From: Limnohabitans sp. Rim8
GTDB taxonomy: Bacteria; Pseudomonadota; Gammaproteobacteria; Burkholderiales; Burkholderiaceae_C
Assembly: GCF_945869175.1 (NCBI RefSeq)
Contig: NZ_CAMBNZ010000001.1
Coordinates: 1-64,000, forward strand
Reading direction: 5' to 3'
Length of the DNA: 64,000 bases
The position numbers and the translations under genes are program-made. The notes under the pieces were generated by a model. The model made no database searches and was not told where the DNA came from. It saw only the letters and a list, made by a program, of their open reading frames with translations. Every line of letters starts with the position of its first letter. Positions within the stretch are counted from its first letter, which is position 1. Positions 1-64,000 of this stretch are shown piece after piece.

Positions 1-1307
1 ACAACAACCAAAGCGAGAATCTGCGCGACTTGGTGGATGCCGGGATTCGCAGCTTCAAGATCGAGGGCCGCTACAAAGACATGGCCTACGTCAAAAACAT
101 CACGGCCCATTACCGCAAATTGTTTGACGAAGTGCTGGCCGAGCGACCCGAGCTGGCAGCCGCTTCGCATGGACGCACCACCTTCAGCTTCGAGCCGGAC
201 CCGAACCAGAACTTCAACCGCGAGTTCACCGACTACTTTGTGCAAGGCCGCAAGGAAGACATAGGCGCATTCGACACGCCCAAGAATCCCGGCCAACCCA
301 TTGGCTGGGTGAGCAAGGTGACGCCCGAGCACGTCGAGATCACCACCGATGACCCTCTTACCGAACTGCACAACGGCGACGGCCTGTGCTACTACGACCT
401 GCAAAAGGAATTGATTGGCCTGCAGATCAACCGCGCCGAAGCACAAAAAGCAAAAGGTGTTTGGCGACTTTTTCCCAAAGACCCGATGGCCGGCTTCAAA
501 GACCTGCGCCAAGGCGTGCAGCTCAACCGCAACCGAGACATGCGCTGGGTGCGCACGCTGGACAAAAAATCCGCCGAGCGGCGCATGGGCGTTTGGCTGC
601 AGCTGGCTGAAAACAAAGATGGCCTGCAACTGACGCTGACCGACGAAGCCGGCCACAGCGCCACGGCGCGCACAGCCATCGCCTGGCAAGCCCCCAAAGA
701 CCCGAACCAGACCCAGGACAAACTCAAGAGCGCCTTGGGCAAGCTGGGCGACACTTTGTTCGAACCGTTGGACGTGCAGTTGTCCCTTTCCCGACCTTGG
801 TTTGTGCCGCCTTCACAACTCAACGCCCTGCGCCGCGATGCCGTGCAGGCGCTCGAAACCGCCCGTGCAGCAGGCTTGCATCGCCTCCCTCGCGCCGTGC
901 CCGTGTCGCCGCCAGTGGCTTACCCCGAAGACACGCTGAGCTATCTGGCCAATGTGTTCAACCAAAAGGCCCGTGACTTTTACGCCCAACATGGCGTCAA
1001 GGTCATCGAAGCGGCCTACGAAGCGCAAGAAGAATTGGGCGAAGTGAGCCTGATGATCACCAAGCATTGCGTGCGCTTTTCTTTGAGCCTTTGCCCCAAG
1101 CAAGCCAAAGGGGTGACCGGCGTGCAGGGCACCGTTAAAGCCGAGCCGATGCAATTGATCAACGGCAAGGAAAAACTCACCCTGCGCTTTGATTGCAAAC
1201 CCTGCGAAATGCATGTGGTGGGCAAGATCAAGAAGTCGGTGCTGAACGCAGTGCCGCAAAGCCCTGTGCAGTTTTACAAATCAAGGCCCGTGGTGGGCCT
1301 GCACTGA
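1..1307 (+). CDS. rlhA: Peptidase U32 family protein (RlhA/YdcP-like), 5' end cut by window start
   Basis: ORF runs from the window edge; U32-type motif DAGIRSFKIEGRYKDMAYV and C-terminal CKPCEMHVVGKIKK; long C-terminal extension resembles RlhA/YdcP. Confidence 0.75.
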   Translation, partial: NNQSENLRDLVDAGIRSFKIEGRYKDMAYVKNITAHYRKLFDEVLAERPELAAASHGRTTFSFEPDPNQNFNREFTDYFVQGRKEDIGAFDTPKNPGQPIGWVSKVTPEHVEITTDDPLTELHNGDGLCYYDLQKELIGLQINRAEAQKAKGVWRLFPKDPMAGFKDLRQGVQLNRNRDMRWVRTLDKKSAERRMGVWLQLAENKDGLQLTLTDEAGHSATARTAIAWQAPKDPNQTQDKLKSALGKLGDTLFEPLDVQLSLSRPWFVPPSQLNALRRDAVQALETARAAGLHRLPRAVPVSPPVAYPEDTLSYLANVFNQKARDFYAQHGVKVIEAAYEAQEELGEVSLMITKHCVRFSLSLCPKQAKGVTGVQGTVKAEPMQLINGKEKLTLRFDCKPCEMHVVGKIKKSVLNAVPQSPVQFYKSRPVVGLH

Positions 1308-1369
1308 CCCCCGAGCACGCCAACACCCTGCCGCACAAGACTTTCAGGGAAAAAGTCTCTCCCCAAGGC

Positions 1370-4300
1370 TCAGCCCAGCGGCTTGAAGAGTTCGTTCAAG
1401 TCCGATTCGCCAAACAGCGGCTCTTTGCGCTGCACCGATCCGGAATACATGTCCTGCGCCAACTGGGCTTTGCGCTCTTGCAGGGCCAACATGCGCTCTT
1501 CAATCGTGCCTTGGGCCACCAGTTTGAGCACCCACACACTTTGGGTTTGGCCAATGCGGTGGGCCCGGTCGGTGGCCTGGTTTTCCACCGCAGGGTTCCA
1601 CCAAGGGTCGTAATGGATCACGGTATCGGCCTGCGGCAGGTTCAGGCCCACACCCCCGGCTTTGAGGCTGATGAGGAACAAAGGCACCTGACCGCTGGTG
1701 AACTGGTCGATGATGGCGTCGCGGTTTTTACTTTGGCCTGTGAGTTTGACCCATGGGATGCCCAGGCGCGGCAACTCTTGCTCGATCAAACCGAGCATTT
1801 GGGTGAATTGCGAGAACAGCAAAATCTTGCGACCTTCGGCCACCATTTCGGGGAGCATGTCCAGCAATTGCTCCAACTTGGCCGATTGCTGCACTTGGCT
1901 GGCTGCACCGAGCTTGAGCAGTCGCGGATCACAACACACTTGCCTCAGCTTGAGCAAAGCGTCAAGGATGGTGATTTGCGATTTGGCCAAACCCTGCGCT
2001 TTCAAGGCGTCGCGCACGGTCTTTTCCATGCCCAAACGGATAGTTTCGTAGAGGTCAGCTTGTTGGCCTTGCAAAGGCACAGGCATCAAGGTCTCGATCT
2101 TGGGCGGCAGCTCGCTGGCCACCACATTTTTGGTGCGGCGCAGCATGAAGGGGGTGATGCGCTTGCGCAGCTGGTCCATTTTTTCGCTGCTGCCCTGGCG
2201 TTCGATGGGATTGCGAAACAACTCGGCAAAGCGCTTTTGACTGCCCAAAAAGCCGGGCATCAAAAAGTGGAACAGGCTCCACAACTCGCCCAAGTGGTTT
2301 TCCATGGGCGTACCCGACAGGCACAAACGGTGCGCTGCGGGGATATCCCCGACGGTCTGCGCAGCATGGGTATTGGCGTTTTTGATGTTTTGCGCTTCAT
2401 CCAGGACCAGAACATGCCAGTCCGTCGCCATCCACAGCGCACGGTCTCTGTGCAGCAATGAATAGGGCGTGAACACGATGTCAAAACCACTCAAGTCCTG
2501 AGACGCGTCATGCCGAGTCAGGCCGTGGTGAATGTGGGTGCGCAAACTGGGGCAAAAACGGGCCGCTTCGCGTTGCCAGTTGCCCAGCAAACTCACGGGC
2601 GCCACGATCAAGGCGGGCTGCGTGAGTCGCCCTGCATCCTTTTCGGTGAGGATGTGGGCCAGGGTTTGCAAGGTTTTACCCAAGCCCATGTCGTCGGCCA
2701 AGATGCCCGCCAGCTGGTGGGTGCGCAAAAACTGCAACCAGTTCAAACCTTGTTGTTGGTAGGGGCGCAAAGTGGCTTGCAAACTGGCCGGTACTGGCAC
2801 CTCGGGCAAGCTTTCAAAGCCGCGCATTTGCTGCACCAGATTCATCAGGCTTTGGGCGCCCGCCCAAACCACCCCCTCTCCCAGAGAGGCCGCGGTGCGC
2901 AAGGCTTCCAGGCGCGACAGGCGCAGTTCGTCACCACTCCAGTCACGGCCGCGCTCTGACACCAGCTCCATCAAGGTGCTCAGCCAAGGCGAGATCTTGG
3001 CGGTCGGCAACTTGACATAGCCCTCGCCTTGCAGGTCAGGCAAGTACAAAAACGGGGGCAGCACGGTTTTTTCGCCCTCTTCGGCGTTGCTGCAGATTTG
3101 CGCCAGCGTAGTCAAGATGGTGGGCACCCAGGGCAGGATGTTGACACGCTGACCATCGATGTCCATGCCGAGAGACAAATCAAACCACGGCGAGGTTTCT
3201 GGCGCTTCTTCGTCGCCCGACAAATCGATGTGCACGTCATCGGCTTGGCGCAGCCAAGGGCTTGCGCCCGAGATGAAATGCACGTCCAAGCCCGCATGGC
3301 GCCAAGGAGTGAAGTCGCACTCCACCCATTCGAGCCAGCGCTGCTGCGACTGATCGGGAGGCAACACCAGCATGTTGGCGTCGAAAGTGACCAGCCCCAA
3401 AGCGGCGAGTTCATCCCAAGCTTTGCGCTCACTGGGCAGGTCACGCAGCAACATGCGCGCTTGTGCGCCCTGCCCCACCAAGACGCGGTGTTGGGTGCCT
3501 GGCCAAAACCCGCGGTGGCCGCCGTAGTCAAACGTCAACTCGGCCATGAACAGGCCCTGCAAACTGCGCTCTGCGGGATGCACAGGCGCAATGTCGAGCA
3601 CGGCGCGGGGCTGGACGCCTCGGATTTCCGGCATCTTCTGAATCACGGGCGGCAGGGGCACAGGGCCCAAACGCTCCAGCAATTGGTTTTGGAACTTGAA
3701 CGCCACGCTCTCGGGCAACACAGGCGCGTTGGACAAGACTTGCAGCTCATTGGCACTCAAGCCCTGCGTGTCCAACGGGCCGCAAAGGCCTTGCACCGTG
3801 TCCATGAAAAAAGGGGGCTGGTTCAAGCCAAACACCACGCCCGAACGAACTGGCTGCATGCTGAGCTGCCAGCCACCTGGCAAATGGTCTTGGCCAACAA
3901 CCTCACGCCAAGTTCCGACCAAAGCTTCAGGAGCGTCTTGCCAGCGTAAAGCGATGCCCTCCTCGTCCGACACCAACCGGCCGGTTTGGCTGCACAGTTG
4001 CAACAACAATTGGCCCGGCATGCCGTGCAGCTTCACCTCGCTTTGGAAACCATAAGAGCTGAAGCTGCTGGCGGCAGGGCAAGCCTTCAACAGGTCAAAA
4101 ATATCGCGGTCTAAAGGGCTGCTGGTTTGCCAGATGGGGTCGTGCGATGAGGGTTCGTTGCTCAACTTTTTGGCTTTGCCCCACTCGCCATTGCGCTTTT
4201 GCGCAGCCCGCTTAACGGCCAAGTGAAAGACGGGTTTGTAGGCGGTTTGCACGACCGACAAGCAGTACACAAACTGGTCGTGCGTGCTCCCAGGCAAGGC

Positions 4301-4771
4301 ATAAGCAGCCGGGCCGTTGGCGTTTTCCAGCCGGTTGAGCCAGTCGCGCACCTGGTATTCGGCATGGCTCAGCGCCCGCTCTTTTTCCATCAGGGAGCGG
4401 CGCTCCAACACCTCGACAGAGGGGCCATCAGGACCCCATTCGTTCAGAAGGGCCAAGCCTTGCATCGACGCCAAAATGCCCAGCGCCGCACCGTGCTTGC
4501 AGTAGCGCCCCACCTGGCAAGTGCAGCCACTTCGCCACTCGGCCAAATTGCCACCCGCACTCACCCGCAGTTCGGCATTGACCGCGTAGGGTTGTGCATC
4601 GTTGCCCTGCACTTGGCCCTGCAAACGCCAGCCGTCACCGTCGGGCGACAGCTGTGAGGACAAGACCTTGTCTTGCAGGTACAAGGTGGTGCCGCGCGAC
4701 CAAGCCCCCTGGTCAAAGTAAAAAGCCAGTTGCGAAGGCGGGAACCACTGGGCCGGGTTGTTGGACTTCAT
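1370..4771 (-). CDS. SNF2-family DEAD/DEAH helicase with N-terminal SWIM zinc finger
   Basis: SWIM CTCQVGRYCKHG, Walker A DDMGLGKTLQTL, DEAQ box, motif VI ATDRAHRIGQ. Confidence 0.93.
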   Translation of the reverse strand: MKSNNPAQWFPPSQLAFYFDQGAWSRGTTLYLQDKVLSSQLSPDGDGWRLQGQVQGNDAQPYAVNAELRVSAGGNLAEWRSGCTCQVGRYCKHGAALGILASMQGLALLNEWGPDGPSVEVLERRSLMEKERALSHAEYQVRDWLNRLENANGPAAYALPGSTHDQFVYCLSVVQTAYKPVFHLAVKRAAQKRNGEWGKAKKLSNEPSSHDPIWQTSSPLDRDIFDLLKACPAASSFSSYGFQSEVKLHGMPGQLLLQLCSQTGRLVSDEEGIALRWQDAPEALVGTWREVVGQDHLPGGWQLSMQPVRSGVVFGLNQPPFFMDTVQGLCGPLDTQGLSANELQVLSNAPVLPESVAFKFQNQLLERLGPVPLPPVIQKMPEIRGVQPRAVLDIAPVHPAERSLQGLFMAELTFDYGGHRGFWPGTQHRVLVGQGAQARMLLRDLPSERKAWDELAALGLVTFDANMLVLPPDQSQQRWLEWVECDFTPWRHAGLDVHFISGASPWLRQADDVHIDLSGDEEAPETSPWFDLSLGMDIDGQRVNILPWVPTILTTLAQICSNAEEGEKTVLPPFLYLPDLQGEGYVKLPTAKISPWLSTLMELVSERGRDWSGDELRLSRLEALRTAASLGEGVVWAGAQSLMNLVQQMRGFESLPEVPVPASLQATLRPYQQQGLNWLQFLRTHQLAGILADDMGLGKTLQTLAHILTEKDAGRLTQPALIVAPVSLLGNWQREAARFCPSLRTHIHHGLTRHDASQDLSGFDIVFTPYSLLHRDRALWMATDWHVLVLDEAQNIKNANTHAAQTVGDIPAAHRLCLSGTPMENHLGELWSLFHFLMPGFLGSQKRFAELFRNPIERQGSSEKMDQLRKRITPFMLRRTKNVVASELPPKIETLMPVPLQGQQADLYETIRLGMEKTVRDALKAQGLAKSQITILDALLKLRQVCCDPRLLKLGAASQVQQSAKLEQLLDMLPEMVAEGRKILLFSQFTQMLGLIEQELPRLGIPWVKLTGQSKNRDAIIDQFTSGQVPLFLISLKAGGVGLNLPQADTVIHYDPWWNPAVENQATDRAHRIGQTQSVWVLKLVAQGTIEERMLALQERKAQLAQDMYSGSVQRKEPLFGESDLNELFKPLG

Positions 4772-4783
4772 GCGCGCAACAAA

Positions 4784-7700
4784 TCAACCGACCCACTTGC
4801 GGGCGTTTTGCCACACACGCAACCACGGGCTGGGGGCGTTGATGCCCCCCGACGAGACCAGATCTGTCCAGCTCATCTGCACATTCCGAAACACGCGCTC
4901 AGGGTGCGGCATCATGGCCGTGAAGCGGCCATCCGCCGTGGTCACGGCCGTAAGGCCACCCGCGCTGCCGTTGGGGTTGAAGGGGTACTGCTCGGTCGCC
5001 TGTCCGTGGTTGTCCACAAAGCGCAGTGCGCCAATGGCCTGCGCCGCATTGCCCCGGTGCTTGAAGTTGGTCAAGCCTTCACCGTGCGCCACGGCGATCG
5101 GCAGACGGCTGCCCGCCATGCCTTGCAAAAACAGGCTGGGCGATTCGAGCACCTCGACCATGGACAGGCGGGCTTCAAAACGCTCGCTATGGTTGGTGGT
5201 GAAGCGCGGCCAAGCCTCAGCGCCCGGGATGATGTCGGCCAGTTCCGCAAACATCTGGCAGCCGTTGCACACGCCCAGTCCGAATGTGTCGGTGCGGCCA
5301 AAAAAGCCTTTGAACTGCTCGGCCAATGCCGGGTTGAAGGTGATGCTGCGCGCCCAGCCGATGCCCGCGCCCAGCGTGTCGCCGTAGCTGAAACCACCGC
5401 ATGCCACCAGACCTTTGAAGTCGGCCAACTTGGCACGGCCCGATTGCAGGTCGGTCATGTGCACGTCGTGCGACTCAAAGCCCGCTTTGTGGAAGGCGTA
5501 GGCCATCTCCACATGCGAGTTGACACCCTGCTCGCGCAGGATCGCCACTTTGGGGCGCGACAGGTTCAGGAACGGTGCGGCCACGTTCTCGGCCGGGTCA
5601 AAGCTCAGCGCCACGTGCATGCCGGGGTCATTGGCCTGGCCTGCGGCCGCGTGTTCGGCGTCGGCGCAAGCCGGGTTGTCGCGCTGCTGGCAAATCTTCC
5701 AGCTCACGCTGTCCCAGACCTGGTGCAGGTTGTCGAGTTTGGCGGCAAACACCTCTTTCGTGTCGCGCCAGATGCTGAGTTCGCCCACGCCTTTTTGAAT
5801 GGTGGATTGAACGGGTCGGGTCTTGCCAATCACATGGGTGTGTTTGGACAGACCGTGCTCGCGCAGGGTTTGCAGCACCGCGTTGCGCTGGGACGTGCGC
5901 ACTTGCAGCACCACACCCAGCTCTTCGTTGAACAGGGCTTTGAGGGTGAGTTCTTCGCGGCGAGCACTGACTTGGCCCGCCCAGTTCTTGGCATCGCCAT
6001 GGTCAGCGCGGCTGTCAGAGATGCCGTCGCCTTCGGTGACCAACATGTCCACATTGAGCGCCACGCCCACATGGCCTGCAAAAGCCATTTCGGCCACGGC
6101 GGCCAGCAAGCCGCCGTCGCTGCGGTCGTGGTAGGCCAGAACCTGGCCTTTGGCGCGCAAATCATTGACGGCGTTCACCAGATTCACCAGGCTTTTCGGG
6201 TCTTCCAGGTCGGGGACGCTGTCACCAAACTGGCCCAGCACCTGGCCGAGCACGCTGCCGCCCATGCGCTTGTGGCCTTGGCCCAGGTCGATCAGCAACA
6301 AGCTGCTGTCGCCCTCTTGCGCGTCCAACTGCGGCGTCAGCGTGCCGCGCACATCGGTCAAGCTGGCAAAGGCGGTGATGATCAGGCTGATTGGCGAGGT
6401 GACCTTGTGGGTCACCTCGCCATCAGATTGCCACAGCGTGCGCATCGACAAACTGTCTTTGCCCACAGGAATCGAGATGCCCAGCGCTGGGCACAGTTCC
6501 ATGCCCACGGCCTTGACGGTTTCGTACAAAGCGGCGTCTTCGCCCGGCTCGCCGCAAGCGGCCATCCAGTTGGCCGACATCTTGACGCGGGGCAACTCGA
6601 TGGGCGCGGCCAGCAAATTGGTGATGGCCTCGGCCACGGCCATCCGGCCAGAAGCGGCAGCGTTGAGTGAGGCCAGCGGCGTGCGTTCGCCCATGCTCAT
6701 GGCCTCTCCAGCGAAGCCCGCGTAGTCGGCCAGGGTCACAGCCACATCGGCCACAGGCACTTGCCAGGGGCCGACCATCTGGTCGCGGTGGGTCAGGCCG
6801 CCCACGGCGCGGTCGCCAATGGTGATCAAAAAGCGTTTGGATGCCACGGTGGGGTGGCTCAGGACGTCAATCACGGCTTGTTGCAGCGAAACGCCTGTGA
6901 GGTCCATGGCAGGTGACTGGCGCACCACGGTCTTCACATCACGGTGCATCTTGGGCGGTTTGCCCAGCAGCACGTCCATGGGCATGTCCACCGGTGATTC
7001 TTGGCCTTTGTCTTCCAGCACCAGTTGGCGCTCGTTGGTGGCCACACCGATCACGGCAAATGGGCAGCGCTCGCGCTCACAAAAGGCGGTGAATTGCGCC
7101 AAAGACTCGGGCGCAATCGCCATCACATAGCGTTCCTGGCTCTCGTTGGACCAAATTTCTTTGGGCGACAGGCCAGATTCTTCGAGCTTCACGGCACGCA
7201 AATCGAAGCGAGCGCCCCGACCGGCGTCGTGGGTCAGTTCGGGGAAGGCGTTGGACAAACCACCCGCGCCCACGTCGTGTATGGCCAAAATCGGGTTTTG
7301 GCTGCCTTGCGCCCAGCAATGGTTGATGACCTCTTGCGCCCGCCGCTCGATCTCTGGGTTGCCCCGCTGCACCGAATCAAAATCCAGATCTGCCGCATTG
7401 GTGCCGGTGGCCATGGAGCTGGCCGCGCTGCCGCCCATGCCAATGCGCATGCCGGGACCACCCAGCTGGATCAGCAAGCTGCCCGCCGGAAACACGATCT
7501 TTGTCGTTTGCTGGGCGTCAATTTGGCCCAGACCGCCAGCGATCATGATGGGCTTGTGGTACCCGCGCACCACGCCATCCACGGTCTGCTCATATTCACG
7601 GAAATAGCCCAACAAATTCGGGCGACCAAACTCGTTGTTGAACGCCGCGCCCCCCAGTGGGCCTTCGGTCATGATTTGCAAGGGGCTCGCGATGTGCTCT

Positions 7701-8797
7701 GGCTTGCCGCCCACTTGGTCCGACATGCCGCCCCAAAGCTTGGACACGGTGAATCCGCTCAAGCCCGCCTTGGGCTTGGAGCCGCGGCCTGTGGCACCCT
7801 CGTCGCGGATCTCACCGCCCGCGCCAGTCAATGCGCCGGGGAACGGCGAAATCGCGGTCGGGTGGTTGTGGGTCTCCACCTTCATCAGCACATGGTGCAA
7901 GGCCTCTTCGGTCTGGTAAGCCGCGCCCGGCTGCACCGCATCAGCGGACATCCGGGCGACAAAACGCTCCACCTTGTGGCCTTCCATCACCGAAGCATTG
8001 TCCGAATACGCCACCACCGTGTGCTGTGGGCTGCACTGGTGGGTGTTTCGGATCATGCCAAACAGGCTCTTGGGCTGGGCCACACCGTCGATGGTGAACT
8101 CGGCGTTGAAAATCTTGTGGCGGCAATGCTCGCTGTTGGCCTGGGCGAACATCATCAGCTCCACATCGGTGGGGTTGCGCTTCAGACCCGTGAAGGCGGT
8201 GACCAAATACGCGATCTCGTCATCGGCCAGGGCCAAGCCCCAGGCCTTGTTGGCCGCCTCCAAAGACGCACGCCCGCCGCCCAGCACATCCACATGGGCC
8301 ATCGCAGCGGGCTCCAAGGCGGTGAACAAAGCTGCGGCCTCATCGCGGCTGGGCATGGCCGACTCGGTCATGCGGTCGTGCAGCACCACGGCCACTTGGC
8401 GCCACTGCTCGACATTCAGCTTGGCGGTCCCCAGCAGGCCCGACTTCATCATCAGGCGGTATTCGGTCAGGCGTTCCACGCGGCGCACATCAAAACCGCA
8501 GTTGTGCGCGATGTCGGTGGCTTTGGACGCCCAAGGCGACACGGTGCCCAAACGGGGGCTGACCACGATCACGGGGCCATCAACAGGTCCTGCATAGGGC
8601 TCGCCGTAGGTCAAAAGTGACAACAAGGTTTGTTTTTGGGCTGCCGCCAAAGGCCCCACGGTGGCCACCAAATGCACAAAGCGGGCCGAGACACCGAGAA
8701 TTTGCGGTGAAACCTCGGCCAGACGCGGCAAAAGCTGGGCCACGCGAAAGTCGCTGAGGGCGCTGGCGCCTTCAAAAGTCGTGATGTGCAGGGACAC
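4784..8797 (-). CDS. purL: Phosphoribosylformylglycinamidine synthase
   Basis: 1337 aa; [18 protein letters not shown]-terminal glutamine amidotransferase [11 protein letters not shown] start. Confidence 0.97.
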
Positions 8798-8941
8798 GGG
8801 GTGGCCTTGTAAAGGGACGGAAAACCGGTGGTCCGGGGCCGCTGACTGGGGCTGGTCGGCAAAGGCGGTATTTTAACGGGGGAAACCCTGATTTGAAGGC
8901 GCGATGGACAGATCCTGCACTTGTCTTTTTCAAGCAGGAAA

Positions 8942-8969
8942 AAGCCGTGCGGCGGACGCTGCACGGCTT
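8942..8969 (-). terminator. Rho-independent terminator of the SAF-oxidoreductase operon
   Basis: Inverted repeat AAGCCGTGC/GCACGGCTT followed on the minus strand by a T run (TTTTTCC). Confidence 0.8.
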
Positions 8970-8995
8970 GGCTGATCACCCCCAGGCAAGAGCGT

Positions 8996-10339
8996 TCAAC
9001 CCTGCACCGAAGTCGCCTCCATCTCGCGCCGGATTTGGTAGGCATGGGTGCTGGTGTCCATGGCCACATCCTCCCAGCTCAGGCTTTGGCCCTTGGCCAC
9101 GGGACGGATGACCTTGACGCCGTGGGCCAAGCCCAGCGGCACGCCACCCATGCGCTTGGAAGTGGCCGCCGGCAACAACTTGCCCCACACCGTGTACCCG
9201 CCCTCGCCGTCCAGCATGTCGCCGGGTTTGAGGTCGCGCTTGGCGGTGGCCACCACATCGGCGTTCCAGCCGATGGCCACGCCAGTGGGCTCGTTGCGCA
9301 AAGCGACGCTGGCCACGCTCACGCCGACCTCCAGGCCGATCAGGTGCCAGCGCTTGTACAGCGTGAAGTAATGGCCTGAAGGGTCGGTGTGGGCGTTGTA
9401 CTCTTCAAAACAGTTCTTGATGTAATCGGTTTCGGCCTCTACGGTGACCCACACGCCCATTCGGATGTCGTAGGGGATTTTGCGGCCGTCGGTTTCGAGG
9501 CTCGAGATCACCTCGACCATGCCTTTGCGCTCCAACACGCCACCTTCCGAGATCGGGCGGGTGACGTAAGGGATGTCTTCCACACTGGCGGGCGGATACA
9601 GCAAGCCGTTGCTGGGCACGCCCAGGCCGGTGGCGTTGGACACAGCGGTGCTCTCGATCGAGGGCTTGGAGCCATCCAAAAAGCTGTTGAACATTTTGGG
9701 GTTCAGGCCGCCACGTTCGGCTTGCTCGGGCGTGAGGCCGTAATAGCCCCAGACGGTCTCGGGTGTGGATTCAGAGAAATGCGGCAACCATTTGTGGCCC
9801 CGACCCGCCGCCACCACCGGAAAACCGCAGGTGCGGGCCCAATCCACCAGATCACAAATGAGCGCAGGCTGATCGCCAAATGCCAGCGAATAGACCACCC
9901 CCGCTGTTTGGGCACGGGTGGCGAGCAAGGGGCCACAAAAGGCGTCGGCTTCGACCGTCACGTTGACCACATGTTTGCGGTGGGCAAAGGCTTCCAGAAT
10001 GTGGTCCACCGCATGCAGGGGCGAGCCTGTGCACTCCACCAGCACGTCCACCGCCGGGTGGCGCACCAGGCTTTGCCAGTCTTCGCCCACAAAAGTAGTA
10101 CCGTTTTTGACAGCATCGTCCAAGGTGGTGGCGGTCAGGCGCTCTGGGTTCCAGCCCACACGGGCCAAGTTGGCGCGCGCGCTGTCAGGCGACAGGTCGG
10201 CAATGCCCACCAAATGCACGCCGGGGGTGCGCGGGATTTGCGCCAGGTACATGGAGCCGAATTTGCCCGCGCCGATCAGACCGATGCGGATGGGGCGGTT
10301 TTCAGCGGCGCGTTGCAGAAGTTTGGCGTGCAAGTTCAT
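8996..10339 (-). CDS. Homoserine dehydrogenase-like NAD(P)-dependent oxidoreductase with C-terminal SAF domain
   Basis: N-terminal Rossmann motif RIGLIGAGKFGSMY; C-terminal SAF-like AKRDLKPGDMLDGEGGYTVWGKL. Confidence 0.85.
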   Translation of the reverse strand: MNLHAKLLQRAAENRPIRIGLIGAGKFGSMYLAQIPRTPGVHLVGIADLSPDSARANLARVGWNPERLTATTLDDAVKNGTTFVGEDWQSLVRHPAVDVLVECTGSPLHAVDHILEAFAHRKHVVNVTVEADAFCGPLLATRAQTAGVVYSLAFGDQPALICDLVDWARTCGFPVVAAGRGHKWLPHFSESTPETVWGYYGLTPEQAERGGLNPKMFNSFLDGSKPSIESTAVSNATGLGVPSNGLLYPPASVEDIPYVTRPISEGGVLERKGMVEVISSLETDGRKIPYDIRMGVWVTVEAETDYIKNCFEEYNAHTDPSGHYFTLYKRWHLIGLEVGVSVASVALRNEPTGVAIGWNADVVATAKRDLKPGDMLDGEGGYTVWGKLLPAATSKRMGGVPLGLAHGVKVIRPVAKGQSLSWEDVAMDTSTHAYQIRREMEATSVQG

Positions 10340-11208
10340 GCGGCTTCTTTCAAAACATCCAGCGAGGTTTTCAGGGCGCTTTCAGGCATGCCGCCCTTCC
10401 AAGGCAAGTCCACCGGGTAGCTGTTCACCAAGCAATCGTCGGGCAGGCAGCTGATGGGGGTGAAGTCACGGTGTGCAATGTATTCGGGGCGCTTGTGTCG
10501 GCGGATGTGGTTGGACACTGTGCACAGGCTCAGGTAAACGCTCACGCGGTTCCAAGGCGACAAGTTGCTGGCCGAGGCATGCACCAAGCAGCTGTGGAAC
10601 AGGATCATCGAGCCCGCTGGACCGGTGGGGCTGACGATGCCGCCTTCTTTGCCACCTGCACGTTCCACCAACTGGGCGATCAAGTCGTTGTCCACCGTCC
10701 ACAGCGGATAACTGGTGGTCGACAAGTCGTGCTTGGCCTCAACCACGCCTTTTTTGTGGCTGCCGGGGATGAACATCAGCGGGCCGTTGAAGGGGTTCAC
10801 ATCGTCCAGAAAAATCGCCACATTCATGGCCCGCTCGGTGGGCATCATGTCGTCATTGAGCCAAGTGCCGTAGTCCTGGTGCCATTGCCACACATCGCCC
10901 TCGAACGCCATCTTGCCGTTGATCTTGAACTGGTGCATGTACAGCGCTTCGCCAAACAAGTCTTGCACCGGCTCGATCATGCGGGGGTGGCGAGCGAGCT
11001 TGGCAAAGGGCTCGCTGTACATGTGGGCCGCAAAGTTGGTGCGCACGGCGTCACTGCCTTTTTCGCGCACGTTGTAAGCCTCGCGGCGGCTGTAAAGCTC
11101 GGGCACCGCATCGGTCAGATTTTTAGTCTCTTCAGGTGTGAACAGGCCAGGAAAAAACAAATACCCTTCACGGTCAAATTGTTCCAATTGTTCGGGGGTC
11201 AGTCTCAT
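10336..11208 (-). CDS. Phytanoyl-CoA dioxygenase (PhyH) family protein
   Basis: WQWHQDYGTW (HxD) and LFHSCLVHASASNLSPWNRVSVY (distal H and R); ATGA overlap with downstream oxidoreductase. Confidence 0.88.
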   Translation of the reverse strand: MRLTPEQLEQFDREGYLFFPGLFTPEETKNLTDAVPELYSRREAYNVREKGSDAVRTNFAAHMYSEPFAKLARHPRMIEPVQDLFGEALYMHQFKINGKMAFEGDVWQWHQDYGTWLNDDMMPTERAMNVAIFLDDVNPFNGPLMFIPGSHKKGVVEAKHDLSTTSYPLWTVDNDLIAQLVERAGGKEGGIVSPTGPAGSMILFHSCLVHASASNLSPWNRVSVYLSLCTVSNHIRRHKRPEYIAHRDFTPISCLPDDCLVNSYPVDLPWKGGMPESALKTSLDVLKEAA

Positions 11209-11210
11209 GC

Positions 11211-11891
11211 TTATGCTCCAGTGTGGATGGTTGACAGTTGCTCGGTCAGTCGGGCCGTGAGTTGCACGCTGGCCGCATGGGCGTGTTCTTGCACCAGGCG
11301 AACAGCCACATCGGCCTCACCTGCAGCAATGGCGTTGGCGATGGCCTCGTGTTCGTCCCAGACGGTTTGGCGCTGGAAAGACGACTGCAACACCGCGCCC
11401 ATCACGCGCTTGAGGTGGTGCCAGTGCAGGTCAATGCTTTGCGCGATGAGGGGGTTACCAGAGGCTTGGTAAATGGCGCGGTGAAAGGCCAGGTCGGCTT
11501 GGATCATGGCCTGCACGTCAGGCCTTTGGTGAACCCAACGGCCTTGGCGCATCACCTCGGGGTCGAGCTGTGCGCGACGCTCGGCGGCCAAGCGCACGGC
11601 CAAGGCGTCCAAGCTGCTGCGAACTTGGTAAACCTGGTCAATCCAGCGCACATCGAGTTGGGTGACCTGCACACCGCGACCGGGTGCGTCTTCGACAAAG
11701 CCGTCTTTTTTCAGCAAGCGCAGGGCTTGCAATACCGGCTGCCGGGACACGGCAAAGCGCTGCGCCAAGTCCTCTTGCGTCAACCGTTCACCCGGTGCCA
11801 GCGTGCCCTCGCTGATGGCGTCGAGCAAACGCGCATAAATCTGTTCCACGAGATCAGGCGCTGTAGTGAGTTGAAGGAGTGAAGAATTCAT
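11211..11891 (-). CDS. GntR-family (FCD-type) transcriptional regulator
   Basis: wHTH SEGTLAPGERLTQEDLAQRFAVSRQPVLQALRLLKKDGFVE and all-helical effector domain; start chosen at ATG 11891 (longer ORF starts at 11927). Confidence 0.88.
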   Translation of the reverse strand: MNSSLLQLTTAPDLVEQIYARLLDAISEGTLAPGERLTQEDLAQRFAVSRQPVLQALRLLKKDGFVEDAPGRGVQVTQLDVRWIDQVYQVRSSLDALAVRLAAERRAQLDPEVMRQGRWVHQRPDVQAMIQADLAFHRAIYQASGNPLIAQSIDLHWHHLKRVMGAVLQSSFQRQTVWDEHEAIANAIAAGEADVAVRLVQEHAHAASVQLTARLTEQLSTIHTGA

Positions 11892-11905
11892 TTCTGTATA
11901 CAGAA
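11892..11905. promoter_or_regulatory. Candidate GntR operator: perfect 14-bp palindrome TTCTGTATACAGAA
   Basis: Exact palindrome immediately upstream of the GntR ATG; CTGTATACAG core fits FCD/GntR-type operators. Confidence 0.65.
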
Positions 11906-12028
11906 TACAAAAAATCCCCAAAGCCATGAATGGGTGTTAACCCTGAATCACCCAATCCCCCCTTTGATTTCAAGAGGCAGTCACCGGTTGGAGGGACCTT
12001 AATGACAGTCAGACCAAGGCCTCGATGG

Positions 12029-12034
12029 GATAAT
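12029..12034 (+). promoter_or_regulatory. Putative -10 element GATAAT upstream of map
   Basis: GATAAT ends 8 nt before the map ATG at 12043; -35 not convincing. Confidence 0.35.
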
Positions 12035-12042
12035 CTGGCACT

Positions 12043-12870
12043 ATGACTACCACCCTCAAAACCGCCCAAGACATCGAAGGCATGCGCGTGGCTTGCCGCC
12101 TGGCCTCAGAAGTCCTCGATTACATCGAGCCCTTCATCAAACCGGGCATCACCACCAACGAGATTGACAAGCTGTGCCACGACTACATGGTCGATGTGCA
12201 AGGCTGCATTCCGGCCCCGTTGAATTACGCACCGGGCGGCTACAAGCCCTACCCCAAGTCGATTTGTACCTCGATCAACCACCAGGTATGCCACGGCATC
12301 CCGAACGACAAGCCCCTGAAAAAAGGCGATTCGCTCAATGTCGACATCACCACCATCAAAAATGGCTGGCACGGTGACACCAGCCGCATGTTCCATGTGG
12401 GCGAAGCCTCCATCGCCGCCAAACGTTTGGCTTCGCTGACCTATGAAGCCATGTGGAAAGGCATTGAACAAGTCAAACCCGGTGCCCACTTGGGCGACAT
12501 AGGCCATGCCATCCAGAAGTTTGCCGAAGGCCACGGGTTTTCGGTGGTGCGTGAGTTTTGTGGCCACGGCATTGGCCGGGTGTTCCACGAAGAGCCCCAG
12601 GTGTTGCACTACGGCAAACCCGGCACCCTGACCGAGTTGTTGCCGGGCATGGTCTTCACCATCGAGCCGATGATCAATGCGGGCAAACGCGACATCAAGG
12701 AAATGGGCGATGGCTGGACCATTGTGACCAAAGACCATTCTCTGTCTGCCCAATGGGAGCACACGGTGGTGGTGACCGAGACCGGCTACGAGGTGTTGAC
12801 CTTGTCGGCGGGCAGCCCCGCTGCGCCGGCCTTCATTCAAGCCGCCATCAACGACCAAGCCACTGCCTGA
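12043..12870 (+). CDS. map: Type I methionine aminopeptidase
   Basis: 275 aa; [36 protein letters not shown]. Confidence 0.97.
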
Positions 12871-12871
12871 G

Positions 12872-15520
12872 ATGAGCGCACAGGCCCCTAAAGACGATCG
12901 GGTCGATCTGGCCCAGCTGCGCGAAACCTACAAACACGACAAAGCCGCGGTGTTGAACAGCCTGGCCATGAGCGGGGCGGCCGCACGGGGCTTGAAGCCC
13001 ACCCTGCGGCAATTGTCCATCCTGGCCGACGGTCTGCTGATCCAACTGTGGCAAAAGTCGGGCTTTGCGCCCGATGTGTGCTTGGTCGCTGTAGGCGGTT
13101 TTGGCCGGGCCGAGCTTTTCCCTTATTCCGACGTGGATGTGCTGGTGCTCTTGCCCGATGGCCAGTCACCCGAGAACTCGCCCGAGCTGCAAGGCCAGTT
13201 GGAACGTTTCATTGGCAGCTGCTGGGACACAGGCTTGGAAATCGGCTCCAGCGTTCGTACCCTGAGCGAGTGCCTGGCCGAATCGGCCAAAGACATCACG
13301 GTGCAAACCTCACTGCTGGAGTCACGCCGCGTGACGGGCAATACCCGTTTGTTCAGCGCGTTCCAAAAGCAGTACCAAGCGGACATGGACCCGCAAGCCT
13401 TTTGGGTCGCCAAAACGCTGGAAATGCGTCAACGCCACACCAAGTTTGAAGACACGCCCTACGCCCTGGAGCCCAACTGCAAAGAGTCGCCCGGCGGGCT
13501 GCGCGATCTGCAGGTCATTTTGTGGGTGGCACGCGCGGCAGGTCTGGGCCAAAGCTGGGATGAGCTGGCGCGCAAAGGGCTGGCCACACCCCTCGAAGCG
13601 CGGCAGATCAAGCGCAACGAAGCCCTGCTGGGTTTGATCCGTGCGCGCTTGCATCTGCAGGCCCATCGCCGGGAAGACCGGCTGGTGTTCGACTTGCAAA
13701 CCAATGTGGCCGAGTCGTTTGGCTACGCGTCGGATGTGACGCCCGAGGGGCGTCTGGCCCTTCGCGCCAGCGAAAAGCTGATGCGCCAGTACTATTGGGC
13801 GGCCAAGGCAGTGACCCAGCTCAACCAGATTTTGCTGCTCAACATCGAAGACCGGCTGAAAGCCGATCGGGGTGAAATGCTGGACAGTTTTCGCCCCCTC
13901 AACGAGCGATTCTTTGAAAAAGCAGGCCTCATCGAAGTGGCCAGCGACGACCTGTACCAAAAGCACCCGCACGCCATCCTTGAGACCTTTTTGCTGTACC
14001 AAGCCACACCGGGAATCAAAGGCTTGTCGGCCCGAACGCTGCGAGCACTTTACAACGTGCGGGCCATCATGAACGGGCGCTTTCGCGCCGACCCCATCAA
14101 CCGGCAAACCTTTCTGCAGATCCTTCAGCAGCCCCAAGGCATCACACACGCCATGCGCTTGATGAACGAGACATCGGTGTTGGGACGCTACCTGTGGGTG
14201 TTTCGGCGCATCGTGGGCCAAATGCAGCACGACCTGTTTCACGCCTACACCGTCGACCAGCACATTTTGATGGTGCTGCGCAATGTGCGGCGCTTTTTCA
14301 TGGCCGAGCACACCCATGAGTACCCGTTTTGCTCGCAATTGGCTGGCGGTTGGGACAAGCCCTGGATTTTGTACATGGCCGCTTTGTTTCACGACATCGC
14401 CAAAGGCCGGGGTGGCGACCATTCCAAACTGGGCATTGCCGAAGTGCGCACCTTTGCACGGCAGCACAAACTGGATGCAGAAGACGCACAGCTGGTTGAG
14501 TTTTTGGTAGGCGAACACCTGACCATGAGCCATGTCGCCCAAAAGGAAGACCTGAGCGACCCCGAAGTCATTGCCCGTTTTGCCCAGCGCGTGGGCAACG
14601 AGCGCCGCCTCACCGCCTTGTACCTGCTCACCGTGGCCGACATCCGCGGCACCAGCCCCAAAGTGTGGAACGCCTGGAAAGGCAAACTGCTGGAAGACTT
14701 GTACAAGTCCACTTTGCGCGTGCTCGGTGGCCGTGCCCCCGACGCCAACGCCGAAGTGGAAGCGCGCAAGCGCGATGCCTTGATCGAATTGGCCCGCCAC
14801 AGCGAACCCTACGAAGGCCAAAAAGCGCTTTGGGACACCCTGGACGTGGGTTACTTCATGCGCCACGACGCCAGCGACATCGCCTGGCACGCCCGGCAAC
14901 TGTCGCGCCATGTGGCCAAACCTGCAGATGGCCAACCCCGACCCATCGTGCGCGCACGACTTTCGCCCGTGGGTGAAGGTTTGCAGGTGCTGGTGTTCAC
15001 GCCCGACCAACCTGATTTATTCGCCCGCATCTGTGGCCACTTTGACCAATCGGGGTTCAGCATTTTGGACGCACGCATCCACACCACCCGAACGGGGTGG
15101 GCGCTGGACACCTTCCAGATCGTCACGTCCATGTTGCCTGAACATTACCGCGAACTGCTCAGCATGGTCGAGTCGGGACTGACCCAAACCCTCGAAAAGA
15201 AGGGAGCCTTGCCCGCACCCACACGGGGACGCGTGTCGCGCCGCGTCAAGAGCTTTCCCGTGACCCCACGCGTGAGCCTCAAGCCCGACGACAAAGCCCA
15301 AAGCTGGCTGCTCAGCATCTCGGCCAGTGACCGTATTGGACTGCTGTACAGCATTGCCAGCGTGCTGGCACAGCATGGCATCCACCTGCAACTGGCCAAA
15401 ATCAGCACCCTGGGTGAACGGGTGGAAGACACTTTCTTGATCCGCGGCGCTGAGTTGCAGCAAAACAAGGCGCAAATCGAGATCGAGACGGAGCTGTTGA
15501 AGGCGCTGCAGGCGGGCTAA
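12872..15520 (+). CDS. glnD: [Protein-PII] uridylyltransferase/uridylyl-removing enzyme
   Basis: 882 aa; nucleotidyltransferase [19 protein letters not shown] domain [13 protein letters not shown], two C-terminal ACT domains. Confidence 0.96.
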
Positions 15521-15551
15521 AGGGCCCGTCCGACCAGGATGTTCTGCTGAA

Positions 15552-17984
<2,433 letters not shown>

Positions 17985-18083
17985 GAGAAACAGCGGTTAT
18001 TGCCCAAACCGAATGCATCCAGAACATGCCCTTGCGCGCTTGCTTGGCAACCATTTGTGCAATCGCAAAGAGATAATGGTCGC

Positions 18084-18689
18084 ATGACTGTAGACCTGCC
18101 ACTGAATCGCCCGAGCTCCAAAACCGACTTGTTTGTGTCGTTCACCTTGTTGGCTTTACAAGGTTTCGGCGGTGTGTTGACCGTGGTGCAACGCGAAGTG
18201 GTCGAGCACAAAAGATGGATGACCCCGAGCCAATTTCTGGAAGATTGGGCGGTCGCGCAAATTTTGCCCGGCCCCAATGTGATCAATTTTTGCCTGATGA
18301 TCGGTGGGCGTTATTTTGGCCTGATGGGGGCTTTGGCCGCGCTGGCAGGCTTGTTGGCAGCGCCGACAGCCGTGTTGATTGTGATCGCGGTTTTTTTCAA
18401 TGGCGTTTCAGATCAGGCCTGGGCCCAAGGGGCTTTGCGCGGCATGGGGGCTGTGGCGGCTGGCATGTTTGCAGCCACAGGCATCAAACTCATCTCGGCC
18501 TTGAAACTCAACCCCATGGGTTGGACGGCATGCGCCGGCGTCATGGTGAGCGCCTTCATCAGTGTCAGCTTGCTGCGCTGGCCGCTGATGTGGGTGCTGC
18601 TGGGCATTGGCAGTTTGGCTTGCAGCTGGGCTTACCTTCAGTTGTTTCGCCTCGAGGCCGCGCAGTTGGCCGCAGGAGACAAGTCATGA
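18084..18689 (+). CDS. Chromate transporter (short CHR-domain protein, subunit 1)
   Basis: LFVSFTLLALQGFGGVLTVVQREVV and WAVAQILPGPNVINF; start re-assigned to ATG 18084. Confidence 0.88.
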   Translation: MTVDLPLNRPSSKTDLFVSFTLLALQGFGGVLTVVQREVVEHKRWMTPSQFLEDWAVAQILPGPNVINFCLMIGGRYFGLMGALAALAGLLAAPTAVLIVIAVFFNGVSDQAWAQGALRGMGAVAAGMFAATGIKLISALKLNPMGWTACAGVMVSAFISVSLLRWPLMWVLLGIGSLACSWAYLQLFRLEAAQLAAGDKS

Positions 18690-19288
18690 CTTTGTCTTTG
18701 CAACTGAGCTTTTCCGATTGGCTGGCTTTTTTCCAGCATTTTTTGTCGCTGTCATTGCTCGCCGTGGGTGGTGCGGTGATCACCGCGCCAGACATGCACC
18801 GTTTTTTGGTCGATGAAAACCAGTGGCTCACAGAGCAGCAGTTCAGCTCGTCCATAGCGCTCGCGCAATCTGCACCGGGGCCCAATGTCTTGTTTGTGGG
18901 CTTGATGGGTTGGAACGTGGGTTTGAATGCGGGCGCAGGCTTGGGCGGTGGTTGGGTCTCCGTGGGCTTGTCGACACTGGGTCTGGTGTTGAGCCTGCTG
19001 GGCATCATGCTGCCCTCCTCGGTATTGACCTACACCACCACACGATGGGCGCACCAACACCGCGACAACCGCGCCATCAAAGCCTTCAAATTGGGCATGG
19101 CCCCCTTGGTGATTGCCTTGCTGATCTCCACGGCTTGGCTGCTGACCGCCAGCCACAACCAAGCCGAGAGGGATTGGCCGCTTTGGTTGCTGACCTTGGC
19201 CTCGGTGATTTTGGTCTGGCGCACCCGAATCCACTTGCTCTGGCTCATTGGCGCTGGCGCCGTCTTGGGTGCCTGGGGTTGGGTCTAG
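18686..19288 (+). CDS. Chromate transporter (short CHR-domain protein, subunit 2)
   Basis: FLSLSLLAVGGAVITAPDMHRFLV and SIALAQSAPGPNVLFV; ATGA overlap with upstream CHR gene. Confidence 0.87.
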   Translation: MTLSLQLSFSDWLAFFQHFLSLSLLAVGGAVITAPDMHRFLVDENQWLTEQQFSSSIALAQSAPGPNVLFVGLMGWNVGLNAGAGLGGGWVSVGLSTLGLVLSLLGIMLPSSVLTYTTTRWAHQHRDNRAIKAFKLGMAPLVIALLISTAWLLTASHNQAERDWPLWLLTLASVILVWRTRIHLLWLIGAGAVLGAWGWV

Positions 19289-19303
19289 GCTGAGCCGTGA
19301 TGG

Positions 19304-19654
19304 TCAGCGTGGGTTCTCGAAAAACACCGTGTTCGAGAAATCGCTGACCTCAAAGTAGACCTTTTTTTCGCCGGGGTCCGCCTGCATGTTCAGGTTTTCG
19401 TCGAATACACCGTAGCCATACCGGTAAGCACGGGGTTTGCCATCTTCAGTGCCCAAAGCGGTGCTGATTTTGTCGACCTTCAAAAAGCGCCGCACAACCT
19501 TGTCACCCGCATAGACCTCCATCACACCGTCAGTGCCAGTCCAGTTCTGAATGTCGCGGCTGATTTTGTTTTGTTGCTCCTGGGTACAAGCGCCAAGGAG
19601 CATCAAGCCCATCAGGGAGGATACGAGCGTCAAACGGATGAGTAAGTTTTTCAT
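19304..19654 (-). CDS. Small putative lipoprotein, function unknown
   Basis: Signal peptide MKNLLIRLTLVSSLMGLMLLGAC with lipobox LGAC; start re-assigned inside the longer ORF. Confidence 0.7.
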   Translation of the reverse strand: MKNLLIRLTLVSSLMGLMLLGACTQEQQNKISRDIQNWTGTDGVMEVYAGDKVVRRFLKVDKISTALGTEDGKPRAYRYGYGVFDENLNMQADPGEKKVYFEVSDFSNTVFFENPR

Positions 19655-19670
19655 GGGAGCTCCTGGGGGT

Positions 19671-20405
19671 TCAGCTGCGTTGGCGCAAGGCTTCGTACAA
19701 ACAGACGCCACTGGCCACCGACACATTCAGACTTTCAACTGCGCCACGCATGGGGATGCTCACCAACTCATCGCAGTTTTTACGGGTCAGTTGGCGCATG
19801 CCAGCGCCTTCTGCGCCCAGCACCAAGGCCGTGGGAACTTTCAGGTCGGCCTGGTAAACCGTGCGGGGGGCATCGTCGCTGGTGCCCACAATCCAGATGC
19901 TGCGCTCTTTAAGTTCACCCAAAGTCCGCGCCAAATTAGTGACCATGAAATAAGGCATGGTTTCAGCCGCGCCGCTGGCCACTTTGGCCACCGTGGCGTT
20001 GATGCCGGCCGCATGGTCCTTGGGCGCGATCACGGCGTGTGCGCCTGCACCATCGGCCACACGCAGGCAAGCGCCCAAGTTGTGCGGGTCGGTCACGCCG
20101 TCCAGCACCAACAGCAAGGGAGGGCCTTCAACCGTATCGAGCAAGTCGTCCAACGAATGGTTTTGAGGCATGGGTGCCACCATGGCCACCACCCCCTGGT
20201 GACCGTGACCACCGGCCAGCTTGGCCAGGCGCTCGCCATCGGATTCGATCAGGCGCATGCCCGAATCACGGGCTTTGTCAATGAACTGCCGCATGCGGGC
20301 ATCGCGGCGGGTGACCTCGTAATGGATTTCAACAACAGACTGAGGGGCGATCTTGAGGCGAACGCCCACGGCATGGAAGCCGAAGAGCACTTTGTGGGAT
20401 GACAT
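19671..20405 (-). CDS. rlmB: 23S rRNA (guanosine(2251)-2'-O)-methyltransferase
   Basis: SpoU family; LVLDGVTDPHNLGACLRVADGAGAHAV, SLNVSVASGVCLYEALRQR. Confidence 0.95.
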   Translation of the reverse strand: MSSHKVLFGFHAVGVRLKIAPQSVVEIHYEVTRRDARMRQFIDKARDSGMRLIESDGERLAKLAGGHGHQGVVAMVAPMPQNHSLDDLLDTVEGPPLLLVLDGVTDPHNLGACLRVADGAGAHAVIAPKDHAAGINATVAKVASGAAETMPYFMVTNLARTLGELKERSIWIVGTSDDAPRTVYQADLKVPTALVLGAEGAGMRQLTRKNCDELVSIPMRGAVESLNVSVASGVCLYEALRQRS

Positions 20406-20465
20406 GCTGGGATTATCGTTGCTCGGTCAGTGGCCTGCGGTTTGCGGCGAGTTGCGGGCTCGACT

Positions 20466-21155
20466 TCAGGACTGCAAAGCCGTTGTTTCTGTCAAACGTC
20501 CGGCCTGAATCGTCAGGCTGCGCGCGCATCGGGCAGCCAGTTGCCTGTCGTGCGTGACCAAGACCAAGGTGGTGCCCTGCTCACGGTTGAGCGCGAACAT
20601 CAAGTCCATGATGGCCTCGCCTGTGGCGTGGTCCAGGCTGCCCGTGGGTTCGTCGGCCAGCAACAGATCGGGCTTGACCACAAACGCCCGGGCCAAAGCC
20701 ACACGCTGCTGCTCACCGCCCGACAGCACTTTGGGCAGGTGTTTGAGGCGTTCACCCAACCCCACGCGTTGCAGCATGGCCGTCGCCTGGCTGCGGGCAT
20801 CCGGCTGATCGGCCAACTCCAGCGGCAACATCACGTTTTCGAGTGCCGTGAGGTTGGGCATGAGCTGAAAGCTCTGAAACACAAAACCCACATGCTGGGC
20901 ACGCAGCGCCGCACGTTCGTCTTCGGACAAATCAAACAGCGATCGTCCCGCCAGCATCACCTGTCCGGCACTGGGCGTGTCCAGCCCCGCCAAAATGGCC
21001 AACAAAGTGCTTTTGCCCGAACCGGAAGCACCGACAATGGCGGCTGTTTCACCTGCGCTCAAGGAGAAATCGATATCGCGCAAAATGTCCAGTTGACCGC
21101 TGGCATCCTGCACACTTTTGGAGACGCCACGCACGGCAATGATGGATTCAGGCAT
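20466..21155 (-). CDS. ABC transporter ATP-binding protein (YbbA/LolD-like)
   Basis: Walker A GASGSGKSTLL, signature LSGGEQQRVALARAF; start re-assigned to ATG 21155. Confidence 0.9.
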   Translation of the reverse strand: MPESIIAVRGVSKSVQDASGQLDILRDIDFSLSAGETAAIVGASGSGKSTLLAILAGLDTPSAGQVMLAGRSLFDLSEDERAALRAQHVGFVFQSFQLMPNLTALENVMLPLELADQPDARSQATAMLQRVGLGERLKHLPKVLSGGEQQRVALARAFVVKPDLLLADEPTGSLDHATGEAIMDLMFALNREQGTTLVLVTHDRQLAARCARSLTIQAGRLTETTALQS

Positions 21156-21816
21156 GCACACACCTTTGTTGAGACGACGCCACTTTAACTGGACCTTGCT
21201 GGCCCTGGTCTGCTGGGGCTTTGCTGCGCCTGTTCCAGCTTCAACTGTATCTGTGTCCAATCAGCGCATTTTGGTTGTAGGCGACTCTTTGAGCGCCGAG
21301 TATGGGCTGGCGCGTGGCACAGGCTGGGTAGCTTTGCTGCAAAAACAATTGGCACAAGAAAAACCCGGCGTGGAAGTCGTCAACGCCAGCATAAGCGGCG
21401 ACACCACCTCGGGCGGGCGATCTCGCCTGCCCGCTTTGCTCAAAAAACACCAGCCCAGCCATGTGGTCATCGAGTTGGGTGGCAACGATGCCCTGCGCGG
21501 CTTGCCCATGGCCTTGACGCAAGGCAATTTGCTGGCCATGACCCAGCAGTCTCAAGCGGCTGGCGCCAAGGTACTGCTGCTGGGCATGCAAATGCCCCCC
21601 AATTACGGCCCGGACATGGCACGCCAGTTTGAAGCGGCTTATGTCCAAGTGGCTCAAAGCCAAAAAGCGGCACTGGTCCCTTTCTTTTTGAAAGGCGTGG
21701 GCGATGACTCGGAGCCGCTCAAATGGTTCCAACCCGACCGCATTCACCCCAATGAAGCCGCGCAGCCACGCCTTCTGGCCAACGTCTGGCCCGTTTTGAA
21801 GAAACAACTCCCATGA
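21154..21816 (+). CDS. tesA: Arylesterase / TesA-like SGNH hydrolase
   Basis: GDSLSAEYGL (block I), GGNDALRG (block III), PDRIHPNEAAQ (block V); signal peptide RRRHFNWTLLALVCWGFAAPVPA. Confidence 0.88.
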   Translation: MHTPLLRRRHFNWTLLALVCWGFAAPVPASTVSVSNQRILVVGDSLSAEYGLARGTGWVALLQKQLAQEKPGVEVVNASISGDTTSGGRSRLPALLKKHQPSHVVIELGGNDALRGLPMALTQGNLLAMTQQSQAAGAKVLLLGMQMPPNYGPDMARQFEAAYVQVAQSQKAALVPFFLKGVGDDSEPLKWFQPDRIHPNEAAQPRLLANVWPVLKKQLP

Positions 21817-22910
21817 GCGTTCACCTGATTTCGGCTGCCGAGGCCATGGCCAGACTGAACCAATTTGACACCATCCTGGACGCGCGCTCTGAAGGCGAAC
21901 ATGCCGAAGACCACCTGCCAAAGGCACTGAGCTGGCCATCGCTCAACAACGACGAGCGCATCCGCGTGGGCACGCTGTACAAGCAAGTCAACCCGTTTGA
22001 AGCGCAAAAAGTCGGGGCCGCGCTGGTGGCCAAAAACATTGCCCGACACATTGAAACCCATGTGATGGACAAGCCCAAAAACTGGCAGCCGCTGGTGTAT
22101 TGCTGGCGCGGGGGCAAACGCAGCAACTCGCTGGCGCTGATCTTGGGTCAAATTGGCTTCAAGGTGCACCTGATCGAAGGCGGGTACAAAGCGTTCCGCA
22201 AAGAAGTGATGGAAGACACGCCCCGACAGGCGCAGCGCTTGCAGTTTCGGGTGCTGTGTGGCCCCACGGGCTCGGGCAAGACGCGTTTGTTGCAAGCATT
22301 GTCACAAGCGGGCGCCCAAGTGCTGGACCTGGAAGCCATTGCGTGTCACCGCAGCTCGGTGTTGGGCCTCATTCCCGGCACGCCGCAACCGACCCAAAAG
22401 GCTTTTGACACACAGGTTTGGGACGCGCTGCGGGGTTTCCATGCAGATCAACCCGTCTTTGTGGAAGCCGAAAGCAAGAAAGTCGGCAACTTGACCGTGC
22501 CCGCCGAATTGATGGTGGCCATGCGCTCCAGCCCTTGCCTTCGGGTGGACTTGTCACTGGACAATCGGGTAGATTTGCTGATGGAAGACTATGCGTTTTT
22601 TACCCAGGACCGTGCCTTGTTTGCTGACCGCCTGGAGCGGCTCACGTCCCTGCGAGGCAAAGCCATCGTGCAGGGCTGGCAAGAACGGATCGAGCGGGGA
22701 GAAATGCGCGAGGTCGTCACTGAACTGCTGTCAGGCCATTACGACCCAGGCTACGAGACCTCGACGGGAAGCAATTTTGTGCATTACGCCAAAGCCCCCT
22801 TGATCGCACCAGCCAGTCACAGCATGCGCGACATGCTGACACTGGCGAAAGAACTGGTGTTGTCAGGATCAACGCCAAATCATGGGGGTGGCCCCAACTC
22901 AGGGCCATAG
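21813..22910 (+). CDS. mnmH: tRNA 2-selenouridine synthase
   Basis: N-terminal rhodanese domain with YCWRGGKRS; P-loop CGPTGSGKTRLL. Confidence 0.93.
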   Translation: MSVHLISAAEAMARLNQFDTILDARSEGEHAEDHLPKALSWPSLNNDERIRVGTLYKQVNPFEAQKVGAALVAKNIARHIETHVMDKPKNWQPLVYCWRGGKRSNSLALILGQIGFKVHLIEGGYKAFRKEVMEDTPRQAQRLQFRVLCGPTGSGKTRLLQALSQAGAQVLDLEAIACHRSSVLGLIPGTPQPTQKAFDTQVWDALRGFHADQPVFVEAESKKVGNLTVPAELMVAMRSSPCLRVDLSLDNRVDLLMEDYAFFTQDRALFADRLERLTSLRGKAIVQGWQERIERGEMREVVTELLSGHYDPGYETSTGSNFVHYAKAPLIAPASHSMRDMLTLAKELVLSGSTPNHGGGPNSGP

Positions 22911-22915
22911 CTTTC

Positions 22916-23107
22916 TCAAGCAGCGGGCGTGGGTGTTTCTGTCACACCGGGGGTGGCATTGTCAGCCTCGCCCTCTTCGCCCTCGGACCCGTCTTCAGGC
23001 AGCAGTCCAGATTTGCGATCGGACTTGGCTTTGAGCTTGTCTTCTTTTTTGCGTTTTTTGGCCAGTTCTTTCTGGCGCTTTTCGAATCCGTAGTTGGGTG
23101 TGGCCAA
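22916..23107 (-). CDS. Small conserved hypothetical protein (MATPNYGFEKRQKELAKKRKKEDK...)
   Basis: TTG start preceded by AAAGGAG; very lysine-rich N-terminus; the longer ORF start at 23206 would overlap the DUF2189 gene. Confidence 0.65.
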   Translation of the reverse strand: MATPNYGFEKRQKELAKKRKKEDKLKAKSDRKSGLLPEDGSEGEEGEADNATPGVTETPTPAA

Positions 23108-23117
23108 GATGGCTCCT

Positions 23118-23987
23118 TTAATTTGAGCTGCCCAATGTAACAGCTTCTTCGTCGATTTCTGCCCACTCGACACTGCCCCGGTAGGCGTGCCAGCTGGCAT
23201 GTCCAAGCCAAGGCCCTACCACGATGATGCCCAGCGCCCAAGGCCACAGGGCTGCCAGCACCAGCACACTCAGCAGCAAGCCCCACAAGAGCATCACGCC
23301 CGGGTGCGAAAAAACCACCCGCATGCTGGTGATCGCGGCCGAAATGGCATCGGTGTCGCGGTCCAAGATCATGGGGATCGACACCACCGACAAGCCATAA
23401 ACCAGGGCCGCAAACACGCCGCCCACCGCCAGATAGACCATCAAAAATTCGATGTTCTGCGGATTGAACACCGCCTCGATCACGCCCGTCGTCGACGGCA
23501 TGCCGGTGTTGAAGAACACCGCAAACACCACCAGCGACGCCCTGCCCCACAGCAGCTCCAGCACCATCAGCACCAGCACCAACATGGCCATGCTCTTGAT
23601 GTGTTGGTCCCAGCACATCAAGGAACTGGACATCTCGGGCACTTCGCCCAGCTCGCGTTTGCGGCTGACCTCGTACAAGCCCATGGCCAAAAATGGCCCC
23701 ACCAGCAAGCAGCCCGAGATCAAGGACAAGGTGTACTCGGGCTTGTGTTTGAACACCAAGGCCAGCACCTGCGCCATGCCCCAAAAACACACACCATAAA
23801 ACAGGGCAATACCCGGGTACTGGCGCATGTCCTTGAGACCCCGAGCCAGCCAGCGAAAAGGATCTGAAAAACTCAAAGGGCGCATGTGCGAGCGCGGCCC
23901 GAAGGGCGGCGGGGGCACATAGGGCTCCGCCATGATGGGCAGGTCTGGCGCATGGACGGCTTCAAGAGACTTGGCATCGGCGTTCAT
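23118..23987 (-). CDS. DUF2189 / BPSS1780-type integral membrane protein
   Basis: Multiple TM segments and DPFRWLARGLKDMRQYPGIALFYG; start probably MNADAKSLEAVH. Confidence 0.8.
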   Translation of the reverse strand: MNADAKSLEAVHAPDLPIMAEPYVPPPPFGPRSHMRPLSFSDPFRWLARGLKDMRQYPGIALFYGVCFWGMAQVLALVFKHKPEYTLSLISGCLLVGPFLAMGLYEVSRKRELGEVPEMSSSLMCWDQHIKSMAMLVLVLMVLELLWGRASLVVFAVFFNTGMPSTTGVIEAVFNPQNIEFLMVYLAVGGVFAALVYGLSVVSIPMILDRDTDAISAAITSMRVVFSHPGVMLLWGLLLSVLVLAALWPWALGIIVVGPWLGHASWHAYRGSVEWAEIDEEAVTLGSSN

Positions 23988-24115
23988 GTGAAAAATCAAT
24001 CTGAAAATACAAAGGAATCCAGATTACCCTCACCGGTACGCTTTGACCAGTCATGGAAGCCCCACGGGCGCGTGTTTTGAGGCACCAAAGTGCCCACTCT
24101 CTGTCAGCTGCGGAA

Positions 24116-25357
24116 TCAGGCCATGGGCAAATGCGCTTGCATGGCTTGATGCAAGTCAAGAATCAAGTCCCGCGCCGACTCCAGACCGGTCGAAAAACGC
24201 ACCAGCGTTCCCGGCTTCAAATGGCCAGGCCAGGCCTGCCGCATCGAGGCAATGTTGTAGGGCACCACCAAGCTCACAGGCCCGCCCCAGCTGTAACCAA
24301 TCTTGAAGAGTTTCAGCCCATCGCAAAACGCGTCGACCTGGGCTTGGTTGTAGCGCGCGTCGATCATGACGCTGAACAAGCCTGCGGCCAAACCTTGGCC
24401 TGGCTCGCGCTCACACAAGGCCTGCCAATGGGCGTGCCCTGGAGCCCCCTCAAAAGCCGGATGCAACAGTTGTGCGCATTGGGGTTGTGCTTGCCACCAA
24501 GCCGCCAATTCACGGGCCGTCTGGTCGTGCGCTTTGTAGCGCAAGTCCATGCTGGGCAATGAGCGCAGAACCGTCTCGGCGTCGTTGGCGGCCACACCCA
24601 GCCCCAAGCGCATGTGGCACAGCTTGATTTTCAGGTGCAATGCGGCATCGCGGGTGATCACACTGCCCATCAACACATCGCCACCGCCGCTGGGGTATTT
24701 CGTGAGTGCATGGGCACTGATGTCGACACCCAGAGGGGCTTGCTCGCTGTCGTTTGAGGCCCCTTGATCGCCCAACAAATCGAAGGGTTTGAAAGCCAAA
24801 CCTGCACCCCAGGTGTTGTCCAGGGCGCACAAGACGCCTCGGTCGCGGCAGCGACGCACCATTTCACGCAAATCGGGAAACTCCATGCTCACCGACCCGG
24901 GCGCTTCCAGCCAGACCATGCGGGTTCGTTCGGTGATTTGGCTGGACAAATCGTCAGGGCTCATGGGGTCGTAATACCGGTGAGTGATGCCAAAATGGCG
25001 CAACTCACCTTCGGCTAGAGCTTTGTTGGGACCGTAAGCGTTGTCCGGAATCAGCACCTCGTCGCCGGTCTTCAGGACCGCCAAAGCCACCAAAGCCAAA
25101 GCAGCCAAACCACTGGGCACCAACAGGCACTGCAAGCCCCCCTCCAGACTGCACAAGCGCTCTTCCAGCAAGTACGTCGTGGGTGTGCCGTGCAAGCCAT
25201 AGGTGTAAGCAGATTTGTCCTTCCATTCACGCCGGCGCATGTCGGCCACGGTGGGAAAGTACACCGTCGAGGCTTTGAAAACGCCCGGTTGTGGGGCTTG
25301 AAAATCTCCCGGTGGTCTGTAGGGGTGGTGGATCAAGCCTGTGGTGTGGTGCGGCAT
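24116..25357 (-). CDS. metC: Cystathionine beta-lyase (PLP-dependent trans-sulfuration family)
   Basis: ISAHALTKYPSGGGDVLMG (PLP lysine), AYTYGLHGTPTTYLLEERLCSLEGG; start re-assigned to MPHHTTGL. Confidence 0.87.
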   Translation of the reverse strand: MPHHTTGLIHHPYRPPGDFQAPQPGVFKASTVYFPTVADMRRREWKDKSAYTYGLHGTPTTYLLEERLCSLEGGLQCLLVPSGLAALALVALAVLKTGDEVLIPDNAYGPNKALAEGELRHFGITHRYYDPMSPDDLSSQITERTRMVWLEAPGSVSMEFPDLREMVRRCRDRGVLCALDNTWGAGLAFKPFDLLGDQGASNDSEQAPLGVDISAHALTKYPSGGGDVLMGSVITRDAALHLKIKLCHMRLGLGVAANDAETVLRSLPSMDLRYKAHDQTARELAAWWQAQPQCAQLLHPAFEGAPGHAHWQALCEREPGQGLAAGLFSVMIDARYNQAQVDAFCDGLKLFKIGYSWGGPVSLVVPYNIASMRQAWPGHLKPGTLVRFSTGLESARDLILDLHQAMQAHLPMA

Positions 25358-25401
25358 CGTGTCAGCTTCTGTTCGGTCTTTTATACCTACATCGTAATGC
25401 A

Positions 25402-25426
25402 AACAGCCTCCACAAGGGAGGCTGTT
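25402..25426 (-). terminator. Hairpin upstream of metC and downstream of the phosphoribosyltransferase gene; possible terminator
   Basis: Perfect 10-bp inverted repeat AACAGCCTCC-ACAAG-GGAGGCTGTT; only a weak T run. Confidence 0.5.
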
Positions 25427-25466
25427 GGGCATCAGAAAAACCAATTCAGGGCCAGCGCGTCCAGGC

Positions 25467-25991
25467 TCAGACGCTCCACTTTTCCAGCAATTTTTCGGGT
25501 CGCATGTTGTCATACGGCTCAAAGGGCTGGTGAATCCAGGGGTTGGTGGGCAAATCTTCCACCGAGTAATCGGGCTTGAAGCTCGACACGCCTTTGGTCC
25601 AGATCACCGCCGTACGCAACTCCGTGACAGGCTTGTAGTTGTTTTTCAATTGGTCCACCACGGCACGCAAGGTATGACCGGTATCGGCCAAATCATCCAC
25701 CAACAAGACGCGGCCAGCGATCTCGCCTTTGGGGGTGGTGATGTAGCGGGCGATGTCCAAATGACCTTGTACTGTGCCGGCTTCAGCGCGGTATGAACTG
25801 GTGGACATGATGGCCAGCGGTTTGTCAAAAATGCGCGACAAAATGTCACCTGGGCGCATGCCACCACGAGCCAGACACAGAATGTTGTCAAACTCCCATC
25901 CGGACTGGTGAATTTTGATGGCGAGTTTTTCGATCAGGTTGTGGTACTCGTCGTAGCTCACGTACAGGTGCTTGCCGTCTTCGGTCAACAT
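25467..25991 (-). CDS. Purine (Gpt/Hpt-like) phosphoribosyltransferase
   Basis: PRPP motif VLLVDDLADTGHTL. Confidence 0.87.
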   Translation of the reverse strand: MLTEDGKHLYVSYDEYHNLIEKLAIKIHQSGWEFDNILCLARGGMRPGDILSRIFDKPLAIMSTSSYRAEAGTVQGHLDIARYITTPKGEIAGRVLLVDDLADTGHTLRAVVDQLKNNYKPVTELRTAVIWTKGVSSFKPDYSVEDLPTNPWIHQPFEPYDNMRPEKLLEKWSV

Positions 25992-26036
25992 GGGGTCACT
26001 CCATTCAAATAGGGGTTGAGATCGATGCGTTTTTGG

Positions 26037-28561
<2,525 letters not shown>

Positions 28562-28627
28562 GGGAATAGTGGGGGACTGTTAAAAGAAGGATTTTACCGG
28601 GTTGCAGACCCGATTCCTGGAAACGAT

Positions 28628-28813
28628 TCAGGAAACAAACCAGAACAACAGCAAGCCGATGATGACCATGGTCATGCCGAAAAAGCGGATTTGACCGTCC
28701 TCGAGCTTGAGCAGCTGCTCGAACAGGCTTCGCCAACGAATGGGCGAAACCATGGGCATCAAACCCTCCAGGATGAGCATCAGGCCCAATGCCATCAGGA
28801 GGGTCTCGAGCAA
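28628..28813 (-). CDS. DUF2065 (YjeT-like) small membrane protein
   Basis: 61 aa; MALGLMLILEGLMPMVSPIRWR; between hflC and hisZ. Confidence 0.87.
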   Translation of the reverse strand: MLETLLMALGLMLILEGLMPMVSPIRWRSLFEQLLKLEDGQIRFFGMTMVIIGLLLFWFVS

Positions 28814-28816
28814 GGT

Positions 28817-29716
28817 TTACTTTCGAGCTGGGGTATTGCCCGCAGCACCGCGCATGCCTTTGAAGAACTCGGAGCTGCTGGGGTCCAGCACCATCACATC
28901 GCCCTTGCTGTTGAAACTGGACTTGTAGGCCTCCAAGCTGCGGTAAAACTGGGCAAATTGAGGGTCACGGCCAAAGGACTCGGCGTACAAGCGTGCCGCT
29001 TGGGCATCGCCCTGACCTTTGATTTTTTGAGCTTCACGGTAAGCGTTGGCGATCGTCACTTCGCGTTGGCGATCGGCATCGGCGCGAATCTTTTCACCCT
29101 CGGCACCACCGGTCGAGCGCAGTTCGTTGGCCACGCGCTTGCGCTCGGCTTCCATACGGCGGTAAACGGATTCGGTGATGGTGTCCACATAATCGGCGCG
29201 GGTAATGCGCACGTCGACCACATCCACTCCCCAAGGCTTGGCCCCTTTGACGACCAGCAAAACAGCCGCCTTGACATCGTCCATCAGCTCTTCACGCTTG
29301 AGAGACAACAATTCCTTGACGGTTCGTTTGTTGATTTCCTCTTGAAAAGCGTTGCGTACCACGCGGTTGAGCTGGTTGGTGCCAGATTTTTCGTCCAAAC
29401 CCACGTTGCGGATGTAGGCCTGGGGATCGGCAATGCGCCAACGCACATACCAGTCGATCACCACCCGCTGCTTTTCAGCCGTGAGCATGGGTTCGTTGTC
29501 GGGGCTGTCCAGCGTTAGAAGGCGCTTGTCGATGTAATTGACGTTTTGCAGTGGGGGCGGCAGCTTGAAGTGCAAACCGGGTTCGGTGATCACTTCCTTG
29601 ATTTGACCCAATGCATAGACCACGCCAAACTGGCGTTGGTCCACCACAAATACCGTCGAGCTGAGGACCAAAAAGGCCACCAGCAGGGTTGAAATCCACA
29701 ATCCAATGCGATTCAT
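28817..29716 (-). CDS. hflC: Protease modulator HflC
   Basis: SPFH-domain protein VVDQRQFGVVYALGQIKEVI; adjacent to hflK. Confidence 0.95.
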   Translation of the reverse strand: MNRIGLWISTLLVAFLVLSSTVFVVDQRQFGVVYALGQIKEVITEPGLHFKLPPPLQNVNYIDKRLLTLDSPDNEPMLTAEKQRVVIDWYVRWRIADPQAYIRNVGLDEKSGTNQLNRVVRNAFQEEINKRTVKELLSLKREELMDDVKAAVLLVVKGAKPWGVDVVDVRITRADYVDTITESVYRRMEAERKRVANELRSTGGAEGEKIRADADRQREVTIANAYREAQKIKGQGDAQAARLYAESFGRDPQFAQFYRSLEAYKSSFNSKGDVMVLDPSSSEFFKGMRGAAGNTPARK

Positions 29717-29727
29717 TTTCTTTGTCC

Positions 29728-31059
29728 TTATCGTGGATCGCGGTCACGCGAACGCTGCAGGTCACGAGAGCGCGTGTCCACAGCGCCGTTGTTGGCACTG
29801 ACGCCATTGGCAGGCAAGGCAGGCGCCGCGTCCAAAGCTGGCGCGGCCACACTGGTGACTTGCTGCATGATTTTGTCGAGGGGCAAATACAGCAGGTTCG
29901 AGCCTTGCTTGCTGTCCACCAGCACCTTGGTCACGTTGCTGTAAATCTGCTGCATGGTGTCGGTGTACATGCGGTCGCGCATCACCTGCGGCGACTTTTG
30001 GTATTCGGGCAAGATGGTCTTGAAGCGTTGGGCATCGCCTTCGGCTTGCGCCACGATGCGCTCGCGGTAGGCGTCGGCCTCTTCTTTCAACCGCGAGGCT
30101 GCACCCACAGCGCGTGGCACCACATCGTTGGCATAGGCTTGTGCCTCGTTTTTGGCACGCTCGCGCTCTTGGCCAGCTTTCAACACATCGTCAAACGCCG
30201 CCTGCACCTGCTCAGGAGGACGCACGCCGCCTTGCTGCAAGTTGATGCCGACCACCTCAATGCCCACTTTGTAGCGGTCCAAAATGGTTTGCATTTTTTC
30301 GCGAACGCGAGGCGCAATTTGGTCGCGCTCTTCGGCCAGAGCCGAATCCATTTTCATTTTGCCCACGACTTCGCGCACAGCGGTCTCTGCAGACTGCACC
30401 ACGGCTTCGGTCGGGTTGCGGCTTTCAAACAGATAGGCCCGTGCATCGTTCAAACGGTACTGAACAGCAAACTTGATTTCCACAATGTTCTCGTCTTCGG
30501 TCAACATGGCCGACTCACGCAAGCCTGTGGCCTTGATGATGTTGTCGCGGCCGATGTCCACCGAGCGGATTTGGGTCACAAACACCAGTTCTTGGCGTTG
30601 AATGGGGTAAGGCACGCGCCAGTTGAAACCCGCACCCACCGTCGAGTGGTACTTGCCGAACTGGGTGATGACCGCTTGCTGGCCTTCTTGCACAATGAAG
30701 AAGCCGGTCCCCAACCAAACCAGAAGTGCCGCAGCCAAAACCACGCCCAAACCCAGATTTTTGAAAAACACGGGGATGCCCGGACCCCCAGACCCGCCCG
30801 ATCCACCTGATCCTGAGGGTTTTTGGGAGCCACCTTTGCCGCCAAACAATTGCCCCAGTTTGCGGTTGAAATCACGCCACAACTCGTCCAGATCAGGGGG
30901 GCCACTTTGCTGTTGCTGCTGTCCACTACCTGGTGGCTTTTGCCATTCGTCAGGCTTGGGGCCAGGCGGCGGCGGAACATCCCCTGCAGGCTTGTTGCCC
31001 GATTCGGCGGTGGATTTGTCGTCATCCCGGCCCCAACGGGGGTCGTTCAGATTGAACAT
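29728..31059 (-). CDS. hflK: FtsH protease activity modulator HflK
   Basis: SPFH domain FIVQEGQQAVITQFGKYHSTV; Gly-rich N-terminus; start re-assigned to MFNLNDPRWGR. Confidence 0.95.
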   Translation of the reverse strand: MFNLNDPRWGRDDDKSTAESGNKPAGDVPPPPGPKPDEWQKPPGSGQQQQQSGPPDLDELWRDFNRKLGQLFGGKGGSQKPSGSGGSGGSGGPGIPVFFKNLGLGVVLAAALLVWLGTGFFIVQEGQQAVITQFGKYHSTVGAGFNWRVPYPIQRQELVFVTQIRSVDIGRDNIIKATGLRESAMLTEDENIVEIKFAVQYRLNDARAYLFESRNPTEAVVQSAETAVREVVGKMKMDSALAEERDQIAPRVREKMQTILDRYKVGIEVVGINLQQGGVRPPEQVQAAFDDVLKAGQERERAKNEAQAYANDVVPRAVGAASRLKEEADAYRERIVAQAEGDAQRFKTILPEYQKSPQVMRDRMYTDTMQQIYSNVTKVLVDSKQGSNLLYLPLDKIMQQVTSVAAPALDAAPALPANGVSANNGAVDTRSRDLQRSRDRDPR

Positions 31060-31172
31060 GCCTCGGATCTTGGCGGGGAGCAAAGACCAACGCAGGGTTG
31101 GCAGGTGAAAAATCATGGTGAGGTGTCTTTGTCGGAATGACGAACCTACATTGTGCCGAATTCGCTTGGAGT

Positions 31173-32369
31173 TCAATGCAGATCACCCGAATATTCCCGG
31201 GTCATGTCACGGGGATCTCTGTCTGGTGCAACAGCAGGGGGCAACGCGGTGATGACGATCTCCGACAAAGCCGAACGCAGCACATCCAAGCCTTTGCCCG
31301 ATTGAGCGCTCAAAAATACACGCGGCGCGGGCTGGCCGTCGATTTCGTATTGGTCTTGCAGCTGCAAAGGGTAACGCTCTGCGTCCAGCGCATCGAGCTT
31401 GTTGAAGACCAAGAGTTGGGGCACCCTGTCGGCCCCAATTTCAGTCAACACCTTTTGTACCTCGGCCATTTGCTCTGGCCAATCGAGGTTGGCCGCATCC
31501 ACTACATGCAACAACAGATCGGCATCGGTGGCCTCTTGCAAGGTGGCCTGAAAAGCCTCCACCAAGCCGTGCGGCAAATCGCGGATGAACCCGACGGTGT
31601 CCGACAAGGAGACCGAACGGCCGGCTTCACCCAGATACAACTGGCGGGTGGTGGTGTCCAGCGTGGCAAACAATTGGTCGGCAGCGTAAGCACGCGCCTT
31701 GACCAAGGCATTGAACAAGGTCGATTTGCCTGCGTTGGTGTAGCCCACCAATGAAATATTGAAGGTGTCACGGCGATCGCGCTGGCGGCGCTGTGTGCTG
31801 CGCTGGCGCTTGACCTTGACCAAGCGCTCCTTGATGCGCTTGATCGAGTCATTGATCATGCGACGGTCCAACTCAATTTGCGTCTCGCCCGGACCTCCAC
31901 GCATGCCGATGCCACCGCTTTGCCTCTCCAAATGCGACCAGCGGCGCACCAAACGGGTGCTCAGGTACTGCTGGCGGGCCAACTCCACCTGCAATTTACC
32001 TTCGTGGCTGCGCGCACGCTGGCCGAAAATTTCCAAAATCAACAAAGTGCGATCGTTCACCGGCAAACCGATGTGGCGTTCCAAATTGCGCTGTTGCGCA
32101 GGGCTCAAGGATTGGTCAAACAAGACTTCGACCGCACCATGCAACAAAGCCAAGGCCTTGATTTCATCGGCCTTGCCACTGCCCACAAACAGCGCCGGAT
32201 CGGGCGCTTTGCGTTTGCAGGTCAAACGCGCCACCGGCTTCAAACCCGCCGAGTCTGCCAGCAAGCCCAACTCTTGAAGATCGGCATCGAAATGCGCACG
32301 CCCAAAGTCAACGCCGACCAAGAGGGTCGGCGCAGGGGAGTTGGAAGATGTCTCAGGCAATGTCAGCAC
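31173..32369 (-). CDS. hflX: GTPase HflX
   Basis: ISLVGYTNAGKSTLFNAL, GGIGMRGGPGETQIELDRR. Confidence 0.97.
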   Translation of the reverse strand: MLTLPETSSNSPAPTLLVGVDFGRAHFDADLQELGLLADSAGLKPVARLTCKRKAPDPALFVGSGKADEIKALALLHGAVEVLFDQSLSPAQQRNLERHIGLPVNDRTLLILEIFGQRARSHEGKLQVELARQQYLSTRLVRRWSHLERQSGGIGMRGGPGETQIELDRRMINDSIKRIKERLVKVKRQRSTQRRQRDRRDTFNISLVGYTNAGKSTLFNALVKARAYAADQLFATLDTTTRQLYLGEAGRSVSLSDTVGFIRDLPHGLVEAFQATLQEATDADLLLHVVDAANLDWPEQMAEVQKVLTEIGADRVPQLLVFNKLDALDAERYPLQLQDQYEIDGQPAPRVFLSAQSGKGLDVLRSALSEIVITALPPAVAPDRDPRDMTREYSGDLH

Positions 32370-32411
32370 CAGCGGGCTTGGCGTTCAACCAAGGCCTTGG
32401 AAGAAACCGCG

Positions 32412-32657
32412 TCAAGCGGTAATTTCACCCGTTTCGGGTGTGCTGAAGGTGACGGAGCGACCCGGGACAATGGTCGAAATGGCGTGTTTGTATACCATTT
32501 GTGTGACGGTGTTGCGCAGGAGCACCACATACTGATCAAAAGACTCGATCTGACCTTGCAGCTTGATGCCATTGACGAGGTATATCGAAACCGGCACATG
32601 CTCTTTGCGCAGTGCGTTCAGGAAAGGGTCTTGCAAAAGTTGACCTTTGTTGCTCAC
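32412..32657 (-). CDS. hfq: RNA chaperone Hfq
   Basis: [51 protein letters not shown]. Confidence 0.98.
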
Positions 32658-32745
32658 GATATGCTCCGTGTTCAGAAGTGAATAATATTTGACCTTACCA
32701 CAGGCAAAGTCAGCGTCTAATGGCGAAAAATCATGCCCTCAAAGA

Positions 32746-34086
32746 TCAGCTGGCATCTTTGTCTGCAAAAGGATTGGTGGATGTTTTCATTTCAATCCGC
32801 AGGGGTGTACCCGACAGGTTAAAAGCTTTTCTAAAGCGCCCTTCCAAAAAGCGCTTGTAGGTGTCAGTAACATGTTCCAATGAGTTACCGTGCACCACGA
32901 TCACGGGTGGGTTCATGCCGCCTTGGTGTGCGTAACGCAGCTTGGGCCGGAACATGCCGCCACGTTGAGGGCTTTGGAACTGCACCGCTTCGAGCAACAA
33001 GCGCGTCAAAATCGGCGTACTCATTTTGCACATGGCCGCTTTGTGCGCCTGCACAATCGACGCCCAAACGGGGCCCAAACCCTGGCGCTTTTTCGCCGAG
33101 ATGAAGTGCATGTTGGCAAAGCTCAAGAAAGGCAAACGGGTCTCAATGGAGCGCTGCACCAATTGCCGCTGGTACTCGTCCACCGCATCCCATTTGTTGA
33201 CGGCCAAGACCATGGCCCGGCCACTTTCCAGTGCGTAACCTGCAATGTGGGCATCTTGATCGGTCACGCCCTGCTCGGCGTCGAGCAGCAACAGCACCAC
33301 ATTGGCCGACTCGATGGCTTGCAAGGTTTTGACCACCGAGAATTTTTCGATGGCTTCAAACACTTTGCCCTTGCGGCGCAAACCGGCGGTGTCAATCAGC
33401 TCGAACTTTTGCCCTTGTTTTTCAAACGGCACCGAAATCGCGTCACGCGTCGTGCCCGGCATGTCAAAAGCCACCAAGCGCTCTTCACCCAACCAGGTGT
33501 TGATCAGAGTGGACTTGCCCACGTTGGGTCGGCCCGCCACAGCGAGCTTGATGACGGAGGGGTCGACTTCGGTTTCTTCGGGTTCATCGGGAAGGTTCAA
33601 TGATTCAAACGCCAACTCCACCAAGCCGCGCGTGCCCTGACCGTGGGCGGCAGAAATCGCGATCACTTCGCCCAAACCCAGCTCATAGAACTCGGTCAAC
33701 TGGATGCCCTCGAGCATGCCCTCTGCTTTGTTGGCGACCAGCAATGTGGGTTTGCCAATTTTGCGCAGGTATTTGGCAATGTCATGGTCTTGCGCAGACA
33801 AACCACCCCGCGCATCGACCACAAACACCACCATGTCGGCTTCTGCCACCGCCTGCTGGGTCTGCTTGGCCATTTCTTTGTAGATGCCGGTGCTGGCGTC
33901 AGGCTCAAACCCACCGGTATCGATGACGATGAATTCTTGGCGACCCTGCTTTCCATTGCCGTAATGGCGGTCACGGGTCAAACCCGCAAAATCAGCCACG
34001 ATGGCGTCACGACTCTTGGTGAGTCGATTGAACAGCGTGGATTTGCCCACATTGGGGCGGCCAACGAGGGCCAATACAGGTTTCAC
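32746..34086 (-). CDS. der: Ribosome biogenesis GTPase Der (EngA)
   Basis: Two G domains: [17 protein letters not shown] and [18 protein letters not shown]. Confidence 0.98.
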
Positions 34087-34105
34087 TTAAAAATGTTCCG
34101 ATCCA

Positions 34106-35242
34106 TCATTCAGGGCGAAATCCGAAGACGCCCCCGGTGCGTGTCACCACCACCAAAGTTTGGCCAGCGGCCAGGGGCTTGCCCACGATGGCGCTGCCGT
34201 CTGTGCTCAAACGTTGCAAAGCCTGGCCATCCTGGCGCGAGAGAAAGTGCACCAAGCCATTGCCATCCCCCATCACCACCGATCGACCCAGCACCAAAGG
34301 TGCACTCAAGCCGCGAAAGCGCAGCGCCTCTTGGCTCCAAACGGGCTGGCCGGTTTGGCGCTGCCAAGCCAACACCTTGCTGTCGGACTCCACACCAAAC
34401 ACCGAACTCTCGTCACCATCCAAACCTTGATGGCCTTGGGCTGGGCGTGTCCACAAAGCGCTGCCGCGTTGAGCGTCTACGCAGGACACGGCGGACTGAA
34501 ACGCACGCACACACACCCCATTGCCCATGCGGCTGGCGCCGTTGACCAAGTCCACCAAACGCTCAATCTCATTGGTGCCCCGCGATGTGCCCACCAGAGT
34601 TTCCCAACGCACCGCGCCAGTGTTCGGGTTCAATGAAGCCAAACGACCGCCCCAACCTGTCAACAAGGTATCGCCAAAGGGCATGAGCAAGCCTGCTTGC
34701 TGGAGCACCAAGGGGTCACCCGAGCGTTGCTGAGTCCAGAGTTTTTGGCCCGAGGCCCCGTCAAGAGCAGTCACCATTCGGTCAGCGGTCAAAACAAACA
34801 CACGGCCACCCGCCACCAAAGGGGGGGTGTACGACATGGCTGCCAAACGCAAGCGCCACACCACTTTGCCCGCTTCGATCGCGACCACTTCGTTGTTGCG
34901 CGTGATCACAGCAAAACGCTGACCGTCACCGCCTACGCCCGCTTGAAGGGGGCTGTCCAACTGCAAACGCCACACATCTTGTCCGGTCGCAGCGTCGATC
35001 AAAGCCACTTGGCCCGCTGTGGACGCCACCGCCACCCGATCACCATGCACCAAGGCGAACAAGGGTGTGGTGACCGGCCCAATGTTGGCCGTCCAGACTT
35101 TTTGAATCGCCAATTGGCCGCTCACATTGGGCAAAGCTGAGGGCTGTGGCTTGTCGGGTGAACTCGAGCAAGCCGCCACTGTCAGGGCCAAAACGCCCAA
35201 GCCAATCCAACGGGTCCAAGCGCGTGAGAAAACAGTCGTCAC
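34106..35242 (-). CDS. bamB: Outer membrane assembly factor BamB
   Basis: PQQ/beta-propeller repeats; lipobox ALTVAACSSS; GTG start overlapping the yfgM stop. Confidence 0.94.
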   Translation of the reverse strand: MTTVFSRAWTRWIGLGVLALTVAACSSSPDKPQPSALPNVSGQLAIQKVWTANIGPVTTPLFALVHGDRVAVASTAGQVALIDAATGQDVWRLQLDSPLQAGVGGDGQRFAVITRNNEVVAIEAGKVVWRLRLAAMSYTPPLVAGGRVFVLTADRMVTALDGASGQKLWTQQRSGDPLVLQQAGLLMPFGDTLLTGWGGRLASLNPNTGAVRWETLVGTSRGTNEIERLVDLVNGASRMGNGVCVRAFQSAVSCVDAQRGSALWTRPAQGHQGLDGDESSVFGVESDSKVLAWQRQTGQPVWSQEALRFRGLSAPLVLGRSVVMGDGNGLVHFLSRQDGQALQRLSTDGSAIVGKPLAAGQTLVVVTRTGGVFGFRPE

Positions 35243-35910
35243 TTTGTTGTCTCCGAAACAGCGGTCGCATCAGGATCGATGCCCAAGGCGTTGAGTTTGG
35301 CCTGCACCAAACGTCGGTAATCGGGGGTGTCGGCCAGCTTTTTCCAAGCTTGCTGGTAAGCCACCGCAGCCTCTGGGTTCTGGCCTTTGGCTTGCAGCAC
35401 ATCGCCGCGCAGGTCGGCGGCAAGGCCAGACATCTCTGGCGTGAAGTCCGAGCCCAATTGCTTCAAGGCATCTTCGTAAGCTTTGGCATCCAAGTGCAAA
35501 GCGGCCAAGCGCAAACGCGCGATGTCACGGTAGCCCGGGTCTGTTGCAACCTGGGCGACCCAACTCAGAGCTTCACGGGCAGCATCGGCCTTGCCTTGGG
35601 CTTGCAAGGTTTTGGCGGCCAAAAAAGCCGATTGCTGTGCAAATTGGGTGCGGCCAAATTTGTCTTTCATGTCGGCCAAGCTGCGTTCGACCCGGGCAAT
35701 GTCACCCGAGCCCACAGCGCGCTCGACTTCGTCGTAAAGCGCTGCAGCTTTGGCCGCCTGGCTTCTTTCCCAGTATTGGTAACCGTTCCATGCGGCATAA
35801 CTGCCCAACACAGCGATCAGAATCCAGGAAATGAGGTTGCCCCAAGTCTTCCAGAAGTGCTTGATCTGGTCGAGTTGCTCTTGTTCATCAAGGTCGAGTG
35901 CTTTGGCCAT
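35239..35910 (-). CDS. YfgM-like ancillary SecYEG translocon subunit (TPR_21)
   Basis: MAKALDLDEQEQLDQIKHFWKTWGNLISWILIAVL; between bamB and hisS. Confidence 0.9.
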   Translation of the reverse strand: MAKALDLDEQEQLDQIKHFWKTWGNLISWILIAVLGSYAAWNGYQYWERSQAAKAAALYDEVERAVGSGDIARVERSLADMKDKFGRTQFAQQSAFLAAKTLQAQGKADAAREALSWVAQVATDPGYRDIARLRLAALHLDAKAYEDALKQLGSDFTPEMSGLAADLRGDVLQAKGQNPEAAVAYQQAWKKLADTPDYRRLVQAKLNALGIDPDATAVSETTK

Positions 35911-35934
35911 AGTGACTTTACTGCTGATTGCGCT

Positions 35935-37275
35935 TCAAAGCGGAGATTGTAGGCTGTGGGCCCATTCGGCCACGGTGTTCAAGGGCTCGGTGCGCTGGGC
36001 CCCCTCCCCGTCGCGCAGCGATTTGACCGCCACTTGTCCCCGCGCCAATTCTTCGGCACCGAAGACCAGCGCAAAGCGGGCACCAGAGCCATCGGCTTTT
36101 TTGAACTGAGACTTCATGCTGCCCATGCCTTCGCCACTGCCAGCATGCATCTGGGCAGACACCCCTTGGGCCCGCAAGGCTTGCAGCACCTGCATCGCCA
36201 CCGGCAAGTCAGCGGTTTCGGGAATGATGGCGTAGACATCGGGGGCCAGATCGGGCAGCGCCTCTCCCTGCTCCTTGATGAGTTCGAGCACACGCTCCAC
36301 ACCCAGAGCCCAGCCGACGGCAGGCGATGGCTTGCCACCGACTTGCTCGACAAGGTAGTCATACCGACCACCACCGCAAATGGTGCCTTGCGAACCCAAG
36401 CGGGCGGTGATGAATTCGAAGACTGTGAGGTTGTAATAGTCCATGCCCCGCACCAAACGCGGGTTGATGCTGTAGGCCACGCCGTTGGCGTCCAAAATGG
36501 CCTTGACCGCGTTGAAGTGGGCCAAAGACGCCTCCCCCAAAAAGTCGAGCAAGCGCGGAGCGGCTTCGACCACGCTTTGCATGACCGGGTTTTTGGTGTC
36601 CAAAATGCGCAAGGGGTTGCTGTGCAGGCGCCGTTGGGCTTCTTCGTCCAGCACATCGCGGTGATTTTCGAGATGGGCGATCAGCGCCGCACGGTGGGCC
36701 TGGCGCTCGGCGGGCTGTCCCAGGCTGTTGAGTTCAAGGCGCACATCTTGGAGGCCCAGCACTTTCCACAGGTCGTTGGCCAACAAAATCAGCTCGGCAT
36801 CGACCTCGGCCCCACCAAAACCCAACACCTCAGCGCCAATTTGGTGGAACTGACGGTAACGGCCACGTTGTGGACGCTCGTGGCGAAACATGGGGCCCAT
36901 ATAATACAGGCGCTTTCCGCCCTCGTACAGCAGGTTGCGCTCCACCACCGCACGCACCAAACCGGCTGTACCTTCGGGGCGCAGGGTCAGTTGCTCGCCG
37001 TTCAAGCGGTCTTCAAAAGAGTACATCTCTTTTTCGACGATGTCGGTCACCTCGCCCAAGCCACGCACAAACAGCGCGGTAGGCTCGACAATGGGCAAAC
37101 GCACGTTGCGGTAGGCATAGCGGGCCATCAGGCCGCGCACTTGGGCCTCCAGCCACTCCCAACGGGCCGACTCGGGCGGCAGGATGTCGTTCATCCCCTT
37201 GACGCCAACCAATTTGGGTGATTTGGCAGTCTTTACGGCTTTAATGTGGGCTTTGTCAGTCAGCGGTTCGCTCAT
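35935..37275 (-). CDS. hisS: Histidyl-tRNA synthetase
   Basis: [38 protein letters not shown]. Confidence 0.98.
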
Positions 37276-38555
37276 TTTTGTTCTGCAGATCCGGAACCAA
37301 AGCGGTTCTCAATGTAGTTTTCAACCAGCACCTGGAACTCTTGCGCGATGCCTTCGCCGCGCAAAGTCAGGCGTTTTTCGCCATCGATGAACACCGGCGC
37401 GGCGGGTGCTTCACCGGTGCCGGGCAAGCTGATGCCAATATCGGCATGCTTGCTCTCGCCGGGGCCATTCACGATGCAACCCATCACGGCCACCTTCAGG
37501 TTTTCCACCCCAGGGTAGTGCGCACGCCACACAGGCATTTGGGCGCGCAAAAAGTCGTCGATCTGCTTGGCCAGTTCCTGAAAGGTGCTGCTGGTCGTGC
37601 GGCCACAACCTGGGCAAGCCGTCACGCTGGGTACAAAAATACGCAAACCCAGCGACTGCAAAATCTCCGACGCGATCACCACCTCTTGCGTGCGGGCTTC
37701 GCCCGGCTGTGGGGTGAGCGAGACGCGAATGGTGTCGCCAATGCCCTCTTGCAACAAAATGGACAAAGCGGTGGCCGAGGCTACGGTGCCTTTGGTGCCC
37801 ATGCCCGCCTCGGTCAGTCCCAGATGCAAGGGGTAATCGCAGCGGCGGCCCAGTTCACGGTAAACCGCGATCAAATCCTGAACGCCCGAAACCTTGCAGG
37901 ACAAAGCGATCTGTGCCCCATTCAGACCCATGGCCTCAGCGCGCTGGGCCGAGGAGATGGCCGAGGAAATCAAGGCCTCGTACATCACCTGACGCGCTTC
38001 CCAAGGCTGGGCTCGTTGGCTGTTGGTGTCCATCAGATCGGCCAACAACTCTTGGTCGAGACTGCCCCAGTTCACACCGATTCGGATGGCTTTGTCATAA
38101 CGCATGGCCGCTTCAATCATTTGGCCAAACTGGACATCGCGCTTTTCACCTTTGCCCACGTTGCCTGGGTTGATGCGGTATTTGGACAGCGCCTGGGCAC
38201 AAGCGGGGTAATCGGTCAGCAAGCGGTGACCGTTGTAATGAAAATCGCCAATCAGCGGCACATCGATGCCCATTTTGTCGAGCTGGTCGCGGATGTGCGG
38301 CACGGCCTCGGCAGCCTCCGGCGTGTTCACCGTGATGCGCACCATCTCCGAGCCGGCCAGGGCCAATTCCTTGACCTGGATGGCGGTGCCGATCACATCG
38401 ACCGTGTCGGTATTGGTCATGGACTGCACGCGCACAGGCGCACCGCCCCCCACCGTGACCACCCGCGAACCCCAGACCACTTGGGACTGACGGCTGTGGC
38501 GCTTGTCTGGCAATGCAATGGCAATCGCATCGGGGGCAAATGTGGGTTCGTTCAT
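37272..38555 (-). CDS. ispG: 4-hydroxy-3-methylbut-2-en-1-yl diphosphate synthase
   Basis: [53 protein letters not shown]. Confidence 0.98.
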
Positions 38556-39460
38556 GGTTTCACCTCAAAACGGGCGGTATTGACTTGTGTGTGCGGCTTG
38601 AGGTCAAAGGGCTGGCCCTTGACACGCAATTGGATGGCATCTGATCGGCCCACCACCACAGAGACGGGCAAAGACACCGAGAGACGTTTGCTGTCGCCGG
38701 GGTTCAAAACCCCGTTCCAGACCAGCTGTTTTTGAGCATCTCGCACCTCGATCCAGCTCATGCTTTGCGCTGAGAACACCAATTCTGGCTCGGGCACGGC
38801 GACAGTTGCCCCAGTCGCGGTTGCGGCCACACTGGTCACCCCAGGTGCCAAGGTCGGCAAAACCGGCTTGACCTCGGTCACCACCGCCTTGGATTTGGGC
38901 TCTGAAGAAACGAAACCCGGCCCCTGAGCACCCAATGCAGACGGTTCAGGCAAGGCCACAGGACCGGCAATTTGAACGGTGGGCTCATAGACAGACCAGT
39001 GGGCACGCAAACTTTCAAACCCTGCCCACTGGGAAAAATTTGGCAACCAAATCAAACCCGCAATCAAGAGCAACATGCCCACAGCAATCCACAATATTTT
39101 GAGTGGGGCAACAGGCGATGTCGGGGACAAACGGCCCAAATTCGCAGGGGCTGTGTAAACCTGTCGCACAACACCATTTGACTCCAGATAGTTGGCCGAC
39201 ATGGGCATCAAAGCCAAGACAGGGGCCGGATCCACACGCAATTGTCGGCACACACTGGCCGCCAAAGCACGTGCAAACACGGGGCTTTGGTCCACCAAGT
39301 ATTGATCAGCCTCCAAGGCCTCCAATTGCCGCACAGGCACTTTCAGGTTCACCGACAAAACCGCCAAATGCATCCCCACGGCCAACCGTGCAGCCTTCAA
39401 AAGTCCACCAGCAGTCGTCGCCATAGGGGAACTCTCATCTTGTGCGTTTTCAGTCATCAC
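38552..39460 (-). CDS. rodZ: RodZ-like protein (N-terminal HTH, TM segment, C-terminal DUF4115)
   Basis: N-terminal [24 protein letters not shown]-terminal beta domain; upstream of ispG. Confidence 0.8.
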
Positions 39461-40619
39461 CAGGCTCCCCGACTTGAACAGTTGAAACGGACGACAAATG
39501 GGGAGCAGGCACCAGTCGAATGGTGCGTTGCTGGGCCATGCGGCTTTGCACTTGGGTCCGGTCTTTCACGTCCCCCGCCAGTTGACCGCAGGCGGCGTCG
39601 ATGTCATCGCCTCGGGTTTTGCGAACCGTGGTCACCATTCCCGCATCTTGCAGTTGTTTGGCAAAAGCCTGCACGCGGGCATGTGGAGAGCGCAGCAAAC
39701 CGGAGGCCGGGAAAGGGTTGAAGGGGATCAGGTTGAATTTGCAACGCAAGCCTTGACGGGCATGCTTTTGGACCAGGTCCACCAACTGGCTGGCATGCTC
39801 GGGCTGGTCGTTCACGCCGTCCAGCATGCAGTACTCGAAAGTGATGAAGTCGCGCGGTGCATGCGCCAAGTAGCCAAGACAAGCGTGCATGAGCTCATCG
39901 AGCGGGTATTTGCGGTTGAGCGGCACCAGGTTGTCACGCAGCGCATCGTTGGGCGCATGCAAGGAGACCGCCAGAGCCACAGGGCAATCGGCCGATAGAC
40001 GCTCGATCATGGGCACCACGCCAGAGGTGGACACCGTGACACGGCGGCGCGAGAGGCCATAACCGTGGTCGTCCAGCATGGCGCGCAAGGCAGGCACCAA
40101 GGCCGAATAATTTTGCAGTGGTTCGCCCATGCCCATCATCACCACATTGGAGATGACACGGTCTGGGGTGTTCAGGTGTTTGCGCAAAAAGTGTTCTGCA
40201 AACCAGAGCTGCGAGAGGATCTCACCCGTTGTGAGGTTTCGGCTGAAGCCTTGATGGCCGGTCGAGCAAAAGCGGCAACCCACTGCACAACCGGCTTGGG
40301 AAGAAATACACAAGGTGCCTCGGTCGTCTTCGGGAATGAACACCGATTCGATGGCATTGCCATCACCCACATCGAACAGCCACTTGATGGTGCCGTCGGT
40401 GGAGATGTGTTGACTGAGGACAGGCAGAGCCGAGATGTGGGCATGTGCCTGGAGCTTTTGGCGCAATGACTTGGCCAAATCGCTCATGTGATCAAAATCC
40501 GCAGCGCCCCGCTGGTGAATCCAGCGGAACAACTGGGTGGCCCTGAAGCGCTTTTCGCCCAGCCCCTCACAAAAAAGGGCCAAACCATCCAGATCAAATT
40601 CGAGAAGGTTGGCCGTCAT
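39450..40619 (-). CDS. rlmN: 23S rRNA (adenine2503-C2)-methyltransferase
   Basis: Radical [28 protein letters not shown]. Confidence 0.97.
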
Positions 40620-40652
40620 GGGGTGCTGGGACGGGCGAGGACCGCTACGCGA

Positions 40653-41078
40653 TCAGCGTGCGTAAACGTTCAAGCCAGCGAAAAAGAAAGCGATTTCAGC
40701 GGCGGCTGTTTCAGGGGCGTCAGAGCCGTGCACCGCGTTCGCGTCGATGCTGTCGGCAAAGTCAGCGCGGATCGTGCCAGCGTCGGCTTTCTTGGGATCG
40801 GTTGCGCCCATCAGGTCACGGTTTTTGGTGATGGCGTTCTCGCCTTCGAGGGCTTGAATCATCACTGGACCGGAGATCATGAAGTCAACCAGGTCCTTGA
40901 AGAAAGGACGGGCCTTGTGCACAGCATAAAACTGCTCGGCTTCGCCGCGCGACAGGTGCGCCATACGGGCAGCGACCACTTTCAAGCCGGCTGCTTCGAA
41001 ACGGGCGTAAATTTGACCGATGACGTTCTTGGCGACAGCGTCTGGCTTGATGATGGAGAGAGTGCGTTCGATGGCCAT
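40653..41078 (-). CDS. ndk: Nucleoside diphosphate kinase
   Basis: 141 aa; [38 protein letters not shown]. Confidence 0.98.
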
Positions 41079-41227
41079 GGTTTTTCCTATTGCAAAGTAT
41101 TTTTAATCGATTTTGCCCTGCGGCAAAGCTGTTTATTCTAACCGCAGCCCAGCGGTGTTATTCCCCAGAAAATGATGGGCCCACAGGGGAAAGGCCAGAA
41201 CGCAAGCGCCCAAGCCCAGGGTCTGGT

Positions 41228-42430
41228 TCAGCGGCTGCGACCGCCGCGACCCGTACCGCCCGGGGCTTTTTTCAAGCGGTTGAAACTTTCAGCCCCGATG
41301 TACTTGGCTTCGCTCTTGGGCGCATCCGCCTTGGCATGCAAACCTGAGCCGCCTGGAGCCTGATTGGGCTTGGCTGCAGGTTTGGCACGCGGCACAGCCG
41401 TGCCCGCCCTGCCCTGCCCACCCGTGCGGGGACGGCGGTCGTTGCGGTCGGTTCTGGACACTGGGCGCGGCACAGGGGTGCGGGTGCGGTCCAAGGTGCC
41501 AGCGGCGCGCATCAAGGCCCGGATATCGGACTCGTCCAGCTCCAGCCAAGCCCCACGGCGCAAGCCGTGCGGCAAGACCATGGCGCCATAGCGAATGCGA
41601 ATCAGGCGGCTGACCGCATGGCCCACCGACTCCATCATTCGGCGCACCTCCCGGTTACGGCCTTCAGAAATCGTCACCCTGTACCAGCAGTTGGAGCCCT
41701 CACCACCGCCGTCTTCAATAGAACCGAACTGGGCCGGGCCGTCGTCAAGGTTGACACCATCGAGCAGTTTTTGCTTTTCTTCCTTGCTCAGCGCCCCCAG
41801 CACGCGCACAGCGTATTCACGCTCCAAGCCAAAACGGGGGTGCATCAGCTGGTTGGCCAATTCACCGGAGCTGGTGAACAGCAACAAACCTTCGGTGTTC
41901 AGGTCGAGACGCCCCACCGATTGCCATTTGCCGTTTTGCAAGCGGGGTAATTTACGAAAGACCGAGGGTCGGTTTTGGGGGTCGTCGTGGCTGACGATCT
42001 CACCCGCAGGCTTGTGGTAAGCGATCACGCGGGCGGGTGGTGGATCGATGCGGATGTGGATCGGCTTGCCGTTGACCTTGATTTGATCACCATATTGCAC
42101 GCGTTGGCCCACATGGGCGGGCTCGTTGTTCACCGCGATGCGGCCTTCGGCGATGAGTTTTTCCATCTCCAGCCGCGAACCCATGCCCGCTTGCGCCAGC
42201 ACTTTGTGCAGCTTGGGCGAGTCGGTTTGGGGGGCGAGCACGCGTTTGCCCAAATCGACTGTGAGGTCTTCTGAGGCCTCTTCATCGTCAAACTGGCCAG
42301 ACACCACATCGGCCAAAGCAATGGCTTTGTAAACCGACTCTGAAGGCGCCTCAGACTGGGCGGTTCGCGCAGTTCGTGCGGTCGTTTGGGGTTTTGACGC
42401 ATTGCTGTCGTCTGATGAGGGCTTGTTCAT
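41228..42430 (-). CDS. rluB: 23S rRNA pseudouridine synthase (RsuA/RluB family)
   Basis: S4 domain plus [27 protein letters not shown]; basic C-terminal extension. Confidence 0.92.
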
Positions 42431-43113
42431 GTTGGGGCGGACTCTTCGCCTTGCAGCGGACGGTCTAGGGGGTTAAGAAGGTCTTCAGAGTCGGCCGCGA
42501 TGGGCATTTCAAAAGGCAAAGCGTCGATGGCGTCTTCAAGCGACAAGGACGGCTGCAAGGGCAAGGCTTCCACCCACCCCGACAAAGCCGCACTTTGGCC
42601 ATCCACTTGAGACAACATGGGCAACTGGTCGAGGGCAGCCAAGCCCAAATCGTCGAGAAACTGGCGCGTCGTGGCGTAAAGACCGGGTCGGCCAACGGTT
42701 TCGCGGTGGCCAATGACCTCGACCCAACCGCGGTCTTCCAACTGCTTGAGGATTTGCGAATTGATGGTCACCCCGCGGATGTCTTCCATGTCGCCACGGG
42801 TGACGGGTTGGCGGTAGGCAATGATGGCCAAGGTTTCGAGCACTGCCCGGGTGTATTTGGGGGGCTTTTCGGGGTGAAGACGGTCAAGGTAATCGCGCAG
42901 TTCAGGGCGGCTTTGGAAGCGCCATCCACTGGCCACGCGTGTCAATTCCAGACCTTTTTGAGCCCACTCGAGTTGCAGGTCTTGCAGCATTTGCCGCAGG
43001 GTGTCGGCCCCGAGCGCATCGTCAAACAGCACGCGCATGTCGCGCAATGACAAAGGCTGGCCTGCTGTGAGCAAGGCCGTTTCCAGGACACGTTGGGCTT
43101 GCGCCGTGTTCAT
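42427..43113 (-). CDS. scpB: SMC-Scp complex subunit ScpB
   Basis: [34 protein letters not shown]; start re-assigned to MNTAQAQ. Confidence 0.95.
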
Positions 43114-43133
43114 GTGTCGGTCTTTCGGAAAAA

Positions 43134-43149
43134 GACGCCTCACGGCGTC
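43134..43149 (-). terminator. Intrinsic terminator after rluD
   Basis: GACGCC-TCAC-GGCGTC hairpin followed on the minus strand by TTTTTCC. Confidence 0.7.
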
Positions 43150-43171
43150 GGGAATGATGCCTCACGGCGTC
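43134..43171. repeat. 22-bp-period direct duplication of the terminator hairpin, second copy spanning the rluD stop codon
   Basis: GACGCCTCACGGCGTCG and GATGCCTCACGGCGTCG start 22 bp apart. Confidence 0.8.
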
Positions 43172-44187
43172 GAGTGCACAGCAACTGTACATTTGTAGGT
43201 GAGTTGATTGTAACTGAGCCCCCAATTGGCAAGGGCCTGCGTCATGTCGTGGGGCAATGCCGAACGGAGGGCTATAGATTCCCCGGTGATCGGGTGCTCA
43301 AACGCCAAATGCCATGCGTGCAAGGCCTGTCGCTCTAAGCCTGCTGCCTTGGCACCGCCATAAACTGAATCGGCCAGCAAGGGGTGCCCGATGTGGGCCA
43401 TGTGAACCCGAATTTGGTGGGTCCGCCCGGTGTGCAGGGTGCATTGAACCAAGCAGCCGTGCTGGTTTTGGTCCAGCACCTCGATCGTCGTTGCCGCCGT
43501 TTTGCCCGACTGGTAAGTCAAATCCACCACCGCCATGCGCAAGCGATTGGCCGGGTCACGCCCGATCGCCGCTTCCACGGTGGTGGGCGAAGGGGCTGTC
43601 CAGGGTTTGTGGCCGATGGCCAGGTATTGGCGCTTGACGTCACGTGCCGCAATCAGTTGTACCAATGCGTCCATGGCTTGGCGGGTGCGGGCCACCACCA
43701 TCAAGCCACTGGTGTCTTTGTCCAAGCGGTGAACAATGCCCGCCCGGGGCACGTCTGAGGCCAGCGGGTCCAACGCCAACAAACCGTTGAGCAAGGTGCC
43801 GCGCCAATGGCCGGGGGCGGGGTGCACCACCAGACCCGCTGGTTTGTTGATGACCCGCAGGTGTGCGTCTTCGTAGACCACGTCGATGGGCATCTGCTCG
43901 GGCACGAAAGCCTGCGACTGGGGCGTGGCGCGCAAGGTGACTTGAACCTGGTGCCCCAGGCGAACTTTGGAAGACACCTTGGTCACGATGCGCCCGTCGA
44001 TCAACGCATCGCCTTGCTCAATGAGTTGCTGCAAATAACTGCGCGAGAACTCAGGCACCAACTGAGCCAGCGCTTTGTCCAAACGCTGGCCATGCAAATC
44101 CATGGGCACTTGACTGGTGCGCACCTCCTCGTCCGAAGCCTCCAGCACGCGCTCGCCCTCGTCCACCATGGCAGAAGGCTCATGCAT
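43162..44187 (-). CDS. rluD: 23S rRNA pseudouridine synthase RluD family
   Basis: S4 domain and HRLDKDTSGLMVVARTRQA; start probably MHEPSAMVDEGE. Confidence 0.93.
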   Translation of the reverse strand: MHEPSAMVDEGERVLEASDEEVRTSQVPMDLHGQRLDKALAQLVPEFSRSYLQQLIEQGDALIDGRIVTKVSSKVRLGHQVQVTLRATPQSQAFVPEQMPIDVVYEDAHLRVINKPAGLVVHPAPGHWRGTLLNGLLALDPLASDVPRAGIVHRLDKDTSGLMVVARTRQAMDALVQLIAARDVKRQYLAIGHKPWTAPSPTTVEAAIGRDPANRLRMAVVDLTYQSGKTAATTIEVLDQNQHGCLVQCTLHTGRTHQIRVHMAHIGHPLLADSVYGGAKAAGLERQALHAWHLAFEHPITGESIALRSALPHDMTQALANWGLSYNQLTYKCTVAVHSTP

Positions 44188-44202
44188 TTCGGGGTCGGTC
44201 GA

Positions 44203-44208
44203 TATAAT
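44203..44208 (+). promoter_or_regulatory. Putative -10 TATAAT for bamD in the rluD/bamD divergent region
   Basis: TATAAT 32 nt before the bamD ATG; AAGGG RBS downstream; -35 weak. Confidence 0.4.
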
Positions 44209-44239
44209 CAAAGTGTTCAACAGTTCAAGGGTGTCACAG

Positions 44240-45046
44240 ATGCGAAGCTTCAGATTATCGGCGGTTCCCTGTGGCCTGGTTTTGGCCATGGGGCTGCTCC
44301 TGTCAGGCTGCGCCAACACCCCCAAAGACACCACAGCAGGCTGGACACCTGAAAAAATCTACGCCGAAGCCCGTGACGAAGCCAACTCCGGGGCATGGGA
44401 CAAGGCCATCGCTTACTACGAAAAGCTCGAAGGACGTGCTGCGGGCACCGCCTTGGCGCAACAAGCTCAAATCGACAAAGCTTATGCCCAATACAAAACA
44501 GGCGACAAAATCCAGGCCATCGCCACTTTGGACCGATTCATCCGCCTGCACCCGGCCAGCCCGGCTTTGGACTACGCCTTCTACCTCAAGGGCTTGGTCA
44601 ACTTCAACGACAACTTGGGGCTGTTCTCCTTTCTGACCCAACAAGATTTGTCGGAACGCGACCAAATGGCGACAAAAGACTCTTATGAGGCGTTCAAAGA
44701 GTTAAGCACCCGCTTTCCTGACTCGAAATATTCCCCTGATGCACGCCAGCGCATGATGTACATCGTGAACGCCTTGGCGTCTTACGAAGTGCATGTGGCC
44801 CGCTTCTACGCCAGCCGGGGGGCCCATGTGGCCGCGGTCAACCGCGCCCAACAGGCCATTTCGGATTACCAAGGCGTGCCTGCTGTCGAAGAGGCTTTGG
44901 CCATTTTGGTGGGGTCTTACGACGCCTTGGGCATGACCACTTTGCGCGACGATGCCAAACGCGTGTTGGAAAAGAATTTCCCCCAGTCTGACCACCACAA
45001 AGCGGGTGGGCTCAAAAAGTCGAGTCCTTGGTGGCGTCTGTGGTGA
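44240..45046 (+). CDS. bamD: Outer membrane assembly lipoprotein BamD
   Basis: Lipobox LLLSGCAN; TPR repeats; RFPDSKYSPDARQRMMYI. Confidence 0.95.
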   Translation: MRSFRLSAVPCGLVLAMGLLLSGCANTPKDTTAGWTPEKIYAEARDEANSGAWDKAIAYYEKLEGRAAGTALAQQAQIDKAYAQYKTGDKIQAIATLDRFIRLHPASPALDYAFYLKGLVNFNDNLGLFSFLTQQDLSERDQMATKDSYEAFKELSTRFPDSKYSPDARQRMMYIVNALASYEVHVARFYASRGAHVAAVNRAQQAISDYQGVPAVEEALAILVGSYDALGMTTLRDDAKRVLEKNFPQSDHHKAGGLKKSSPWWRLW

Positions 45047-47165
45047 GCTGAAGCAAAGTCTCCAAAAATTCTGGGTGCCCATTCAATCGGCGCATCTGCG
45101 GCAAACCCCGCACCAACCTGCGACCATAGGACATGGTGGCCAAACGGGTGTCGCACACCACCAAAACACCCCGGTCGGTTTCACTTCGGATCAAGCGCCC
45201 AGCGCCTTGCTTGAGCGCAACGGCAGCTTCTGGCAACGCATGGTCTGCAAAGGCACTGCGTCCTTCGCGCACGATGCGCTGGCTTCTCGCCTCAAACAAA
45301 GGGTCACCTGGTGGTGGAAATGGCAGCTTGTCGATGACCACCAGCTGCAATGCCTCACCGGGCACATCAAAGCCTTCCCAAAACGAGGCTGAGGCCACCA
45401 ACACACACCCCGCACGGCCATCGCCAGCCCCCTCACGAAAGCGCTCCATCAAACGCCGCTTGGGGCTTTGACCTTGCACCAACACCTCCACATTCGCTGC
45501 CGGGTCCAATCGGGCCTGCAAATATTCGCCAATGCTGCGCATGGCATTCAAGGTGGTGGTCAGTACCAACGTTCTGCCGCCCAGCAGTTGCACGGCCTCC
45601 ACAACAAGCTGCGCCACATGCCCGGCATGTCCTGGGTCACCGGGCTTGGGCAAGTGCTCGGGCACATACAGGGCCGCTTGCTGCGCGTAATCAAACGGGC
45701 TGGTGACCTGCATCACCTGGGCGGAAGTCAGGCCACAAGGCTCTGTGAACCAACGCAGACTGGGCTCATCGCCCAAGGTGGCTGAGGTGAAAATCCAGGC
45801 GCGCTGGCCAACACCCGAGCCCATGCCTGCGGCAGCCCCTGCGCGGTCCTCTGCCCCATGACGGGGATCACCCGCCATCAAGGCCTCCAGAGAATCGGGA
45901 TCCAGGGACGACTCGGCCTCGCTGGGCTGCTTGGCCTGAGCAGGACGCGTCAGCGCCGAAAAAGCCTGGGCAATGTCCAGGGGCGATTCGATCAAGCGCA
46001 GCTGCGCACTGACTTCGGCCCAGCGCACACCCTCCGGGTCGGGCGCTTGCGAAAACAAGTGTGCTTTTTGGGCCAACTCGGCGACACGTTCGTGCAAGCG
46101 CTGAAAGTCTGGGGCCAACTCAGTCACCAGTTCCAAACCCGCCTGCAACTGCCCCAAAGCCTGGGTTAATTGTGCGAGCGCAGGGGTCCAATCTTCAGGC
46201 TCCACACCTTCGGGCATCACATCGGTCCAACGCAATCGCACCGAGCCCCGGTGCATGCCGGCCGCCAAGCGCAAATCGCGGGCCGCTTTTTCCAGCGCAT
46301 CGGCCAGCGCGTGCCAGTCCACCAAGCCACGCGCCAGTTGCAAGCCTGTGGCCAGCACATCGCGTGACAACTCCAGCAACTGAACCGTGGACAATTGTTT
46401 GCCCAAAAAGTTCACGCCGATCTCGTTGAGCTGGTGGGCTTCGTCAAAAACCGTCACCCGCACCGTGGGCAGCAACTCGGCCACCCCGGATTCGCGCACC
46501 GCCATGTCGGCAAAAAACAAGTGGTGGTTGATGACCACCACGTCAGACGCCATCGCTTCTTTTCTCGCCAAATTCACATGACAAGCACGGTAACTGGGGC
46601 AGCTGGACCCCAAACAGTTGTCGCGCGTCGATGTCACCAACGGCCACAACGGAGAGCGTTCGTCCAGGCCAGTCAGCTCGGCCATGTCGCCAGTGCGTGT
46701 CGACTGGGACCAGGTTTCGATCTTGGCCAATGCACGCTGGGCACCCGGTTGGGCCGATTCGGCGCTGTGCCGAGCTTGCTGCATGCGGTGCAAACACAGG
46801 TAGTTGGAGCGCCCCTTGAGCAAGGCCACGCGAATGGGCAAAGCCAGGACCTCGACCAGGCGGGGGATGTCGCGGGAAAACAATTGTTCTTGCAGCGCCT
46901 TGGTGGCCGTGGAGACCAGCGCACGCTGGCCACTGAGCAAGACCGGCACCAAATAAGCATAGGTTTTGCCCACGCCCGTGCCCGCCTCCACCACCAGTTG
47001 CCCCCCCTGCTCCAAAGTCTGGGTCACGGCCAAGGCCATGTCGGTTTGACCCTCGCGGGGCTGAAAGCCTGGCACCGCATGGGCCAGCGCACCATGGTGC
47101 GACAAGGTGTCGGCCACCCTTTGCAGCAACAAGCTCAAGCAGGCTCCTTGGGCTGGATGGCCCAT
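45012..47165 (-). CDS. DinG-family ATP-dependent DNA helicase
   Basis: VVEAGTGVGKTYAYLVPVLLSG, DEAHQ, Fe-S-type cysteines CLHRMQ...CLGSSCPSYRAC; exact start uncertain. Confidence 0.9.
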   Translation of the reverse strand: MGHPAQGACLSLLLQRVADTLSHHGALAHAVPGFQPREGQTDMALAVTQTLEQGGQLVVEAGTGVGKTYAYLVPVLLSGQRALVSTATKALQEQLFSRDIPRLVEVLALPIRVALLKGRSNYLCLHRMQQARHSAESAQPGAQRALAKIETWSQSTRTGDMAELTGLDERSPLWPLVTSTRDNCLGSSCPSYRACHVNLARKEAMASDVVVINHHLFFADMAVRESGVAELLPTVRVTVFDEAHQLNEIGVNFLGKQLSTVQLLELSRDVLATGLQLARGLVDWHALADALEKAARDLRLAAGMHRGSVRLRWTDVMPEGVEPEDWTPALAQLTQALGQLQAGLELVTELAPDFQRLHERVAELAQKAHLFSQAPDPEGVRWAEVSAQLRLIESPLDIAQAFSALTRPAQAKQPSEAESSLDPDSLEALMAGDPRHGAEDRAGAAAGMGSGVGQRAWIFTSATLGDEPSLRWFTEPCGLTSAQVMQVTSPFDYAQQAALYVPEHLPKPGDPGHAGHVAQLVVEAVQLLGGRTLVLTTTLNAMRSIGEYLQARLDPAANVEVLVQGQSPKRRLMERFREGAGDGRAGCVLVASASFWEGFDVPGEALQLVVIDKLPFPPPGDPLFEARSQRIVREGRSAFADHALPEAAVALKQGAGRLIRSETDRGVLVVCDTRLATMSYGRRLVRGLPQMRRLNGHPEFLETLLQLTTDATKDSTF

Positions 47166-47353
47166 TGCAGTTGCGTGATTTGGTCGCGCAAAGCCAAACG
47201 CCTTTTCTTCAAACGACGGAGCATCAACTCGTCCAGCGGCAAAGGCGCCAGGACCGCTTGGTCAATCAAGGCATCCAAATCGGCGTGGGCCATCTGGCAT
47301 TCAATCAACTGCCGCTGGGGGGACCGAAGGTCTTGCGCGGGGGTGTCCTTCAT
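47135..47353 (-). CDS. YdcH/DUF465 family small protein
   Basis: 72 aa; LDELMLRRLKKRRLALRDQITQLQ. Confidence 0.83.
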   Translation of the reverse strand: MKDTPAQDLRSPQRQLIECQMAHADLDALIDQAVLAPLPLDELMLRRLKKRRLALRDQITQLQWAIQPKEPA

Positions 47354-47697
47354 GGCTGGCGCGGCTCATCGGGCTGCTTGCCTTGCAGGCGCAAGTCGCG
47401 CTGCTCGGTGCGCCACAAACGTTCTTGCGTGTTCAGCACCAAGTCTTGTTGGCGCAGAGGCTCAAGTGCAGCGCGGCGGGCTTGGCGGGCATCGCCCAGG
47501 CAAGTGTTCACCGCAAACTTTTGCCAACAGGCCTTGGCCGACAGTTCGTAATCGTGCATGACGGCTTGGCGATCTTGCGCGATGGCTTCACGCTGCGACC
47601 GGATGAACTCTGGCTCACCCGAAAGGGTCTGAGCACCCACCAGCGAGCTGGTCAGCACGATCCAAACCGACAAGGAAACAAGCGCCAAGTGTTTCAT
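47350..47697 (-). CDS. Hypothetical secreted protein
   Basis: Signal peptide MKHLALVSLSVWIVLTSSLVGAQ; coupled ATGA overlaps on both sides. Confidence 0.72.
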   Translation of the reverse strand: MKHLALVSLSVWIVLTSSLVGAQTLSGEPEFIRSQREAIAQDRQAVMHDYELSAKACWQKFAVNTCLGDARQARRAALEPLRQQDLVLNTQERLWRTEQRDLRLQGKQPDEPRQP

Positions 47698-48791
47698 GTG
47701 AGATGGGTGTCCACCGTGCGGTGCTCCAGGGCCAAAAACTCACTGGACTGCATTTCATGCAAACGCGAAACGGTGCGTGGAAACTCGTGCGACAGGGGGC
47801 CCGCTGTGTAAAGGGCCTCAGGTGCCACTGCAGCCGACATGATCAGTTTGACGCGCCGGTCATACAGCACATCGATCAGCCAAGTGAATCGACGCGCTTC
47901 CGACGCCATGCTGGCGGACATTGGAGGGACGTTACTCAACAAGACGGTGTGGTATTGGGTGGCAATTTCAAGGTAATCGTTTTGCGAACGCGGGCCGCCA
48001 CAAATGGCACGGAAGTCAAACCACACCACATCCCCTGCACGGCGTTTGGCGGTGATGTCACGCGCTTCGATGTGCAGCACCGGGTCTTCGTCCGGGCCTG
48101 TGGCGAGGCGGTTGAAGGCGTCGTTCATTTCGTCGTCAGCCTGCGCACCGAGTGGCGAGTGGTAGAGCTTGACCATCTCCAGCGTGCGGCGGCGGTAGTC
48201 GGTGCCATTGTCCACATTCAGCACCTGCATGCGCTGGTTGAGTAAGGCAATGGCGGGCAAGATGCGGTCGCGGTGCAAGCCATCCGGGTATAAGCCGTCG
48301 GGCTCGAAGTTGGAGGTGGTGACAAAACCCACGCCGTTGTCAAACAAGGACACCAACAAGCGGTGCAAGATCATCGCGTCGGTGATGTCGGCGACGTGGA
48401 ACTCGTCAAAGCAAATCAGGCGGTAACGCTTGGCCATGCGTTTGCCCAGTTCGTCCAGCGGGTTCACGGTGCCCTGAATGGCCGCCAGTTCGCGATGCAC
48501 CTCGCGCATGAATTCATGGAAGTGCAAACGGGTTTTTCGCTCGACAGGGACTGCTGCAAAAAAACAGTCCATCAAAAAACTTTTGCCACGCCCCACCCCA
48601 CCAAACATGTAAACCCCCTTGGGGATTTCAGGTCGACTGAAGAATTTGCCCAACAGGCCCGAACGCTTGGATTTGTAGCCGGTCCACTCCTGCGCACAAC
48701 GCTCCAGTGCCTCAATCGCTCGCAGTTGAGCCGGGTCACTCTGGTAGCCGCGTTTTTGCAACTCTGCTTCGTAAACTTCACGAACGGACAT
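47694..48791 (-). CDS. zapE: Cell division protein ZapE (AFG1-like ATPase)
   Basis: GVYMFGGVGRGKSFLMDCFF, ICFDEFHVADITDAMIL; ATG start at 48791 preferred over TTG 48821. Confidence 0.93.
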   Translation of the reverse strand: MSVREVYEAELQKRGYQSDPAQLRAIEALERCAQEWTGYKSKRSGLLGKFFSRPEIPKGVYMFGGVGRGKSFLMDCFFAAVPVERKTRLHFHEFMREVHRELAAIQGTVNPLDELGKRMAKRYRLICFDEFHVADITDAMILHRLLVSLFDNGVGFVTTSNFEPDGLYPDGLHRDRILPAIALLNQRMQVLNVDNGTDYRRRTLEMVKLYHSPLGAQADDEMNDAFNRLATGPDEDPVLHIEARDITAKRRAGDVVWFDFRAICGGPRSQNDYLEIATQYHTVLLSNVPPMSASMASEARRFTWLIDVLYDRRVKLIMSAAVAPEALYTAGPLSHEFPRTVSRLHEMQSSEFLALEHRTVDTHLT

Positions 48792-48819
48792 GGGTGGCGT
48801 GCTCTTCAATTCATATGAC

Positions 48820-48845
48820 AAAACCCGGGACCAAGCCCGGGTTTT
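48820..48845 (-). terminator. Terminator-like hairpin between lpd and zapE
   Basis: Perfect inverted repeat AAAACCCGGG-ACCAAG-CCCGGGTTTT, A/T flanks on both sides. Confidence 0.75.
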
Positions 48846-48905
48846 CAGGGATGCAGAACTTTAACCCAACTCACCCATGAACCATGTCTGGGGTCGGGTA
48901 TGAGC

Positions 48906-50333
48906 TTAGAAGTTCAAGCTGCGCTTGTCCACCGCCAACGCGGCCTCTTTGGTCGACTCGCTCAAAGACGGGTGTGCATGGCAAATGCGGGCAATGTCTT
49001 CCGCGCTGGCACGGAACTCCATGGCCACCACGGCCTCAGCAATCAGCTCTGAGGCTTGAGGCCCAACGATGTGCACGCCCAGGATTTCGTCGGTGGTCGC
49101 GTCCGCCAGCATCTTCACCATGCCGGTCGTATCGCCCAAAGCGCGGGCACGGCCGTTGGCCAGGAACGGAAACGAACCCGCCTTGTAGGCCACGCCGTCG
49201 GCTTTGAGCTGCTGTTCGGTGCGGCCCACCCAGGCGATCTCGGGACTGGTGTAAATCACCCAAGGAATGGTGTTGAAGTTGACATGCCCGTGTTGGCCCG
49301 CAATGCGCTCGGCCACGGCCACACCCTCTTCTTCGGCTTTGTGCGCCAACATCGGGCCACGCACCACATCACCCACCGCCCAGACGCCAGGCAGGTTGGT
49401 TTTGCAATCCGCATCCACCACCACCGCGCCGCGCTCGTCGAGCTGCAGGCCCACGGCTTCGGTGTTCAGGCCCATGGTGTTGGGCACGCGGCCGATCGAG
49501 ATGATCAGCTTGTCCGCATCCAACGCCACCGCCTCGCCCTTGGCGTTGGTGTAATTGACCGTGACGCCCTTCTTGCCATTGACGATCTCGCCGACTTTCA
49601 CGCCGAGTTCGATCTTCAGGCCTTGTTTGTCAAATGCCTTCTTGGCTTCTTTGGCGATTTGCTCGTCCACAGCGCCCAAAAACGTGGACAAGCCTTCAAG
49701 GATGGTCACGTCCGCGCCGAGACGACGCCAGACCGAACCCATCTCCAGACCAATCACGCCTGAACCGATCAAGGCCAGTTTCTTGGGCACAGCGCCCAAG
49801 CGCAAAGCGCCGTCGTTGGACAAGACATTGAGCTCGTCAAACGGTGTGCCGGGCAACGCACGGGCATTAGAGCCTGTGGCGATGATGACCTGTTTGGCCG
49901 TGATGGCCTCTTCGGTCTTGCCTGCCACCTTGATCTCGTAGGCGCCTTCGGCTTTGCCGACAAAACTGCCGCGGCCGTGGAAAAACGTGACCTTGTTCTT
50001 TTTGAGCAAGTAAAGGATGCCATCGTTGTTTTGCTTGACCACGGTGTCCTTGCGGGCAATCATCTTGGCCACATCCATCTTCACGCCCGTGGCGCTGATG
50101 CCGTGCTCGGCGAAGTGGTGGTTGGCGTGGTCAAAGTGTTCACTGGACTGCAGCAGCGCTTTGGAGGGAATGCAACCCACGTTGGTGCAGGTGCCACCGG
50201 GCGCAGGACCACCGGCAGCGTTTTTCCATTCGTCAATGCAGGCGACTTGAAAACCGAGTTGTGCCGCGCGAATGGCCGCAATGTAGCCACCGGGGCCACC
50301 GCCGATGACAACGACGTCGAATTGTTTGCTCAT
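48906..50333 (-). CDS. lpdA: Dihydrolipoyl dehydrogenase (E3)
   Basis: [38 protein letters not shown]; downstream of odhB. Confidence 0.96.
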
Positions 50334-50393
50334 GAGATAGGTCTTATGGATGGAAAACGCCCCCTGGGCAGGGGGCATTCAAAACAAGGAAAT

Positions 50394-51641
50394 TTAGATG
50401 TCGAAGAGCAAGCGGGCTGGGTCTTCCAGCGCCTCTTTCATCGCCACCAAGCCCAAGACGGCTTCGCGGCCGTCAATGATGCGGTGGTCGTACGACATGG
50501 CGAAGTAGTTCATGGGGCGAACCACGACTTGGCCGTTTTCCACCATCGCGCGGTCTTTGGTCGCGTGCACGCCCAAAATGGCCGACTGGGGTGGGTTGAT
50601 GATCGGGGTGGACATCATCGAGCCGAAGGTGCCACCGTTAGAGATAGAAAAAGTGCCGCCAGTCATCTCTTCAATGCCCAGCTTGCCGTCTTTGGCTTTT
50701 TGGCCAAATTCAGCGATCTTCTTTTCGATATCGGCAAAGCTCATTTGGTCGGCATTGCGCAAAATGGGCACCACCAAGCCGCGTGGCGAACCGACCGCGA
50801 TGCCGATGTCGAAATAGCCGTGGTAGACGATGTCGTTGCCGTCCACCGAGGCGTTCAGGACCGGGAATTTCTTCAGGGCGTGCACAGCGGCCTTGACGAA
50901 GAAGCTCATGAAACCCAGCTTGCAGCCGTGTTCCTTTTCGAAACGGTCTTGCATGCGTTTGCGCATGTCCATGACCGGGGCCATGTTGATTTCGTTGAAG
51001 GTGGTCAAGATGGCGTTGGTCGACTGCGATTGCAGCAAACGCTCGGCCACGCGGGCGCGCAAACGCGTCATGGGCACGCGCTGCTCTGGGCGGTCGCCCA
51101 AGTTCACATCAGGTGCGGCCACTTGGGCCAAGGCCTTGGTGGGCACGCCTGTGGGGATGACAGCGGCGGTCGATTTGACGCCACCAGCAACGGCCGACAG
51201 CACATCGCCCTTGGTCACGCGGCCGTCTTTGCCAGAACCGGCCACCGAACCAGCCGCCAGGCTGTTGTCGGCCATCAACTTGGCAGCGGCGGGCATCGCC
51301 ACACCCGCCATGCTGCCGCCAGTGGCGGCTGCAGCCACGGGTGCGGCGGCCACTGGCGCTGCGGGAGTCGCGGCTGGGGCCGCTGCAGCACCGACCTTGC
51401 CATCGGTGTCGATGCGGGCGATCAATTGCTCGGCCGCCACGGTGCCGCCGTCGGCCACCAGGATTTCACAAATCACACCAGCCGAGGGGGCTGGCACTTC
51501 GAGCACGACTTTGTCGGTCTCGATGTCAATCAAGATTTCGTCGGCTGCAACCGATTCGCCGACTTTCTTTTTCCACTGCAGCATGGTGGCTTCCGCCACA
51601 GACTCGGACAGTTGGGGGACTTTGACTTCTACGATGGCCAT
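50394..51641 (-). CDS. odhB: 2-oxoglutarate dehydrogenase E2, dihydrolipoyllysine succinyltransferase
   Basis: Lipoyl motif [14 protein letters not shown]-type ([16 protein letters not shown]), Ala/Pro linker, C-terminal [13 protein letters not shown]. Confidence 0.97.
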
Positions 51642-51677
51642 GGTGTTTCCGTTATGCGTTGGTCGTTTGACGAGGGG

Positions 51678-51705
51678 GTCTGACGCTGAACCTTCAGCGT
51701 CAGAC
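51678..51705. other. Perfect inverted repeat (hairpin) in the odhA-odhB intergenic region
   Basis: GTCTGACGCTGAA-CC-TTCAGCGTCAGAC, 13-bp arms. Confidence 0.85.
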
Positions 51706-51711
51706 GCTGGT

Positions 51712-54579
51712 TCACTTGGACAGCACGAAGCCCTTGAGCTTCGAGAAGGCCGCTTCGATCAGTGCTTTTTGTTGGTCTTGGTGCAGGTGGGAGTAACCCA
51801 CCGCTGGCGATGCGGACGCTGCGCGACCGGCATAACCGAGCTTTTGACCTTCGAGCATGTTCTCGTGGATGTTGTGCTGAATGAAAAACCAGGCACCCTG
51901 GTTCTGTGGCTCGTCCTGGCACCACACGATGTCGCTGGCGTTCGGGTATTTTTTCAGCTCGGCCGCAAACGCTTTGTGCGGGAACGGATAAAGCTGCTCC
52001 ACGCGGATGATCGCGGTGTCGTCAGAGCCCTTGGCTTCGCGATGTTTGACCAAGTCGTAGTAGACCTTGCCCGAGCAAGCGATCACGCGCTTGACCTTGT
52101 CGGCCTTGAGCGCCTTGTTCTCGGGGATCACCGTCTGGAAGCTGCCTTTGGTGAACTCAGACACCGGGCTGGTGGCGTCTTTGTTGCGCAGCAGCGACTT
52201 GGGCGTGAAGATGACCAGGGGCTTGCGCAGGTCACGCACCATCTGGCGACGCAGAACATGGAAAATCTGGCTGGCCGTGGTCGGCTGCACAAGCTGCATG
52301 TTGGTGTCGGCAGCCAGTTGCATGAAACGCTCGACGCGGGCCGAGCTGTGCTCGGGGCCTTGACCTTCGTAGCCGTGCGGCAGCATCAAGGTCATGCCAT
52401 TGACACGGCCCCACTTGACTTCACCGGAGGCGATGAACTGGTCAATCACCACCTGGGCGCCGTTGGCGAAATCGCCAAACTGAGCCTCCCAGATCACCAA
52501 GGTGTGCGGGTCGTTCGATGCGTAACCGTACTCAAAAGCCAAGACAGCCTCTTCTGACAGGATCGAGTCGATGACCACAAACGGGGCCTGCTTGTCCGAG
52601 ACGTTTTGCAGGGCCACATAGGTGCCTGTGTCCCACTTCTCGCGCTTTTGGTCGTGAATCACGGCATGGCGGTGGGTGAAGGTGCCACGGCCGCTGTCTT
52701 CGCCAGACAGGCGCACTGGGTAACCACCTGCCACCAAAGAGGCAAAAGCCATGTGCTCGCCCATGCCCCAATCCACCGGGGTGTCGCCGCGCCCCATGGC
52801 GGCGCGGTCGTCGTACACCTTTTTCACCAACTGGTGCGGCGTGACAGACTCAGGAATGGTGGTGATCTTCTCGGCCAAACGCTTCCAGTCGGCCAAGGGG
52901 ATGGAGGTGTCTCCCGCATCGGTCCACTTCTTGCCCATGAAGGGAGCCCAGTCCACGGTGAACTGTGTTTTGAAGTTGGTCAACACGGGTTCGGTCGTGT
53001 TGATGCCAGCATCCAAAGCGGCGCGGTAGGCCTTGGCCATGTCGTCACCCAGGGTGTCGCCCAAGCCTTGCGTGGCCAGTTTGTCGGCAAACAACTTGCG
53101 GGTACCGGGATGGGCTGCAATCTTTTTGTACATCAAAGGTTGTGTCAGAGCGGGGGTGTCCTGCTCGTTGTGGCCCAACTTTCGGAAACACACCACGTCC
53201 AGCACCACGTCTTTTTGGAACGTCATGCGGTATTCCAAAGCCAGCTGGGTGGCCAACACCACCGCCTCCGGGTCGTCACCGTTGACGTGCAACACTGGGG
53301 CCTCGACCATCTTGACGATGTCGGTGCAGAACACGCTCGAGCGCATGTCGCGAGGGTCCGAGGTGGTGAAGCCGATCTGGTTGTTGATGATGATGTGGAC
53401 CGTGCCGCCTGTGGAGTAACCACGGGTTTGGGCCAAGGCAAAGGTTTCCTGGTTCACACCTTGGCCACCAAAGGCCGCATCGCCGTGCACCAGGACGGGC
53501 AGCACTTGCTTGCCCAACGGATCGTTTCGGCGGTCCATTCGGGCGCGCACCGAGCCTTCAACCACGGGGTTGACGATTTCCAGGTGCGAGGGGTTGAAGG
53601 CCAACGACAGGTGAACCGGCCCACCGGCGGTGTTCACGTCAGAGCTGAAGCCTTGGTGGTACTTAACGTCACCCGCAGGCAAATCTTCAGGCGCGGTGTG
53701 ATCGAACTCGGCAAACATGTCGGCCGGCAGCTTGCCCATGGTGTTGACCAAGACGTTCAGGCGGCCACGGTGGGCCATGCCGATCACCACTTCCTGCACG
53801 CCTTGCGCACCGGCTTGCTGGATCAACTCGTCCATGGCGGCAATGAAGCTTTCGCCACCTTCCAGAGAGAAACGCTTTTGTCCCACATATTTGGTGTGCA
53901 AGTAGCGCTCCAGACCTTCGGCAGCCGTCAGACGGTCGAGGATCTGCTTTTTCTTGTCCGATGTGAAATTGGGCTTGCTGCGGATGCTTTCGAGCTTTTG
54001 TTGCCACCAGCGCTTTTCAGCCTGCTCGGTGGTGTACATGTATTCCGCACCCAGCGTGCCGCAATAGGTTTCACGCAGCGCATTGAGCAGCTCGCGCAAA
54101 GACATGCGATTTTTGCCGAAAAAGGTGTTGCTGGTGTCAAACACGGTTTCTTGGTCGGCATCGGTGAAGCCAAAAAACGCGGGGTCGAGGTCAGGGATAT
54201 TGGGGCGCTCGGTCCGTTTGAGCGGGTCCAGATCGGCCCAGCGTTGGCCCACGTTGCGGTAAGCGGCGATCAGCTGCTGAACGGCGGTGCGCTTGCGGCC
54301 CATTTCGACATCGGCACTGGCCAAAACGACTTTGGTGCCGCCGGCTTTGGCGCGCTCGGCAAAAGCATTGATGACCGGCTGATGAGGCACGTCTTTGGCA
54401 TTGGAGCCATCGAGTGCTGGAACGTGCTGAAGAGCGTCGAAGTAGTCGCGCCAAGAATCGGGCACGCTGCCGGGGTTGGCCAAATAGTTGTCATACATCT
54501 CTTCAACGTAGGGGGTGTTGCCCCCGAAGAGATGGGTATTGCCTGAATAGGCAGAGTAGACGGAATTAGTCTCGCTCAT
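51712..54579 (-). CDS. odhA: 2-oxoglutarate dehydrogenase E1 component
   Basis: 955 aa; [34 protein letters not shown]. Confidence 0.97.
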
Positions 54580-54594
54580 GTTTCGCTGACCTCC

Positions 54595-54611
54595 GTTTCC
54601 CTCGGGGAAAC
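54595..54611 (-). other. Small hairpin immediately upstream of the odhA Shine-Dalgarno
   Basis: Minus strand GTTTCCC-CGA-GGGAAAC followed directly by GGAGG and then ATG. Confidence 0.6.
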
Positions 54612-54720
54612 ATTAGTTGGTGGATTGTTACCTTCCGCGACACGGCTGGACCGGTTGGCGGATGCGACTGTGGCAGGGGAAGGGCCTGAGTACAAAACGC
54701 ATTGTGCCATGGCTTGGGAA

Positions 54721-56619
54721 TCAGCCTTTGACCCCATCCACGATCTGCTGCAAGGCAGCGGGGTCGTCCATCGTGGTCAAGTCGCCCGGGTCACGGCCTT
54801 CGGCCACCGCCTGGATGGCGCGACGCAGCAGTTTGCCGCTGCGGGTCTTGGGCAAAGCGGTCACAAAGAACACCCTGGAAGGCCGCGCCACTGCGCCCAA
54901 TTGAGAATCCACCACCTTCATCACTTCGCCTTCGAACTGAAGGCGTGACCTCGCGTCCGTCAAGCCTGAGGTGTCTTTGGCAATGGCAAAAGCCATGGCG
55001 ACCTGGCCTTTGAGCGGGTCGGCCACACCCACCACGGCCACTTCGGCGATGTTGGGGTGGCTGGAAATGCTTTCTTCGATCTCGCGGGTGCCCAGCCGGT
55101 GTCCGGCCACATTGATCACGTCATCGGTGCGGCCCAAAATAAAGAAGTAACCGTCTTCGTCACGAACCGCCCAGTCAAAGGTGCTGTAAACCAGCTTGTT
55201 CGGCACGGTGTTCCAGTAGGTTTTGACGAAACGTGCGTCATCGCCCCAAATGGTTTGCAGGTTGCCAGGAGGCAATGGGCCTTCAATGGTCAACACGCCC
55301 TTTTGATGGGCACCGGTCAGCTCTTCACCGGTCTGGTCGTCGACCAGTTTGACGTTGTAGCCATAAATGGCCTTGCCAGGCGAGCCGAACTTGCTGGGTG
55401 CTTTTTCCACGCCATTGCAAATGCTCAAAATCGGCCAACCGGTTTCGGTTTGCCAGTAGTTGTCGATGATGGGCTTGCCGCTCAAACCCTCAGAGATCCA
55501 CTTGGCGGTGGGCTCGTCGAGCGGCTCACCGGCCAAAAACAGGGCTTGCAAGCTGGACAGGTCGTATTTGCTCAGCAGCGCTGGGTCTTGTTTTTTGAGC
55601 ACCCGAATCGCCGTCGGGGCGCTGAACATGACGTTGACTTGGTATTTTTCGACCAAACTCCACCAAATGCCGCCGTCCGGCCGGATCGGCAGGCCTTCGT
55701 ACAGGATGGTCGCCATGCCGCCGATCAGCGGGCCATAGATGATGTAGCTGTGGCCCACCACCCACCCAATGTCGCTGGTGCAGAAAAACGTGCCACCGGC
55801 TTGTCCTTCAAAGACGTACGGGATGCTGGCGGCCAAAGCCACGGTGTAGCCACCGGTGTCGCGCTGAACCCCCTTGGGCTTGCCCGTGGTGCCCGATGTG
55901 TACAGCGTGTAGCTGGGGTGTGTCGATTCGACCCACTCGCATGGCACCACCGCGTCCAAGTGCTTGGCGCGCTCGGTGGCGTAGTCCACATCGCGGCTGG
56001 CCACAGCCGTGAAGGCCGACAGCTGACGGTCCACCATGATCACCTTGGCAGGCTTGTGGGCGGACAATTCGATGGCCTCGTCCAGTAACGGTTTGTAAGG
56101 CACCACCTTGCCACCGCGCGAACCGGCGTCGGCGCTGATGATGACTTTGGGCGAAGCGTCTTCGATGCGGGTGGCCAGGGAATGAGAGGCGAAACCGCCA
56201 AACACCACCGAATGGATGGCACCCAGACGGACGCAAGCGAGCATGGCGAATGCTGCCTCGGCGATCATGGGCATGTAAATCAGCACGCGGTCGCCTTTGA
56301 CCACACCCAGGTCTTGCAACACAGCAGCCATGCGCTGGACTTCGGCATGCAGTTCGCGGAAGGTGTAGGTTTTTTCCTGATCGGTTTCGGTCGAAACAAA
56401 GATCAACGCAGGCTGTTCTGCCCGCTCGGCCAAGTGGCGGTCCACCGCGTTGTGGCACAGGTTGGTTTGCCCCCCCACAAACCATTTGGCAAAGGGCGGC
56501 TGACTGTAGTCACAGATTCGCTGCGGCTGGACTTTCCAGTCCACCAACTTCGCCTGTTCGGCCCAAAAAGCGTCGCGGTCGTTGATCGAGCGTGCGTGAA
56601 AGTCAGCAAAGTTGCCCAT
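54721..56619 (-). CDS. prpE: Propionyl-CoA synthetase
   Basis: PPFAKWFVGGQTNLCHNAVDRHL, YTSGTTGKPKGVQRD; start re-assigned to MGNFADFHARS. Confidence 0.92.
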   Translation of the reverse strand: MGNFADFHARSINDRDAFWAEQAKLVDWKVQPQRICDYSQPPFAKWFVGGQTNLCHNAVDRHLAERAEQPALIFVSTETDQEKTYTFRELHAEVQRMAAVLQDLGVVKGDRVLIYMPMIAEAAFAMLACVRLGAIHSVVFGGFASHSLATRIEDASPKVIISADAGSRGGKVVPYKPLLDEAIELSAHKPAKVIMVDRQLSAFTAVASRDVDYATERAKHLDAVVPCEWVESTHPSYTLYTSGTTGKPKGVQRDTGGYTVALAASIPYVFEGQAGGTFFCTSDIGWVVGHSYIIYGPLIGGMATILYEGLPIRPDGGIWWSLVEKYQVNVMFSAPTAIRVLKKQDPALLSKYDLSSLQALFLAGEPLDEPTAKWISEGLSGKPIIDNYWQTETGWPILSICNGVEKAPSKFGSPGKAIYGYNVKLVDDQTGEELTGAHQKGVLTIEGPLPPGNLQTIWGDDARFVKTYWNTVPNKLVYSTFDWAVRDEDGYFFILGRTDDVINVAGHRLGTREIEESISSHPNIAEVAVVGVADPLKGQVAMAFAIAKDTSGLTDARSRLQFEGEVMKVVDSQLGAVARPSRVFFVTALPKTRSGKLLRRAIQAVAEGRDPGDLTTMDDPAALQQIVDGVKG

Positions 56620-56822
56620 GAAAGTCTCCTGAATGCCTGGCCACATGAAGTCGGTGATGGGGCGGTTCCGTGGCACCACCCCGTACTTTTGAATTCATAA
56701 TTATGACGAAGTGACTTGCAAGAAGCTGACTCCACAAATGCAGTGCGCAAAGTAACCATATCGCTACAGTCAAGGCTCTGAAGTCCGGACCAGGGTCAAG
56801 ACACACAAAACCGTTGAGGGCA

Positions 56823-57428
56823 TCACTTGAACAGGCTTTGCAAGAGCTTGAATTGCGAGTGCTCTGCTGTGCGAACCCACTCGAAAGCCACCATTTCAGC
56901 CGTCACCAGCTCAGCCCCGGCCCCGGCCAAACGGTCGTAAGCGGCATCGCGGTTGCGCTCGGTGCGGGAGCTGCACGCGTCGGTCACCACCCACACCTCG
57001 AACTCGTCTTCGAGCACATCGAGCGCGGTTTGCATGAGGCAAATATGGGCCTCGCAGCCGGCCAACACAATGGTTTTGCGCTCTTCGACACCGGGCTGGG
57101 GTTTTTGCAGGTGGCGAGGCAAACTGCGTGCGTTGCCCTTCGGCGCTTGGGGCGGCTCAGGTTGAAGCCATTCGCCCAAGCCCTCTTCCACAGCGCTGAA
57201 CTGCATCTTGGCCAACACTTGGCGGCAGTGGCTGCGGATTTCAGGCGGCATCTCGCCCAAGCGGGAAGGGTTTTGCTCGGTGCCCCAGGTCGGTACGGAC
57301 AAGGCTTGGGCCAAGGTGGCCAAGCGGGCGGCATTGGCCCAAACGGCTTCGGCGTCCCACATCACGGGCTTGAGGCGGGCCTGAAAATCCACCAACACCA
57401 GTTGGCTTTCGTCTGCATCGATCAACAT
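56823..57428 (-). CDS. Isochorismatase-family cysteine hydrolase
   Basis: LVLVDFQARL, TIVLAGCEAHICLMQTALD (catalytic Cys region). Confidence 0.87.
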   Translation of the reverse strand: MLIDADESQLVLVDFQARLKPVMWDAEAVWANAARLATLAQALSVPTWGTEQNPSRLGEMPPEIRSHCRQVLAKMQFSAVEEGLGEWLQPEPPQAPKGNARSLPRHLQKPQPGVEERKTIVLAGCEAHICLMQTALDVLEDEFEVWVVTDACSSRTERNRDAAYDRLAGAGAELVTAEMVAFEWVRTAEHSQFKLLQSLFK

Positions 57429-57527
57429 AAGGGCTCCATGGAAGGGTGCCTCGATTGTCGCAGGCCCGCGTGGGTACAAAGGGGTGGCCATCCGTTATGC
57501 TCCACGCCAACAATCTGATCTTGAAAA

Positions 57528-58235
57528 ATGAAAACCCAAATTGACCACCTCGTGGTGATGGCCTCATCCTTAGAAGCAGGCGTGCAATGGTGTGAAGACA
57601 CGCTCGGCATCACCCCCGGGCCAGGCGGCGAACACGAAAAATACGGCACCCACAACCGCCTGTTCAAAATTGCTTCGCCCAAGTTCCCTCTGGCGTATTT
57701 TGAAATCATCGCCATCAACCCAGCGGCCGTGATCCCCAAGCGCTCACAGGTGCCGCGTTGGTTCGACATGGACAACGCCGCTTTGCAAAAAGCCGTCGCG
57801 CTTGGCCCCAGACTCATCCACTTTGTCAGCAGCACCGACGACGTGAAAGCCGCCCGCCATGTGCTGCGCACCCAAGGGATTGAACGCGGCCAGGTCGTGC
57901 ACGCCAGCCGCAAATCGAGCAAGGGCACGCTCAACTGGCAAATCACCGTGCGCGAAGACGGCGAACGGCTTTTCGACGGCACTTTGCCCACCTTGATTCA
58001 ATGGGGCAAGCCCGATGCCACCGACCCGCTCCGCCTGCACCCGCGCAACAGCCTGCCGCGATCAGGGGTGACGCTGCAAAGCCTAAGCGTGCAACACCCC
58101 AGCGCGGCCAAACTGCAAGCCGCTTACGAATCCATCGGGCTGGAAGGCATCGCCCTTGAAGCCGGCGTTGCAAACTTGGTGGCCACACTGCAAACCCCCA
58201 AAGGCTTGGTGCAACTGCAAAGCTTGGGGCTGTGA
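57528..58235 (+). CDS. VOC-superfamily (glyoxalase-like) protein
   Basis: MKTQIDHLVVMASSLEAGVQWCEDTLGITPGPGGEHEKYGTHNRLFKI. Confidence 0.83.
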   Translation: MKTQIDHLVVMASSLEAGVQWCEDTLGITPGPGGEHEKYGTHNRLFKIASPKFPLAYFEIIAINPAAVIPKRSQVPRWFDMDNAALQKAVALGPRLIHFVSSTDDVKAARHVLRTQGIERGQVVHASRKSSKGTLNWQITVREDGERLFDGTLPTLIQWGKPDATDPLRLHPRNSLPRSGVTLQSLSVQHPSAAKLQAAYESIGLEGIALEAGVANLVATLQTPKGLVQLQSLGL

Positions 58236-58278
58236 TGGAGAGCACAGCAGCCTGCCGCTGATGCTCAGCGGGCTCTGA

Positions 58279-58767
58279 TCATGGTTTGGCAAATTCGGCA
58301 TCCACCCACGCTTGGGCGGTCTGGCGGTTGAGCTTGAAGGCTGCCGAGACCTTGATCTCGGCCAAGGCATCACCGCTGTCGTCCTGTGCACTCAGCATGG
58401 CGTAGGGGTTGTCCTCGTCGGGCACGATGCGCAACAACACCGTCACCCGACTGTCTTGGCCATTGACAGTGACGCTTTGGTTGAGTTGCGCATGCAGCTG
58501 CTGCTCACTGCGACGCACAAATTCACCGGCGGTTTTGACCAAGGTGATGAAGGCTGAGCCGTCCAGCGGCTTGGGGTTCTTTTTGTCTCGGCCCATGGTC
58601 CAGGGGCCTACCAAAGCGGGCTCACTCTCACCCGCTTTGTACATGGCCACGGCCCAACCGTCGTCATCGTCATTTTTGACCACCTGGGCCGTCCACTGCT
58701 CGTTTTGCCAACGGCGGGGCTCTTGGACCAGCGGCTGGCCTTGCATGTCTTGCGTGTTGTCGTTCAT
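58279..58767 (-). CDS. Conserved hypothetical protein
   Basis: 162 aa, start MNDNTQDMQGQ; no recognisable domain. Confidence 0.7.
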   Translation of the reverse strand: MNDNTQDMQGQPLVQEPRRWQNEQWTAQVVKNDDDDGWAVAMYKAGESEPALVGPWTMGRDKKNPKPLDGSAFITLVKTAGEFVRRSEQQLHAQLNQSVTVNGQDSRVTVLLRIVPDEDNPYAMLSAQDDSGDALAEIKVSAAFKLNRQTAQAWVDAEFAKP

Positions 58768-58802
58768 CGTGGTGGCCCTCAAATTCAAGCGTCGATCATG
58801 CC

Positions 58803-60872
58803 TCAAGGGCGCAGGTGCAATGCCAGCAGCAGCACCTGGCTGGCCCCTTGCTCACGCAAAAGGGCTGCCGCCAAGGTGGCGGTCCAGCGGGTGCGCACAT
58901 CGGTGCTCACCAGCAGCAGGAGTCCGGCGGGCAAAGCGGCATCGGGTGCAAGGCGAATGGCCGATTCCAGGTGCGCCACCACGGGGGTCGAAGCCGCGTC
59001 ATCCGGGGCGGGCCCACCCGTCCAAATCAACACGTCATACAAAGGCAAACGCCCCTTTTGGGCGATGTGCTTGGCCACACACCTGTTGGACGCCATGTTG
59101 GGCGCAGGCATGGGCACCACTCCCACAGGACGCATGGGCCAAGTCTTGGCCCAGCGCCCCAGCAGGGCCACTGCACCCGCCAGGATCTCTGCAGGGACAT
59201 CACCGGGCGCGGCAACACGCAAAGCCTGCAGTTCGGCCACCCACACCGGGTCGTCGGCAAAGGCCACGGCACGGCCCTCCTCAAAACCCCGAATACTGCC
59301 CTTGCGCCCCACCCCGCCAGGCCAGCGCTTGCGCGGCTCAATGTCCACCTCCATGCCGCGCAAAAAATCACGCGCCGCAAGCAGTTTGTCTGGCGAAGGC
59401 GCAAGACCCGGAAACGGCAATTGAGCCGTGCAAACTGAGCAGCGCCCGCACGGCGCGGGCGAAGGGTCATCCAGCGCGGTTTGCAAATAAGCCATCAAAC
59501 AACCTTGGCCATGTGCGTACTGGCGCATGGTGTCCGCCTCTTGCTGGCGCACCTGGGCCAGCGCCGTCCATTTGGCCGTGTCGTGCACATAGGGCACGCC
59601 CGTGGCACGCCAAGCCGAGCCGTCTTTGTCCACCACGCCCTCCACCGCCAAAATTTTGAGCAGCGCCTCCAGCCTGCCTCGGCGCACACCCGTGTCGGCT
59701 TCGATCTCGATCAGGCTGCGCTCATCACGGCCCAAGCTGGCGAGCACTTTGGCAGCCGCAGCGGCATCGGGAATGGACGCCGTGGCGAAGTAATCCCAAA
59801 TGCGCTCATCGGCATCCGACGGCAGCAACACCCCTTCCGCATGCGCCACCGCTCGCCCGGCCCGGCCCACCTGCTGGTAATACGCAACGGGCGACGCGGG
59901 CGAGCCCACATGCACGCAAAAACCCAAATCCGGCTTGTCATAGCCCATGCCCAAGGCCGAGGTGGCCACCACCGCCTTCACTTGGTTGTGGCGCAAACGC
60001 TCTTCCACCTTCAGACGGGTGTCGGCGTCGGTCTGCCCGGTGTAGGCATCGACCGCATGGCCGCAGTGGCGCAAAAAAGCCGTCAGACGCTGCGCCTCGG
60101 CCACCGTCAGCACATACACAATGCCCGAGCCGGGAAGTTGTTCCAGGGCATCGGCGATCCAGGCGTAACGCTGCAAGGGCGACAGCCCCGGCACCACCGA
60201 CAGCGTGAGCGAGGTGCGCGCCAGCGTGCCGCGAAACGTCACCGTGTTCGCGCCCAGCTGCTTGCCAATGTCGAGCGTCACCCGCTCGTTGGCCGTGGCC
60301 GTGGTGGCCAGCACACTGGCCGTGGGCGTGGACAGCAGCGCCCGTGCAAGCCGCTGGTAGTCGGGTCGGAAGTCAAAACCCCAATCGCTGATGCAATGCG
60401 CTTCATCGATCACGATCAAGCCCACCCGGGCCAGCAAAGCGCCCAGTCGCGCCGCAAAACGCGGATTGCCCAGCCGCTCGGGCGAGACCAGCAACACGTC
60501 CATGTTGTCGGCATCGAGCCGCTGAAACACATCGTCCCAATCGTCGAGGTTGGTGGAGTTGATCGTGGCTGCCTTCAGGCCCGCCCGCTCAGCCGCGCTC
60601 ACCTGGTCGCGCATGAGGGCCAGCAGGGGCGAGATCACCAGGGTGGGGCCTGCGCCCGTGCTGCGAAGCGCGTGCGTGGCAGCCCAATACACCGCCGACT
60701 TGCCCCAGCCCGTGGCCTGCACCACCAACACCCGCGATGCCGTTTGCAGCACAGCGTGCACGGCATCCACCTGGTCAGACCGAGGCAACGCGTCGGGCCC
60801 GGCCAAGCGAGCCAGGATGGTCAACAGGTGCTGCTCTGCGAATTCACGTTCCATCGGGTTCGGACTGCTCAT
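58803..60872 (-). CDS. RecQ-family ATP-dependent DNA helicase with C-terminal phosphoribosyltransferase-like domain
   Basis: Walker A QATGWGKSAVY, VIDEAHCISDWGFDFRPDY, QQVGRAGR, Cys cluster CGRCSVC; C-terminal region similar to ComF-type PRTases. Confidence 0.9.
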   Translation of the reverse strand: MSSPNPMEREFAEQHLLTILARLAGPDALPRSDQVDAVHAVLQTASRVLVVQATGWGKSAVYWAATHALRSTGAGPTLVISPLLALMRDQVSAAERAGLKAATINSTNLDDWDDVFQRLDADNMDVLLVSPERLGNPRFAARLGALLARVGLIVIDEAHCISDWGFDFRPDYQRLARALLSTPTASVLATTATANERVTLDIGKQLGANTVTFRGTLARTSLTLSVVPGLSPLQRYAWIADALEQLPGSGIVYVLTVAEAQRLTAFLRHCGHAVDAYTGQTDADTRLKVEERLRHNQVKAVVATSALGMGYDKPDLGFCVHVGSPASPVAYYQQVGRAGRAVAHAEGVLLPSDADERIWDYFATASIPDAAAAAKVLASLGRDERSLIEIEADTGVRRGRLEALLKILAVEGVVDKDGSAWRATGVPYVHDTAKWTALAQVRQQEADTMRQYAHGQGCLMAYLQTALDDPSPAPCGRCSVCTAQLPFPGLAPSPDKLLAARDFLRGMEVDIEPRKRWPGGVGRKGSIRGFEEGRAVAFADDPVWVAELQALRVAAPGDVPAEILAGAVALLGRWAKTWPMRPVGVVPMPAPNMASNRCVAKHIAQKGRLPLYDVLIWTGGPAPDDAASTPVVAHLESAIRLAPDAALPAGLLLLVSTDVRTRWTATLAAALLREQGASQVLLLALHLRP

Positions 60873-60959
60873 CGATTCACCCAGCCAAACTACAGTTCAA
60901 CATCTCGATGTTGGGAATGGTGAGGGTTGACATCGGGTGCCTCCCGCGGATTGAGAAGG

Positions 60960-62138
60960 CTATTGTGCAATTTCTTCCGGCAAAGTGGCCAGCAAGGCCA
61001 TGCCCAAGAGCATCACCCCGGCGGTCAGCCACAAGGCCCCCTTGAAGGTGCCCGTGGCCTGCGCCATGGCCCCAGCCACCACCGGGGCGATGACTTGGGC
61101 TGCGCCATAACTCAAGGTCAGGCGCGCCATGGCCTTGCCCGGGTTGTGCGGCGCCCGACGCCCCACCAGCGCCAGTGTCAGGCTCACAATGCCGATGAAC
61201 GTGGCCCCATAGCCCAAGGCACCGAGAAAAGCGGCAGCCAAAGTGTCCGACAAAGCGGGCAAGATCACCGACACCGTTTGCAAACCAAACGCCAACAGCA
61301 AGGCCCGCGTGTCGCCCATACGCCGGGCCACCTTGTCCCACAAAAACACGGCCGGCATGGCCGCCAAACCCACCAAGGCCCAAGCCAGCGCACCTTGCCC
61401 GGCCAAGGCCGGTTCGCGCTCAACGATGGCCACGGTGAATGTGGCGTTGATCACAAACCCCCAGCCGGCAGCAAAATAACTGCCCGCCATCGTGAACATC
61501 CAGCGCCGGGAGACTTTGTGAAAGGCCTGCGATGCCGTTCCCACAGAGGTGGCAGGGGGCACGGGCGGCCGCCAAAACCATGCCGGTATGAAAAACAACA
61601 GCCCCACGGCGCTCATGGCCAACCACTGATGCGACCACAGCGGCCAGTATTGCAGCACGCCCCAAGCGCCGAGCGCCGACACCACAATGCCTAAGCCCAA
61701 ACCAATGAAATGCACACCCAGCTCGGGCCGCCGACCTTGCCGCATCAACCAACCCAAAACCAAACCAGCACCCAGCAGCATGCCCGTGGCTCCACACAAA
61801 CCGCCCACATAGCGCCACAGCACCCAGTTGGGCATCGCGCTTGACAGGGCCATTCCGGCCACAGACAAAAGCGACAGCCACAAGCCCATGCCGTAAAGCC
61901 GGTGCCGCCACCGGACATCGTCAATCCAGGCGCTGGCCAAAGCGCCTGTGATGTAACCCGCGTAATGGATGGCGGCCAAGCCGCCGGCTGCGGCATCGCT
62001 CAAGCCGGTTTGCAACTGCAATGAGGGCAACAAGGGCGTGAAGGCGAAGCGGGCCAAGCCAATGCTCAGGACCAAACCGCAAATGCCACCGACGATGACT
62101 TGCCAGGGTTGCAGCGGGATGGAGGGGCCTTGGGACAT
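60960..62138 (-). CDS. MFS transporter, YbfB/YjiJ family
   Basis: About 12 TM segments; LVLSIGLARFAFTPLLPSLQ near the N-terminus. Confidence 0.85.
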   Translation of the reverse strand: MSQGPSIPLQPWQVIVGGICGLVLSIGLARFAFTPLLPSLQLQTGLSDAAAGGLAAIHYAGYITGALASAWIDDVRWRHRLYGMGLWLSLLSVAGMALSSAMPNWVLWRYVGGLCGATGMLLGAGLVLGWLMRQGRRPELGVHFIGLGLGIVVSALGAWGVLQYWPLWSHQWLAMSAVGLLFFIPAWFWRPPVPPATSVGTASQAFHKVSRRWMFTMAGSYFAAGWGFVINATFTVAIVEREPALAGQGALAWALVGLAAMPAVFLWDKVARRMGDTRALLLAFGLQTVSVILPALSDTLAAAFLGALGYGATFIGIVSLTLALVGRRAPHNPGKAMARLTLSYGAAQVIAPVVAGAMAQATGTFKGALWLTAGVMLLGMALLATLPEEIAQ

Positions 62139-62337
62139 GTTCAGGGGATGTTATCGGTCAGTGCTGCCAAAGGCAGTCACTTCTGCGGCCATTGGCATTT
62201 GAAAAATTCATCATTTCTTTGTCCCGATCATTCCAAACATCATCAATTAAGTGTTTTCCAGTGGTTTGTATGTTTTAAATATAAAAATTGTGGATATATC
62301 CCTTTTAAAAGTTGTGGAGTAACAAATACAATATTTA

Positions 62338-62343
62338 TATAAT
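62338..62343 (+). promoter_or_regulatory. Putative -10 TATAAT upstream of the HTH/pseudo-receiver gene
   Basis: Exact TATAAT in an AT-rich leader, 29 nt before the ATG. Confidence 0.45.
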
Positions 62344-62372
62344 AAAATTAAAAATCAAGAATAATTAGCAAT

Positions 62373-62996
62373 ATGAACGAGACCTTGACCTACGACAGCG
62401 ACAAGCCCAGCGGCGAATTTTTGACCAGCTCACAAGCAGCCAAGCGCTTGGGTTTGTCCATGGCCACCATCCAAAAATTGGTCGATAACCATGTCTTGCA
62501 GGCGTGGAAGACCTTTGGTGGGCACCGCCGCATTTCTTTGGCTTCGCTCCTGAACTACCAAAGTGCCCACAATTTGTTGAGCTTGCCCCCGCTCACGCAT
62601 GACCGAATGGCCAAAGTGATGGTGGTGATCGAGTCCCCCGAATTGACCGCCCAAATGCAAAAAGACATGCTGCAGTGGCAACTGCCCTTGCAGGCGGCGT
62701 TTCAGGAATCCTTGACCGAGGCCTTGCTGGAACTGCTGAGCAAGAAGCACGACCTCCTGGTCATCCAGATGAGCGGCTTGAGAAAGCAGCAGGAAAAAAT
62801 TCTGGAGATCCTGCAAAAGTTCATGAGTTCGCGAAACACTGTCGGCCACACCTTGATCCTGACCCCAGAGATAGATCTGCTGCCAAAGGCCAAATCGGCT
62901 GCCGGGCCTGCCAGCATTCAAGTGCTCAACACCAACCTCTCGCCGCTGTGGCTGTCGGCTTATTTGTCAGGGTTTACTGCTCAGCGTCGCGTCTGA
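62373..62996 (+). CDS. Excisionase-type helix-turn-helix protein with C-terminal receiver-like domain
   Basis: FLTSSQAAKRLGLSMATIQKLVDNHVLQAWKTFGGHRRIS (wHTH) followed by an alpha/beta domain AKVMVVIESPELTAQ. Confidence 0.78.
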   Translation: MNETLTYDSDKPSGEFLTSSQAAKRLGLSMATIQKLVDNHVLQAWKTFGGHRRISLASLLNYQSAHNLLSLPPLTHDRMAKVMVVIESPELTAQMQKDMLQWQLPLQAAFQESLTEALLELLSKKHDLLVIQMSGLRKQQEKILEILQKFMSSRNTVGHTLILTPEIDLLPKAKSAAGPASIQVLNTNLSPLWLSAYLSGFTAQRRV

Positions 62997-63005
62997 AGCC
63001 CACCC

Positions 63006-64000
63006 TCATGGCAGCAATTGCAGCCTGTGCACCGCAGGCGGCGATGCTTGCAACGGCAAATAAGCGCCCTGTGCCCATTTTTTGGACATGTTGCGGCTGC
63101 GTGGATCAAAAGCATGGCCGGACTGGCCAGTTTGGTAGATGAACACCGACTGGTCAGTGGCGCCCAAGTCATAGACAGCCCGCATGGAGGCGGCATGCCG
63201 GTTGGCAAATGGGGCTTGCTTGTCATTGGCCCAGTACTGGCCCACATTCACCGTGAACAAATCCCCAGCACTTTCCACCCGCACATCGAACAGCGCGTTC
63301 AAGTAGGGCACTTTGCCGAGAGGCTTGTGGCTGCTGATGGCCAGGTGCCATGCACCCCAACGCCACCGCTTGGGGTCTTGACCTTGACTGGCCGCAATGC
63401 GGTCGATCGCACGGTCCAAGGCTTTGGACACGGGCACTGAACAACCTGCTGGACCGCACCAAAAAGGGTCATTTCGGTCCAACATACCTTCAACCCCTGC
63501 CCTGAAGTGCCTTTTCCCATAAAGCGCCTGGAAGCGCTGCGCCCCCAATGTTGGCACCAGCAAACCCCGTGTGAGTTCATCGGCCCAGACATTCAGCACC
63601 AAAGCAGCGGCGCTGTCGGGGCGCATCTGGCCATCAAACGCCGCCACCAATTTCAAGGTCGCCGGGGCCAAGGCATGTTGAGAAGTGACCTGTCCGAGCT
63701 TGGCCTGCAAGGACTTGGCGCCCAAAGACAACACATCGTTCTGGATGACTTGCATGCTTTCTCGGCTGTGTTGGGGGGTTGCAGCCAGCAGTTGCTCAAT
63801 CCGCTGAAAACGCTCCGGCGTTGTCCAGTCTGAGCCCAAAAAATGCGCATATCCAGCGGGCAGGATATTTTGGTTTGCAGTCGCATACCCCCCTTTTTTC
63901 TCAATTTGGGCAGCATCCACCGTGGGCGTTTGGTCGTAAGGCAACCAACCCGTCCAGTCGTATTGCGCCAGCCAACCGGGAGATGGGGCCACGCCCAAAA
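63006..64000 (-). CDS. Penicillin acylase (amidase) family protein, 5' part beyond window end
   Basis: YDWTGWLPYDQTPTV and C-terminal QSGHAFDPRSRNMSKKWAQGAYLPL typical of penicillin acylase beta subunits. Confidence 0.8.
   Translation of the reverse strand, partial: LGVAPSPGWLAQYDWTGWLPYDQTPTVDAAQIEKKGGYATANQNILPAGYAHFLGSDWTTPERFQRIEQLLAATPQHSRESMQVIQNDVLSLGAKSLQAKLGQVTSQHALAPATLKLVAAFDGQMRPDSAAALVLNVWADELTRGLLVPTLGAQRFQALYGKRHFRAGVEGMLDRNDPFWCGPAGCSVPVSKALDRAIDRIAASQGQDPKRWRWGAWHLAISSHKPLGKVPYLNALFDVRVESAGDLFTVNVGQYWANDKQAPFANRHAASMRAVYDLGATDQSVFIYQTGQSGHAFDPRSRNMSKKWAQGAYLPLQASPPAVHRLQLLP

What the first reader, a model, noticed from the sequence alone, without database searches (positions are those of the whole stretch)
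58806..59135. RecQ helicase fused to a phosphoribosyltransferase-like domain with a degenerate PRPP motif
Seen: the last ~110 aa of the RecQ protein (RPVGVVPMPAPNMASNRCVAKHIAQKGRLPLYDVL ... LLLLVSTDVRTRWTATLAAALLREQGASQVLLLAL) have the layout of a type I PRTase. Established: the PRTase signature is hhhhDDhhxTGxT, as in the intact PRTase of this window (VLLVDDLADTGHTL, 25467-25991). In RecQ the equivalent stretch (58881-58910) reads VSTDVRTRWT, so both acidic residues and the Gly appear lost while the WT is kept. Inference: a catalytically dead PRTase used as a nucleotide/PRPP sensor or DNA-end module on a RecQ helicase. It may belong to a poorly characterised RecQ-PRTase subfamily, with possible roles in repair or defense.
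Basis: partly seen in the sequence, partly recalled or inferred. Interest (0 to 1): 0.62.

Follow-up and report, generated by a model that had tools for sequence, protein, structure and literature searches.

The report
RqlH/PsyrT helicase with dead phosphoribosyltransferase tail
The gene is a freshwater-bacterial member of a known helicase family (RqlH, also called PsyrT) whose tail looks like a nucleotide-making enzyme but has lost the acidic residues such an enzyme needs, and it stands alone without the antitoxin that accompanies its toxic E. coli relative.

Summary
ORF 58803-60872(-), 689 aa, is a RecQ-like helicase whose C-terminus folds as a type I PRTase: AlphaFold2 mean pLDDT 94.5, and the leading Foldseek hits are APRT, OPRT, ComF and PRPP synthetase. 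At the PRPP loop (58881-58910, VSTDVRTRWT) every acid of the DD..D pattern is gone. The family is known: RqlH/PsyrT (PADLOC PsyrT E=4e-182, full length). In E. coli, RqlH is genotoxic through this domain. Point mutation of the pocket removes the toxicity, and the DprA-like partner RqlI/PsyrA restrains it (PMC4670107). The window genome has no RqlI/PsyrA. In my sample, 24 of 24 partner-linked RqlH keep DD; all losses are in solo RqlH, but the partnered genes are nearly one clade, so the link is not independently tested. In the Limnohabitans-type clade only the DD+1 codons are relaxed (pN/pS about 1.1). The rest of the domain is constrained as in intact relatives (0.27). So this is a maintained pseudo-PRTase, acquired from a mainly actinobacterial lineage, not debris. 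The PRPP-sensor idea is unlikely. Most probably it is a non-toxic DNA-processing helicase with a non-catalytic binding tail. New variant of a known kind.

The parts
58803..60872 (-). rqlH/psyrT-like gene, 689 aa, RecQ-like helicase with C-terminal PRTase fold
   Evidence: ORF; PADLOC PsyrT E=4e-182 over residues 14-685; TIGR00614 RecQ family just above cut-off; full-length AF2 pLDDT 89, pTM 0.86
60273..60815 (-). RecA-like domain 1 (residues ~20-200), Walker A GWGKS at 55-59 (60696-60710) and DEAH at 156-159 (60396-60407), intact
   Evidence: Pfam DEAD 5.2e-23; motif positions; invariant in 41 relatives
59808..60272 (-). RecA-like domain 2 (residues ~201-355), with QVGRAGR at 334-340
   Evidence: Pfam Helicase_C 2e-15
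59424..59807 (-). RecQ zinc-binding/winged-helix region (residues ~356-483), Cys 458, 475, 478, 481 invariant
   Evidence: Weak RecQ_Zn_bind hit E=0.0015, below the Pfam cut-off; invariant Cys
58806..59423 (-). C-terminal region (residues 484-689) folded as one unit; PRTase core about 580-689 (58806-59135)
   Evidence: AF2 pLDDT 94.5; Foldseek to APRT, OPRT, ComF, PRS
59082..59114 (-). Former PPi loop (residues 587-597, PMPAPNMASNR): altered; family consensus PSRxRPxL / PSLRHPxL
58956..58994 (-). Former flexible loop (residues 627-639, ASTPVVAHLESAI): new conserved sequence, pN/pS 0.12
58881..58910 (-). Degenerate PRPP loop VSTDVRTRWT (residues 655-664); S656/T657 replace DD, R660 replaces the third acid

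Best explanation
The gene encodes a solo RqlH/PsyrT-family helicase in which the C-terminal type I PRTase domain has become a maintained pseudo-enzyme. The helicase core should still be an ATP-driven 3'-5' helicase (inferred from intact motifs and from M. smegmatis RqlH as reported). The tail keeps the fold and a tightly conserved, rebuilt pocket rim but cannot chelate Mg-PRPP (inferred from loss of all ligand acids). I therefore expect it to be non-toxic and to need no RqlI/PsyrA partner. The tail most likely acts as a non-catalytic nucleic-acid or protein docking module that directs the helicase to DNA intermediates, comparable to ComFC, whose ssDNA binding and cytoplasmic ssDNA handling do not need nucleotide binding. 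Identity, fold, motif loss, absence of the partner and purifying selection are shown; loss of catalysis, non-toxicity and the docking role are inferred.
For: PsyrT model E=4e-182 full length; the partner gene of the E. coli homologue is PsyrA, E=6e-174. Fold. DD lost in 41/41 Limnohabitans-type sequences. Pfam Pribosyltran score falls from 41.9 bits (E. coli plasmid RqlH) to 21.2 (Streptomyces) to none (window). No RqlI/PsyrA in the window genome or the other Limnohabitans genomes tested, only canonical DprA at E about 1e-6 to 1e-9, or no hit; RqlI-bearing controls gave 1e-30 to 1e-147 in the same search. Partner-linked RqlH: 24/24 intact DD; solo: 126 intact, 35 with one acid, 50 with none (four of the 50 are sequences truncated before the motif). 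Selection: PRTase region pN/pS 0.27 in Limnohabitans against 0.30-0.40 in intact actinobacterial groups; DD+1 codons 1.15 against 0.17; flexible loop 0.12. Experiments on the E. coli homologue: deleting residues 509-690, D663A or DIVD663EVME abolishes toxicity, and RqlI binding needs the PRTase region (PMC4670107). ComFC T165A loses nucleotide binding but not ssDNA affinity (PMC9005727).
Against: Most solo RqlH of Actinobacteria keep DD without RqlI, so absence of the partner does not by itself force loss, and intact DD need not mean toxicity everywhere. The partner/motif association rests on few independent events: the independent-pairs test had 3 pairs and no significance. No binding or toxicity data exist for this clade. 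Residues 656-657 are restricted to small side chains (A, S, T, G, C, V), so they are not fully unconstrained.
Confidence: 0.62

Rival explanations
1. The tail still binds a small molecule other than PRPP (for example a nucleotide monophosphate or a modified base) in the rebuilt pocket and acts as a sensor regulating the helicase.
For: Two of the pocket loops are under strong purifying selection, with new clade-specific conserved sequence (ASTPVVAHLES, VRTRW). ComFC binds AMP and PRPP in this pocket (PMC9005727).
Against: The residues that hold ribose-phosphate and Mg are gone. Conservation fits a protein or DNA interface equally well.
Confidence: 0.2
2. Neutral decay of a toxin domain on its way to loss.
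For: DD+1 codons have pN/pS of about 1. DD was lost several times in solo lineages (at least 5 state changes).
Against: The whole domain is constrained as in intact relatives (0.27 against 0.30-0.40) and two loops more tightly. No frameshifts or truncations in the 41 Limnohabitans-type genes used, though genes cut at contig ends were left out.
Confidence: 0.08
3. An active PsyrT-type defence toxin with a different, unrecognised antitoxin next door.
For: Member of the PsyrT family; a small ORF (58282-58770) follows the gene in most Limnohabitans.
Against: That small ORF is a common Burkholderiaceae gene (87/201 genomes) mostly found without rqlH. The residues shown to be needed for RqlH toxicity are lost. 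No PADLOC defence hit for the small ORF; other neighbours were not scanned systematically.
Confidence: 0.06
4. One reading: a dead enzyme used as a PRPP sensor.
For: B. subtilis PurR, a non-catalytic PRTase homologue, senses PRPP (as cited in PMC9005727).
Against: From general knowledge, PRPP-sensing PRTase homologues keep the PRPP motif; here all three PRPP-binding loops are altered.
Confidence: 0.04

Closest known systems
RqlH / PsyrT (PADLOC PDLC03928; M. smegmatis MSMEG_5935; ExPEC F11 RqlH)
   Same: Full-length homology (PsyrT E=4e-182), same order helicase - Zn region - PRTase fold
   Different: DD and third acid of the PRPP loop lost, PPi and flexible loops changed, no RqlI/PsyrA partner in the genome
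RqlHI / PsyrTA toxin-antitoxin or defence system
   Same: Contains the T (RqlH) component
   Different: No A (DprA-like) component; the toxicity-determining pocket residues are absent
ComFC/ComF (with the ComFA helicase)
   Same: Type I PRTase fold working with a DNA helicase/ATPase; Foldseek rank 4 (7p0h)
   Different: ComFC keeps DDIITTGTTL and binds PRPP/AMP, has its own Zn finger and is a separate protein
Canonical RecQ (also present in this genome, contig C13)
   Same: RecA-like helicase core about 34% identical over residues 17-341
   Different: Canonical RecQ has an HRDC-type C-terminus and no PRTase tail; this protein scores far below the canonical RecQ equivalog cut-offs
DpdF
   Same: PADLOC/NCBIfam DpdF models match the helicase part (E=4.6e-45 to 5e-84)
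   Different: PsyrT scores far higher and covers the whole protein; NCBIfam DpdF is far below its cut-off (154 against 550 bits); no dpd cluster noticed around the gene

Membership tests
RqlH/PsyrT | RecQ-like helicase core with Walker A, DEAH and arginine-finger motif | tested here: met
   Motifs at 55, 156, 334; Pfam DEAD and Helicase_C
RqlH/PsyrT | C-terminal PRTase fold colinear with PsyrT | tested here: met
   PsyrT model residues 14-685 of 689; AF2/Foldseek
RqlH/PsyrT | 3'-5' translocase/helicase activity | not testable with these tools
   Reported for M. smegmatis RqlH (cited in PMC4670107); not measured here
RqlHI/PsyrTA system | DprA-like partner RqlI/PsyrA adjacent or in the genome | tested here: not met
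   Only a canonical DprA on another contig; partner-bearing controls clearly detected. The window assembly is about 90% complete, but complete Limnohabitans genomes agree
RqlHI/PsyrTA system | Acidic PRPP-pocket residues required for toxicity | tested here: not met
   DD and third acid read S, T and R
Type I PRTase enzyme | hhhh[DE][DE]xx[ST]GxT PRPP motif | tested here: not met
   VSTDVRTRWT; no PF00156 hit for the window domain
Type I PRTase fold | Core sheet/helix topology with the PRPP loop between strand and helix | tested here: met
   strand 650-659, helix 663-674
Canonical RecQ equivalog | TIGR01389 / NF008279 cut-off score | tested here: not met
   258 of 640 bits and 194 of 1015 bits

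The most novel reading that the evidence does not exclude
A bacterial toxin component (PsyrT/RqlH) passed from a mainly actinobacterial lineage to freshwater betaproteobacteria and was domesticated without its antitoxin: the PRPP pocket was disarmed and then rebuilt for a different ligand or partner. This would be a natural detoxified variant, one of several independent losses of the PRPP motif in the family.
Probability: 0.35. Interest if true: 0.55.

Novelty: new variant of a known kind. Interest (0 to 1): 0.4.

Why it matters
What the PRTase domain of RqlH/PsyrT does, and why it is genotoxic, is an open question in a system listed among phage-defence systems. Natural orthologues that keep the domain but lack the catalytic acids and the antitoxin offer a direct test: if they are harmless but still needed for DNA repair, PRPP chemistry is the toxic part and docking is the useful part. 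They also warn annotators not to call every PsyrT homologue a defence toxin.

Tried and rejected
(1) The small ORF 58282-58770 as a replacement antitoxin: adjacent in most Limnohabitans, but present in 87/201 Burkholderiaceae genomes mostly without rqlH; rejected. (2) DD and TG residues sitting elsewhere in the tail: excluded by alignment and model. (3) HRDC or winged-helix tail: excluded by the fold. (4) Statistical link between partner presence and DD retention: 24/24 against mixed, but only 3 independent pairs, not significant. (5) A single clade of betaproteobacterial sequences: rejected, p-AU 5e-53; a single DD loss for the freshwater and Variovorax groups is not rejected (p 0.22). (6) Phage-borne copies: none at E below 1e-40; viral structure library gave only weak PRTase matches. 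(7) The founding M. smegmatis paper and the psyrTA discovery paper are not held in the library; they are cited through PMC4670107 and PMC9122126. (8) A first attempt to use locus ids as search centres failed.

Full report
What was checked. The ORF at 58803-60872 on the minus strand encodes 689 aa. Residues 580-689 are exactly the coordinates given, and VSTDVRTRWT lies at 58881-58910. Pfam finds DEAD and Helicase_C but no PRTase in the window protein. The same domain of a plasmid-borne E. coli homologue passes the Pfam PRTase cut-off (41.9 bits), and that of a Streptomyces homologue reaches 21.2 bits. So the domain is present but has diverged below detection by sequence models.

Fold. AlphaFold2 on residues 484-689 with 60 relatives gives mean pLDDT 94.5 and pTM 0.89. 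The leading Foldseek hits in the PDB are type I PRTases and their relatives: human APRT, OPRT, H. pylori ComF (7p0h), PRPP synthetases and the PRS-associated protein PAP39. E-values are modest (6.6e-4 at best) and TM-scores normalised to the query are about 0.4, partly because the model includes about 95 residues before the core. A profile of the family meets PRPP synthetases at the PRPP loop in the same register. The full-length model is also confident (mean pLDDT 89, pTM 0.86).

Identity. PADLOC's PsyrT model covers residues 14-685 at E=4e-182, far above DpdF and other helicases, and the neighbour of the E. coli homologue is PsyrA. PsyrT is the RqlH family: ExPEC RqlH is a RecQ-like helicase with a C-terminal PRTase domain, 41.2% identical over its length to M. 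smegmatis RqlH; RqlI, a DprA-like protein, binds the PRTase region and restrains its genotoxicity; deletion of the domain or mutation of the pocket (D663A, DIVD663EVME) removes toxicity (PMC4670107). The paper reports that 99.6% of Gram-positive strains in its set carry RqlH without RqlI. The numbering of D663 does not map unambiguously to the plasmid protein used here: it is either the second D of DD or the third acid. Both are non-acidic in the window (T657, R660).

How general is the motif loss. I assembled 235 family members of over 600 aa. All 24 with RqlI in the fetched stretch keep both Asp residues. Of those without it, 126 keep both, 35 keep one and 50 keep none (four of these 50 are sequences truncated before the motif, and the Limnohabitans group is sampled densely, so these are not frequencies). 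At least five changes between intact and lost are needed on a 200-row tree; the losing groups are the freshwater clade with the window, the Variovorax/Rubrivivax group (DARYRSGW), the Kribbella/Gordonia/Nocardioidaceae group (VVDATSSxWP), and two small actinobacterial groups. The first two could be one event (p-AU 0.22). The association of loss with absence of RqlI cannot be tested independently with these data (3 contrasts). A careful 53-row tree places the window in a fully supported clade with Limnohabitans-type sequences and a few freshwater MAG sequences, nested among actinobacterial proteins that keep DD but already carry R at the third acidic position. The two betaproteobacterial groups are not one clade (p-AU 5e-53), so betaproteobacteria probably acquired the gene at least twice. 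MAG titles in this clade are partly wrong, so the exact donor is open.

Distribution. RqlH is found in 200 of 297 Actinomycetes genomes, 30 of 60 genomes of the window's genus, 20 of 301 of its family and 15 of 399 of its phylum (the centre genome is included in these counts). In Actinobacteria it thus looks like a common resident gene. In Proteobacteria it is sporadic; two plasmid examples sit in a type I restriction operon and beside BREX pglX. The window genome also has a canonical RecQ and a canonical DprA on another contig, but no RqlI.

Selection. In the Limnohabitans-type group the helicase domains have pN/pS of 0.08-0.09. The PRTase core outside the loops has 0.27, similar to 0.30-0.40 in intact actinobacterial groups. 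Codons 656-658 are relaxed (1.15, against 0.17 in an intact group). The neighbouring VRTRWTAT (0.14) and the former flexible loop (0.12) are tightly held, with clade-specific sequence; the former PPi loop (0.30) is not tighter than the rest. This pattern is that of a retained domain with a changed pocket, not a decaying one. The DD+1 estimate rests on three codons and related sequences and should be read with that in mind; it is also not fully free, since only small residues occur at 656 and 657.

Mechanism. Shown: family membership, fold (by prediction), motif loss, absence of the known partner, purifying selection. Inferred: no PRPP chemistry, no toxicity, and a docking role. The docking proposal draws on ComFC, where a PRPP-pocket mutant loses nucleotide binding but keeps ssDNA affinity and the cytoplasmic ssDNA-handling function (PMC9005727), and on the report that the PRTase domain is dispensable for ATPase and helicase activity of M. 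smegmatis RqlH (cited in PMC4670107).

Verdict. A correct and careful observation on a known protein family. What is new, as far as the papers held here show, is that a whole freshwater clade carries a maintained pseudo-PRTase without the antitoxin, which makes the role of the domain testable.

Noticed in passing
window 58282-58770 (-): 163-aa protein without Pfam match directly downstream of rqlH in most Limnohabitans; a widespread Burkholderiaceae gene (87/201 genomes), hence an ordinary neighbour.
   Followed up: yes
L089 (E. coli plasmid NZ_OX030731, 33352-42920): rqlH-rqlI (psyrTA) inserted between hsdS and hsdR of a type I restriction operon.
   Followed up: no
L090 (Acinetobacter plasmid NZ_CP090068, 112067-119590): rqlH-dprA pair directly after BREX pglX.
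   Followed up: no
L028, L030, L034, L037 and other Kribbella/Gordonia/Nocardioidaceae loci: Independent partial loss of the PRPP motif (VVDATSSxWP): first Asp and third acid lost, second Asp kept.
   Followed up: partly
L113, L114 (same phylum, different class from the window): Proteobacterial RqlH with intact DD but no RqlI nearby or elsewhere in the genome: exceptions to the pairing.
   Followed up: partly
L009, L012: MAG titles (Bifidobacterium breve, Akkermansia muciniphila) do not fit the sequences; L012 matches a genome placed in the window's genus.
   Followed up: partly
window 25467-25991 (-): Intact PRTase (VLLVDDLADTGHTL) beside the adenylosuccinate synthetase gene 26055-27422; looks like ordinary purine salvage.
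   Followed up: no
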